64,000 nucleotides of DNA from the NCBI GenBank assembly GCA_009746045.1, contig RPFO01000082.1, forward strand, positions 3,858,042 through 3,922,041. Reading direction: 5' to 3'. Positions 1 through 64,000 of the stretch are shown here, one piece after another (within the stretch, counting starts at the first letter, position 1; the number at the start of each line of letters is the position of its first letter). The stretch is from Mesostigma viride. Taxonomy: Eukaryota; Streptophyta; Mesostigmatophyceae; Mesostigmatales; Mesostigmataceae. The position numbers were made by a program, and so were the translations under genes. Under the pieces are notes generated by a model that did no database searches, was not told the origin of the DNA, and saw only the letters and a list, made by a program, of their open reading frames with translations.

Positions 1-52
1 TAACTACCTACTAACAGGCGTTTCTTTACAGGTGCCCGTCCGCTGGGCTTCT

Positions 53-2238
53 TTACACCCCCTCCCGCACATCTGCGCCAGCCTTCCCTTGAGGTTTTCG
101 TTTGCCCTGCCCTGCGGCTTGGTCTCCCCCCTTCTCTTGGAGTCGTGGGGAAGATCTGGTCGCTGGGGAAGATCTGGTCGCCAGGTACCCCTTGTCCATC
201 CACCACTCCAAATACGTTCCCTCAGGTGGCTTGAAACAGTTCCGCATCTCGTCTTGTTGTACCTTGAAAATTATGTTGGGCATCGTCCCCTTCTCCCCAT
301 TAATCCAGATTCCCTTTTCGTCACACCCTTCTGCCCAAAATTTAACGCACCACACGCCCGTTTTATCCACCTTTCGAACGACTCCATGCACCAGGAACGT
401 GTCGACGTGGAAATCAGGCATGTGTGCCAGCTTCATTGGGTCTGCATTGAGTTTAGCCACCGAATCAGCAGCCCACGTGGGCTTCCACAACGTATCAAGG
501 CGCTGGAGTTGGTTCTTCCGATACTGGCAAAATTCACCGCCGTGCTTGCACAATACCGAAACCGGACATCCAACAGGCGAGCGGGGCACGACCCGTTTCC
601 CCCCCACACACCTTCCAGATTCTCCATCCACGGCTGCCAACTTGGTGGTGGCACTTTCTTGTCTAGTGGCTTGGGCTGGGTTGCGGTAACTGTGACACGT
701 CTTTGTGGCGCTGGATCCTCCGGTTCCGATTCTTCCGATTCTTCCGAATCTTCCACAAACCCTTTGGGTGGGCCGGCATGCATGACATCCTTTGGCGGCT
801 CCTCTTCAGACTCGTCACCTGTGGGTGGGACAAGCAATGACGAGCGGCGCAATTAGTTATCATTACATTCGCAAATCAAACTTGGGAATATGCAAACATC
901 ATAATTTAACCGACCATATTCACTCAGATTAACTTACCCTTTGACAGATGACTAGCCGTTGCTCTTGATCGAACGTGCCCGCCAGGCGAAAGGAGCTTTT
1001 TGCAGTAGTCGACGGCACGCCCCAGCATCCCCCCCCCGACGCCCCCGAATTCCCCTTCGAGCCTCCCTCCCCTCCCCCCCCTCCTTCCCCCCTTCCCCCG
1101 ATGCGCCGGTCGACCCGCCCCCCTCTCCGCCCTTCGACCCGCCCCCCTCTCCGCCCTTTGACCCGCCCCCCTCTCCACCCTTCGACCCGCCCCCCTCTCC
1201 GCCCTTGGACCCGCCCCCCTCTCCGCCCTTTGACCCGCCCCCCTCTCCACCCTTCTCTCCGCCCCCCTCTCCGCCCTTCGACCCGCCCCCCTCTCCGCCC
1301 CCCTCACCGCCCTTCTCTCCGCCCCCCTCTCCGTCCTTCGACCCCCTCCCCTCTCCGCCCTTCGACCCGCCCCCCTCTCCGTCGTTCGACCCCCCCCCTC
1401 TCCGCCCTTCGACCCGCCCCCCTCTCCGCCCTTCGAACCCCCCCCTCTCCGTCCTTCGACCCGCCCCCCTTATCACCACCCTCATTCCCGCCCCCCTCAT
1501 CACCGCCGTCACCATCATCACCAACCTCCTCCCCATCATCACCCCCTGTGACCCGACATCCTCATCATCCCCCTCCGGCCGAACGCCGCCATCATGAGGG
1601 TAGGGCGTCCCCATTGAGACGTCTTCGGCCGCGGGGGTCTCCGAGGCGGCGCGCTTCCGGCGTTTCTTTTTGGTGCCAGCGCCTGCCGTCTCCAGCTGAC
1701 GCTTCTGGGCTGCACCCGCAATTTCCTTGCCCGAACGGCCGTTGGGATTGGAAATATCCTCCCCCTGTGGCCGCTTCCCAAGTACCTTCAGAAGGACCTT
1801 AAACCCATCCACCTGCTCCTTTGACCCAATGAAGATCACGGGTGGGTTGAAGAATCCCGTGAAATCGCTTAGGTACGACGACCAGTCGTCCTTCACACCA
1901 TTGAAATCTCCACAATCCTTCGCCGCCTTCCAGTCCCTTTTCTCCACCCACGAACCCGTTCGACCCTTCAACAATTCCTCATCATTCCACAGCTTGGCGT
2001 GATGTTCCAAATTCAGCAGCACTACCCCATTCTTGATATCTGGCTGGTTCAACCCCTTCCTCTTCGCAACAAATTCGAACCCCTCCATTGCATTAAGTAC
2101 CACTTGAGCCAACCGTGTCGGCCCATCGCTTTTCTCCCACGCGAAAGTCTTCATCATGAACTCACAGGTCTCTTCCCCGTCAGACGTGTAAACTCTCTTA
2201 GAAATCCACGGGCCCTGCTGCTCGATTTCGGATGCCAT
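53..2238 (-). CDS. Gly-rich, basic-patch nuclear-type protein, two coding exons (unknown function)
   Basis: Read on the minus strand. Exon 1 runs 2238-938 from an ATG preceded by GGAG and ends at a strong GTAAGT donor. A 119-nt intron (937-819) ends in a CCCACCCACAG acceptor. Exon 2 runs 818-53 to a TAA. The first ~200 residues are ordinary protein with a basic patch (KKKRRKR, near residue 200) suggesting nuclear import. A Gly/Glu/Lys-rich 8-residue repeat follows. Exon 2 begins acidic (Ser/Glu runs) and continues with a Cys/Trp-containing domain of unknown type. One frame does not run through: two single-base additions in the Gly-repeat part of exon 1 and one at the C7 run 599-605 restore it, and then the phase across the intron matches exactly (about 689 aa). 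The product family is not recognised. The donor-like GTACC near residue 230 of exon 2 could mean a further intron. Confidence 0.6.
1060..1475. repeat. Coding minisatellite for Gly/Glu/Lys octapeptide repeat
   Basis: Imperfect repeats of about 16-24 bp (gacccgcccccctctccgcc on the plus strand). On the minus strand they encode runs resembling SKGGEGGG. Runs of six or more C are frequent, so frame is easily lost here. This is where exon 1 of the surrounding gene must gain two bases to meet its intron phase. Confidence 0.8.
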
Positions 2239-2833
2239 CTCCTCCGACCCAAACTTCCGCGGGGGTTCCCGCTTCTCCCCCCCCCTTTTTTGGCGACCCG
2301 ACTGGACGTCCTCTGGGTGGTTTTACCGGATTAGGATACATTTTTTTGTCTAGGATACATTTGATGCAGTGTGCAGTTTTCAGATGTGTTTGTGGGGGTT
2401 GATTGCGCCTAGCATGCATTTTATTGAAGCAATGAGTTTCCCAAGATATACATTATATAAACTAAGACAATTGACCCATTAACGCAATGAGACAACATCA
2501 ATGAGACAACATATGCCAATTGAAGGCTGCCCGCAACTTTATTCCAAGCTCATTATTATATGATTCCAAGACCATAACTCTTCCAAGACCGTACATCTTC
2601 AAGATATAGCACTACAGACACCCACGCGGCTTCCTCGGTCATCACGCTCCTCCTCCAAGACAACTCAACCTTACAGGACGCTGGGCCATCATACGTCCGG
2701 AATAATTGTGTCACTTATTACATAACCAAACTTTTTGAGGGATCGCCACGGTTGCATGGTTTCAACACATGCGCCCTGCACTCATGTGCATCAAAGGTGT
2801 TGCGTAGTGCCAACTCAGTGTCAAAGAACTGAT
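2239..2833. other. Intergenic, with one copy of a dispersed 29-bp repeat
   Basis: AT-rich spacer between two minus-strand genes. Positions 2315-2343 hold a 29-bp sequence (starts GGGTGGTTTTACC, ends ATACATTT) found identically but inverted at 11542-11570. A weak open stretch on the minus strand (about 2704-2565) could be an exon but has no clear splice acceptor. No RNA gene or promoter motif could be recognised. Confidence 0.5.
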
Positions 2834-4648
2834 TCAATAATATTTCCCGTATGGCCATGAAGGCCCACATGAGTTAAACATGGCCGAGAGTGATTGCATC
2901 ATCCTTCTTGGCGACATCGGTCTTGACGACGTCGATGGGGAAGACGGCAGCACCTGCATGTGAACAAAAGAATCCATGAACTGTGGCATCCAAAGGCAAC
3001 AACATATTAGCATCCCATTGAACACGCAGCCACGCTGACCCGGCCATCCAGCCGCCCACGCAGCCACAGAGCCAGCCAGCCACGCAGTGACGCACCCACC
3101 CAGCCACACATCCACGCATCCACGCACCCGGCACCCCACCCCCCCCCAGCCAGCCACGCAGCCACGCAGCCACGCAGCCACGCAGCAGCGCAGCCACGCA
3201 GCCACACAGCCACGCACCCTCCTTTCCAGCCACGCAGCCACGCAGCCACGCAGCCACGCAGCCACGCAGCCACGCAGCCACGCAGCCACGCAGCCACGCA
3301 GCCACGCAGCCACGCAGCCACGCAGCCACGCAGCCACGCAGCCACGCAGCCACGCAGCCACGCAGCCACGCAGCAGCGCAGCTACGCAGCCACACAGCCA
3401 CGCACCCTCCTTTCCAGCCAAGCAGCCACGCAGCCACGCAGCCACGCAGCAGCGCAGCCACGCAGCCACACAGCCACGCACCCTCCTTTCCAGCCACGCA
3501 GCCACGCAGCCACGCAGCAGCGCAGCCACGCAGCCACACAGCCACGCACCCTCCTTTCCAGCCAAGCAGCCACGCAGCCACGCAGCCACACAGCCACGCA
3601 GCCACGCAGCCACGCAGCAGCGCAGCCACGCAGCCACACAGCCACGCAGCAGCGCAGCCACGCAGCCACGCAGCCACGCAGCCACGCAGCAGCGCAGCCA
3701 CGCAGCAGCGCAGCCACGCAGCCACACAGCCACGCACCCTCCTTTCCAGCCACGCAGCCACGCAGCCACGCAGCCACGCAGCCACGCAGCCACGCAGCCA
3801 CGCAGCCACGCAGCAGCGCAGCCACGCAGCCACACAGCCACGCACCCTCCTTTCCAGCCAAGCAGCCACGCAGCCACGCAGCCACGCAGCCACGCAGCCA
3901 CGCAGCAGCGCAGCCACGCAGCCACACAGCCACGCAGCCACGCAGCCACGCAGCCACGCAGCCACGCAGCCACGCAGCCACGCAGCCACGCAGCCATGCA
4001 GCCACGCAGCCACGCAGCAGCGCAGCCACGCAGCCACACAGCCACGCACCCTCCTTTCCAGCCACGCAGCCACGCAGCCACGCAGCCACGCAGCCACGCA
4101 GCAGCGCAGCCACGCAGCCACACAGCCACGCACCCTCCTTTCCAGCCAAGCAGCCACGCAGCCACGCAGCCACGCAGCAGCGCAGCCACGCAGCCACACA
4201 GCCACGCACCCTCCTTTCCAGCCAAGCAGCCACGCAGCCACGCAGCCACGCAGCCACGCAGCCACGCAGCCACGCAGCCACGCAGCCACGCAGCCACGCA
4301 GCCACGCAGCAGCGCAGCCACGCAGCCACACAGCCACGCACCCTCCTTTCCAGCCAAGCAGCCACGCAGCCACGCAGCAGCGCAGCCACGCAGCCACACA
4401 GCCACGCACCCTCCTTTCCAGCCAAGCAGCCACGCAGTCACACAGTCAAATCCCCCCTACACCCCCCCCCCACACACACCCCCACCCCACCCACTCAACA
4501 CTACACGAATGACTCACAAAGAACTGCTGCACCACCGATGATCCCTGCGGGAACTGCTCTGCTGCCGACGGTCCCTGCGAAAACTGCTGCAGTGCCGACA
4601 ATGCCTGTGGAAACTGCGACATTGCCGACGCTGCCTGCGGGAACTGAA

Positions 4649-4719
<71 letters not shown>

Positions 4720-4756
4720 AGTTGTTGCTGCAGTTGCTGCTGCAGTTGCTGCTGCA

Positions 4757-4795
<39 letters not shown>

Positions 4796-5143
4796 GCTGG
4801 ACCACTTGTTTCTGCACCTCTTGACGCAGCTGCAAACCAAGCTCTTCAACCTTCTTGCTTTGGTTCTCCATAGCTCGTTGCATCTCTCTCATCGTCTGTT
4901 CCACGCCCACCAGTACGGGGGTCGGCGGCGGCAGCGGCTGGGTACGCTCTGGCTGGGTGCGCTCTGGCTGCCGTGCAGGACCTTGCCACATCGGCCGGCG
5001 CATTGGTGGTTTGCACCGGCCAAAAAATCTACTTTCATGGCACCAGATTTCTTTCCTAGCACCCATTTCCTACAATCGTCCCCGGCATAACACAAATCAA
5101 TCAATTCGTCCATGTCATCGCTTCGGCTATCAGCATCGGGCAT
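2834..5143 (-). CDS. Poly-glutamine protein, two exons with satellite-filled intron
   Basis: Minus strand. Exon 1 is 5143-4518 (ATG, MPDADSRSDD...) and ends at GTGAGT. The intron is 4517-2954, ending TTCACATGCAG. Exon 2 is 2953-2834 and encodes a short Ser/Pro/Arg-rich tail ending GKYY before TGA. The exon 1 product has an acidic N-terminus, a Cys/Arg-rich stretch, a Pro-rich linker, a coiled-coil-like segment and then about 46 residues of almost pure Gln followed by Phe/Gln/Ser-rich repeats. Such composition is typical of transcriptional regulators, but no domain was recognised. The frame breaks at the T6 run (plus strand A6 5022-5027). One added base makes exon 1 exactly 209 codons, in phase with exon 2. 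An alternative last-exon frame would end in DAITLGHV, but its phase does not fit. Confidence 0.55.
3010..4440. repeat. 8-bp satellite CGCAGCCA with higher-order units, intronic
   Basis: About 170 copies of CGCAGCCA, broken at intervals by GCAGCAGCG and by a block containing CACGCACCCTCCTTTCCAGC, which recurs about ten times and creates a higher-order repeat. It lies wholly inside the intron of the poly-Gln gene. Because 8 is not a multiple of 3, every frame yields the same repetitive 8-residue peptide, so the long open frames here are not genes. Confidence 0.93.
4647..4792. repeat. CAG/CTG trinucleotide run encoding poly-Gln
   Basis: GCTGCTGCT on the plus strand, read as CAG codons on the minus strand in the poly-Gln gene. 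It is interrupted by a few CAGTTG units, which encode Gln too. The interruptions suggest a stabilised rather than freshly expanded tract. Confidence 0.9.
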
Positions 5144-5317
5144 AGTTCCCGTGGCTAGTGCCCATCATTCTTTCCACCTTGAGCGGGGCGAAGTCACGAA
5201 TTCAAGCGCGAAGTGCATTTGAATCAAGCGGGAACTGGGTGACACTCCTTGAAGACGTGCAGCTCCAAGGCATGCAAATGATGCAATGTATGAAAGATAC
5301 GATACGCAAAGTTCAGG

Positions 5318-6258
5318 TGTTCAGGTGAAGCCGTGAAGACGTGGTGAAGACAGGTGAAGACGCGGTGAAGACGTGAAGACGTGAAGACGTGAAGACGTGA
5401 AGACGTGAAGACACGATACGGCAAGTTCAGGTGAAGTTCAGGTGTTCAGGTGAAGCCGTGAAGACGTGAAGACGTGAAGCCGTGAAGACGTGGTGAAGAC
5501 AGGTGAAGACGCGGTGAAGACGTGAAGACGTGAAGACGTGAAGACGTGAAGACGTGAAGACACGATACGGCAAGTTCAGGTGAAGTTCAGGTGTTCAGGT
5601 GAAGCCGTGAAGACGTGAAGACGCGAAGACGTGAAGACGTGGTGAAGACAGGTGAAGACGCGGTGAAGACGTGAAGACGTGAAGACGTGAAGACGTGAAG
5701 ACGTGAAGACACGATACGGCAAGTTCAGGTGAAGTTCAGGTGTTCAGGTGAAGCCGTGAAGCCGTGAAGACGTGAAGCCGTGAAGACGTGGTGAAGACAG
5801 GTGAAGACGCGGTGAAGACGTGAAGACGTGAAGACGTGAAGACGTGAAGACGTGAAGACACGATACGGCAAGTTCAGGTGAAGTTCAGGTGTTCAGGTGA
5901 AGCCGTGAAGCCGTGAAGCCGTGAAGCCGTGAAGACGTGGTGAAGACAGGTGAAGACGCGGTGAAGACGTGAAGACGTGAAGACGTGAAGACGTGAAGAC
6001 GTGAAGACACGATACGGCAAGTTCAGGTGAAGTTCAGGTGTTCAGGTGAAGCCGTGAAGACGTGAAGACGTGAAGCCGTGAAGACGTGGTGAAGACAGGT
6101 GAAGACGCGGTGAAGACGTGAAGACGTGAAGACGTGCATGCAAGGTATCAAAGATACGATACGCCGCAAGTTCAGGTGAAGTCGTGAAGACGTGAAGACG
6201 TGAAGACGTGAAGACGTGAAGACGTGAAGACGTGAAGACGTGAAGACCAGGACTGTCA
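5318..6258. repeat. 8-bp satellite CGTGAAGA in ~149-bp higher-order units
   Basis: Runs of CGTGAAGA form higher-order units of about 149 bp. Each unit carries a short block with CACGATACGGCAAGTTCAGG followed by tandem GTTCAGGTGAA. Five to six units are visible (block starts near 5411, 5560, 5709, 5859 and 6007). This is the second 8-bp satellite within 3 kb, with an unrelated unit sequence. Confidence 0.92.
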
Positions 6259-6349
6259 CGTGAAGACTGGGACGTGAAGGCAAGTTGCAGCACTCGGCCG
6301 CTGCAGTCGCACGCAGGTAGAAACGAGTATTGCTGCTTGAATCTGTCAA

Positions 6350-6650
6350 GACCCCATCGAATGTAAAACATGTTTTTCGTAAAGAAATCCGACTCGTGGG
6401 CGGGCTTTACATATTGCTTCTGTCCAAGCACTACCGGATGTAAAACAGTATACTTCTTGAAGAAATAAGTTGGGGCTTTGTTGGGCGTCACATTTGACCG
6501 GTGGGCGGAGTTTCCTGCTTCTGTGAAGGCGCCATGGAATGTAGATCAGTAGATTTTCTAAAGAAATCTGAGTTGTGGGCGGGGCCTTTATTGCTTGTGT
6601 CCATCCACCACCGGATGTAGAACAGTAGACTTATTGAAGGTGAATCACGA
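6350..6650. repeat. Diverged tandem repeat with GTGGGCGG core
   Basis: Two to three diverged copies sharing ACCGGATGTARAACAGTA, AAGAAAT and GTGGGCGGGGC blocks. They sit directly upstream of the CFAP299 exon region. No coding or RNA signal was seen. Confidence 0.6.
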
Positions 6651-6780
6651 TACAACAGCTGTAGTTGACAACATCATGACCGGCACATCTTTCCCCCACC
6701 GCTGCTCAACCCGGTCCCCCCCAAACTCCTCCACACTTGCCCACCTTTCCACCCTCCTCCACGGCCCGTTGTGTTTGCAG

Positions 6781-7556
6781 GCGTTGGCACAAAGGGAGGA
6801 GGCCGTGCGAGCCGGGAAACTCACGGTATGGTTTGATTTCTAGTTTTGTATTAGGACCCTAGGGTAGCTATGTTATATAGGCATGTCTGACAGCATAGCT
6901 CACCATTTCATTACCATGGGATGCTGAGCATACCATTTCCAGAGAGGTAAGTCAGTCACTCTTCGCAGTTGACAAGTCAGAGAAAGCAATCAAGTGCAGC
7001 GTTCACAACTCTTGCCGCTCGTAACCTTTTGTCTGCCCGGTTTGGCAGCTCCCTGTCTTTGCTTTCTCTCGTATTTCTTTCTTTTGTCTCTTTTCTACAT
7101 CTTTCTTTGCTAATTCTTGAATATATGATGCTATTGTAGCATCCTTCTAGCGCGGATCGCTCTTAATATCCTTCTCGCGCACGTTTCCTCGCTTTTTCTC
7201 ATGTAAGAGCGTCTTCCCTGCCCATGCAGCGTGTACCTGGTGTGTGTGGCTCTGCCTTGCCAATCACAACTGACCGACATGCTGGTCAGGCACTGCAGGT
7301 CGTTGCCCTTGCGTGTGTGAACCTGCTGTTTTGGCTGTTCCCATGGCCGCTGCGTGTGTCCGTGAATGATACCATGGGAGGGAGACTTCTCCCATGGGTC
7401 CCCTTCGCTGACACTCGTGATGTAGGTTCGCGTCGACTTGTTTCTCTCACTGTGCCCATATTGGCCTCGCACGGCTTTGTCTCTCATTCCTTGTTTGCAT
7501 GCGGCGGCGTGTAGACCATCATCTTCATCCGAGACCGCAACAGCAAGGGCCAGGAG
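6781..7556 (+). CDS. CFAP299: CFAP299 (DUF4464) fragment: two short exons
   Basis: Plus strand. Exon 6781-6825 follows a TTGTGTTTGCAG acceptor, encodes ALAQREEAVRAGKLT and ends at GTATGG. Exon 7515-7556 follows a GTGTAG acceptor, encodes TIIFIRDRNSKGQE and ends at GTGAGT. Both are phase 0, separated by a 689-nt intron. Joined, they match the conserved core of cilia- and flagella-associated protein 299 (established family; its role is in cilia). I recognise this from the pattern REE..xGKL..(V/I)IFIRDRNS.GQE. The next conserved block (ISGYIDYAHR-type) and all upstream exons were not found in the window, so this is either a gene with very long introns or a captured fragment. The downstream intron would have to contain the GC-rich array. 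Confidence 0.75.
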
Positions 7557-7744
7557 GTGAGTAATTGCTGAGGGCATGGCTCCTATCCCCTGATGAGTCT
7601 AGCGCCATGTACCACCCTCTATGCCTGCATATAGGTGACGCATTGAAAATGCAAGCATCTTACTAGAAGTAGCACGGGCCTCCGAGGTGAGATTTTGCGC
7701 AGGCCTCATGATCCCAATGGACCTGCGAAGCGCATGGCGCGCAT

Positions 7745-8710
7745 GGGCGGCCGGCCGGCGCAGCTGGCATGCGGCGGGGCGGGGCTGTCGACGGGCGGCG
7801 GGGCAGGGCCGTCGGCGCACGGGGGGCCAGCGGCGCTGCCGGTGCGCGCGGGCGGCGGGCCGGCGCACCTGGCATGCGGCGGGGCAGGGCTGTCGACGGG
7901 CGGCGGGGCGGGGCAGTCGACGGGCGGCGGGGCAGGGCCAGCGGCGCTGCCGGCGCGCGTGGGCGGCGGGCCGGCGCAGCTGGCATGCGGCGGGGCGGGG
8001 CTGTCGACGGGCGGCGGGGCAGGGCTGTCGACGGGCGGCGGGGCAGGGCCGTCGGCGCGCGGGGGGCCAGCGGCGCTGCCGGCGCGCGCGGGCGGCGGGC
8101 CGGCGCACCTGGCATGCGGTGGGTCGGGGCTGTCGACGGGCGGCGGGGCGGGGCAGTCGACGGGCGGCGGGGCAGGGCCGTCAGCGCGCGGGGGGCCAGC
8201 GGCGCTGCCGGCGCGCGTGGGCGGCGGGCCGGCGCAGCTGGCATGCGGCGGGGCGGGGCAGTCGACGGGCGGCGGGGCGGGGCAGCCGGTGCGCGGCGGG
8301 GCGGCGCCGTCGGCGGGCGGCGAGGTGGCGCAGCCAGCGCGCAGCGAGGTGGCAGCGGCGGCGCAGCCTGCATGCGGCGGGGCAGGGCTGTCGACGGGCG
8401 GCGGGGCGGGGCAGTCGACGGGCGGCGGGGCAGGGCCGTCGGCGCGCGGGGGCCAGCGGCGCTGCCGGCGCGCATGGGCGGCGGGCCGGCGCAGCTGGCA
8501 TGCGGCGGGGCGGGGCTGTCAACGGGCGGCGGGGCAGGGCCGTCGGCACGCGGGGGGCCAACGGCGCTGCCGGCGCGCGTGGGCGGCGGGCCGGCGCAGC
8601 TGGCATGCGGCGGGGCGGGGCAGCCTGTCGACGGGCTACGGGGCGGGGCAGCCGGCGCGCGGCGGGCCGGCGGCGCAGCCGGCGGGCAGCGGAGCGGCGG
8701 AGCGGCACAG
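7745..8710. repeat. Extremely GC-rich minisatellite (~110-130 bp units)
   Basis: Eight or so copies of a unit containing CTGGCATGCGGCGGGG, GTCGACGGGCGGCGGGG and GGGGGGCCAGCGGCGCTGCC. There are almost no A/T bases and repeated SalI-type GTCGAC sites. All frames stay open because stop codons are rare in such sequence, so the long Ala/Gly/Arg frames are not supported as genes. It lies between the CFAP299 exons and the next plus-strand gene. Confidence 0.9.
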
Positions 8711-8737
8711 CCGGTGCCTGAAAAACGCGGTCGCTCA

Positions 8738-10268
8738 ATGAAGGTGCACCACGCCGTCTTCTTCCAGGTACAGGGCAACACAGAGACCTGGTTGTCCTAC
8801 CGGACCACGGAGTCCCAAAAGACGCCGTGGCAGCCCGCGGGGACTCGACAGGAAGGCGCGCCACGGTGCGGGAAGGCGATGACACAGCCATACAGGTTTG
8901 ATGCGGAGGGGCGGCCGCTGTTTGGCGTCCGACTTGTGGATCCAGACCGCATTCCGATGTTGCAGGACACCCCAGCCTTCGCACCATTGAACATGGAGTT
9001 TCTGGGGAAGGAGCTGGAGTCGATCAAAACAAGGGTCGAGAAGTTGCCCCATGGCATCTGGCAGTGGTACTTTCCGCCCGACACCATCAAGCCAAACAAG
9101 GCCTTTTTTCGCAAGTCAAGTCCCACATGCCCCTGAGGAGGTGCCTGAGGAGTGGCGCCCTTTGCCGTGGCCATCTCGCGCGGACATCTCCGCCCTGCGT
9201 GAGCACGATGCAGCGCCTGAACCACCACCGACGCAAGAAGAGCACTTCATGGCGTTGGTCGACGCAGAGGCGGTGCGCGTCACCCCGCTGGTAGACCGAG
9301 TTCGTCATGATGGCCACACACAGCAGGAATGGGCGGCAGAAGACAGGGCCATGGCAGCCAAGGTCGCTTACTTGAAGCGCATGCAAGGCGTTGAGAAAGG
9401 CTCCGCTGTTCTATACTGGCACCCTTCAGCTGGTATTCTCTGCAACTCGAAGCTCACGTGGACTCCAGTCCTCGTTGGCATCATCAAGGAGGTGGTTGCG
9501 AAGGAGGATGGCGGCCAACCTTCTATTGAGCTCTTTGTATACCGCGCTAAGCATTTGCATGACACGTGGCACCCGTGGAATACAGACATTGCGCAATGGC
9601 CCCATCCGCCAACCACTGCGGCGCACACGGTGATCATCACCGCCTCAGACCTCGTCTTGACACAAGTGGTGGGCAAGCGAGGTCAGCCGCCCCATGGAGT
9701 CTCCTTGGGTGCGAACAAAAAGCTCACCAAGGAGTGCCTAAAGGCGCTGAAGGAGGTGCCCTATGACGCGGAACACCCGGTCGTGAAGTGGCAAGATGCT
9801 GAATGCTCAAAGGGCATCGTCGGCATGGCGAAGGCATGCTGGGAAGGCGTAACGCTGCAGGTCAAGAGTGGCAGCCGCAACCTCGTAGGGCAAGTCGTGT
9901 GTCATTGGGCGTCGGAGCGTGTGACATCCGCGGACGGTCGCACCGAAAGCCGGGACGGCAGGTACCATGGTCGTGTCGCTGTTGTCGACACGCAAAACGA
10001 CATGGTAGCCATGTACTGGGGTGCCCGTTGGGAGGAGGACGCGGTTTCTTGCGTGCCTCTCCACGAGCTGGAGGCACAGATCTGCGGGTGCCCCGGTGTG
10101 GTCGTCCCTGCGTTGCAAGCGCCGGATATCACCCTGGCCGAGGCTCGATTGCGCGAGATGGTTCCACCCAGCGACGTTGTGGCGGAGAACAACAACGCAG
10201 GCGCCTCCCGGCGTCGGAAGCGAGCGCTCATCCTTGCCGATGACGATGACGACGACGACGACTGCTGA
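8738..10268 (+). CDS. Hypothetical protein, ~500 aa, Asp-rich C-terminus
   Basis: Starts at ATG 8738, or as an exon at 8768 after TCTTCTTCCAG, and ends at TGA after eight Asp codons. The N-terminal part carries YRFDAEGRPLFGVRLVDPD and a Trp-rich segment. The middle has YWHPSAGILCNSKLTWTPVLVG, and a similar strand-rich segment (GRYHGRVAVVDTQNDMVAMYWG) follows near residue 420. These look like small beta-barrel (chromatin-reader-like) modules, but this is only an impression. A basic patch (SRRRKRA) near the C-terminus suggests nuclear location. The frame changes at the T6 run 9104-9109. Removing one T makes the coding length exactly 510 codons, the opposite sign to the other frame breaks in this window. 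No family was recognised. Confidence 0.6.
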
Positions 10269-10725
10269 AGCGCAAGCAGCGTTGTTGTCATTGAGCTGCT
10301 CATGTGCTGCTGCTGCTGCTGTGCTGCCATGCTACTGCTGCTGCATTGCTGCCGTGCTGCTGCTGTGCTATTGTGCTGATGTGTTGCTGCATTGCTGCCG
10401 TGCCGCTGATGTATTGCTGTCGTGCTGCTGTGTTGATGCACTGCTGCATTGCTGCCGTGCTGCTGAGCTAGTACTGCCTATTAGTGAATTTCCTATCAAT
10501 GGACTATAGTCCACTGATAGGAAATTCAGGAATCGGCATACTAAGTTGCTGCTGCGCTGACTTGTGCTCCTGCTATGCGGCCGTGTTGATGTGCTACAGT
10601 TGTGCTGCTGCTGTGCTACGGTCATGCTGCTGCTGTGTTGCTGGGCTGATGTGTTGTTGCATTGATGTAGTGGCTATTGTTCCGCTACTACAATTTGCTA
10701 CTGATGCCGCTGCTGGTGCTTTTTT
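10264..10725. repeat. Imperfect CTG/GCTGCTGTG low-complexity tract
   Basis: Degenerate GCTGCTGTGCTG repeats directly after the stop codon of the Asp-rich protein gene, interrupted by a 42-bp palindrome. The composition suggests an old trinucleotide-type expansion in a 3-prime untranslated region. Confidence 0.75.
10486..10527. other. 42-bp near-perfect palindrome
   Basis: Two 21-bp arms beginning GAATTTCCTATCA meet at ACTATAGT with no spacer and differ at one position. It interrupts the CTG-rich tract and has a clearly different, AT-rich composition. It could be a tiny inserted element, a hairpin in the transcript or a recombination scar. Confidence 0.85.
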
Positions 10726-10740
10726 GCATGTCAGTGCCCG

Positions 10741-11518
10741 CTATGTTCACACCACTGTTGCCGCGGTTGGTATCGCGTGATTTCCACCGGTTGTGCGTTG
10801 ACATGTGTTACTCATGCATTTCCCCCTATATTTGGTAGCACGCGGTTTCGCGTTAGTTAGGTGCAGACAGCTGCATGTAGACAAACATCTTGTTTAAGTC
10901 GGTCAATTAACTGTTCTTGACGCATCATGGTCCAAGTCGACCGACCTGTAGGGACCAGTAGAGCAATTGTCTAGGAGAAAGAGCGTGATCGCTGCAGAAG
11001 CCGCGTGGCAGCCGTGGCTGCACCTGTAGTACGACCTGCATATATATGGATACTGTATTTGGATACTGGGTTGTTTATCAATTCTGGTTTTAATTTATTT
11101 AGTGTACCTGGTGTTGGCATGCCAACTCAGTGCTAAACTACTTTATGCACAATGATGCAACTTGATGCTATAGTGACGTGCCACGATGTAACTTTATTAA
11201 CTTCACCATTAGTCATGGGGTCAATAGGATTGCTCATTATGCCATGTTAACATGAACCATGGGTTACGTAATAGTGAAAACAGTAATCATGATGCTCCAC
11301 TTGAAGTCTCCAACATGGTCATGTTTGGAATTTTATTGATCATACTTACAATATATGAAAAGAGACAACAAACGTGGAAGCATGGCACGCCGAGGCCGAT
11401 AATATATGTGTGAAATATGAAAAGAGACAACATCTTTGGCAAGCATGATCATATCATGCTTGCCAAACATATTAATGATATCGACCATGTCCAGAAACCA
11501 TGTTTGCCAATGGTGCAT
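10741..11518. other. AT-rich spacer, nothing recognised
   Basis: Between a plus-strand and a minus-strand gene end (convergent). Contains a local duplication, ATATGAAAAGAGACAACA near 11350 and 11415, and a small inverted repeat around AGCATGATCATATCATGCTT (11442-11461). No exon or RNA gene is apparent. Confidence 0.5.
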
Positions 11519-14500
11519 TTAGGATACATTTGAAGCCGTGCAAATGTATCCTAATCCGGTAAAACCACCCTCTGCCTCGGCATGTTCGGCTTGGCCTTCC
11601 TCCGGCACAGCCCCCGTCACCACCACAGCCCCCGCCACAGGCTGTACGGGTTGGGGCACCACAGCCTGTTCGGTTGGGGGTTCGGGCGCAATCAGGACTG
11701 ACACCATTTCGTTTCCTCCTTGTGGGTCGTCCAAAAATCCGTCCTCTCCAGCAGTGCAAGTGGGAAGGTGGAATCGTCCCTCCCCGTTGGCCTGATAACC
11801 GCCCTTATTCTCTTGGCAGCTACAGCGACCGTATCGACCACCCTCTGAAGGGCGCTGTCGGATTCCGAAGGCTGCATCGGCAACCAGCCGAGGTCGCGTG
11901 GTTCGGGGTATTTCCCCAAATCGCGGTTGTAGATCATGAAAAGCTGGACCATCACCTCGCAGAAGATCTTGGCCATGTATGTCAAGTCATACAAGCACTG
12001 AGGAGGAACGTGTTTGGCCTTCACGGTTGCCATGATAGACGGCCAGAATCGAAAGCGGGCTAGACTCCTCCACCCTTCCTGTTTGATCCCCCCCCCTTCC
12101 TCATCACCCTTCCCTCCCCGTCCAGCTTGTCCGCTGCCACGATGTCCAGAAACTCTGCAAGCTCCTTGGCCAGCTTGTCCTCAATCGGTATTCCACATCT
12201 ACTGTCGTCGTTCGGAGCGACCGTTTCATCCTTCACAGCCGAGATGAAGTCGTAGACTTGGGTTTTCTCCGATTCGGACAAACCACCCTCGTTCAATCGC
12301 CCTCCAACCCGCTCCTCACCACCCTCCTCCCCCTCCCCGTCCTTCCTTGCCTTCTCAGTGCTGCTTGAGACCCCATGAATCAAATTCCATATTTCTTTCT
12401 GGTCCTGAAGGGGCACCTCCGGCTTATCCCAGGATTCCTCCATGTGCGTCTTGAAATAGTTGTGCACTTCCAGCAGTGCCGTCCCCCTCGACTTTTTGGA
12501 AACGGCCTCGTCTTCTGCATTCAGCCCCCCTCCGATCAGGGCAACCCTCCGATGCGCCTCTCTCCCCTGCATGCATGAAATGTGAATCAGTGTTTGAGAC
12601 AAAAAACGGTCATACAACACACGACCTGACATTTTTGTCCTTACACTTTGGAAGATCGGCCGTTCCCGAACAAAAATCACACCCTAATTTCCAGGTTCCA
12701 ACGGCCGTTGGCGCAAGAAAAATCACACCCTAATTTCCAGGTTCCAACGGCCGTTGGCGCAAGAAAAATCACACCCTAATTTCCAGGTTCCAACGGCCGT
12801 TGGCGCAAGAAAAATCACACCCTAATTTCCAGGTTCCAACGGCCGTTGGCGCAAGAAAAATGTCGACCGAATTTCCAGGTTCCAACGGCCGTTGGCGCAA
12901 GAAAAATATCAACCAAATTTCCAGGTTCCAACGGCCGTTGGCGAAAGAAAAATCACACACTAATTTCCAGGTTCCAACGGCCGTTGGCGCAGGAAAAATG
13001 ACACCCTAATTTCCAGGTTCCAACGGCCGTTGGCGCAAGAAAAATCACACACTAATTTCCAGGTTCCAACGGCCGTTGGCGCAAGAAAAATCACACCCTA
13101 ATTTCCAGGTTCCAACGGCCGTTGGCGCAAGAAAAATCACACCCTAATTTCCAGGTTCCAACGGCCGTTGGCGCAAGAAAAATGTCGACCGAATTTCCAG
13201 GTTCCAACGGCCGTTGGCGCAAGAAAAATATCAACCAAATTTCCAGGTTCCAACGGCCGTTGGCGCAAGAAAAATCACACACTAATTTCCAGGTTCCAAC
13301 GGCCGTTGGCGAACAAAAATCACATCTAGTGCCTAAAACGTTCCCACACCCGATCCGTTATATTTACCTTTGGCGTCCGCATGTCCTTCATGGGCGGGAT
13401 CAGTGCTTCCCCCTCCACCTCCCAGCCCTTGAGCACGTCCAGATTGGTGTACATGAACTTGTCCGCGTCCCTCACCAACCCCCTCCACAAATCAAACGCC
13501 TCCTCGGTTGTCTCCACGTACTTGCCCTTTTGTTTACCCGCAATCTCGCCAGCTATCGCAGTCCTCACTTGCTCGTCTGAGCCCTCAAAAATCACGGACT
13601 TCAACATCTGCGTGTAGTGGTTGCCGTCCAGCACGGCAAACTGCGCAAACACGAAAGGCTTCTCGTAGTCGAGCATGTAGTCCAACGCGGTGTTCGTGAG
13701 CTCCAGTACTGCCTCACGGTCAGATGCATCTGACCACTCGGACGAATTCAAGTCCATGGTAATCAACTCCTCGGAGCACGCGGCCGCCATATCCTTCTTG
13801 GAGTACGTCCGGAGAATGGCCCTCCCTTCCTCGGCCGTTGGCGAACGAAAGTATCCGAACCTCTGCACGGCACGGTCACTGTCCTCCCCCGTCAGTTTTT
13901 TAATTTTGTCAGAAAACCCTGGATTCTCTTCCAGCCAGGCATTGTAAGAATCGGGCTCCTGGTCTGCCAGCACCTGCCACGCAAACCGGAAGATCAGCAC
14001 GGCACATTTTGCCTTCGTCAGACTTGTGCCGGCCCCCACGAACCACGGCGCGAGCCCCTTACAATTCCGCACCGTCACCGTCCGATGCCTCATTAGTTCC
14101 GGGAGTTGGCACAAGTTGCTACTAAGGACCCGTACTTGAGTCCCAATCGCGGACCCCCCCACGAGGTCGACATCGTCTGGCACTAGGCGTATCTTCTGCC
14201 GCAGATGAAACGCCGCCTGTATGGTGTCGGTTAGATTCTTGTCGTGCACTTGAGAGGACGGCGCTGGCTCCCAGGAGTCCAAAATGCTGGGCTTCGCATT
14301 TCCAGCACGTGTCGTCAGCAGCCCCTTCCTCTCAAAGGTCTTCACAATCCCCGACCATAAGTCGGTGCCCGGTGCTCGTTGGCGCCATTCCTCAAAAAAT
14401 GTTGTGAGATGCCTTTCCGCCACCCCATGTTCAATCTTGTAAGCCCACCTCCTCCGCTCTTCCTCCGTTCTCTGCCTTGACGGACGCCCCTGATCACATG

Positions 14501-17500
14501 CAAAAAACATACAGATAGCCGGAAGGTCAGTACTATGTTCCAACGGCCGTCGCCGGAAAAATAACACCCTAATTTCCAGGTTCCAGCGGCCGTTGGCGCA
14601 TGAAAGTCACACCCTAATTTACAGGTTCCAACGGCCGTTGGCGCATGAAAATCACACCCTAATTTCCAGGTTCCAACGGCCGTTGCCGACAGAAAAATCA
14701 CACCCTAATTTCCAGGTTCCAACGGCCGTTGGCGCGAGAAAAATGACACCCTAATTTCCAGGTTCCAACGGCCGTTGGCGCGAGAAAAATCACACCCTAT
14801 TTTCCAGGTTCCAACGGCTGTTGGCGCGAGAAAAATGACACCATTTCCAGTTTCCAACGGCCGTTGGCGACAGAAAAATCACACCCTAATTTCCAGGTTC
14901 CAACGGCCGTTGGCGCATGAAAATCACACCCTAATTTACAGGTTCCAACGGCCGTTGGCGCATGAAAATCACACCCTATTTTCCAGGTTCCAACGGCCGT
15001 TGGCGCAAGAAAAATGATACCCTAATTTACAGGTTCCAACGGCCGTTGGCGCATGAAAATCACACCCTAATTTCAAAGTTCCGACGGCCGTTGGGCAAAA
15101 AAAAATAACACCCTAATTTCCAAATTGCAACGGCCGTTGGCGCAAGAAAATCAAGCAAGAAAAGGACAAGGACAAGGACAAGGACAAGGACAAGGACAAG
15201 GACAAGGACAAGGACAAGGACAAGGACAAGGACAAGGACAAGGACAAGGACAAGGACAAGGACAAGGACAAGGACAAGGACAAGGACAAGGACAAGGACA
15301 AGGACAAGGACAAGGACAAGGACAAGGACAAGGACAAGGACAAGGACAAGGACAAGGACAAGGACAAGGACAAGGACAAGGACAAGGACAAGGACAAGGA
15401 CAAGGACAAGGACAAGGACAAGGACAAGGACAAGGACAAGGACAAGGACAAGGAGAAGGACAAGGACAAGGACAAGGACAAGGACAAGGACAAGGACAAG
15501 GACAAGGACAAGGACAAGGACAAGGACAAGGACAAGGACAAGGACAAGGACAAGGACAAGGACAAGGACAAGGACAAGGACAAGGACAAGGACAAGGACA
15601 ACCACAAGGAAAAGGACAAGGACAAGGACAAGGACAAGGACAAGGACAAGGACAAGGACAAGGACAAGGACAAGGACAAGGACAAGGACAAGGACAAGGA
15701 CAAGGACAAGGACAAGGACAAGGACAAGGACAAGGACAAGGACAAGGACGAGGACAAGGACAACGTGCTGGCACAAGGACAAGGACAAGGACAAGGACAA
15801 GGACAAGGACAAGGACAAGGAGAAGGACAAGGACAAGGACAAGGACAAGGACAAGGACAAGGACAAGGACAAGGACAAGGACAAGGACAAGGACAAGGAC
15901 AAGGACAAGGACGAGGACAAGGACAACGTGCTGGCACAAGGACAAGGACAAGGACAAGGACAAGGACAAGGACAAGGACAAGGACAAGGACAAGGACAAG
16001 GACAAGGACAAGGACAAGGACAAGGACAAGGACAAGGACAAGGACAAGGACAAGGACAAGGACAAGGACAAGGACAAGGACAAGGACAAGGACAAGGACA
16101 AGGACAAGGACAAGGACAAGGACAAGGACAAGGACAAGGACAAGGACAAGGACAAGGACAAGGACAAGGACAAGGACAAGGACAAGGACAACGTGCTGGC
16201 ACAAGGACAAGGACAAGGACAAGGACAAGGACAAGGACAAGGACAAGGACAAGGACAAGGACAAGGACAAGGACAAGGACAAGGACAAGGACAAGGACAA
16301 GGACAAGGACAAGGACAAGGACAAGGACAAGGACAAGGACAAGGACAAGGACAAGGACAAGGACAAGGACAAGGACAAGGACAAGGACAAGGACAAGGAC
16401 AAGGACAAGGACAAGGACAAGGACAAGGACAAGGACAAGGACAAGGACAAGGACAAGGCTGGACAAGGACAAGGACAAGGACAAGGACAAGGACAAGGAC
16501 AAGGACAAGGACAAGGACAAGGACAAGGACAAGGACAAGGACAAGGACAAGGACAAGGACAAGGACAAGGCTGGCACAAGGACAAGGACAAGGACAAGGA
16601 CAAGGACAAGGACAAGGACAAGGACAAGGACAAGGACAAGGACAAGGACAAGGACAAGGACAAGGACAAGGACAAGGACAAGGACAAGGACAAGGACAAG
16701 GACAAGGACAAGGACAAGGACAAGGACAAGGACAAGGACAAGGACAAGGACAAGGACAAGGACAAGGACAAGGACAAGGACAAGGACAAGGACAAGGACA
16801 AGGACAAGGACAAGGACAAGGACAAGGACAAGGACAAGGACAAGGACAAGGACAAGGACAAGGACAAGGACAAGGACAAGGACAAGGACAAGGACAAGGA
16901 CAAGGACAAGGACAAGGACAAGGACAAGGACAAGGACAAGGACAAGGACAAGGACAAGGACAAGGACAAGGACAAGGACAAGGACAAGGACAAGGACAAG
17001 GACAAGGACAAGGACAAGGACAAGGACAAGGACAAGGACAAGGACAAGGACAAGGACAAGGACAAGGACAAGGACAAGGACAAGGACAAGGACAAGGACA
17101 AGGACAAGGACAAGGACAAGGACAAGGACAAGGACAAGGACAAGGACAAGGACAAGGACAAGGACAAGGACAAGGACAAGGACAAGGACAAGGACAAGGA
17201 CAAGGACAAGGACAAGGACAAGGACAAGGACAAGGACAAGGACAAGGACAAGGACAAGGACAAGGACAAGGACAAGGACAAGGACAAGGACAAGGACAAG
17301 GACAAGGACAAGGACAAGGACAAGGCTGGCACAAGGACAAGGACAAGGACAAGGACAAGGACAAGGACAAGGACAAGGACAAGGACAAGGACAAGGACAA
17401 GGACAAGGACAAGGACAAGGACAAGGACAAGGACAAGGACAAGGACAAGGACAAGGACAAGGACAAGGACAAGGACAAGGACAAGGACAAGGACAAGGCT

Positions 17501-19594
17501 GGACAAGGACAAGGACAAGGACAAGGACAAGGACAAGGACAAGGACAAGGACAAGGACAAGGACAAGGACAAGGCTGGCACAAGGACAAGGAAAGGACAA
17601 GGACAAGGCTGGACAAGGACAAGGACAAGGACAAGGACAAGGACAAGGACAAGGACAAGGACAAGGACAAGGACAAGGACAAGGACAAGGACAAGGACAA
17701 GGACAAGGACAAGGACAAGGACAAGGACAAGGACAAGGACAAGGACAAGGACAAGGACAAGGACAAGGACAAGGACAAGGACAAGGACAAGGACAAGGAC
17801 AAGGACAAGGACAAGGACAAGGACAAGGACAAGGACAAGGACAAGGACAAGGACAAGGACAAGGACAAGGACAAGGACAAGGACAAGGACAAGGACAAGG
17901 ACAAGGACAAGGACAAGGACAAGGACAAGGACAAGGACAAGGACAAGGACAAGGACAAGGACAAGGACAAGGACAAGGACAAGGACAAGGACAAGGACAA
18001 GGACAAGGACAAGGACAAGGACAAGGACAAGGACAAGGACAAGGACAAGGACAAGGACAAGGACAAGGACAAGGACAAGGACAAGGACAAGGACAAGGAC
18101 AAGGACAAGGACAAGGACAAGGACAAGGACAAGGACAAGGACAAGGACAAGGACAAGGACAAGGACAAGGACAAGGACAAGGACAAGGACAAGGACAAGG
18201 ACAAGGACAAGGACAAGGACAAGGACAAGGACAAGGACAAGGACAAGGACAAGGACAAGGACAAGGACAAGGACAAGGACAAGGACAAGGACAAGGACAA
18301 GGACAAGGACAAGGACAAGGACAAGGACAAGGACAAGGACAAGGACAAGGACAAGGACAAGGACAAGGACAAGGACAAGGACAAGGACAAGGACAAGGAC
18401 AAGGACAAGGACAAGGACAAGGACAAGGACAAGGACAAGGACAAGGACAAGGACAAGGACAAGGACAAGGACAAGGACAAGGACAAGGACAAGGACAAGG
18501 ACAAGGACAAGGACAAGGACAAGGACAAGGACAAGGACAAGGACAAGGACAAGGATGGCGCAAGAAAATCACATCCTTGTGCGTAACACCTACCCGGACA
18601 GCTGGCAGTGTGGGGTGGGTTGCTTTTCCAGTTGCTGCCGTCGCGGCATCGGAACCCGATGACCCAGAAGCCGCCGATTTCCTCCGCTCCTTCGCCGCCT
18701 TTGCTGCATGAACGCCGCGCGCCTCTTGCCCCGACGATGGTGCGGGGGAGGGGGCATTTGCTGTGCTGCCGCTGCAGCTTCCGACGGCGCGGAAGGGGCG
18801 GCGGCGGGAGGGGGCAACACCGGTGGCGGCGGAGAGCCCGGCGGCGGGGGCGCCGGCGGCGGGGGCGCCGGCGGAGGGGAACGCGGGTGGTTGTGCGTAC
18901 AAGCACGCTGTGACACGCAGACGACAAAGAAGAAATCCGCCGAATATGTTAGCAAGCGGTGCGGTGCAGCACACACATCTGACAAAGCTAATAGGTCAAC
19001 CCTTAAAACCGTGTCCAACTGCCCGCTATAAAAACCGGGCAATTGTCACTTTCCATGATAATGTCCACAAACCAACCTAATAGTTAGTTATGGTCCATTA
19101 TAGGACACAAGCACACACATATATTCACCACCTTGGGGGTCATGTCATTGGTCATATTGCAATGTCCTATGGGTGCCAAATATAGCACCCCCTGACATAA
19201 AGGAAGCTAGTAAAGGGCTCATGAATATAGCACCCCCTGACATAAAGGAAGCTAGTAAAGGGCTCATGAACACCAAGGTTGCATGTGGAGGAGCAGGGAC
19301 CCAGCTGCAAGCTCTAACAATAAATGCCCACTACAAATAGCGGACAGTTTGGTTGGTGACACCTGCTAGCATTACAAAGCTCAATTCTCATCCCGTAGCA
19401 ACAAAAATGTAATGTCCGCTGTAAATATCACTCAAAACGGCTAAAGGGTTAAAACGAAGTTGTAGTTGTTTTGCGGCATCAAGTTTCAAAGTACGTACTG
19501 GGATACCCTTCGCCAGCCTGCTTGGCATCGAGTAGGATAAGATCTTGGAACCAGTAAGGGGGCTTCGCTTGTTGCGGCAGATGGTGCAATCCAT
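11519..19594 (-). CDS. Four-exon protein gene (~860 aa), repeat-filled introns, unknown function
   Basis: Minus strand. Exon 1 is 19594-19499 (MDCTICRNKRS..., 32 codons) with donor GTACGT. Exon 2 is 18907-18594 (Pro/Ala-rich, 315 nt after one added base at the G5 run 18750-18754) with donor GTAGGT. Exon 3 is 14489-13368 (374 codons exactly) with donor GTAAAT. Exon 4 is 12566-11519 (350 codons after one added base at 12088-12096 and one at 11733-11737). Acceptors are GTCACAG, GTGATCAG and GCATGCAG. All junctions are phase 0, which strongly supports the linkage. Exon 3 is the best conserved-looking part (WAYKIEHGVAERHLTTFFEEW near its start). Exon 4 starts with a charged region and has a Tyr/Met-rich helical stretch. 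The last residues are encoded by a dispersed repeat, so the native C-terminus may be lost. I do not recognise the family. A short CxxC at the N-terminus could bind metal. Confidence 0.6.
11520..11551. other. Perfect 12-bp inverted repeat (hairpin) at gene 3-prime end
   Basis: AGGATACATTTG, then an 8-base loop, then CAAATGTATCCT. It overlaps the stop codon of the four-exon minus-strand gene and adjoins the dispersed 29-bp repeat at 11542-11570. It could act as an RNA hairpin at the transcript end or mark the end of a small inserted element. Confidence 0.8.
12670..13325. repeat. Palindrome minisatellite (about 46-bp units) in intron 3
   Basis: About 14 copies of a unit consisting of AATTTCCAGGTT, the palindrome CCAACGGCCGTTGG, then CGCAAGAAAAATCACACCCT. 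A 322-bp block is itself duplicated (12800-12960 matches 13122-13282). It fills most of the 801-nt intron between exons 3 and 4 of the four-exon gene. Open frames through it are repeat artefacts. Confidence 0.95.
14535..15155. repeat. Palindrome minisatellite, second array (intron 2)
   Basis: About 13 copies of the same family as the 12.7-kb array, with variant linkers (CGCATGAAAATC, CGACAGAAAAATC). It lies in intron 2 of the four-exon gene, just inside its 3-prime end, and runs directly into the hexanucleotide array. Confidence 0.95.
15157..18555. repeat. 3.4-kb hexanucleotide array (AAGGAC)n
   Basis: About 560 copies of AAGGAC, with few substitutions. Interruptions of the type GCTGGCACAAGG or CGTGCTGGCAC occur near 15763, 15926, 16191, 16457, 16570, 17325, 17497, 17573 and 17606. 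The left flank is GTTGGCGCAAGAAAATC and the right flank GGCGCAAGAAAATCACATCC. Both are the linker of the palindrome minisatellite, so the array expanded inside one such unit. It occupies most of the 4.1-kb intron 2. All six frames are open, and none is a gene. Confidence 0.97.
19181..19270. repeat. 45-bp tandem duplication
   Basis: Two exact adjacent copies starting TATAGCACCCCCTGACA, in the intron between exons 1 and 2 of the four-exon gene. Confidence 0.9.
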
Positions 19595-19605
19595 TGTGAT
19601 CTGCG

Positions 19606-19935
19606 CGCAAAACATACACAAACGAACAACCCTCATAGGTTGAGCAATCCAGAAAATCATGCCATTACTGTAACAACATGGGCAAAGCATACACAAACGA
19701 ACAACCATCATAGATTGAGCTAGCAATCCACAACATTATGCCATTACTGTAACAACATGGGCAAAGCATACACAAACGAACAACCATCATAGATTGAGCT
19801 AGCAATCCACAACATCATGCCATTACTGTAACAACATGGGCAAAGCATACACAAACGAACAACCATCATAGATAGAGCAATCCACAACATCATGCCATTA
19901 ATGTAATAACATGGGCAAAACATACACAAACAAAT
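19606..19935. repeat. ~79-bp minisatellite, four copies
   Basis: Units with ATGCCATTACTGTAACAACATGGG and CAAAGCATACACAAACGAAC, immediately upstream of the first coding exon (ATG 19594) of the minus-strand four-exon gene. The last copy forms the TTGCGCGCAG acceptor-like stretch before that exon, so the region may be a 5-prime UTR intron or promoter. Confidence 0.85.
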
Positions 19936-20112
19936 AGCCATGATAGGGCATTAAGAGAATAGCCATGATTGGGGCAATAAGAGAATTTTTTTGTTCAATT
20001 CAATGATCACAATTTATGCACACAGTCGATGCATTCATAAATGAGGCAGGTTCTTCCGAAAATTGGCTCCGTCGTAGAGTGTCAACGGCCAACTTGCAAA
20101 CACGCACGTTAC

Positions 20113-20532
20113 ATGATATACATACCTAGTCATTATGGTCCTATACAAACGCCAGAAGGGCCTAATACCGGTTTAATTGGATCTTTAGCTACGCATAGTA
20201 AAGTAAATGAATATGTTTTCCTGTCCTTTTTATACATTACAAAAAAATCAAGTAATTAAAAGTGAAATACCTATTTTTATACCTCCAGATCAACAAGATC
20301 AATTTAAATTCGCCCCAGAATATTTATTACTTTCTTGTTACTCTAGTGTTGAAAATAATTATGTTCCTGTGCGATATAAACCAGAATTTAGTAGTAAAGC
20401 AGAAGAAGTCGATTATTTGGGGATTTCTCTAACGCAAGCTTCAATAGCTACTTCATTTATTCCCTTGGTGGAACATGATGATGCAAACCGAGCATTAATG
20501 GGTTGTAATATGCAAAGACAAGCAGTTCCATG
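20113..20532 (+). pseudogene. rpoB: Plastid rpoB fragment (nuclear plastid DNA insertion), broken
   Basis: AT-rich segment encoding, in pieces, the conserved core of the bacterial-type RNA polymerase beta subunit. [20 protein letters not shown] is followed after a frame change by [11 protein letters not shown]..., then [20 protein letters not shown] and NMQRQAVP. Three residues expected after HYG (RIC in this family) are missing, and an indel near 20212 shifts the frame. The match stops abruptly at 20532 and begins abruptly near 20113. In function it would be part of the plastid polymerase catalytic core, but here it is a truncated nuclear copy. Base composition differs sharply from the neighbouring GC-rich genes. 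A bacterial contaminant is possible but less likely, given the seamless flanks. Confidence 0.85.
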
Positions 20533-20769
20533 ACACCAAGGTTGAGACTTGCATGCATGGGACAAGAAAAACCTCGTTGCAAGGGTTGAAACAATAACGA
20601 AATTGTATGACGACAGACACATAAAATGTAAGGCTTGCTCAGTATTATTATTTACCCATCAATCAATTTTAAAGGCAAGGAAATGTTGAAATACGGACGA
20701 CCGTCCCAAGTTCGCCAGCATTAACAAAAGCATTTCTGTGACAAGAACAGTGGGCGACCATTCCCATTA
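20533..20769. other. Short spacer, nothing recognised
   Basis: Between the plastid fragment and the stop codon of the next minus-strand gene. AT-rich, with no repeat or motif seen. Confidence 0.4.
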
Positions 20770-21552
20770 TTATCTTTTCCTCTTTTGTTTCTTCCCCTTC
20801 CCGGACTCGCATTCATAACCGACGTCCGCCATCCCCAAACGATGCAAAATTTTGTTGGAGCTCTGCATCTTCTCCAACAGTTCTTGATCCGATTCCTCCT
20901 TTGCACGACGCGCTTCCTCTGCCTTCGCCTTTGCGGCCTCCACATCTGCATCTATATCCGCCTTCACCACCATCCTGATCAAACGGTCCCGCTCCTCAGG
21001 CCTCTTCGGCAGTCCCACCGGCTCTGCGGCAAGAAGAGCCTCCAAAATATCCTTGTGCAGTCTTTGTGCTTCCACAAATCCATTATTCGTCATCAAGGTG
21101 TACGCGCATTCACGCGCCACACCCTGCAAGGAATCCCCCATGGTAACGTTAAGCCCATGAGCAAACCCGTACGCGCTGTCCCCCTCTGCCAAAATCTCGA
21201 GGTGCTGCCTGTCGAGGCGCACCAGCTCAACTTTCCGTTCCCCAGTGTGCGTTGCCGTGAAGTGGAGGACCGAGCGTGTCATTCCGGTCTTCCCCATCAA
21301 CATCTGCAAACTTGCTACGTATGCGATCCCACGAGCGCACACGTCCTCCAACTTCTCGGCAAAAGGTAGATGTGTCTTGCAATACACATCCAATCCCTCC
21401 AGTGGTCTATCACATCTAAGAAATCCACACCCCCCGTATGGATCCTTGGCATGTTGGTACTCGAGGTCGTGCGCTTGTAGGAACTTGTAATGTTCCGCGC
21501 ACAGTCCCTCGACCCTTACGGGCTCCGTACAGATTTTGCATTTCGTTGCCAT
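20770..21552 (-). CDS. Cys/His-rich protein, 260 aa, coiled-coil C-terminus
   Basis: ATG at 21552 chosen because it is followed by MATKCKIC and preceded by GCGCAG. A longer frame upstream lacks conserved features. Residues 1-80 hold two clusters of the form C-x2-C...C-x2-H (CKIC...LCAEH) and C...RC...YCKTH, a likely pair of zinc-binding treble-clef-type folds. The middle has no known domain. Residues 205-245 are an Ala/Glu/Lys helix (coiled coil) and the end is a basic KGKKQKRKR tail typical of nuclear targeting. The same length and N-terminal pattern occur in the gene at 28463-29245, so the two are probably paralogs. No function is assigned. Confidence 0.7.
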   Translation of the reverse strand: MATKCKICTEPVRVEGLCAEHYKFLQAHDLEYQHAKDPYGGCGFLRCDRPLEGLDVYCKTHLPFAEKLEDVCARGIAYVASLQMLMGKTGMTRSVLHFTATHTGERKVELVRLDRQHLEILAEGDSAYGFAHGLNVTMGDSLQGVARECAYTLMTNNGFVEAQRLHKDILEALLAAEPVGLPKRPEERDRLIRMVVKADIDADVEAAKAKAEEARRAKEESDQELLEKMQSSNKILHRLGMADVGYECESGKGKKQKRKR

Positions 21553-21778
21553 CTGCGCAATTGCCATGAGTCCCATACAGCAGCCATTGTATAACAGGGG
21601 CAATGAGCACCGTCAGAACCCCCTCTGGCGTCTTTCTCACACAATTCTCAATCTAGTCTTTTTGTGCAATAATTGTTGGTTCCAAGAAGGTCCGTTCAAA
21701 GAAGTTTTATGAGACAAAATAAATTAGTTTCAATTACACGCATCAGATTAATCAAATCATATTTTCTCCCTCTCTTTC

Positions 21779-22351
21779 TTACTGAGCAATTCTGTCCATC
21801 CTGCCCCTCTTTGCCGGCTTCTCATCAATCTCCTCATCAAAATCACACACACGTCTAATCTGCTGTCTAATCTGCTCTACCAACCCCCCCTTGCGCATCA
21901 GGTCTTTCACCTCCCCCTTCAAGAGCGCTGTCACGAGTCGCGCGCACTCATACGCGGACTCCGTGGCCAGGTCCCTTCCCATATCATGCCACACTTTGGC
22001 CGTTGGACAGTCGGGATGGTCTCCCATGTAAGCCCACACATGCCTTGGCGGCTTGTCCTCTCCGCCTATCCCCTCTCCAGGTCGCATCTGTCCCACCTCC
22101 TCTATCACCCACTCTGCATCACGCAGCATGAATCGAGGCTTCTTGTCAACATAGTACAAGACCAAAACCATGTTGTTGGGCCAAGGCTTCCACTTTTTCG
22201 TCACGATGTGACGGTCAATCGTCATCAGCCCGCTCTCGATTTCGGCAAACAACGCCCCCCATACGTCAGAATGCTTGGGACAGAACCACTCGCTGTCCGT
22301 CGGCATTCCTTCCCATTGACAATCCGGATGTTCGCATCGAATGGGGTCCAT
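21779..22351 (-). CDS. Cys/His-rich protein, 190 aa, upstream region split by a retrotransposon
   Basis: ATG 22351 follows GTGCACAG. The N-terminus, RCEHPDCQWEG...EWFCPKHSD, is one C-x4-C...C-x2-H cluster like those in the 260-aa neighbours but single. The C-terminus is basic (KPAKRGRMDR). The split-direct-repeat retrotransposon ends only 17 bp upstream of the ATG (22368), so the original promoter now lies 5.5 kb away, beyond 27870. Whether the gene is still expressed is open. No known family. Confidence 0.65.
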   Translation of the reverse strand: MDPIRCEHPDCQWEGMPTDSEWFCPKHSDVWGALFAEIESGLMTIDRHIVTKKWKPWPNNMVLVLYYVDKKPRFMLRDAEWVIEEVGQMRPGEGIGGEDKPPRHVWAYMGDHPDCPTAKVWHDMGRDLATESAYECARLVTALLKGEVKDLMRKGGLVEQIRQQIRRVCDFDEEIDEKPAKRGRMDRIAQ

Positions 22352-22367
22352 CTGTGCACATCGATAT

Positions 22368-22504
22368 TTCTATTAACCGTGGAACTCCAGGGTAACCAGA
22401 CTCTTTATTAAAACAATGAGTGGAGCACATACAAAAGGCAGGCCACATCCCGGCCGCCGATGCTCATGGGAACACTTATTGCTTGGCAAAGGCTAGCCTT
22501 ACCC
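22368..22504 (-). repeat. B2 repeat of the split-direct-repeat element
   Basis: 137 bp. In element sense it starts GGGTAAGG and ends TTAATAGAA. It matches B1 (22963-23099) and forms the 3-prime end of the element. Confidence 0.92.
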
Positions 22505-22529
22505 CCAAACACGCAGGGAGGGTGGGCGG

Positions 22530-22964
22530 GAAAAGAAAAGAGGCCGACCTTAGCTAGGTGGGTTTGTTTTTGTCCTTTTTTGCGTGTCATGCGGCCTTGG
22601 CCCGGACGGCATTTTTTCGCCACGCAAATGTTGCGTCTGAACAAATGACGCAATGTGGCGTTCTAATTGCCGGCAGCTTACGTAAGGCTGCCGGGGCTAT
22701 TAGGTCACATATTGCGTGAGAGAAAGAATCTAGATCTAGTTAATCACTACGCCATGAGCCAAGAAACCTAGACAGTGGCAGGTTTATATCTCAACGTAGC
22801 TCCTGCCACCTGGCCAAGAAAAAACTGGCCAAAGCTTTGGCCACGACTGATCCGGATCAGGCCGCACCGGCCTCAAAAGGTTTGTCACGTGAACCCAATA
22901 ACCTAGCTATAGCGGCTACCCTTCCATCTCACTATAAAGAAACTATGTTCAGAGAACCACGATT
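22530..22964 (-). repeat. A2 repeat of the split-direct-repeat element
   Basis: 435 bp, matching A1 at the far side of the element. It abuts B1 with a 2-bp overlap (TT at 22963-22964), the expected recombination junction of a circle. Confidence 0.92.
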
Positions 22965-23099
22965 CTATTAACCGTGGAACTCCAGGGTAACCAGACTCTT
23001 TATTAAAACAATGAGTGGAGCACATACAAAAGGCAGGCCACATCCCGGCCGCCGATGCTCATGGGAACACTTATTGCTTGGCAAAGGCTAGCCTTACCC
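22963..23099 (-). repeat. B1 repeat of the split-direct-repeat element
   Basis: 137 bp, internal copy of B2, lying 72 bp beyond the pol stop codon. Confidence 0.92.
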
Positions 23100-23171
23100 T
23101 TATATCCCTCCCTGGCGATCCATGCCAGGGGCAAAGAACCTAGCATAATGACAGAGAAATGAACAACCAAA

Positions 23172-26100
23172 TTAGGTGGAGGGCAATTTCAAAATAGCCC
23201 GCCAGGCCCGAGGGGGGCAGGCGGCCATGGCCCGAAGAATAACCTCAGGCAGCTGCACCTCCAAACTGCGGTGCAAGCCCACATAATGGGCAACCGTGGA
23301 GCTGCTAAGCCAGCGCCCCCGGCCCTGGATGTCCCCCATGCTGCGACCCGCGAGGAAATCGTGAGTGGCACCTCCATGCCGCAGCCCGTGAATGGTGAAA
23401 ATCTGGGCGACCCCCAAGGCCTGACTCGCAGCCTGCCAAATGCGCCGGAATTGCGGGTAGGTGAAAGGGAACACGGCCTCCCAAGCGTGCTTACCCGCGA
23501 TGCAGTGACGGAGGATGGTTTCAGACATCACATCTTCTACCACCACTGACTGAGTCTTGCCCTTAGAGGTCTTGGTAGACCTCAGCAGTAGGGCGCCCCG
23601 TTGAGCCGGCCCAAGCCGAACGTCAGGCTGGAGGCGCACATGGCCAACACGGAGGTTCAGCGCCTCCGAGATTCGCAGGTAATGGCGGAACACGATGACA
23701 ACCAGCAGGCCCGCAAGGCGCTGACCTTGCATGACCATCGTGCTGGCAAGTGCAAACGCCGCCTCCCATGGAATGGGAGGAGGGGCACGGGGGGGCACAA
23801 GTGTTTTCCACCCAGCGAGGACGCCACGGGCCAAGTCCCACCGCTTCACCATACCGGGATAATAAAGTTGCAACCCCATCAAGGCATTGACACACACTTG
23901 GCGGCTGTACCCCCGAAAATGAGCCCAGGCGACATACGCACAAAATGTCTCCTCAAGGGTGTCAGCTCGTGACGATGACCCGTCCGCCCGCCCACCAGCC
24001 TCCCACCAAGTCAAGAGGGAATCAAGACCACGACGGTAGGCCAGCAAAGTAGCCGGCTTTACTTTCCCCTCTAGCAATGGAAGGTAGCTAACAGGTGCAG
24101 GGGGCCCCGGGTTAGGATGGATGCCTTCCGCGGTCAGGTCGCGCACCCAGCCTGCCAAGAAAGTCGCCATGGATTGGCCGCGAGAAACGCCATCGGCTGG
24201 TTGAAGTGCACTCGGCGTCCACACCCACTGGGAACGACTCCCCGTGGCGAGGGTCAGCGCGCACAAGCGGCGGCACTGCTTGTTGAGCTTGTGGGATGAG
24301 GACCGCCCCTTAGCCAAGCAGCCCAACGCCGCGGTGGAGTCCACCAACCTCACCACCCGCTTGCCTCGGTTTGCCAAGCTGCGCGCACTCCTCTCCACGC
24401 CCTTCACTGCAGCCCGCACCTCCTTCTCGTTGATGTGCATCCCCGGATCCCGCCAACGACTCCGGACCCCAACCCGCCATTGCTGGCTAGTGATTGCTTG
24501 TTGCGCCCGCGCGCTCAGTGGCCTAGGGCCAGCGTAGGCCACCTCACTTGGTATGAGCAAAGTCGGGTACCCCCGCACCTCTCGTGCCCTCGCCAGCTCC
24601 GTCACATCGCCCGGCTCCATGGTTGCGTACACGACACCTTGCCCGTAGGTGGACGCGTCAGATGCAACCACCTCACGGGCCAAAGGTGCGCTTCGGTCAA
24701 CCCTTAGCATGGGAGCCAAGGCCAGGGCACACTCTAACTCCTCCCGCACCCCGGCCCACAGCACCCAGGATCGCTGCCCCCACCCTTGCAGGCTGATGAA
24801 TTTGAAACATTGCTGCCAAATGGACAAGCAGCTGCGGCTTAACATCTGCAGCCACAACCACCGCCCCAAGACGGCAGCCAGCCCCTCGGCCGTAGCTCGG
24901 CCTCGAGTGAGTATAGCCTGCGTGTGGGCGATCACAAGGTTGAGCTGCTTGACCGTTGGTTCCAGCACGCCGTTCCGTCGGTGCACCACCCCTAGGGCTT
25001 CTAGCTCGTCCCCTTCCAGGCTCGCCATCTTAGTCTTCTCCTTAGACGGCACAAGGTTGTTAGGGAGGTAGCCTTCCTCAATAGCGCGCGTGATGAGCTG
25101 GTTCACCGCCTCGCAGGTCCGCCCGTTGCTGGCCACCAAGTCATCAATAGTGATGGACAGCATGGGGGCAGGGGGGTTTTCCAGGTCAATCTGAAGCTCC
25201 CCGGCGCGCTCCTCCTTGTACTCGATGGCCAAGCGCAGTGGCTGGCCACACTCGTCGCGCACCAAGGTGAGCTCACCTGCGCTTGAGAGGTAGTTGACCT
25301 GGCGCCTCGGATCCAGGGCACCGGTCATGTAGAGCACCATCTCATGGATGGCCTCCCCCAGCGCCACCGCATGGGAATGTCCCATGGCCAGCACCTTGAG
25401 CACGGGCCACACCTTCCGCCTGGGCCCTGCCAGACCTACGCTAGTCGACCACACACTAGGAAGCCCTTGGTAGTCCCACCACCACTCGGGCACCTCGATG
25501 GAATAGTAGTATGACACGAGGTCGCTCTTGGCGCAGTAGCACCAGCCTTTGATGTAGACCTCCACGAGGATGCCCAGGTGGGGTAGCAGGATCTTGGGGG
25601 GGTCCACCCACAGCAGGTTGCCCAGCTTCCTGTTGACGATGAACCGAAGCTCACCCACCCCCTTGGCCACTCCAAAGCAGCCATCCACCCACTTGGGCCG
25701 CCTCTCCCGGAACGCCACCATGCCCACGCCCGCTGCCCGGCTCATGAGCTTGCCCCATTCAGCCATGGAGCATCCCCGGCTGGGCTTGGGCACATTCCAA
25801 TACTTTGCGCTCGCCACGACCGCTGGCTTGATGCAGTTCTCTTCGCTGGCATATATCTCCCGCCAGCTCGGCCGCATAGCCAACAGGTCGAGCAGCCGTG
25901 CCTTCCCCGCCACCTCCGCCTTTGGTAGACTCACCGCGTCCGCGCGCAGTTGTTCATACTTATTCTGCTTCCCATATATTGCATCAGCACCTTCTTGCTC
26001 CTGGCCTGTCGCAACGCCCCCTACGCGGCGACTGTGCCAGGTGCAGTGCCTCTTGACCCTCGCAAGGGCCTCCTCCCTCCCCTTAGAGCACGCCCCTCTA

Positions 26101-26426
26101 GGGTTAGGAGGAGGGTCTTGCCCCCCTCCCCACAGCCAATTAAGCCAACGCACTACCTTGCATTGCAGTGTGTACTCGCGGTGGCGGCGCGTGGCACGCT
26201 GTCGCCGGCGTGCCGATCTCACCCTGCCCCACGCGGTGTACGCTGGCCTAAGTGGGTATGGCAGCGGGAAAAGGGAGCGGTCCCGCTGGGATTCTATTTC
26301 CCTACTTGTTGAGCCTTGCTGAGCTTGTCCAAGAGGATGGCAGTTTGGAGAGCTGCCTTGACAGCCGGGGTGGCTGACAGTGCAGCCTCCTCCCCCAATG
26401 GCAGGAGGTGGCTGGCCACCTTCCAC
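23172..26426 (-). CDS. Pol polyprotein: reverse transcriptase, RNase H, tyrosine recombinase (1084 aa)
   Basis: Intact frame. The reverse transcriptase spans about residues 255-475, with the first catalytic Asp in KSDLVSYYYS (D302) and the metal-binding pair in TIDDL (D428, D429; Thr where Tyr is usual). RNase H is about 585-750, with Asp in SDASTYGQG (D590), Glu in HINEKE (E667/E669), Asp in RLVDSTAA (D696) and Asp in PADGVSRG (D745). Residues 766-776 read AEGIHPNPGPP, an NPGP motif like that of 2A peptides but without the usual D-x-E before it. The tyrosine recombinase is about 780-1060, with Arg in HYLRISEALN (R918), a Lys-rich STKTSKGK, HGLRHGG (H1013, R1016), W1039 and the nucleophile Y1048. 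All catalytic residues are present, so it appears functional. The frame overlaps gag, and expression probably needs frameshifting. Confidence 0.95.
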   Translation of the reverse strand: MEGGQPPPAIGGGGCTVSHPGCQGSSPNCHPLGQAQQGSTSREIESQRDRSLFPLPYPLRPAYTAWGRVRSARRRQRATRRHREYTLQCKVVRWLNWLWGGGQDPPPNPRGACSKGREEALARVKRHCTWHSRRVGGVATGQEQEGADAIYGKQNKYEQLRADAVSLPKAEVAGKARLLDLLAMRPSWREIYASEENCIKPAVVASAKYWNVPKPSRGCSMAEWGKLMSRAAGVGMVAFRERRPKWVDGCFGVAKGVGELRFIVNRKLGNLLWVDPPKILLPHLGILVEVYIKGWCYCAKSDLVSYYYSIEVPEWWWDYQGLPSVWSTSVGLAGPRRKVWPVLKVLAMGHSHAVALGEAIHEMVLYMTGALDPRRQVNYLSSAGELTLVRDECGQPLRLAIEYKEERAGELQIDLENPPAPMLSITIDDLVASNGRTCEAVNQLITRAIEEGYLPNNLVPSKEKTKMASLEGDELEALGVVHRRNGVLEPTVKQLNLVIAHTQAILTRGRATAEGLAAVLGRWLWLQMLSRSCLSIWQQCFKFISLQGWGQRSWVLWAGVREELECALALAPMLRVDRSAPLAREVVASDASTYGQGVVYATMEPGDVTELARAREVRGYPTLLIPSEVAYAGPRPLSARAQQAITSQQWRVGVRSRWRDPGMHINEKEVRAAVKGVERSARSLANRGKRVVRLVDSTAALGCLAKGRSSSHKLNKQCRRLCALTLATGSRSQWVWTPSALQPADGVSRGQSMATFLAGWVRDLTAEGIHPNPGPPAPVSYLPLLEGKVKPATLLAYRRGLDSLLTWWEAGGRADGSSSRADTLEETFCAYVAWAHFRGYSRQVCVNALMGLQLYYPGMVKRWDLARGVLAGWKTLVPPRAPPPIPWEAAFALASTMVMQGQRLAGLLVVIVFRHYLRISEALNLRVGHVRLQPDVRLGPAQRGALLLRSTKTSKGKTQSVVVEDVMSETILRHCIAGKHAWEAVFPFTYPQFRRIWQAASQALGVAQIFTIHGLRHGGATHDFLAGRSMGDIQGRGRWLSSSTVAHYVGLHRSLEVQLPEVILRAMAACPPRAWRAILKLPST

Positions 26427-27348
26427 CCCCCCCTCCTTGCCCTTCCACCTGCAGCAAGGCCGCCACCACCCTCATTAGGTACTCCATGCCCACAAGCTCC
26501 CCGGCTGCTGAGCCCAGCTCCTTGAGAAGGGTGTCCATGGCCAATGCAATGTTCATGACAATTTTCCTGTTCTCCATGTTCCGCCAATTTCCAGGCTTTA
26601 CCGTCATGACCCACGACCGGATTCCCATCCCATTGTCGCTGGCGTCCTCCAACACCCCCGGCAGCACCCGCTCCGAAACCCGATATTTCACGCTCTTGGC
26701 TCGGCTTGGCAGCGCCACCCCTTTCGAGGCCTTGAAGTGGCTTCCCGCCCCCTCCATTCCTCCCAGCGCTGCCTTCAAACCTTGCATGAATTTCTCGGCT
26801 GCGACCTCCCCCTCCTCGTCCTCCTCGTCGTCCTGATTTTCGGTTTCCGGAGGTGCCCCAACGAATGTCGCCAACCTCGCCCTCATTTCCTTTCCGACAG
26901 CCCCCCCACCTGCCGAAACCTTGGCCGCGCCTTTCGGCTTGGCCATTTTTCGCTGCGCAGGTGTCGTTGGTGGCAGCGCCTGATCCTCCTCCTCGTCCGC
27001 CGCGAGATCTGCCACGGCCAGCAGTTTTGCCACCAACGTTCCGTTTGGGTCACGTGCGTCCAACACGTCGCCAACATCAACGTGATCGGCCAGCAACTGC
27101 ACGACAGACTTCAGCTGGCTCGAGCTCCACGAGCTGGCGTCCGTCACCCAGTCCTCGGCACCGAAGACCTGCTCGACTGCCCCCACCGCCTCTGCGGGGC
27201 TGATGCACTTGGCGAGCAGAGTGGCGAGCTGCTTCTTTTTGGCGCTGAAGGCGACTGGCGCGTGACTGGCGGCAGCAGCCCGCGGTGTGGGCGTCCCGTC
27301 CTCCCCGCGCGCTGCCTGCCCTCCTGTAGCTTTGCGCCCCTTCGGCAT
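26294..27348 (-). CDS. Gag-like protein of the tyrosine-recombinase element
   Basis: ATG 27348 (MPKGRKATGGQAARG...). A basic N-terminus, helical middle and acidic Glu/Asp cluster (NQDDEEDEEGE) are typical of a capsid-like first ORF in this position, but no zinc knuckle is seen. As read, the frame passes through a G8 run (plus-strand C8 26426-26433) into low-complexity sequence ending 26302. One added base instead leads to a sensible helical C-terminus (LLPLGEEAALSATPAVKAAL...) ending 26294. From that frame, pol lies in the -1 frame, the usual gag-pol arrangement. The break may be a mutation or a base-calling error. Confidence 0.75.
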
Positions 27349-27435
27349 TGCTGCTCAGGGCCAAAAATGGCTCCGACAGTACAGGTTCGTCAAACCAGAG
27401 GTTCGTTTCCCCTGGCTTGCTGTCGCCGCCCTCGT

Positions 27436-27870
27436 GAAAAGAAAAGAGGCCGACCTTAGCTAGGTGGGTTTGTTTTTGTCCTTTTTTGCGTGTCATGCGG
27501 CCTTGGCCCGGACGGCATTTTTTCGCCACGCAAATGTTGCGTCTGAACAAATGACGCAATGTGGCGTTCTAATTGCCGGCAGCTTACGTAAGGCTGCCGG
27601 GGCTATTAGGTCACATATTGCGTGAGAGAAAGAATCTAGATCTAGTTAATCACTACGCCATGAGCCAAGAAACCTAGACAGTGGCAGGTTTATATCTCAA
27701 CGTAGCTCCTGCCACCTGGCCAAGAAAAAACTGGCCAAAGCTTTGGCCACGACTGATCCGGATCAGGCCGCACCGGCCTCAAAAGGTTTGTCACGTGAAC
27801 CCAATAACCTAGCTATAGCGGCTACCCTTCCATCTCACTATAAAGAAACTATGTTCAGAGAACCACGATT
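27436..27870 (-). repeat. A1 repeat (5-prime end) of the split-direct-repeat element
   Basis: 435 bp, starting AATCGTGGTTCTCTGAAC in element sense. It is likely to contain the promoter. The starting ~55 bases are recognisably similar to the start of the A repeat of the small element at 38558. Confidence 0.92.
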
Positions 27871-28046
27871 TTTACACCACCCGCAAACGCACGCATTCAG
27901 CAGGGTCAACGGCCGTTGGCCCTGTTAAATTCCACACATCCCAACGGCCGTTGGCCTTAGACGCACAAAACTTGACACCATCAGGCGATTTTTTCCAAAT
28001 GATTCTTCTTTATTAAATAAATTTACATTCATCCTAAAATCACATT

Positions 28047-28391
28047 CTAGTCAACATCCTCCCCATCTTTAGTGGGTTGCATTCGACCCCAATTGTCGTT
28101 CATAAAACTGACCAAAACATGAGCCGGAGTCCCCACATCCTCCTCACGCCTCAATTTACGCAATACACCTTCAGCAATTCCACCATACCCATCAACCTCC
28201 GACATCATCATGCCCACGCCATCAAGACGTTCAGCGTGCAATTGCCCGTCCTCTTCGAGAACCAGATCGGGCAGGTCTTCCAGTTCGGCCTCCACAATCT
28301 CTATCAGGTTTTCCTTTGTAGTCTCCCCCCCTTCCTTTCCTTCTTTTCCGCACTCCATCCTACACCCTGCCCCTGCACAACCGACGTCCAT
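28047..28391 (-). CDS. Small acidic hypothetical protein, 114 aa
   Basis: ATG 28391 to 28047. The sequence is acidic, with Glu-rich helices (ENLIEIVEAELEDLPDLVLEEDG). No domain was recognised. A possible splice acceptor (GTTGTGCAG) lies within the first codons, so the N-terminus may instead come from an upstream exon. It sits between palindrome copies, like its neighbours in this minus-strand run. Confidence 0.5.
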   Translation of the reverse strand: MDVGCAGAGCRMECGKEGKEGGETTKENLIEIVEAELEDLPDLVLEEDGQLHAERLDGVGMMMSEVDGYGGIAEGVLRKLRREEDVGTPAHVLVSFMNDNWGRMQPTKDGEDVD

Positions 28392-28435
28392 GGCAAGTTA
28401 AGAAACGGACTCAGCTCACAGGACATTTTGCAAGT

Positions 28436-28449
28436 CCAACGGCCGTTGG
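28436..28449. promoter_or_regulatory. 14-bp palindrome CCAACGGCCGTTGG between two minus-strand genes
   Basis: Representative single copy, 13 bp after the stop of the 260-aa Cys/His gene and about 45 bp upstream of the next start. The 14 bp are a perfect palindrome, also present in arrays elsewhere. The half-site with its flank, TCCAACGGCC, fits the MSA/MYB3R consensus YCYAACGGYY. The function here is inferred only. Confidence 0.5.
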
Positions 28450-28462
28450 CGACCAAAAACAC

Positions 28463-29245
28463 CTAGTCGCATGCATTCCTTGCTCTCTCCACCAAAGCAG
28501 AGGCCAGGACGACCCTTTCCACGACCTTTTCAATTTCCTCCCCCTCAGCATCAGCAACAACGGTCATGGCAAATCGGGCTTGGCGCTTAACCCCCGATGC
28601 CAGAACGGCAGCCATCTCCACACGAGTTTTTGAGACTTCAACAGGTACAGGCAATTCGCCGACCGCAAAAGTAAGCCTTGCGAGGTGCGGGACCCACCAA
28701 TCACCTTCCAAAAATCCGCAACCCCATCCAATCATGAAATACAACAACAGGTCTGCGCCCATGGCGCCTGCGATATCCAAGTCGTCATGCGAAACAATCG
28801 CATGCACGTCATCCTCCGAGCACAGCATCCATGTAAAAACGGCGTCCCCGAAACCTTGGCAGTAGGCATACGAGTCAAAGTCAGGGTGATTCAACATCCA
28901 TTCCCGCGACCTGACCGCCATTCTTTCCAGACTTCCAGCACTGTCCACCTCAAAACTCAGGACAAGAGGTCCTTCACCAGCACTGGACTCGCCATGCACA
29001 AACAACAAGCCTCCTTTGATCACCTCTTGCATCTCCCCTGACAACTTGGCGTGTCCATCACAAAAAGGCATGCAATCCGTCCCGAATGGAAGCTGGCAAT
29101 CCCGGGCGATACACCCCCCCTTTTTTGCAAACAAATCCTTCACCCTCCCTGCCATTCCCGTTCGCACGCTGACATGACGCACGCACAAGTCATCCCCTCC
29201 TGCTCTCGCTTCCTGGCACCACGCAACCGTGCATTTGACCGCCAT
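28463..29245 (-). CDS. Cys/His-rich protein, 260 aa (paralog of the 20.8-kb gene)
   Basis: ATG 29245 follows GGTCGCAG. The N-terminal 80 residues carry two metal-site-like clusters: KCTVAWC...LCVRH and GGCIARDC...CMPFCDGH. The spacing parallels the other 260-aa gene, although the rest has drifted. The middle has Trp/Cys-rich hydrophobic segments (YFMIGWGCGFLEGDWW). The C-terminus lacks the basic tail of its paralog. The upstream 60 bp form a module also found before the unrelated genes at 30164 and 31369. The function is unknown. The clusters suggest nucleic-acid or protein binding. Confidence 0.7.
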   Translation of the reverse strand: MAVKCTVAWCQEARAGGDDLCVRHVSVRTGMAGRVKDLFAKKGGCIARDCQLPFGTDCMPFCDGHAKLSGEMQEVIKGGLLFVHGESSAGEGPLVLSFEVDSAGSLERMAVRSREWMLNHPDFDSYAYCQGFGDAVFTWMLCSEDDVHAIVSHDDLDIAGAMGADLLLYFMIGWGCGFLEGDWWVPHLARLTFAVGELPVPVEVSKTRVEMAAVLASGVKRQARFAMTVVADAEGEEIEKVVERVVLASALVERARNACD

Positions 29246-29300
29246 CTGCGACCACCAACACCGTTTGATACACATTTCTCACCGTCAACGGCCGTTGGCT
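29246..29300 (-). promoter_or_regulatory. Shared 5-prime module, copy 1
   Basis: Read on the minus strand: the palindrome half AACGGCCGTTGACGG, then TGAGAAATGT, ATCAAACGGTGT, GGTGG and GCAG directly before the ATG. Nearly the same module precedes the genes at 30164 and 31369, whose products are unrelated to this one. This indicates a conserved promoter or 5-prime UTR/splice-acceptor cassette. Confidence 0.65.
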
Positions 29301-29546
29301 TGAAACAACAAGAATGATTTATTACTCGCACGAAAATCACACCATTTTCCAGCCTCCAACGGCCGTTGGCGCACGAAAAATGCACGAAAAAAATTTTTAT
29401 TATGCATTTATTGATTACATCCATAGTGCCACGTGGCGAATCACACCCAACTTTCCAGCTGCCAACGGCCGTTGGCGCAAAGAAAATCAAACCCTAATTT
29501 GCAGGTTCCAACGGCCGTTGGCGCAAAGAAAATCACACCCAACACT

Positions 29547-30164
29547 TCAGTCGCATAATCGATTCGCGTCAGTCACGCACTCGAACTTGTACTCCTGCCC
29601 CAGCGCGGACATCACCTCACGAACCGCTTTCTCAAACTCGTCAACACCGTCGGGTCCCCACTCATGCACGTATTCCCTCAACCAGAACATGCAATCTCCA
29701 GCAGACACGAACAGCCGGTCGATGATCAGGTCAGTGTGATGCTTGAAGTACTTGCCGTCCTTCAAGATGACCCATTCGAACCGTCCCACCTCCCCTAAAC
29801 CCTTAAACCCTTCTCCCCTATCATATGGCCGCGTCATCTGTATCCAACTTTCATTACCATCAGCATCGATCGACTGAAAACAAATTGGGCTGGGTATTGA
29901 TGGATCATAGGGCCTTATAGCACCACACCTCACAAGCACCTCCTCAAATGGCTCTACGGTCGGGTTTGGGAGTCCCCGACCCTCGATATTGAAAACAAGA
30001 GCCGCGGCCTTCGCGACATCCGGTTTCAAAAGAGACCTTTCACCCTCCTTGGGCTTAAAATCCAGCTTAATGTCCGGCAGAAGCCTGAGCGCGCTCTTAA
30101 CCACTCCCAGAAGCCTGTCTTCCAAGTTGATCCACTCGCCCCCCTCCGTCCTGTAGAACGTCAT
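29547..30164 (-). CDS. Hypothetical protein, 205 aa (tandem paralog 1)
   Basis: ATG 30164 (MTFYRTEGGEW) follows GGTTGCAG. It shares most residues with the next upstream gene (30725-31369), for example EVLVRCGAIRPYDPSIPSP, GRFEWVILKDGKYFKHHTDL and CMFWLREYVHEWG. It lacks about 10 residues present in its paralog after GGEWI. Soluble, mixed charge, no signal peptide or membrane segment. The family is not recognised. Selection on the protein is suggested because most differences are conservative and the frame stays open. Confidence 0.72.
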   Translation of the reverse strand: MTFYRTEGGEWINLEDRLLGVVKSALRLLPDIKLDFKPKEGERSLLKPDVAKAAALVFNIEGRGLPNPTVEPFEEVLVRCGAIRPYDPSIPSPICFQSIDADGNESWIQMTRPYDRGEGFKGLGEVGRFEWVILKDGKYFKHHTDLIIDRLFVSAGDCMFWLREYVHEWGPDGVDEFEKAVREVMSALGQEYKFECVTDANRLCD

Positions 30165-30222
30165 CTGCAACCCACCGACACCGTTTGATATACATTTCTC
30201 ACCGTCAACGGCCGTTGGCTTG
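30165..30222 (-). promoter_or_regulatory. Shared 5-prime module, copy 2
   Basis: Same order as at 29246: palindrome, ACGGTGAGAAATGT, ATCAAACGGTGT, GGTGG, GCAG, ATG. Confidence 0.65.
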
Positions 30223-30724
30223 AAAAAACAACAAGAATTTTAAGATTTATTACGCGCACAAAGCACACACTAGTTTTCAGTCTCCAACGGCCGTTGGCGC
30301 ACGAAAAATGTTTTATTATGCATTTATTAATTACATCCATGGTGCCACGTGGCAAACCACACCCTACTTCCGGGTGCAAAGAAAATCAAACGCCAATTTG
30401 CAAGTTCCAACGGCCGTTGGCGCAAGAAAATCACACCCAAAATTTCTTCAGTCGCAGAATCCATTCCCCTCACGCAGACCATTTTCCAGCCTCCAACGGC
30501 CGTTGGCGCACGAAAAATGCACGAAAACAATTTTTATTATGCATTTATTGATTACATCCATATTGCCACGTGGCGAATCACACCCAACTTTCCAGCTGCC
30601 AATGGCCGTTGGCGCAAAATCAAACCCTAATTTGCAGGTTCCAACGGCCGTTGGCGCAAAGAAAATCAAACCCTATTTTGCAGGTTCCAACGGCCGTTGG
30701 CGCAAGAAAATCACACCCAACACT
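30223..30724. repeat. Duplicated intergenic spacer with palindromes and a gene remnant
   Basis: Holds blocks also present at 29300-29545 and 31430-31640: TTTTATTATGCATTTATT, CCACGTGGC, and palindromes at several sites, each followed by CGCAAGAAAATC or CGCACGAAAAAT. Positions 30440-30475 match the last codons (EGNGFCD stop) of the tandem paralogs, a leftover of an older copy. The layout shows repeated unequal duplication of gene plus spacer. Confidence 0.7.
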
Positions 30725-31369
30725 TCAGTCGCAGAATCGATTCGCCTCGGTCACGCACTCGAACTTGTACTCCTGCCCGAGCGCGAACATCACCTCACGA
30801 ACCGCCTTCTCAAACTCGTCAACACCGGCACTTCCCCACTCATGCACGTATTCCCTCAACCAGAACATGCAATCTCCAGCAGACATGAACAGCCGGTCTG
30901 GAATCAGGTCAGTGTGATGCTTGAAGTACTTGCCGTCCTTCAAGATGACCCATTCGAACCGTCCCACCTGCCCCAAACCCTCAAACCCTTCTCCGGTATC
31001 ATAGTGCCGCATGAACGGTATCCAAGTTTCCTTCCCATCCGCATCGATCCTCCGAACACGAATTGGGCTGGGTATTGATGGATCATAGGGCCTTATAGCA
31101 CCACACCTCACAAGCACCTCCTCAAGTGGCTCAACGGTCGGCTTTGGAAGTCCCCGACCCTCAATATTGAAAACAAGAGTCGCGGCCTTCGCGACATCCG
31201 GTCTCAAATATGACCTTTCACCCTTGGGCTTAAAATCCAGGTTAATATCCGGCAAAAGCCTGAGCGCGCTCTTAACCACACCCCGAAGCCTGTCTTCCAA
31301 GTCGTCACGCTTTTGTTGCCATTCGGTGATATCGATCCACTCGCCCCCCTTCGTCCTGTAGAACGTCAT
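30725..31369 (-). CDS. Hypothetical protein, 214 aa (tandem paralog 2)
   Basis: ATG 31369 (MTFYRTKGGEWIDITEWQQ) follows GTGTGCAG. It is the longer form of the 205-aa neighbour, with the intact segment DITEWQQKRDDLEDR near residue 12. Both genes end in the same ECVT.ANR.CD tail. The two copies, with their shared 5-prime modules, stand as a direct tandem duplication. No recognised domain. Confidence 0.75.
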   Translation of the reverse strand: MTFYRTKGGEWIDITEWQQKRDDLEDRLRGVVKSALRLLPDINLDFKPKGERSYLRPDVAKAATLVFNIEGRGLPKPTVEPLEEVLVRCGAIRPYDPSIPSPIRVRRIDADGKETWIPFMRHYDTGEGFEGLGQVGRFEWVILKDGKYFKHHTDLIPDRLFMSAGDCMFWLREYVHEWGSAGVDEFEKAVREVMFALGQEYKFECVTEANRFCD

Positions 31370-31425
31370 CTGCACACCACCGACACCGTTTGATATAAAT
31401 TTGTCACCGTCAACGGCCTTTTGCT
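31370..31425 (-). promoter_or_regulatory. Shared 5-prime module, copy 3 (degenerate palindrome)
   Basis: Same block order as the other two copies, but the palindrome is altered to AAAGGCCGTTGA. The conserved ATCAAACGGTGT and GCAG-ATG parts remain. Confidence 0.6.
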
Positions 31426-31624
31426 TGAAAAAACGCGCATCAAAATCACACACCAGTTTCCAGCCTCCAACGACCGTTGGCGCACGAAAAATGTTTTATT
31501 ATGCATTTATTAATTACATCCATGTTTCCACGTGGCAAACCACACCCTACTTCCGGTTGCAAAGAAAATCAAACCCTAATTTGCAAGTTCCAACGGCCGT
31601 TGGCGCAAGAAAATCACACCCAAA

Positions 31625-31728
31625 ATTTCTTCAGTCGCAGAATCCATTCCCCTCACGCAGTCGAACAGGGGTACTGTTCCCCCAGCGCGGACATCGCCTC
31701 ACAAATCGCCCTGGGGTACGATTTAGTC
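31625..31728 (-). pseudogene. 3-prime remnant of a third tandem paralog
   Basis: On the minus strand this reads roughly CEAMSALGEQYPC...EGNGFCD, matching the last 30 residues of the 205/214-aa paralogs with a shifted, eroded start. It follows directly after the stop of the MYND gene. Confidence 0.7.
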
Positions 31729-31731
31729 CCC

Positions 31732-32522
31732 TCAAAAAACCTTGAACATTTCACCTTTGAACTTGAAATGCACTTCACCCCCCATCCGAATTACAAGTCC
31801 GGCCAAATTGACACCAGACCAGCTGTCTGTAACGTCGCCGTGCATAGTGCTGAGAGACTTTCTCGCCTCACGATACTTGTTACACCACTTCTTGTGTTCC
31901 TCCCAGTCCGCACGCTGGCATTCGGCAGCACAATACCGGACGTCTCGACAACCCCCGCACTTGCGGTGGACACCCTCCATCACAGAGCACGCCTGATTCG
32001 AGCAACACTTTGGAAGCGAGCCCAGCATCGGCCCTCCCACCCCCGGGAGAACGATCATCCGTGAAAACGTCAATTTCACGGACTCGGAATTCCCGAATGT
32101 AAAATGGAAACCTTCAAACCCCCCCCCTCTACTCTCGCCGATACGGTCAATCTCGGCTGCGCCTCACTCGCGTCTGGAAATTTCCCCCACTGGTCTTTCT
32201 CCCACTGGTCCCACCCAACCTTTCCGACATACGACACCAAAAGTCGAAACTCGACGTCTCGATTGAGTGGAACCCGATCCGCCGGCGTGGGCTTGTAGAA
32301 TCCGCCAGCCAAGGCGAAGTACATGTCCAGCAACTGGAGATTAATCTGTCGTCCTACTGAGGCGAACGAGTCATACACGACCAAAACCGCAAACTGGCGA
32401 CCCAGGCGCTTCTCGTGCTGCCGTACCCATCCGTGGATCTCGCGAGCCCGGTTAAGTACGTTTGCTGCCACGCAGGCAATCGCAGCGCGGGTCGAAGATT
32501 CCAGCTCGCCCGTCTCCGCCAT
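31732..32522 (-). CDS. MYND zinc-finger protein, copy 1 (one frame break)
   Basis: ATG 32522 (MAETGELESS...). The N-terminal domain of about 140 residues contains GRQFAVLVVYDSFASVGRQ and VEFRLLVSYVGK, and is shared with the gene at 36880-37676. The C-terminal MYND finger, CCSNQAC...KCGGCRDVRYCAAECQ...HKKWC, has the full set of Cys/His ligands. MYND domains bind Pro-rich peptides in other proteins (established). The two parts lie in frames differing by -1. The switch falls at the G9 run (plus C9 32119-32127), where one added base gives continuous protein that aligns to the paralog. An acceptor-like GGCGCAG lies just before the ATG, so a 5-prime exon upstream is possible. Confidence 0.72.
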
Positions 32523-32564
32523 CCCTCCCCTGCGCCAATTGGCACGTGCGTAATACGTAAGTAA

Positions 32565-34700
32565 TGTTTTTCAAGTCTAACGGCCGTTGGCTCACAACCC
32601 CCCTGTGGGAAGGGTGGATGCCTTACGAACCATTCAACCACATCTTTATGCTCAGCTAGATTTTTGGAGGCCTTTCTTGGAAGGCACATGGTAATAACCA
32701 TCACTAAGCTGCATAAAAGACACATCCTGCCTTACTGCCACCAAATGAAACGAATGAAATGCACATGGTAATGTTTTTCAAGTCTAACGGCCGTTGGCTC
32801 ACAACCCCCCTGTGGGAAGGGTGGATGCCTTACGAACCATCCAACCACATCTTTATGCTCAGCTAGATTTTTGGAGGCCTTTCTTGGAAGGCACATGGTA
32901 ATAACCATCACTAAGCTGCATGAAAGACACATCCTGCCTTACTGCCACCAAATGAAAAGAATGAAATGCACATGATAATGTTTTTCCAATTCCAACGGCC
33001 GTTGGCTCACAACCCCCCTGTGGGAAGGGTGGATGCCTTACGAACCAGTCAAGCCCCATCTTTATGCTCAGCTAGATTTTTGGAGGCCTTTCTAGGAGAA
33101 AAATGGTAAATAGCCACCACTAAGCTGCATAAAAGACACATCCTGCCTTATTGCCACCCAATTAAACGAATGAAATGCACATGGTAATGTTTTTCAAGTC
33201 CAACGGCCGTTGGCTCACAACCCCCGTGTGGGAAGGGTGGATGCCTTACGAACCATTCAACCACATCTTTATGCTCAGCTAGATTTTTGGAGGCCTTTCT
33301 TTGAAGGCACATGGTAATAACAATCACTAAGCTGCATGAAAGACACATCCTGCATTATTGCCACCAAATGAAACGAATGAAATGCACATTTTATTGTATT
33401 TCCAATTCCAACGGCCGTTTGCTCACAACCCCCCTGTGGGAAGGGTGGATGCCTTACGAACCATTCAACCACATCTTTATGCTCAGCTAGATTTTTGGAG
33501 GCCTTTCTTGGAAGAAAAATGGTAATAGCCACCACAAAGCTGAATGAAAGATACATCCTGGCTGATTGCCAACCCACTCAAAGGAATGAAATGCACATGA
33601 TAATGTTTTTCAAGTCCAACGGCCGTTGGCTCACAACCCCCCACTGGGAAGGGTGGATGCCTTACGAACCAGTCAAGCCCATCTTTATGCTCAGCTAGAT
33701 TTTTGGAGGCCTTTCTTGGAAGAAAAATGGTAATAGCCACCACTAAGCTGAATGAAAGATACATCCTGGCTGATTGCCAACCCACTCAAAGGAATGAAAT
33801 GCACATGATAATGTTTTTCAAGTCCAACGGCCGTTGGCTCACAACCCCCCACTGGGAAGGGTGGATGCCTTACGAACCAGTCAAGCCCATCTTTATGCTC
33901 AGCTAGATTTTTGGAGGCCTTTCTTGGAAGAAAAATGGTAATAGCCACCACTAAGCTGAATGAAAGATACATCCTGGCTGATTGCCAACCCACTCAAAGG
34001 AATGAAATGCACATGATAATGTTTTTCAAGTCCAACGGCCGTTGGCTCACAACCCCCCTCTGGGAAGGGTGGATGCCTTACGAACCAGTCAACCACATCT
34101 TTATGCTCAGCTAGATTTTTGGAGGCCTTTCTTGGAAGCACATGGTAATAGCCACACTAAGCTGCATGAAAGACACATCCTGCCTTATTGCCACCCAATG
34201 AAACGAATGAAATGCACATGATAATGTTTTTCCAATTCCAACGGCCGTTGGCTCACAACCCCCCTCTGGGAAGGGTGGATGCCTTACGAACCAGTCAAGC
34301 CCATCTTTATGCTCAGCTAGTTTTTTTGGAGGCCTTTCTAGGAGAAAAATGGTAAATAGCCACCACTAAGCTGCATGAAAGACACATCCTGCTGCTTGCC
34401 ACCCAATCAAACGAATGAAATGCACATGATAATGTTTTTCCAATTCCAACGGCCGTTGGCTCACAACCCCCCTCTGGGAAGGGTGGATGCCTTACGAACC
34501 AGTCAAGCCCCATCTTTATGCTCAGCTAGTTTTTTTGGAGGCCTTTCTAGGAGAAAAATGGTAAATAGCCACCACTAAGCTGCATGAAAGACACATCCTG
34601 GCTGCTTGCCACCCTATCAAACGAATAAAAAGCACATGATAATGTTTTTCCAATTCCAACGGCCGTTGGCTCACAACCCCCTTCGGGTAGAGGCCTTACG
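32565..34700. repeat. ~208-bp minisatellite, about 11 copies, each with the palindrome
   Basis: Each unit holds CCAACGGCCGTTGGCTCACAA, then GGGAAGGGTGGATGCCTTAC, a Stu I-type AGGCCT, and GAAATGCACATG. Palindromes are spaced about 208 bp apart (near 32579, 32787, 32994, 33202, 33409, 33618, 33826, 34034 and onward). Two adjacent units (33483-33785 and 33691-33993) are almost identical, so homogenisation is recent. Minus-strand frames of 66-100 codons repeat from unit to unit but do not join, because 208 is not a multiple of 3. Confidence 0.95.
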
Positions 34701-34766
34701 GACCAGTCAGAAATGGTGTCCACCAAGCTATTCCCCCCACACCCACAGTTGTCCTTGTCCACATAC

Positions 34767-34826
34767 CTTTCCAGTACAGTTGTCCTCAGCTTCTCAGCAA
34801 CGGGCGACTCCTCTCCTTCTTGATGC
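34767..34826 (-). CDS. Candidate 60-nt exon
   Basis: The acceptor CTGTCAAG and donor GTATGT bracket a coding-like stretch (HQEGEESPVAEKLRTTVLE). It lies upstream of the 208-bp array and could be a 5-prime exon of the MYND gene at 32522. Weak support: splice signals and composition only. Confidence 0.3.
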
Positions 34827-35064
34827 CTTGACAGATATCACATAAACAAAACACGATCACGAGAGCATCAGGATTGTTAGAGGTTTCCTCCATCAACGAC
34901 CGTAAGATACACACACCTCAAAAACCAACTTTCTTGTCCTCCCAAATAACATATGTTTTTAAATGTAAAATAAATCACATTCATATTCTGTCACTTGATT
35001 TAACCACACAATTGTTCAGGTCCAACGCCCGTTGGCATTACGCCTCTTCCCGGTAAAATACTAT

Positions 35065-35171
35065 TTATTGCTCCAACCCCACAAGAAACTCGTTCCGGAC
35101 CTGTTCGAAGCGAAGAGCACTGCCAGGGATCGGAGTCGAGCCAGATTTGTGTGCGGAACATGATGGCTGGC
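35065..35171 (-). CDS. Candidate last exon
   Basis: After a CACCACGTAG acceptor, one frame encodes a plausible tail ending ALRFEQVRNEFLVGLEQ and TAA. No partner exon was identified. Confidence 0.25.
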
Positions 35172-35592
35172 CTACGTGGTGTGGAGCAATAATGTCGACA
35201 TTTTCAGTGACTGTTCAGCCTAAAAAAATAACAAGCAGATGCGACGGCCCCTCCATTAAACAAATTATCCACCACTGTTGCGCTACACTAGCAATGTTTG
35301 TCAAGGTCCAACGGCCGTTGGCATCAAATAAATCACAACCATTGGTCACTCCATTTAACAAAATACCCACAACTTTTTAACCACACTAGAAATGTTTTTT
35401 GAGGTCCAACGGCCGTTGGAATCCAAAAAATGCCGAATTCATGTCAAATTTATATAAATGTGACAGTTGACAGAATTAGAGATAATTAAATCATCAAATC
35501 CAGCTTTAGCCATCAGCCTTACCCATCAGCAAAAATTGGCGAATTTCATTCAATATTAGAATTCAAAATTTATTAATGAAATTTATGTTTCA

Positions 35593-36498
35593 TCATTCAA
35601 CCTCTTCAGAATCCTCATCCAAACACAACATCATGTCCCCTTTCCACTTGTACATACTACTCTCGGCCAAATACAGCAAGCGTGCCTTCTTCCCCCCAAA
35701 AAACTTGAGATAATCCGGTGTGAAGATTGTTCCGCTGAGGACCTGCATAGCTAACTCCACCAAAACGCTTGCCATATCCTCCTCCCTACACCTCCTCTCT
35801 AATAAGGCCTTCATGTCTGCGTTCTCATCAAATCCCATGATCAGAACTGCACATGCCATTCCTCCCCCCTCCAGAGGCAGCCCCTCCAAAAGCTTCACCC
35901 ATTCTGCCTCCCTACGCGCTCTCCTCCCCGGAGGAAAAAAAATGTCCTCATCCGGGTCATAAGGAGTATCGCAGAACCAGAAAATGCTCCTTAACCCCCA
36001 TAGTTCATAATTATCGTACAAGTCATCCATTTCCTTTCCCAATTGGCGTAAGCGAGCTGTCCACCCCCTCCAATTCCTCTCCAACACACGTCTCCTCTCA
36101 GCACGCTCGGACCTGAACAACCCTCCCATCGTCCTTGCTCGTGCATGTCCCTCTGGTGCTGGCTGGCGTCCTAACACCTCCTCAACTTCTTCACAATATA
36201 CCTTAAAATACATTCCCCTTGTGACGAGTGTGTAGGGGGTGATATCAGCGCTTGCACACTTTACTTGCCCGCCATACAATTCTCGGAAAAGAGACTCAGT
36301 TATCAATGTACGAGGACCATCCCCGAATGCGTCCACGAACCCAGAAATTAACTTAAAGCTGAATTGGGGTTCATACCTCCCCGACACCGCTTCCCTAGCC
36401 CCTCTACAAACTGCTTCAAAGCGGGCTACGTCGGGCGCCTCCATAAAAGCTGCGACTTCGGTCCAAATTTCCCACGGCAGTGAGATATCCCCTTCCAT
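35593..36498 (-). CDS. F-box-like protein, 301 aa
   Basis: ATG 36498, chosen because MEGDISLPWEIWTEVAAFM starts the F-box-like helix set. A longer upstream frame is probably not translated and ends in an acceptor-like TGTGCAG. Residues 5-45 (LPWEIW..VAAFMEAPDVARFEAVCRGAREAVS) fit the F-box pattern that, in known proteins, contacts SKP1 in ubiquitin ligases. The remainder has no recognised substrate-binding repeats. There are Arg/Glu-rich helices around residues 130-180 and an acidic C-terminus (CLDEDSEEVE). Single frame, intact. Function by family only. Confidence 0.65.
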   Translation of the reverse strand: MEGDISLPWEIWTEVAAFMEAPDVARFEAVCRGAREAVSGRYEPQFSFKLISGFVDAFGDGPRTLITESLFRELYGGQVKCASADITPYTLVTRGMYFKVYCEEVEEVLGRQPAPEGHARARTMGGLFRSERAERRRVLERNWRGWTARLRQLGKEMDDLYDNYELWGLRSIFWFCDTPYDPDEDIFFPPGRRARREAEWVKLLEGLPLEGGGMACAVLIMGFDENADMKALLERRCREEDMASVLVELAMQVLSGTIFTPDYLKFFGGKKARLLYLAESSMYKWKGDMMLCLDEDSEEVE

Positions 36499-36682
36499 TA
36501 TCGGCCCCGACGTCAAACTTGTCCCCTCTGCACATAACATACATCGACGTCCATCCTTAAAAAAAATGAGGTTTTGTCGGAAAGAAAATATGCAAACGTT
36601 AGGCGAGGTTTCCAATCCCTAACGGCCGTTGGGTCACTAATTGTTGTTTAACCCACTACAGTCGCATGAGAGAAAACGAAAG

Positions 36683-36818
36683 TCAATTTTATTCCAATTT
36701 CAAAGTGAAAGGAGAATTCACTATTACACCATTTTACAACACAAATCAGGTCAATTTTATTCCAATTTCAAAGTGAAAAGAGAATTCACCATTACACCAT
36801 TTTACAACACAAATCAGG
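36683..36818. repeat. 68-bp tandem duplication
   Basis: Two adjacent copies beginning TCAATTTTATTCC, with few differences, in the AT-rich spacer between the F-box-like and second MYND genes. The remainder of the spacer shows no gene. Confidence 0.85.
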
Positions 36819-36879
36819 ACTACATACACAAATTTCAAACCCAAAATGCGTCCAGTTTTCCAGCCTCAAAAGCAAATTA

Positions 36880-37676
36880 TTACTCTACATTTCCAGTTTT
36901 TCTATGAGGAAGAACCGTAGTAGAAGGTGAAGGAGAAGTCAACCTCAGAGAAGTCGACCTGGTTCCATCCAGTATGGTCGTCCTGTTTACCCCCCTTATC
37001 ACCCCTGCCAGCCCCTCCCTTGCTTGCCTCAGACGTTCGCATCTATCCTTATGCCTACTCCAGTCAGCACGCTGGCACTCCTCACTGCAATATCTGGCAT
37101 CCCTACATCCTCTACACCACTTCTGAGGGCCTGTGTCGCACCCACACCCCTCCTTGGAGCAATTTCGCATACCACGCATGGGTCCCCATCCCTCACGATC
37201 GGGTCAGAGAGCAAGAAAAAGTTCATGTTGAGGGGTACTTCTGCCCCTACACACGCATCAGCCCTCACGCGCAGGGAAGACGTAACATTCGGGTAAAATG
37301 CGCGCCCGTAGGTGCACCCAAGCTGAGCCCCTTCCTCTTCCCCCAACTCTATCTTTGGCCCCTTTGTAATGAACGACACCAAAAGGCGGAACTCCCTCGT
37401 TGGGTCTATTGGCGCTCTTAGATCCATCTGTGGTACGAAAAAACCCTCTTGAATACAGAAGTTCATATCAGCTAGCTGGGCGTACATAACCCTCTCCATT
37501 TGGCTGAACGAATCAAACGCCAATAAAACGGCCAAGTGGCGGCCTGTCTTCTCCTGCGCGACACGAACTTCCTCGAATATGACACGCGACAGAAAGCGAA
37601 CTTGTTTGTAAACGTTTTGAAGGACGCTTCCGTAGACTTCATTCACGATCTCGGACTCATTCGCGATCTCGGCCAT
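36880..37676 (-). CDS. MYND zinc-finger protein, copy 2 (one frame break)
   Basis: ATG 37676 (MAEIANESEIV...). The N-terminal domain shares GRHLAVLLAFDSFSQMER and REFRLLVSFITK with the 32.5-kb copy. The C-terminal MYND finger (NCSKEGCGC...WCRGCRDARYCSEECQ...HKDRC) is complete. The frame moves by -1 near 37184-37187 (C4 on the plus strand), where one added base joins the halves as ...VRDGGPMRG, matching GVGGPMLG in copy 1. The tail after the finger is short and Ser/Thr/Arg-rich. The shared architecture shows a family of N-domain plus MYND proteins local to this region. Confidence 0.72.
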
Positions 37677-37856
37677 CTTTTTCAGGGAAAAAACGAACAA
37701 AAAGATTTACATCGCGGCCAAAAAAACGCGTTTTCCCATTAGTGTGTTTGCCTAATTTATTGTAATCATTCATTTTTAAAACAGTCAGGTCCTTCACAAC
37801 CTCAGAAAATGATTTCATTAAATTGGCATATACATTTAAAAACATCTTAGGTCGCA

Positions 37857-38111
37857 CTACTTTTTGCGTTTCAGTTTACGTTTGTTTCCCGGTTGAATAA
37901 AGTTGACACCATCCCCTTCATCGTCGGAAATTAAGGCCGGCATTTCGTCCACTTCAGCTTGTACATCATCTTTTTTCATCACAACCATGGCTGGAATTGA
38001 ATCCCAAAATTTCTCAATCGCTCTAACAACTTCGGCTGGCAGTTTTTTGGCCCCCCGTTCAACTGCCTCTCTCTCCTGGTTCGACACCGAAACGTCCTTG
38101 TCTTTCTCCAT
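37857..38111 (-). CDS. Small basic-tailed protein, 84 aa, with possible upstream exon
   Basis: ATG 38111 (MEKDKDVSVSN) follows ACGTGCAG and a T7 run, so it may begin inside an exon. It is helical and charged, ending KRKLKRKK, a nuclear-localisation-like tail. A well-formed 46-nt exon at 38521-38476 (acceptor CCTTGCAG, donor GTACTT) lies upstream and may be a 5-prime exon. The small split-direct-repeat element inserted 37 bp upstream of that exon. No family recognised. Confidence 0.5.
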   Translation of the reverse strand: MEKDKDVSVSNQEREAVERGAKKLPAEVVRAIEKFWDSIPAMVVMKKDDVQAEVDEMPALISDDEGDGVNFIQPGNKRKLKRKK

Positions 38112-38557
38112 TGAAAAAAACTGCACGTGAAGCACAACTGGCACAACCAATGTAAGTAAACCTAGTACCTTCAGGGGCGGATTAATTCATCAGCCGGAGT
38201 ACAATTTTATTTTACAACGCCAACGGCCGTTGGCATTACAGCAATGAAGTTAAGATAAAAACGTCGTAATGCAACGGCTGATAAAACTGGCGTATAATCA
38301 ATAACGCAAAAAAAATTGGCAAGAACTTTTTTTTGGAGGTCCAACGGCCGTTGGCATCACGTAAATCACAACAGCAATGATGGAAACTGATTTTGCAAGT
38401 CCAACGGCCGTTGGCATCAAGAAAATCAGAAGAGGGAGCGACTGCCCAAAAAACGCATAATAATAAAACAAGTACCTTGCAGGTGGTTGACAGACGCGAA
38501 TCTTGTGTGGCGACGTGGAATCTGCAAGGAATGCGCAAAAACGTTGCAATCAGAATT

Positions 38558-40356
38558 ATCGGTGTTCTCTGAACGTAGTTTCTTTATAACAGATGAGAAT
38601 GAACGCCGCTATGTGAGTGGTACTACGGGACGGTGGGCCTTGGGCTGGACCGGTTCCATGAGTTAGAATTAGTTGGCCAGTTTTGTATGGCCATTTCTAG
38701 TTCGTTAAGTTAAGTAGCAATTAAGTTACTGTTGCTGACGGCTCATGAGGCGAGCCCGGGCTACGCCGCCCTAAAGTGCCAATTGCACGATGTTCTAGGT
38801 CTCTTTTTCTTGTAATCGGATGTATGGGGTATGGGTATGGCGGATTACAAGAAATTTAATGCTGCCCTAATCGCGTCAGCCTTTTGGCTGGCGGTGGCCG
38901 ATTAGAGATGGCGCGTGACTGACATAGCTTGAACAGTCACGTGACTGTGAAAAAGAAATTAATTACCCTCGTCGGTTTTCTCCCCGCAGCTGGGTTCTTG
39001 GCCGACGAGAGACTATAAAATACTTCGCGTTTGCCTGCGCGTGGCACCTGTACGGAACTCTGAAACCATGAGTAAGATTTCCGTGCCACGCTGCAGTGCC
39101 TACCGCTTTGCTGCGGAATGTCGCAGCAGGGTTGCAGTTCCTGACTACTGACTGCCGAAGGAAGGGTGGTCGGGTTACTTTCAGTGGGCATTGTGATGGA
39201 CGACAAGTCTGTCGGCCCTCGCGTAAGTAGAAAAATATTTACCAGCATCCGCTCTTATGGGTGCGTGAGGTCTCGGGAATGTGGTGGGGACGAATTCCGG
39301 AATTATGCAATATTTCGATTCAGACCGAGACTTAAGGGGCCAGTTTAACAGACGGACCTGGGCCGGGCAGGACCAAATATTTTGGCCGGCCCAGTTGCGC
39401 TTGCGCTTTATCGGCCGCTGGGGTGTGTGATGAGAGCCTGCTCATCAACTAAAACCTGAAATATGGAAAGTTACTCCCCCAGGTGACAACGTTGACAGTA
39501 ATCGAGATATGGTGGCATCGGGTGACGTCCTACAAGTTGTCGTCACGTTAGGGCGGCACTGGCCTTTGAGGGAGGTCCGTGGTCGTTAAACGAGGCGTCT
39601 TCTTCCTTGTCTTTGCGTGCACATTCAACACCCTCTTTTACTGGCCGAGGGTGGAAGGCTGGGGGGGGCCCTGCGAAGGGTTATCGTGCATGAGGCTCGC
39701 TACAGCCGCCGGCGATTGTAATGGTCGTGACCGTTGCGGCAGGGCAGCCTCGAGAGCCACTGAGCGAAAGTGGTTGGCGGAGCTTTGGAGATAAAGCACC
39801 AGGAAAGGGGGGTTGGCCGGGTAACGAGAACTACAATCAATCATGAGATGGGTGCAGCGTGGCAGGCTCACTCATGGGTTCTGTAATTGCCCACTTATTG
39901 TTTTAATCAAATGTTGGTGGATTGGTAATAGTGGGAATAGAATCGGTGTTCTCTGAACGTAGTTTCTTTATAACAGATGAGAATGAACGCCGCTATGTGA
40001 GTGGTACTACGGGACGGTGGGCCTTGGGCTGGACCGGTTCCATGAGTTAGAATTAGTTGGCCAGTTTTGTATGGCCATTTCTAGTTCGTTAAGTTAAGTA
40101 GCAATTAAGTTACTGTTGCTGACGGCTCATGAGGCGAGCCCGGGCTACGCCGCCCTAAAGTGCCAATTGCACGATGTTCTAGGTCTCTTTTTCTTGTCCC
40201 GCCCTCCCTCCCTCTTCTTGTGTTTGTTTCTAGGGTAACGAGAACTACAATCAATCATGAAATGGGTGCAGCGTGGCAGGCTCACTCATGGGTTCTGTAA
40301 TTGCCCACTTATTGTTTTAATCAAATGTTGGTGGATTGGTAATAGTGGGAATAGAA
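38558..40356 (+). mobile_element. Non-autonomous split-direct-repeat retroelement (1.8 kb)
   Basis: The order on the plus strand is A1 38558-38813, internal 1005 bp, B1 39819-39942, A2 39942-40197, a 35-bp spacer, then B2 40233-40356. A copies are 256 bp and B copies 124 bp, nearly identical (one visible B difference). B1 and A2 overlap by one base. The internal region has no long open frame. The A repeat starts like that of the 22.4-kb element (ATCG..GTTCTCTGAAC.TAGTTTCTTTATA). B starts GGGTAA and ends AATAGAA, and the spacers share a CCGCCC..CCCTCCCT...GTGTTTG pattern. It is therefore a deletion-type relative, probably moved in trans by the same recombinase family. No target-site duplication seen. 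Confidence 0.9.
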
Positions 40357-40393
40357 CAAGGATTACATATTTTCCACATTTAGTTTTTCAGGT

Positions 40394-40407
40394 CCAACGG
40401 CCGTTGG
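40394..40407. promoter_or_regulatory. Single-copy palindrome CCAACGGCCGTTGG
   Basis: Isolated copy between the small retroelement and the purine array, the last one for 18 kb. It is absent from the 29/30-bp satellites. Confidence 0.5.
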
Positions 40408-40486
40408 CATGAGATTAATAAGAATACCACTACATGCGTGTGAGAAAATTGTGCCGGGTGACAGAATTAAATCCAAGTTGCCCAGC

Positions 40487-40826
40487 AGGTGGGAGGGAGG
40501 GAGGGAGGGAGGGAGGGAGGGAAGGAGGGAAGGAGGGAGGTAGGGAAGGAGGGAAGGAGGGAAGTAGGGAGGGAGGGAGGGAGGGAGGGAGGGAGGGAGG
40601 GAGGGAAGGAGGGAAGGAGGGAAGGAGGGAAGAAGGGAAGGAGGAAGGAGGGAAGGAGGGAAGGAGGGAAAGGAGTAGGGAAAGGAGGAGGGAAGGAGGG
40701 AAGGAGGGAAGGAGGGAAGGAGGGAAGGAGGGAAGGAGGGAAGGAGGGAAGGAGGGAAGGAGGGAAGGAGGGAAGGAGGGAAGGAGGGAAGGAGGGAAGG
40801 AGGGAAGGAGGGAAGGAGGGAAGGAT
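40487..40826. repeat. Purine-only array (GGGA/GGGAA), first block
   Basis: Plus strand almost entirely G and A: GGGAGGGA passing into GGAAGGAGGGAAGGA. Strand asymmetry over about 340 bp is suited to triplex (H-DNA) formation. The reported Pro/Ser/Phe-rich frames on the minus strand are artefacts. Confidence 0.95.
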
Positions 40827-41252
40827 AAATACCTAGGGGGGGGTGCTGGCATGCATAAATACCTAGGGGGGGTGCTGGCAAGCATAAATACGTCGGGTGG
40901 GGTGCTGGCATGCATAAATACCTAGGGGGGGGGGCTGGCATGCATAAATACCTAGGGGGGTGCTGGCATGCATAAATACCTAGGGGGGGGTGCTGGCATG
41001 CATAAATACCTAGGGGGGGTGCTGGCATGCATAAATACCTAGGGGGGGTGCTGGCATGCATAAATACCGAGGGGGGGGTGCTGGCATGCATAAATACCTA
41101 GAGGGGGTGCTGGCATGCATAAATACCGAGGGGGGGGTGCTGGCAAGCATAAATACCTAGGGGGGGTGCTGGCATGCATAAATACCTAAGGGGGGGTGCT
41201 GGCATGCATAAATACCGAGGGGGGGGGTGATCAATGAAATGCCCCCCCTCGG

Positions 41253-41714
41253 AGGGAGGGAGGGAGGGAGGGAGGGAGGGAGGGAGGGAGGGAAGGAGGG
41301 AGGGAGGGAGGGAAGGAGGGAGGGAAGTAGGGAGGGAGGGAACGAGGGAAGGAGGGAAGGAGGAGGGAGGGAGGGAGGGAGGAGGGAGGGAGGGAGGGAA
41401 GGAGGGAAGGAGGGAAGGAGGGAAGGAGGGAAGGAGGGAAGGAGGGAAGGAGGGACGGAGGGAAGGAGGGAAGGAGGGAAGGAGGGAAGGAGGGAAGGAG
41501 GGAAGGAGGGACGGAGGGAAGGAGGGAAGGAGGGAAGGAGGGAAGGAGGGAAGGAGGGAAGGAGGGAAGGAGGGAAGGAGGGAAGGAGGGAAGGAGGGAA
41601 GGAGGGAAGGAGGGAAGGAGGGAAGGAGGGAAGGAGGGAAGGAGGGAAGGAGGGAAGGAGGGAAGGAGGGAAGGAGGGAAGGAGGGAAGGAGGGAAGGAG
41701 GGAAGGAGGGAAGG
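41253..41714. repeat. Purine-only array, second block
   Basis: Same GGGA then GGGAAGGA structure as the block 700 bp upstream, ending with the same GGAAGGATAAATACC junction. The two were therefore duplicated together with flanking 29-bp units. Confidence 0.95.
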
Positions 41715-42170
41715 ATAAATACCTAGGGGGGGGGGCTGGCATGCATAAATACCGAGGGGGGGTGCTGGCATGCATAAATACCTAGGGGGGGGTGCTGGCA
41801 AGCATAAATACCGAGGGGGGGTGCTGGCATGCATTAATACCTAGGGGGGGGCTGGCATGCATAAATACCTAAGGGGGGTGCTGGCATGCATAAATACCGA
41901 GGGGGGGGTGCTGGCATGCATAAATACCTAGGGGGGTGCAGGCATGCATAAATACCTAGGGGGGGTGCTGGCATGCATAAATACCGAGGGGGGGGCTGGC
42001 ATGCATAAATACCTAGGGGGGTCGCTTGCATGCATAAATACCGAGGGGGGTGCTGGCATGCATAAATACCTAGGGGGGGTGCTGGCATGCATAAATACCT
42101 AGGGGGGGGTGCTGGCATGCATAAATACCTAGGGGGGGTGCTGGCATGCATAAATACCTAGGGGGGGGGC

Positions 42171-42355
42171 TGCCATTCGTACCTTTTTTTCTTTTTTTAT
42201 TTTTAAGCCGGCCTGGGGCAGCGGCGGCGGGTGGACGAAAACTGATAGCGTTCCCGTTTGTGCATCCCGTGACCACCGGCCACCAAACGGAGGCACGACA
42301 CCAAGGCAGATCAAGCACCAAAGGAAGCAGCAAGGACGTTGACGTTATTAACCAA
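42171..42355. repeat. Island repeat, copy 1 (copy 2 at 42690-42875)
   Basis: Unique-looking island: GGGGCTGCCATTCGTACC, a T-rich tract, GCCGGCCTGGGGCAGCGG, CGGCCACCAAACGGAGGC and GGACGTTGACGTTATTAACC. Longer versions recur at 47340, 51386, 53959 and 54974, and a variant at 57185. Confidence 0.9.
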
Positions 42356-43620
42356 GAATGGGGGTGCTGGCATGCATAAATACCTAAGGGGGGTGCTGGC
42401 ATGCATAAATACCTAGGGGGGTCGCTTGCATGCATAAATACCTAGGGGGGTGCAGGCATGCATAAATACCTAGGGGGGGTGCTGGCATGCATAAATACCG
42501 AGGGGGGGGGCTGGCATGCATAAATACCTAGGGGGGGTCGCTTGCATGCATAAATACCGAGGGGGGTGCTGGCATGCATAAATACCTAGGGGGGTGCTGG
42601 CATGCATAAATACCTAGGGGGGGTGCTGGCATGCATAAATACCTAGGGGGGGTGCTGGCATGCATAAATACCTAGGGGGGGGGCTGCCATTCGTACCTTT
42701 TTTTCTTTTTTTATTTTTAAGCCGGCCTGGGGCAGCGGCGGCGGTGGACGAAAACTGATAGCGTTCCCGTTTGTGCATCCCGTGACCACCGGCCACCAAA
42801 CGGAGGCACGACACCAAGGCAGATCAAGCACCAAAGGAAGCTGAGCAAGGACGTTGACGTTATTAACCAAGAATGGGGGTGCTGGCATGCATAAATACCT
42901 ACTAGGGGGGGTGCTGGCATGCATAAATACATGTGGGGGTGCTGGCATGCATAAATACCTAGGGGGGTGCTGGCATGCATAAATACCTAGGGGGGTGCTG
43001 GCATGCATAAATACGTCGGGTGGGGTGCTGGCATGCATAAATACCTAGGGGGGTGCTGGCATGCATAAATACCTAGGGGGGGTGCTGGCATGCATAAATA
43101 CCGAGGGGGGGGGCTGGCATGCATAAATACCTAGGGGGGGGCTGGCATGCATAAATACGTCGGGGGGGTCGCTGGCATGCATAAATACCTAGGGGGGGTG
43201 CTGGCATGCATAAATACCTAGGGGGGGTGCTGGCATGCATAAATACCTAGGGGGGGGGCTGGCATGCATAAATACCTAGGGGGGGTGCTGGCATGCATAA
43301 ATACCTAGGGGGGTGCTGGCATGCATAAATACCTAGGGGGGGGGCTGGCATGCATAAATACCGAGGGGGGGTGCTGGCATGCATAAATACGTCGGGTGGG
43401 GTGCTGGCATGCATAAATACCTAGGGGGGGTGCTGGCATGCATAAATACCTAGGGGGGGGGGCTGGCATGCATAAATACCGAGGGGGGGGTGCTGGCATG
43501 CATAAATACCGAGGGGGGGGTGCTGGCATGCATAAATACCTAGGGGGGGTGCAGGCATGCATAAATACCGAGGGGGGGGTGCTGGCATGCATAAATACCT
43601 AGGGGGGGTGCTGGCATGCC

Positions 43621-46600
43621 TAAACCCCATGACACCCATCCATGCATGCCAGCACCCCATGACACCCATCCATGCATGCCAGCACCCCATGACACCCATC
43701 CACGCATGCCAGCACCCCATGACACCCATCCATGCATGCCAGCACCCCATGACACCCATCCACGCATGCCAGCACCCCATGACACCCATCCATGCATGCC
43801 AGCACCCCATGACACCCATCCATGCATGCCAGCACCCCACTACACCCATCCACGCATGCCAGCACCCCACTTCACCCATCCATGCATGCCAGCACCCCAC
43901 TACACCCATCCACGCATGCCAGCACCCCACTTCACCCATCCATGCATGCCAGCACCCACTACACCCATCCACGCATGCCAGCACCCCATGACACCCATCC
44001 ATGCATGCCAGCGCCCCATTACACCCATCCATGCATGCCAGCACCCCACTACACCCATCCATGCATGCCAGCACCCCATGACACCCATCCATGCATGCCA
44101 GCACCCCATGACACCCATCCATGCATGCCAGCACCCCATCACACCCATCCATGCATGCCAGCACCCCATGACACCCATCCACGCATGCCAGCACCCCACT
44201 ACACCCATCCATGCATGCCAGCACCCCATGACACCCATCCACGCATGCCAGCACCCCACTTCACCCATCCATGCATGCCAGCACCCACTACACCCATCCA
44301 CGCATGCCAGCACCCCATGACACCCATCCATGCATGCCAGCGCCCCATTACACCCATCCATGCATGCCAGCACCCCACTACACCCATCCATGCATGCCAG
44401 CACCCCATGACACCCATCCATGCATGCCAGCACCCCATGACACCCATCCATGCATGCCAGCACCCCATCACACCCATCCATGCATGCCAGCACCCCATGA
44501 CACCCATCCATGCATGCCAGCACCCCACTACACCCATCCATGCATGCCAGCACCCCATGACACCCATCCATGCATGCCAGCACCCCATGACACCCATCCA
44601 TGCATGCCAGCACCCCATCACACCCATCCATGCATGCCAGCACCCCACTACACCCATCCATGCATGCCAGCACCCCATCACCCATCCATGCATGCCAGCA
44701 CCCCACTACACCCATCCATGCATGCCAGCACCCCACTCACCCATCCATGCATGCCAGCACCCACTACACCCATCCACGCATGCCAGCACCCCATGACACC
44801 CATCCATGCATGCCAGCCCCATACACCCATCCATGCATGCCAGCACCCCACTACACCCATCCATGCATGCCAGCACCCCATGACACCCATCCATGCATGC
44901 CAGCACCCCATGACACCCATCCATGCATGCCAGCACCCCATCACACCCATCCATGCATGCCAGCACCCCATGACACCCATCCATGCATGCCAGCACCCCA
45001 CTACACCCATCCATGCATGCCAGCACCCCATGACACCCATCCATGCATGCCAGCACCCCACTTCACCCATCCATGCATGCCAGCACCCCACTACACCCAT
45101 CCATGCATGCCAGCACCCCATGACACCCATCCATGCATGCCAGCACCCCATACACCCATCCATGCATGCCAGCACCCCATGACACCCATCCACGCATGCC
45201 AGCACCCCATGACACCCATCCATGCATGCCAGCACCCCATGACACCCATCCACGCATGCCAGCACCCCATGACACCCATCCATGCATGCCAGCACCCCAT
45301 GACACCCATCCATGCATGCCAGCACCCCACTACACCCATCCATGCATGCCAGCACCCCACTTCACCCATCCATGCATGCCAGCACCCCACTACACCCATC
45401 CATGCATGCCAGCACCCCACTTCACCCATCCATGCATGCCAGCACCCACTACACCCATCCACGCATGCCAGCACCCCATGACACCCATCCATGCATGCCA
45501 GCGCCCCATACACCCATCCATGCATGCCAGCACCCCACTACACCCATCCATGCATGCCAGCACCCCATGACACCCATCCATGCATGCCAGCACCCCATGA
45601 CACCCATCCATGCATGCCAGCACCCCATCACACCCATCCATGCATGCCAGCACCCCATGACACCCATCCACGCATGCCAGCACCCCACTACACCCATCCA
45701 TGCATGCCAGCACCCCATGACACCCATCCACGCATGCCAGCACCCCACTTCACCCATCCATGCATGCCAGCACCCACTACACCCATCCACGCATGCCAGC
45801 ACCCCATGACACCCATCCATGCATGCCAGCGCCCCATACACCCATCCATGCATGCCAGCACCCCACTACACCCATCCATGCATGCCAGCACCCCATGACA
45901 CCCATCCATGCATGCCAGCACCCCATGACACCCATCCATGCATGCCAGCACCCCATCACACCCATCCATGCATGCCAGCACCCCATGACACCCATCCACG
46001 CATGCCAGCACCCCACTACACCCATCCATGCATGCCAGCACCCCATGACACCCATCCATGCATGCCAGCACCCCATGACACCCATCCATGCATGCCAGCA
46101 CCCCATCACACCCATCCATGCATGCCAGCACCCCACTACACCCATCCATGCATGCCAGCACCCCATGACACCCATCCACGCATGCCAGCACCCCACTACA
46201 CCCATCCATGCATGCCAGCACCCCATGACACCCATCCATGCATGCCAGCACCCCATGACACCCATCCATGCATGCCAGCACCCCATCACACCCATCCATG
46301 CATGCCAGCACCCCACTACACCCATCCATGCATGCCAGCACCCCATGACACCCATCCATGCATGCCAGCACCCCATCACACCCATCCATGCATGCCAGCA
46401 CCCCACTACACCCATCCATGCATGCCAGCACCCCATGACACCCATCCACGCATGCCAGCACCCCACTACACCCATCCATGCATGCCAGCACCCCATGACA
46501 CCCATCCATGCATGCCAGCACCCCATGACACCCATCCATGCATGCCAGCACCCCATGACACCCATCCATGCATGCCAGCACCCCATCACACCCATCCATG

Positions 46601-49600
46601 CATGCCAGCACCCCACTACACCCATCCATGCATGCCAGCACCCCATGACACCCATCCACGCATGCCAGCACCCCACTACACCCATCCATGCATGCCAGCA
46701 CCCCATGACACCCATCCATGCATGCAGCACCCCATGACACCCATCCATGCATGCCAGCACCCCATCACACCCATCCATGCATGCCAGCACCCCATGACAC
46801 CCATCCATGCATGCCAGCACCCCATGACACCCATCCATGCATGCCAGCACCCCATCACACCCATCCATGCATGCCAGCACCCCACTACACCCACCCATGC
46901 ATGCCAGCACCCCATGACACCCATCCACGCATGCCAGCACCCCACTACACCCATCCATGCATGCCAGCACCCCATGACACCCATCCATGCATGCCAGCAC
47001 CCCATGACACCCATCCATGCATGCCAGCACCCCATGACACCCATCCATGCATGCCAGCACCCCATCACACCCATCCATGCATGCCAGCACCCCATGACAC
47101 CCATCCACGCATGCCAGCACCCCACTACACCCATCCATGCATGCCAGCACCCCATGACACCCATCCATGCATGCCAGCACCCCATCACACCCATCCATGC
47201 ATGCCAGCACCCCATGACACCCATCCACGCATGCCAGCACCCCACTACACCCATCCATGCATGCCAGCACCCCATGACTGTCACCCATCCATGCATGCAA
47301 GCACCCCACTACACCCATCCATGCCAATAATGCATTGATTCCAACAAATGAATAAGTGGGGCTGCCATTCGTACCTTTTTTTCTTTTTTTCTTGGAAACA
47401 GGGGGCCGGCCTGGGGCAGCGGCGGCGGGGGACGAAAACTGATAGCGTTCCCGTTTGTGCATCCCGTGACCACCGGCCACCAAACGGAGGCACGACACCA
47501 AGGCAGATCAAGCACCAAAGGAAGCAGCAAGGACGTTGACGTTATTAACCATCCATGCATGCCAGCACCCCATGACACCCATCCATGCATGCCAGCACCC
47601 CATGACACCCATCCATGCATGCCAGCACCCCATGACACCCATCCACGCTTGCCAGCACCCCACTACACCCACCCATGCATGCCAGCACCCCATCACACCC
47701 ATCCATGCATGCCAGCACCCCATGACACCCATCCACGCATGCCAGCACCCCACTACACCCATCCATGCATGCCAGCACCCCATGACACCCATCCATGCAT
47801 GCCAGCACCCCATGACACCCATCCATGCATGCCAGCACCCCATGACACCCATCCATGCATGCCAGCACCCCATCACACCCATCCATGCATGCCAGCACCC
47901 CATGACACCCATCCATGCATGCCAGCACCCCACTACACCCATCCACGCATGCCAGCACCCCACTTCACCCATCCATGCATGCCAGCACCCACTACACCCA
48001 TCCACGCATGCCAGCACCCCATGACACCCATCCATGCATGCCAGCGCCCCATTACACCCATCCATGCATGCCAGCACCCCACTACACCCATCCATGCATG
48101 CCAGCACCCCATGACACCCATCCATGCATGCCAGCACCCCATGACACCCATCCATGCATGCCAGCACCCCATCACACCCATCCATGCATGCCAGCACCCC
48201 ATGACACCCATCCACGCATGCCAGCACCCCACTACACCCATCCATGCATGCCAGCACCCCATGACACCCATCCACGCATGCCAGCACCCCACTTCACCCA
48301 TCCATGCATGCCAGCACCCACTACACCCATCCACGCATGCCAGCACCCCATGACACCCATCCATGCATGCCAGCGCCCCATTACACCCATCCATGCATGC
48401 CAGCACCCCACTACACCCATCCATGCATGCCAGCACCCCATGACACCCATCCATGCATGCCAGCACCCCATGACACCCATCCATGCATGCCAGCACCCCA
48501 TCACACCCATCCATGCATGCCAGCACCCCATGACACCCATCCACGCATGCCAGCACCCCACTACACCCATCCATGCATGCCAGCACCCCATGACACCCAT
48601 CCATGCATGCCAGCACCCCATGACACCCATCCATGCATGCCAGCACCCCATCACACCCATCCATGCATGCCAGCACCCCACTACACCCATCCACGCATGC
48701 CAGCACCCCACTTCACCCATCCATGCATGCCAGCACCCCACTACACCCATCCACGCATGCCAGCACCCCACTTCACCCATCCATGCATGCCAGCACCCAC
48801 TACACCCATCCACGCATGCCAGCACCCCATGACACCCATCCATGCATGCCAGCGCCCCATTACACCCATCCATGCATGCCAGCACCCCACTACACCCATC
48901 CATGCATGCCAGCACCCCATGACACCCATCCATGCATGCCAGCACCCCATGACACCCATCCATGCATGCCAGCACCCCATCACACCCATCCATGCATGCC
49001 AGCACCCCATGACACCCATCCACGCATGCCAGCACCCCACTACACCCATCCATGCATGCCAGCACCCCATGACACCCATCCACGCATGCCAGCACCCCAC
49101 TTCACCCATCCATGCATGCCAGCACCCACTACACCCATCCACGCATGCCAGCACCCCATGACACCCATCCATGCATGCCAGCGCCCCATTACACCCATCC
49201 ATGCATGCCAGCACCCCATGACACCCATCCACGCATGCCAGCACCCCATGACACCCATCCATGCATGCCAGCACCCCATGACACCCATCCACGCATGCCA
49301 GCACCCCATGACACCCATCCATGCATGCCAGCACCCCATGACACCCATCCATGCATGCCAGCACCCCACTACACCCATCCACGCATGCCAGCACCCCACT
49401 TCACCCATCCATGCATGCCAGCACCCCACTACACCCATCCACGCATGCCAGCACCCCACTTCACCCATCCATGCATGCCAGCACCCACTACACCCATCCA
49501 CGCATGCCAGCACCCCATGACACCCATCCATGCATGCCAGCGCCCCATTACACCCATCCATGCATGCCAGCACCCCACTACACCCATCCATGCATGCCAG

Positions 49601-52600
49601 CACCCCATGACACCCATCCATGCATGCCAGCACCCCATGACACCCATCCATGCATGCCAGCACCCCATCACACCCATCCATGCATGCCAGCACCCCATGA
49701 CACCCATCCACGCATGCCAGCACCCCACTACACCCATCCATGCATGCCAGCACCCCATGACACCCATCCACGCATGCCAGCACCCCACTTCACCCATCCA
49801 TGCATGCCAGCACCCACTACACCCATCCACGCATGCCAGCACCCCATGACACCCATCCATGCATGCCAGCGCCCCATTACACCCATCCATGCATGCCAGC
49901 ACCCCACTACACCCATCCATGCATGCCAGCACCCCATGACACCCATCCATGCATGCCAGCACCCCATGACACCCATCCATGCATGCCAGCACCCCATCAC
50001 ACCCATCCATGCATGCCAGCACCCCATGACACCCATCCACGCATGCCAGCACCCCACTACACCCATCCATGCATGCCAGCACCCCATGACACCCATCCAT
50101 GCATGCCAGCACCCCATGACACCCATCCATGCATGCCAGCACCCCATCACACCCATCCATGCATGCCAGCACCCCACTACACCCATCCATGCATGCCAGC
50201 ACCCCATGACACCCATCCACGCATGCCAGCACCCCACTACACCCATCCATGCATGCCAGCACCCCATGACACCCATCCATGCATGCCAGCACCCCATGAC
50301 ACCCATCCATGCATGCATGCCAGCACCCCATCACACCCATCCATGCATGCCAGCACCCCACTACACCCATCCATGCATGCCAGCACCCCATGACACCCAT
50401 CCATGCATGCCAGCACCCCATCACACCCATCCATGCATGCCAGCACCCCACTACACCCACCCATGCATGCCAGCACCCCATGACACCCATCCACGCATGC
50501 CAGCACCCCACTACACCCATCCATGCATGCCAGCACCCCATGACACCCATCCATGCATGCCAGCACCCCATGACACCCATCCATGCATGCCAGCACCCCA
50601 TGACACCCATCCATGCATGCCAGCACCCCATCACACCCATCCATGCATGCCAGCACCCCACTACACCCATCCATGCATGCCAGCACCCCATGACACCCAT
50701 CCACGCATGCCAGCACCCCACTACACCCATCCATGCATGCCAGCACCCCATGACACCCATCCATGCATGCCAGCACCCCATGACACCCATCCATGCATGC
50801 CAGCACCCCATCACACCCATCCATGCATGCCAGCACCCCACTACACCCATCCATGCATGCCAGCACCCCATGACACCCATCCATGCATGCCAGCACCCCA
50901 TCACACCCATCCATGCATGCCAGCACCCCACTACACCCACCCATGCATGCCAGCACCCCATGACACCCATCCACGCATGCCAGCACCCCACTACACCCAT
51001 CCATGCATGCCAGCACCCCATGACACCCATCCATGCATGCCAGCACCCCATGACACCCATCCATGCATGCCAGCACCCCATGACACCCATCCATGCATGC
51101 CAGCACCCCATCACACCCATCCATGCATGCCAGCACCCCATGACACCCATCCACGCATGCCAGCACCCCACTACACCCATCCATGCATGCCAGCACCCCA
51201 TGACACCCATCCATGCATGCCAGCACCCCATCACACCCATCCATGCATGCCAGCACCCCATGACACCCATCCACGCATGCCAGCACCCCACTACACCCAT
51301 CCATGCATGCCAGCACCCCATGACTGTCACCCATCCATGCATGCAAGCACCCCACTACACCCATCCATGCCAATAATGCATTGATTCCAACAAATGAATA
51401 AGTGGGGCTGCCATTCGTACCTTTTTTTCTTTTTTTCTTGGAAACAGGGGGCCGGCCTGGGGCAGCGGCGGCGGGGGACGAAAACTGATAGCGTTCCCGT
51501 TTGTGCATCCCGTGACCACCGGCCACCAAACGGAGGCACGACACCAAGGCAGATCAAGCACCAAAGGAAGCAGCAAGGACGTTGACGTTATTAACCATCC
51601 ATGCATGCCAGCACCCCATGACACCCATCCATGCATGCCAGCACCCCATGACACCCATCCATGCATGCCAGCACCCCATGACACCCATCCACGCTTGCCA
51701 GCACCCCACTACACCCACCCATGCATGCCAGCACCCCATCACACCCATCCATGCATGCCAGCACCCCATGACACCCATCCACGCATGCCAGCACCCCACT
51801 ACACCCATCCATGCATGCCAGCACCCCATGACACCCATCCATGCATGCCAGCACCCCATGACACCCATCCATGCATGCCAGCACCCCATGACACCCATCC
51901 ATGCATGCCAGCACCCCATCACACCCATCCATGCATGCCAGCACCCCATGACACCCATCCATGCATGCCAGCACCCCATGACACCCATCCATGCATGCCA
52001 GCACCCCATGACACCCATCCACGCTTGCCAGCACCCCACTACACCCACCCATGCATGCCAGCACCCCATCACACCCATCCATGCATGCCAGCACCCCATG
52101 ACACCCATCCACGCATGCCAGCACCCCACTACACCCATCCATGCATGCCAGCACCCCATGACACCCATCCATGCATGCCAGCACCCCATGACACCCATCC
52201 ATGCATGCCAGCACCCCATGACACCCATCCATGCATGCCAGCACCCCACTACACCCATCCACGCATGCCAGCACCCCACTTCACCCATCCATGCATGCCA
52301 GCACCCCACTACACCCATCCACGCATGCCAGCACCCCACTTCACCCATCCATGCATGCCAGCACCCACTACACCCATCCACGCATGCCAGCACCCCATGA
52401 CACCCATCCATGCATGCCAGCGCCCCATTACACCCATCCATGCATGCCAGCACCCCATGACACCCATCCACGCTTGCCAGCACCCCACTACACCCACCCA
52501 TGCATGCCAGCACCCCATCACACCCATCCATGCATGCCAGCACCCCATGACACCCATCCACGCATGCCAGCGCCCCATTACACCCATCCATGCATGCCAG

Positions 52601-55600
52601 CACCCCACTACACCCATCCATGCATGCCAGCACCCCATGACACCCATCCATGCATGCCAGCACCCCATCACACCCATCCATGCATGCCAGCACCCCATGA
52701 CACCCATCCATGCATGCCAGCACCCCATGACACCCATCCACGCTTGCCAGCACCCCACTACACCCACCCATGCATGCCAGCACCCCATCACACCCATCCA
52801 TGCATGCCAGCACCCCATGACACCCATCCACGCATGCCAGCACCCCACTACACCCATCCATGCATGCCAGCACCCCATGACACCCATCCATGCATGCCAG
52901 CACCCCATGACACCCATCCATGCATGCCAGCACCCCATGACACCCATCCATGCATGCCAGCACCCCATCACACCCATCCATGCATGCCAGCACCCCATGA
53001 CACCCATCCATGCATGCCAGCACCCCATGACACCCATCCATGCATGCCAGCACCCCATCACACCCATCCATGCATGCCAGCACCCCACTACACCCATCCA
53101 TGCATGCCAGCACCCCATGACACCCATCCACGCATGCCAGCACCCCACTACACCCATCCATGCATGCCAGCACCCCATCACACCCATCCATGCATGCCAG
53201 CACCCCATGACACCCATCCATGCATGCCAGCACCCCATGACACCCATCCACGCTTGCCAGCACCCCACTACACCCACCCATGCATGCCAGCACCCCATCA
53301 CACCCATCCATGCATGCCAGCACCCCATGACACCCATCCATGCATGCCAGCGCCCCATTACACCCATCCATGCATGCCAGCACCCCACTACACCCATCCA
53401 TGCATGCCAGCACCCCATGACACCCATCCATGCATGCCAGCACCCCATCACACCCATCCATGCATGCCAGCACCCCATGACACCCATCCACGCATGCCAG
53501 CACCCCACTACACCCATCCATGCATGCCAGCACCCCATGACACCCATCCACGCATGCCAGCACCCCACTTCACCCATCCATGCATGCCAGCACCCACTAC
53601 ACCCATCCACGCATGCCAGCACCCCATGACACCCATCCATGCATGCCAGCGCCCCATTACACCCATCCATGCATGCCAGCACCCCACTACACCCATCCAT
53701 GCATGCCAGCACCCCATGACACCCATCCATGCATGCCAGCACCCCACTACACCCATCCATGCATGCCAGCACCCCATGACTCCCATCCATGCATGCCAGC
53801 ACCCCATGACACCCATCCATGCATGCCAGCACCCCATGACACCCATCCACGCATGCCAGCACCCCACTACACCCATCCATGCATGCCAGCACCCCATGAC
53901 ACCCATCCATGCATGCAAGCACCCCACTACACCCATCCATGCCAATAATGCATTGATTCCAACAAATGAATAAGTGGGGCTGCCATTCGTACCTTTTTTT
54001 CTTTTTTTCTTGGAAACAGGGGGCCGGCCTGGGGCAGCGGCGGCGGGGGGACGAAAACTGATAGCGTTCCCGTTTGTGCATCCCGTGACCACCGGCCACC
54101 AAACGGAGGCACGACACCAAGGCAGATCAAGCACCAAAGGAAGCAGCAAGGACGTTGACGTTATTAACCATCCATGCATGCCAGCACCCCATGACACCCA
54201 TCCACGCATGCCAGCACCCCACTACACCCATCCACGCATGCCAGCACCCCACTTCACCCATCCATGCATGCCAGCACCCCATCACACCCATCCATGCATG
54301 CCAGCACCCCATCACACCCATCCATGCATGCCAGCACCCCATGACACCCATCCACGCTTGCCAGCACCCCACTACACCCACCCATGCATGCCAGCACCCC
54401 ATCACACCCATCCATGCATGCCAGCACCCCATGACACCCATCCATGCATGCCAGCACCCCATCACACCCATCCATGCATGCCAGCACCCCATGACACCCA
54501 TCCACGCATGCCAGCACCCCACTACACCCATCCATGCATGCCAGCACCCCATGACACCCATCCACGCATGCCAGCACCCCACTTCACCCATCCATGCATG
54601 CCAGCACCCACTACACCCATCCACGCATGCCAGCACCCCATGACACCCATCCATGCATGCCAGCGCCCCATTACACCCATCCATGCATGCCAGCACCCCA
54701 CTACACCCATCCATGCATGCCAGCACCCCATGACACCCATCCATGCATGCCAGCACCCCACTACACCCATCCATGCATGCCAGCACCCCATGACTCCCAT
54801 CCATGCATGCCAGCACCCCATGACACCCATCCATGCATGCCAGCACCCCATGACACCCATCCACGCATGCCAGCACCCCACTACACCCATCCATGCATGC
54901 CAGCACCCCATGACACCCATCCATGCATGCAAGCACCCCACTACACCCATCCATGCCAATAATGCATTGATTCCAACAAATGAATAAGTGGGGCTGCCAT
55001 TCGTACCTTTTTTTCTTTTTTTCTTGGAAACAGGGGGCCGGCCTGGGGCAGCGGCGGCGGGGGACGAAAACTGATAGCGTTCCCGTTTGTGCATCCCGTG
55101 ACCACCGGCCACCAAACGGAGGCACGACACCAAGGCAGATCAAGCACCAAAGGAAGCAGCAAGGACGTTGACGTTATTAACCATCCATGCATGCCAGCAC
55201 CCCATGACACCCATCCACGCATGCCAGCACCCCACTACACCCATCCACGCATGCCAGCACCCCACTTCACCCATCCATGCATGCCAGCACCCCATCACAC
55301 CCATCCATGCATGCCAGCACCCCATCACACCCATCCATGCATGCCAGCACCCCATGACACCCATCCACGCTTGCCAGCACCCCACTACACCCACCCATGC
55401 ATGCCAGCACCCCATCACACCCATCCATGCATGCCAGCACCCCATGACACCCATCCACGCATGCCAGCACCCCACTACACCCATCCACGCATGCCAGCAC
55501 CCCATGACACCCATCCATGCATGCCAGCACCCCACTACACCCATCCACGCATGCCAGCACCCCACTTCACCCATCCATGCATGCCAGCACCCCACTACAC

Positions 55601-56633
55601 CCATCCACGCATGCCAGCACCCCATGACACCCATCCATGCATGCCAGCGCCCCATGACACCCATCCATGCATGCCAGCGCCCCATTACACCCATCCATGC
55701 ATGCCAGCACCCCACTACACCCATCCATGCATGCCAGCACCCCATGACACCCATCCATGCATGCCAGCACCCCATCACACCCATCCATGCATGCCAGCAC
55801 CCCATGACACCCATCCATGCATGCCAGCACCCCATGACACCCATCCACGCTTGCCAGCACCCCACTACACCCACCCATGCATGCCAGCACCCCATCACAC
55901 CCATCCATGCATGCCAGCACCCCATGACACCCATCCACGCATGCCAGCACCCCACTACACCCATCCATGCATGCCAGCACCCCATGACACCCATCCATGC
56001 ATGCCAGCACCCCATGACACCCATCCATGCATGCCAGCACCCCATGACACCCATCCATGCATGCCAGCACCCCATCACACCCATCCATGCATGCCAGCAC
56101 CCCATGACACCCATCCATGCATGCCAGCACCCCATACACCCATCCATGCATGCCAGCACCCCATGACACCCATCCACGCTTGCCAGCACCCCACTACACC
56201 CACCCATGCATGCCAGCACCCCATCACACCCATCCATGCATGCCAGCACCCCATGACACCCATCCACGCATGCCAGCACCCCACTACACCCATCCATGCA
56301 TGCCAGCACCCCATGACACCCATCCATGCATGCCAGCACCCCATCACACCCATCCATGCATGCCAGCACCCCATGACACCCATCCATGCATGCCAGCACC
56401 CCATGACACCCATCCACGCTTGCCAGCACCCCACTACACCCATCCATGCATGCCAGCACCCCATCACACCCATCCATGCATGCCAGCACCCCATGACACC
56501 CATCCATGCATGCCAGCACCCCATGACACCCATCCACGCTTGCCAGCACCCCACTACACCCATCCATGCATGCCAGCACCCCATGACACCCATCCATGCA
56601 TGCCAGCACCCCATGACACCCATCCATGCATAA
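43621..56633. repeat. 30-bp satellite (CACCCCATGACACCCATCCATGCATGCCAG-type), 13 kb
   Basis: About 425 units. Variation is limited to a few sites: ATGAC/ACTAC/ATCAC/ACTTC after CACCCC, CATGCATGCC versus CACGCATGCC or CACGCTTGCC, and CACCCC versus CGCCCC. The order of variants recurs in blocks, giving higher-order repeats, for example about 4.05 kb between the islands at 47.3 and 51.4 kb, and about 1.0 kb between those at 54.0 and 55.0 kb. Because 30 is a multiple of 3 and units lack stops, all frames give long repetitive peptides, which are not genes. Confidence 0.97.
47340..47548. repeat. Island repeat, long form (copies at 51386, 53959, 54974)
   Basis: About 209 bp. Starts CAACAAATGAATAAGTGGGG, includes CTTTTTTTCTTGGAAACAG and ends GACGTTATTAACC. 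All copies point the same way on the plus strand, whatever the orientation of the surrounding satellite. The first bases resemble unique sequence at 57470-57490 (ACAAATGAACAAGTGGGGCT), so the islands were probably copied from there. Confidence 0.92.
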
Positions 56634-57340
56634 ATACACACGGTGGGGTGCTGGCATGCATAAATACATGTGGTGGGGCGCTGTCATGCATAAATACATG
56701 CGGTGGGGTGCTGGCATGCATAAATACATGTGGTGTGGTGCCGGCATGCATAAATACATGTGCCAGCAAACCTGAGCTGCAAGGGAGCGAGAAAACCAAG
56801 AAAAAAAGCACGCAACACACCACGCGTCGTACCTTTTTATAGATGTTTCTTTTTTTTTATGGGGCCGGCCGGGGGCGGCGGTGGCGGCAAAAATGAAGCT
56901 AGTGACACCGCGCAGATGACGCCGTGAACATGTCGCGTTGTACCGTAGAAGATACGAACAAAAAACAAAACACGAAAAAAGAGAGGCGGACCGCATATGA
57001 CAGGGACGAAAAAAAGTCAGACACACAGCCTGTGTTATCTGGCATGCATAAATACATGTGGTGTGGTGCCGGCATGCATAAATACATGTGCCAGCAAACC
57101 TGAGCTGCAAGGGAGCGAGAAAACCAAGAAAAAAAGCACGCAACACACCACGCGTCGTACCTTTTTATAGATGTTTCTTTTTTTTTATCCTTGTCCTTCG
57201 GGGGCAGCGGCGGCGGGTGGAAGAAAACTGATAGCGTTGTTGTGCATCCCGTGACCACCGGCCACCAAACGGAGGCACGACACCAAGGCAGATCAAGCAC
57301 CAAAGGAAGCAGCAAAACATCAACGTTAGTAACCAAGAAT
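56634..57340. repeat. Satellite edge: variant units and a ~150-bp duplication
   Basis: Five units of ATAAATACATGTGGTGGGG plus TGCTGGCATGC (plus orientation again), then a block (56710-56859) repeated at 57040-57188 containing GCCAGCAAACCTGAGCTGC and ACCACGCGTCGTACC, and finally an island variant at 57185-57337. Confidence 0.85.
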
Positions 57341-57491
57341 GGGAGCCGGGGGAAAGATCATACGGCGCTGCCATGGCAAGAAAACCCAGCAACCCAGCAA
57401 CGCAGCTATGGCGCAACCCAGAAACGAAAACATTTGCGACAGCCTGCTTCAATAATGCTTGGATTCACACAAATGAACAAGTGGGGCTTAC

Positions 57492-57527
57492 CAATCCAAT
57501 CGATGGTCTCGGCTTGCTCGCAAATCC
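57492..57527 (-). CDS. Candidate 36-nt exon
   Basis: A good acceptor (TTTGGTTGCAG) and donor (GTAAGC) enclose 36 nt. One frame reads ICEQAETIDWI. It adjoins the sequence from which the satellite islands appear to derive. No partner exon was found. Confidence 0.3.
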
Positions 57528-57923
57528 CTGCAACCAAACGAGAACCGACAAAAACACTCACACTCCCCCGTCAGCGACCGGCACCACGACACCAAAAAAG
57601 CGACGAAATTATCTGTTTCACACTCCCCCGTCATCGAGCTGCTTGTGGACAACTATCTGTCAAAAGCATCCATGTACATCCACCGCCATTGCTCACCTCT
57701 TTTCACACTCTTCGGCTGCACACAATGGCGTTGCTCAGTCGAATATGGCTGTCGGGTTGCTAATATCGTTGTCACTTTCGGCCGATGTCGCGAATACCCG
57801 CCGTTGATGCTCGGGTGCAAGGTGCATCCACGGTGTCGGTCTTCCAGGAGGGCTGGAAAGCGCCAACGCAGCACCTGCAATTCAAATTCCCTGGTGCTGG
57901 TATGCCGACGCGCAAATGGAATG

Positions 57924-58005
57924 GCGCGGCGCCTAAAAGGCGCCGCGCGCGGGAAAAAAATTTACGCGCCAAACGATATGGCGCGGCGCCGGGACGGCGC
58001 CGCGC
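57924..58005. other. Two GC-rich perfect hairpins
   Basis: 57924-57948: 10-bp arms GCGCGGCGCC / GGCGCCGCGC around TAAAA. 57981-58005: 11-bp arms GCGCGGCGCCG / CGGCGCCGCGC around a 3-base loop. More GGCGCC palindromes follow to 58130. Repeated GGCGCC blocks suggest a small foldback element. Confidence 0.8.
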
Positions 58006-58319
58006 TGAAAAATACTTGCAGTCGCAACTGTGACGTGGCGCTGCAGACCACACGGTAGGGAATTCGCAGCGCCATATATGGCGCCACGCCGACTCCTGAC
58101 GCCGTGTGGCGCCACATGGACGCGGCGCTGCACACAGCTCGAGCCCATTTTTTCACATTCCTGCTACCTGATTGGACGCCTGGCGGAGGAAGCTTTTCAC
58201 GGCGCGACGCCGAGGGGCTTCAAAAACGTATATAAGCAGGCAAAATTTCTCCGAAATTTAATGAACGAGCGCGACGCGGAGACCATGCTAGTGTGCGGAA
58301 CTGGTGAACCACACCGGTA

Positions 58320-58400
58320 CGGGACAGATTCTTGGCTGATCCTCGTAGTACCTCGTGAACACGTCTAGTAGGCCCGGGTTCAACTCCCGTCGTAACATTT
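58320..58400 (+). ncRNA. Pol III-like B-box with T-run terminator (tRNA-like or SINE remnant)
   Basis: GGGTTCAACTCCCG (58377-58389) fits the tRNA T-arm/B-box, GGTTCRANYCC, and is followed by CGTAACA and a T9 terminator. A possible A-box-like TTGGCTGATCC lies about 45 bp upstream. The full cloverleaf could not be folded: the acceptor stem partner is missing. It is best seen as a tRNA-derived remnant. Confidence 0.35.
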
Positions 58401-58889
58401 TTTTTTGGGTTGGTGTGGCAAGCCTATAAAGCAATCCGCAAACCACTACACGGCTGGTAAGATTTAATATAATTAGCAACCTAATAGCTATATCAAAAAT
58501 GTTTATGGGCATGGAAATTTTTAATATGTTGATATTAGACTGCAATGAAACGAATATGCAACCTGCCCCCCTATGTTTAATACAATTATTATTATTATTT
58601 GTGGCATGAATATAATAATTGTGTGAAATACAATGCTATGTGCAATATATTGCTGGTATGCCATGCAATTGTAACCAACAGGTGCAAGACCAAAAGGCGT
58701 CTTCAGGGCCCACCTGCTGCGAACAAGAGCTATGGCGGCAAGAGGTGCGTGCAGGGTTACGGATTTACGGGGTTGTTGACCACCAAATTTGTTGTTACGT
58801 GTGTTATGGAAACATTTCAGTCGAATTTCTGGGTTCCAACGGTCGTTAAGGTTATAAAAAGTGCGTTGGGATTCGGAAATTCACATCCT

Positions 58890-59460
58890 GGCGTGTAAAA
58901 AATGCAGGTGTTGGCGAGTTTTCGGCCCGCTTTCAGGGGTCCAACGGCCGTTGGGTGTCTAAAATGCATGTGTTAGCGTGTTTCCGGCCCGCTTTCAGGG
59001 GCCCAACGGCCGTTGGACGTCGAAAATGCATGTGTTGGCGTGTTTTCGGCCCGCTTTCAGGGGTCCAACGGCCGTTGGGTGTCGAAAATGCATGTAAAGG
59101 GCGTGTTTCAGGCCCACTTTCAGGGGTCCAACGGCCGTTGGGTGTAGAAAATGCATGTGTTGGCGTGTTTTCGGCCCGCTTTCAGGGGTCCAACGGCCGT
59201 TGGGTGTCGAAAATGCATGTGTTGGCGTGTTTCAGGCCCACTTTCAGGGGTCCAACGGCCGTTGGGTGTCGAAAATGCATGTGTTGGCGTGTTTTCGGCC
59301 CGCTTTCTGGGGTCCAACGGCCGTTGGGTGTCGAAAATGCATGTGTTGGCGTGTTTCAGGCCCACTTTCGGGGGTCCAACGGCCGTTGGGTGTCGAAAAT
59401 GCATGTGTTGGCGTGTTTCAGGCGTACTTTCAGGGGTCCAACGGCCGTTGGGACCTACAA
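58890..59460. repeat. ~62-bp minisatellite with the palindrome, about 9 copies
   Basis: Units: GTGTCGAAAATGCATGTGTT, GGCGTGTTTTCGGCCCGCTT or TTCAGGCCCACTTT, CAGGGGT, then the palindrome CCAACGGCCGTTGG. The flanking sequence is unrelated to the other palindrome arrays. It sits directly upstream of the plus-strand transposase-like gene. Confidence 0.95.
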
Positions 59461-59521
59461 ATTGGGTAATTGTTGGAAAGCAATAATTTGATAAAAAGTC
59501 AAAACTTCGTCTGGATTCTGT

Positions 59522-62500
59522 ATGCGCGCGGATGCAGGTGAAGCGCACAACAAAGACCTAAGTCTCAAGTACGTCGAGATCAAGGGCAACCAACTTGCCC
59601 TCGACATGGCCAGCGCAATGGAATACTTGCTGAAGGACAACAATCACAAGACTGAAAACACGAAAACTGCAGTAGGCTTGAGGGCGCTTGAGCGGCTGCC
59701 AGGTGCGGTTGTGAAGGTTATGGGGAAACAGTACCGCCCTGCGCTGAAAAGAAAGGCGTCGGAGTCCTTCGCTCAGGAGGTTGTCGCTAATATCGTGCAA
59801 GGTTTCCAGGAATTGGGCAAGTCGGATGAGCACAGGAACGCGAAGTGCGCTGTGCTGTCAATGTGCTTGGGAAAGGACGGCATGAACAATCAAGGGCATT
59901 GCACTCTCGCGCGGCTGCTTCACGTCACGCCCAAGGATATCCAGACCGCAAGGGGAATGAGGATGGGGGGCGACCTTCCCGCCCTGAAGGCGCCCCCTCG
60001 TGCTTTACGGTCGGACAAGTTTCCGGAGGAGGTCAAAGACATCGTCGGGAGTTACTGGTTGTCAGACCTAAACACGAGGGCGTCTCCCAACCATAAGGAC
60101 GTGGTCAATGAGTTCGAAAGGAAGGGAAACGCCAGGATCCTCATTTCCTCCCAGGGCGGAAGGTACTATTTGGACTCGCTTGAAACGATTTACAAGCGGT
60201 TCTGTTCTGACGCGTCGCCGTACAAGGGAGGTATCGTGACGACTGCGGACGGGACAAGGTACAAGGTGGGGTACACGAAGTTCGTGGAGTTCATGCCCAA
60301 GTGCGTAAAGGGCGTGTGGAAGGACCGGGACTTGTGCGCATGCGAAAAGCACGTCGTCTTCGAGTCTCTGCTCTCTGCCTTCGCCAAAGGCGTCAAGGAG
60401 TTGAAGAGCACGCTGGAGATCGAGGAGAGGGAGGGTATCCCTTCCGTGCCTGACAATGCCCATGATTTCGTTCGACGTTTCACCTGCCACAGGGCTGAGA
60501 GGGGGGAGGGGGGCAAGGAGGGGGGAGGACGGGCGGCCCGTTCGTTAACGTCCCAATGAACTGCTTGGAAGGGACGTGCAACGAGTGTGGGATTTCCGAG
60601 TTCATCGTGACGGACCAGATGAAGGGGTGGACAAAGAAGTACACGTGGTTCGACTTCATAAAGGAGGGCACAGCGCCCCGTGGGACGGTAAGCATGTATA
60701 TTTGCATCGTTGAATATATATATGTAGACTTTCATACTTCCAACGGCCGTTGGCGTTGGGAAATTCCCAGCTGCTGACTTCCATTCTTCGGTCAATCCAT
60801 GGTGCGCGGGTGTGTTGTGTTGCAGGAGGAGGATGTGGCGCCGCAAATGAACCTGCAGCAAAAACTCATCAAGTCAACCCTCTCGGAGCTCCATGAACTC
60901 ATTACGGCGCGCTTCCCGGAATTCGCCATTCACGTCCATACATGGGCCTGGCAGCACCACGCTTACAAGGAGTGCATTGACGTGATGCCGCTGGGAACGG
61001 TGGTGGTCCTGATGGACTACTCGGAGAACTATTCGGACCACCTGCAGAAACAGTTGCAGGCGCAGTACTGGTACCCAAGTAGTTACGTCCTGATGCCGGT
61101 GATCGTGATGTACCGTGATCCCGTATCGCTGGAAATCAAAAGGGTGAAGCACGATTACATGGGGAAGGACGTACCGAGGAATGCCCAGACCCTGGAGTTC
61201 GTGATGAAGAATACCCTTAACGTGCTGAGGGAGGAGGGGGTGGAGGTGAGGAACTGGATCAGTTGGTCCGACAACTGTAAGGAGCAGTTCCAATCCCGGT
61301 ATGTGTTGGCGATGGCTGCGGACCTGCTCGAGGCCGACCCCGACTTGGAATCATTGGAGTGGAACTACTCGTGTGCAGGACATGGGAAGGGGGAGTCGGA
61401 CGGGGAGGGGGGACGGTCAAAAGCATCCTCAAAAGAGCGCAGATGCAGGAGGACAATCGGAACCTGAATACGGTGGAGGCACTGGTGGCCTACCTGAACC
61501 GGGATTGGAGAACCGCATTACAATGCGTTCAAGTGGCCCGCCGGAGCGGCTGTACAATTTTTCCCAGTGAGCGCGCTGCCAAGTGTACTTGTGGGCAAAT
61601 TTTTAGGTGCCCCGTCACTTCGAGGTACTAAAAATTAGGCTACGGTACGAATTCAGCGAATTTCAGCGAATTTTCAGTCGAACCAAAGGAAGTGACGCCA
61701 ACTACCAAAAAGTTTCCGTTACGAATTTTCAGCCCAACACTCGCGCAAAATGAAGTGACGGCAACTACCAAAAAGTTTCCGTTACGAATTTTCACTCCCA
61801 CACGTTTGCACAAGAGGAAGTGACGGCAACTACCAAAAAGTTTCCGTTACGAATGTTCAGTCCCACACTTCGCGCAAATTTTAGTAGGGCTGCACGGAAG
61901 CTACCTTTCAAAATTTTGCGCTAGTATGGAACGCATTTCATTCGTCTGGAGGAACGCTGCCCGCCAACTACCCCCGTTCAGAAAGTTCCGCCGAAATTTA
62001 CCCGAGATTTGGAAATCTGAACGTCCGCGCAAATTTTAGTAGGGCTGCACGCAAGCTACCTTTCAAAATTTTGCGCAAGTATGGAACGCAATTCATTCGT
62101 CCGGAGGAATGCTGCTCGTCAACTGCCCCCGTTCAGAAAGTTGCGCCGAACTTTACTTGAGATTTGGAAATCTGAACGTGCGGTTGGAGTTTCGCGGGGA
62201 AACCCAAGTTCCCAAGTAATTCACCAATGACGCGCTTCGAACACTTGTCCGCTAAAACCTAAGCAGCCGCTCCGGCTGGCCACTTAAACGAAACTTGATG
62301 GGCAAAGACTCGAGTCGACCATCGGCACAATCGGACGTGGTTCGACGGGCATTTCTTCTCGATAACGTAAGTAAAGACAGTTGCTTTCTGGTGGTCAAGT
62401 GCAGTTCTATAATTTGTCTCTGGTTACACTTTACAGAGGACAGCTTCCTTGATGCAGTTTGAAGTTTCATAAGGCCAACGGCCGTTGGAGCTGGAAAATC

Positions 62501-63336
62501 GTATAATTGTTGAGTGCCAACGGCCGTTGGAGTTGAGAAATGTACTTATATAAAGTTTCCAAGGGCCAACGGCCGTTGGAGTTGGGAAATCTTATAATTG
62601 TTGAGTGCCAACGGCCGTTGGAGTTGGGAAATGTGCTGTGATGTTGTTTCATGGATTTACAATTGCAGATTCTCACGTCCGGTAAGGAGCGAGGCCCGAT
62701 CCGAGATATCTCCACGGCACACCAGTGGCGACTGGACAAAAAGGGCGAGCGGGTCGAGGTGGTAAAGCTCAGGCGTTTTTCATGCTTCAGTTGTGCGGAG
62801 TGCCGAGAGGGCAAGTGGACGACATGCCCAAACGATTGGAGCAGCTCGTCGTGGACTGTAAAACTCCAGGCGAGTAAGTCGCGGAACCCCACGCGATATC
62901 CGGGAACCCGCCTGAACCACGTTCAAACGGCAAGAAACGAGTTGGGGCGTGGTTTGCAGGAGGGGGAGGCCGTCGCAGTCGCATCTGAGAGGGGGCACAA
63001 GGACCATGTGCCCGACCACCCGTACTGGTTGGCGAAAGTTGTTCGAGTCGCCCACCAACTCGACAAGGATGAGTGTTTAAACAAACATACAGGGGGGGGG
63101 GCGAGGTTTTTAAGAAAGGCAACTGGGTAATGTACGTAAAATACTTCGAGAGGTGCTCCTCCTCCGGATCGGACGCCCGACGCTTCTTCTGGAACCCAGA
63201 CGACCGAGAACCCTTAACTGCAATCGTGTGCTACCTGAGCGTCGCAAAGGTCACGAAGGGCAAGTGGGAAGGACATCCGGACAACACGCGACAGGGCTGG
63301 TTCACAATTGCGAAGAAGGTGGACGCCGAAATTACG
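59522..63336 (+). CDS. Transposase-like protein of the DFAENY/SDGxxxQFK family, multi-exon, right end open
   Basis: Exon 1 is 59522-60687 (ATG; 389 codons after one base added in the G-runs near 60499-60530), donor GTAAGC. Exon 2 starts 60826 after TTGTGTTGCAG; its end (about 61525) is unclear. Exon 3 is 62669-62869 (acceptor AATTGCAG; probable GC-AG intron next). Exon 4 is 62960-63336 (126 codons after one base added at the G10 run 63092-63101), donor GTACGT. Acidic signature residues are MDYSENYS (near residue 453), SWSDNCKEQFQSR (538) and HGKGESDGEGG (581). With upstream KDVVNEF...KVGYTKFVEFMPK...CACEKH and a Cys-rich SCFSCAEC, this matches an uncharacterised protein family I know from animal genomes. 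An RNase H/DDE-type fold is inferred. A frame break at G6 61407-61412 also resolves with one added base. Probably continues beyond the window. Confidence 0.65.
61687..61870. repeat. ~61-bp tandem repeat, three copies
   Basis: Units GAAGTGACGGCAACTACC, AAAAAGTTTCCGTTACGAAT, then a variable CCCACAC part. Confidence 0.85.
61877..62190. repeat. ~157-bp tandem duplication
   Basis: Two copies starting ATTTTAGTAGGGCTGCACG and ending GAGATTTGGAAATCTGAACG, with scattered differences. Confidence 0.85.
62463..62640. repeat. Four palindrome units in intron before exon 3
   Basis: Alternating units carry GGCCAACGGCCGTTGGAGTT with GGGAAATCTTATAATTG or GAAATGTACTTATATAAAG between them. The palindromes sit in the intron just upstream of the exon 3 acceptor of the transposase-like gene. 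Confidence 0.9.
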
Positions 63337-63654
63337 GTACGTCATTCCAAACATTACTGTGTAAAATTGGTGTTTGTATGTCGCATGTGTTTTTTTGTCG
63401 ACGGTCGTTCACCTTACTAATGTTACATACAGGGCAATCAGCCTATACTTTAGCTTGGCTGCATGGCGCATGTCGCATATCTTAATTTCTCAAAGCCAAC
63501 GGCCGTTGGACTTACGAAACTGGACAAGTGCCAAGTGCGGATTGGGTACTAAAATGGGCATTCTTGTTGAGGATGACCAGTTGTGTTTATATATTTTTGC
63601 ATGGTGGCGGATGACTTGGCGTGTTGTTGCATTTTTACATACGGGTGTATGGTA

Positions 63655-63685
63655 GGCCTTAAACCCTAAACCCCTACACTCCTAA
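63655..63685. repeat. Short plant-type telomere-like stretch
   Basis: TTAAACCCTAAACCCCTA, then TCCTAAACC: about two CCCTAAA units plus degenerate ones. They are next to TG-rich DNA. Too short to be a telomere. Confidence 0.5.
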
Positions 63686-63699
63686 ACCATATTTACCCT

Positions 63700-64000
63700 T
63701 ATATGTTGGGTGTGTTGTGTGAATGTTGGGTATGTGTGTTGGGGCGTGTGTGTTGTGTGTGTGTGTTGGGTGCATTCATGAAGGTGCGGGGGCGTGTAGG
63801 GTGTGTGCAAAGTGTCTTGTGTGTTGATGTTGGGTGTGGGGGGGGGGAGGTACATGTGTGTTGTGTGTGTGACTTAGTAGGTGTGTTGTGTGTGTGACTT
63901 AGGTGTGTGTGTTGTTTGTGTTGGATATGTGTTGTGTGTGTGTGTGTTGTGTGTGTGTAGGGTGTCTTGTGTGTTGGTTTCTTGTTTTTAGTAGGTGTTG
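63700..64000. repeat. GT-rich low-complexity DNA
   Basis: GTGTGTTGTGTGTG and TTGGGTGTG mixtures to the window end. No gene recognised. Confidence 0.85.

Follow-up and report, generated by a model that had tools for sequence, protein, structure and literature searches.

Within the window, as we call the whole 64,000-nt stretch of Mesostigma viride DNA that was analysed, positions 38559-40356 hold a complete split-direct-repeat (SDR) element, and we put at nearly nine in ten the probability that it is a non-autonomous member of the PAT/TOC/Kangaroo type of tyrosine-recombinase retrotransposons and depends for its movement on coding SDR elements in the same genome acting in trans. Its interest lies in its target code and in the one-way outcome of its insertions rather than in its non-autonomy. 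To our knowledge, site choice and DNA joining by tyrosine-recombinase retrotransposons have been modelled from few insertions, and a limited literature search found no earlier description of this code or outcome. With hundreds of junctions from three young families, this one genome makes the target code readable and displays naturally reduced shared cis blocks, and the strong one-way footprint discriminates between integration models.

The order A1-internal-B1-A2-spacer-B2 emerged from self-alignment, in which A1 (38558-38813) and A2 (39942-40197) were identical over 256 bp, the first base being the A of the target, and B1 (39819-39942) and B2 (40233-40356) were 99.2% identical over 124 bp. 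This bears out the A1-internal-B1-A2-B2 plan proposed in an earlier note on this DNA, which had placed the element at 38558-40356. The right end given there holds, but the start does not: the leading A at 38558 differs in some copies, and excision starting from T 38559 leaves gap-free tandem repeats when joined flanks are matched, so that 38558 is a target base, the first base of the element is T 38559 and its length is 1798 bp, one base below the earlier figure. The features of the element and its target are as follows.

38557-38558, plus strand: left half of the target, TA at this site (AA is the commonest dinucleotide); from copy flanks
38559-38813, plus strand: A1 repeat, starting TCGGTG TTCTCTGAAC; from self-alignment, copies and empty sites
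38814-39818, plus strand: internal region, non-coding, 1005 bp; from ORF and fold scans
39819-39942, plus strand: B1 repeat, GGGTAA...AATAGAA; from self-alignment
39936-39958, plus strand: B1/A2 junction AATAGAA-TCGGTG-TTCTCTGAAC, putative circle-junction template and recombination core; from a pattern search
39943-40197, plus strand: A2 repeat; from self-alignment
40198-40232, plus strand: A2-B2 spacer, CCCGCCC.CCCTCCCT...TGTTTG, 35 bp; from alignment to coding elements
40233-40356, plus strand: B2 repeat, the right end of the element; from self-alignment and copies
40357-40364, plus strand: 6-bp target spacer CAAGGA and right half TT of the target; from copy flanks

We found no plausible gene in the small element, whose longest ATG-initiated reading frame (103 aa) lies on the minus strand and whose longest plus-strand frame fully inside it has 50 aa, in agreement with the lack of coding capacity noted earlier. 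The excess of RNA folding in the internal region is modest (z of -3.3 on the plus strand and -2.1 on the minus strand), an Rfam scan of the whole window gave no matches and a tRNA scan found none. Inverted terminal repeats were not found in the element, its longest inverted arms (17 nt) being non-terminal. A DIRS1-like class was considered and rejected, as the repeats are direct and split and there are no terminal inverted repeats. The SDR class is indicated by the split direct repeats, precise insertion without duplication, the absence of protein genes and termini in common with a tyrosine-recombinase element.

Non-autonomous SDR elements are already known: TOC1 of Chlamydomonas is an SDR element without full coding capacity, and to that extent like ours, by description rather than by sequence, and SIRE of Trypanosoma cruzi is a short, non-autonomous version of VIPER. 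In the passages of PMC6681497 and PMC12278014 that deal with them, VIPER and TATE insert without target duplication, and SIRE is composed of VIPER end sequence, with 185 bp taken from the 5' part, 220 bp from the 3' end and some 30 bp peculiar to SIRE, or else corresponds to the A2-B2 region. SIRE as described there is likewise a non-autonomous SDR relative that retains terminal sequence, whereas the small element keeps the full A1-internal-B1-A2-B2 order and a 1-kb interior of its own and has only short blocks in common with coding elements. PAT-like, TOC and Kangaroo elements are bounded by split direct repeats according to the relevant part of PMC3266345, and PAT-like DIRS elements are mentioned from Chlamydomonas and relatives in a portion of PMC8226300. 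These elements (PAT superfamily, DIRS order) show the same A1-internal-B1-A2-B2 order, with a tyrosine recombinase in the coding partner; the element here differs in lacking a coding region and in having ends common to two coding families, a comparison made by description and not by sequence.

The first of these coding families is represented in the window by a 5.5-kb element at 22368-27868 on the minus strand, 11 kb from the small element.

27436-27868, minus strand: A1, starting TCGTGG TTCTCTGAAC; from self-alignment
26302-27348, minus strand: first ORF, 348 aa, no Pfam match, in what would be the gag position
23172-26426, minus strand: long ORF, 1084 aa, with Pfam Phage_integrase (tyrosine recombinase) at residues 908-1050
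22963-23099, minus strand: B1; from self-alignment
22530-22962, minus strand: A2; from self-alignment
22505-22529, minus strand: A2-B2 spacer; from self-alignment and terminus alignment
22368-22504, minus strand: B2; from self-alignment

The 1084-aa frame presumably also encodes reverse transcriptase and RNase H, which we assign by motifs only; Pfam reported neither in this frame, even at an E value of 10. Preceding its recombinase domain, residues 756-777 carry the motif HPNPGP and match Omono River virus (PDB 9thi) with an E value of 0.0005; we take this stretch to resemble a 2A-type peptide, and the same motif occurs in the second coding family. Scanning the coding protein against viral contigs gave no match. 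Among 24 scored of 1300 candidates, the search for the 5.5-kb family returned 22 full-length and two partial matches at a rounded 100%, and one short match. Through that short match we reached the second coding family (5386 bp, L082 39-5424), which has the spacer TCGGGG; its identity to the 5.5-kb element is 74% over 3.7 kb of DNA and 71% over 897 residues of protein.

To compare the small and 5.5-kb elements, we judged alignment scores against dinucleotide shuffles (200 for each comparison, 20 for the interior). The first 60 nt of A scored 32 (shuffle maximum 14), the B repeat 24.5 (shuffles 19) and the A2-B2 spacer 15 (shuffles 12), and the matching termini claimed in the earlier note are thus upheld at all three places. 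The remainder of A (22, shuffles 24.5) and the interior (29, shuffles 46.5) were not above shuffles. With both coding families the small element has only end blocks in common, about 30 nt of them at the start of A. A three-way alignment leaves TCGKKG-TTCTCTGAAC.TAGTTTCTTTATA where A begins; within B, GGGTAA at its start, a block around ACT.ATTGTTTTAAT and AATAGAA at its end; and TCCCxCCC.CCCTCCCT...TGTTT in the A2-B2 spacer. These blocks common to three families are candidate minimal cis sequences for mobilisation.

Which coding family would supply the enzymes is less clear. The junction AATAGAA-N6-TTCTCTGAAC occurs at 613 genome sites (reversed control, 0), and a hand count of the spacers among 100 listed gave TCGGTG 35, TCGTGG 33, TCGGGG 31 and one other. 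As the three families are scattered genome-wide, the 11-kb proximity of the 5.5-kb element carries little weight, and its role as the likely driver, suggested in the earlier note, is not established. The recombination arms are the same in the second coding family as in the small and 5.5-kb families, its A start fits the small element about equally well (45 identities in the first 60 nt, against 44 for the 5.5-kb element) and the 100 listed junctions contain the second and the 5.5-kb family in similar numbers (31 and 33). That the second family, or another unseen one, is the driver in place of the 5.5-kb element is accordingly a serious contender at a little under even odds; its scores are slightly below those of the 5.5-kb element (28.5 versus 31 for A, 21.5 versus 23 for B), a trivial difference. 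The driver does not appear to be unique.

The small elements form a young family. Further short SDR elements, which the earlier note had proposed seeking, were found in the genome search: 40 of 261 candidates were scored, 35 of them with both ends, at 98.8-100% identity to the window copy. The other five (L012 and L037-L040) lack the 3' end and stop at differing points within the 3' repeats, with no common rule seen among them. Since three of the 35 two-ended copies share flanks with another, there are 32 distinct insertions, each with 1-10 substitutions and 0-11 gap columns relative to the majority sequence. Sequence patterns detected 147 left and 138 right ends genome-wide and each miss about a quarter of ends, so the family may number very roughly 200 copies, some of which, given repeated flanks in the end lists, are haplotigs or duplications. 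Two unusual forms were also observed. L083 (C1:11895120-11898380) is a tandem dimer, A-int-B-A-int-B-A-spacer-B with shared repeats, which could be a concatemer or have arisen by recombination between A repeats, and L084 (C113:2127020-2127400) is a 309-bp form with a full A, the last 53 nt of B and a canonical AA-N6-TT target, either a deletion or a minimal mobile form.

Among the 32 copies, A-repeat variants fall into 27 copy-cells common to A1 and A2 and four one-sided ones, as expected if both repeats were copied from one template, like LTRs. B-repeat variants comprise no shared and 17 one-sided cells, nine of which represent one deletion in L013, so that coupled copying is supported for A only. 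The linked A1/A2 variants also bear on a different origin, in which the small element descends from the 5.5-kb element by internal deletion or rearrangement, is no longer active and owes its copies to segmental duplication. Such a history would account for the common ends and for three flank-sharing pairs among 40 copies, as haplotigs or duplications would give, but it is very improbable given the linkage, an interior and most of A no more similar to the 5.5-kb element than shuffles, and the finding of precise ends and a common target motif across 32 distinct flanks.

That motif was read from the insertion sites. At the B1-A2 junction, AGAA-TCGGTG-TTCT, the arms of an inverted repeat flank 6 bp, and genomic targets have the form AA-N6-TT in both the small and the 5.5-kb families. 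At least three of the four AA-N6-TT bases are present at 29 of 32 small copies (4.8% at shifted positions) and at 16 of 21 5.5-kb copies (5.3% at shifted positions), flanks having been read for 21 of the 22 full-length matches of the latter family. A longer list, in which dropping repeats left 94 of the 100 left ends listed and 94 of the 100 right ends listed, has A at the two left positions in 82 and 72 of 94 and T at the two right positions in 64 and 77 of 94. The target is degenerate, the left dinucleotide being other than AA in 14 of the 32 copies of the small family and in 7 of the 21 of the 5.5-kb family. The presumed circle junction AGAA-N6-TTCT and the AA-N6-TT targets share one common arm-spacer-arm geometry.

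When the flanks of the 32 small copies were joined, four matched uninterrupted tandem units without gaps (L017, L020 and L026 over 200 of 200 bases, L021 over 186), L028 matched a tandem repeat with gaps and L025 did so partially, L005 and L007 matched other loci weakly and in part, and for 24 there was no spanning match among the loci compared. Of 1291 candidate paralogs of the joined L031 site, 40 were scored; in 38 of these exactly 300 bases correspond to 300, at 96-97%, and the remaining two span 301 and 298. At the readable empty sites the element alone was therefore added, with no bases duplicated or lost. Empty sites lacking target duplication, to which the earlier note had pointed as a check, thus exist at L017, L020, L026 and L021 and among the L031 paralogs, and the flanking duplications that it had named as the contrary sign were not seen above chance, a flank match of at least 3 nt occurring in one of 32 distinct small copies (1.3 expected from re-paired flanks). 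Of 21 copies of the 5.5-kb family, two have a 4-nt flank match, a raw count without a control.

The six spacer bases resolve one way, the left end carrying those of the element and the right end those of the target. Exchange of both strands over the 6-bp spacer, followed by segregation, would be expected to give the reverse arrangement, target spacer on the left and element spacer on the right, in half of the insertions. No shifted left end was found among 64 long matches (40 from the small-family and 24 from the 5.5-kb search), and exact genome-wide patterns gave no opposite ends for the small family and no opposite right ends for the two coding families. Ordinary ends by pattern numbered 147 left and 138 right for the small family and 330 right for the coding families, the counts of 138 and 330 each including at least one altered internal junction. 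The opposite-end patterns miss about a sixth of such ends, as estimated from the longer list, as well as mutated ones, and one small-family pattern contains a longer A stretch whose own frequency was not counted. Two of 200 listed right ends carry the element spacer (C1579:6824601 and C366:49-78), but A2 lies behind both and they are altered internal junctions rather than exceptions.

Finding only one of the two expected outcomes suggests that one strand alone is exchanged or retained, that is, single-strand or strand-biased integration. We tentatively propose, with somewhat less than even confidence, that the SDR retrotransposons of this genome integrate at degenerate AA-N6-TT sites by a tyrosine-recombinase exchange that involves a single strand or is strictly strand-biased, with no spacer identity needed and the mRNA-sense strand alone forming the insert. 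If so, the one-strand exchange of integron cassettes would be a nearer likeness than the double-strand circle model. A 2020 NAR paper reportedly concerns single-stranded cDNA of DIRS. The main rival is a crossover in a short AA overlap that element and target have in common, which would give the one-way outcome without strand bias. Element and target alike often have AA immediately left of the crossover (A in 82 and 72 of 94), and the DIRS1 model, as set out in part of PMC3266345, has a 3-bp circle junction recombine with an identical genomic sequence. That model needs 3-bp identity, whereas in this genome the arms enclose six bases that are free to vary; the 14 of 32 two-ended small copies with a left dinucleotide other than AA show the same outcome, and conserved bases lie symmetrically on either side of the 6-bp spacer, which from general tyrosine-recombinase biochemistry would imply a spacer-wide overlap. 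We rate the short-overlap crossover at rather less than even odds.

In the route proposed for the small element, an RNA running from A1 to B2 would be reverse transcribed by the enzymes of the coding elements, and the internal B1-A2 junction would template the joined ends, giving a new copy that carries AGAA-TCGGTG-TTCT. The recombinase would then bind a genomic AA-N6-TT site as well as the AGAA/TTCT arms, and exchange at the edge of the 6-bp spacer would leave the element spacer on the left and the target spacer on the right. Counter to what a clean two-ended reaction would predict, the 3' end is missing in 5 of the 40 scored small copies.

The window also contains other repeats. The palindrome CAACGGCCGTTG occurs at 67 sites between 12699 and 63497, some in tandem arrays and others dispersed, and a very large array of 30-bp tandem repeats extends for about 13 kb, from about 43486 to 57000.
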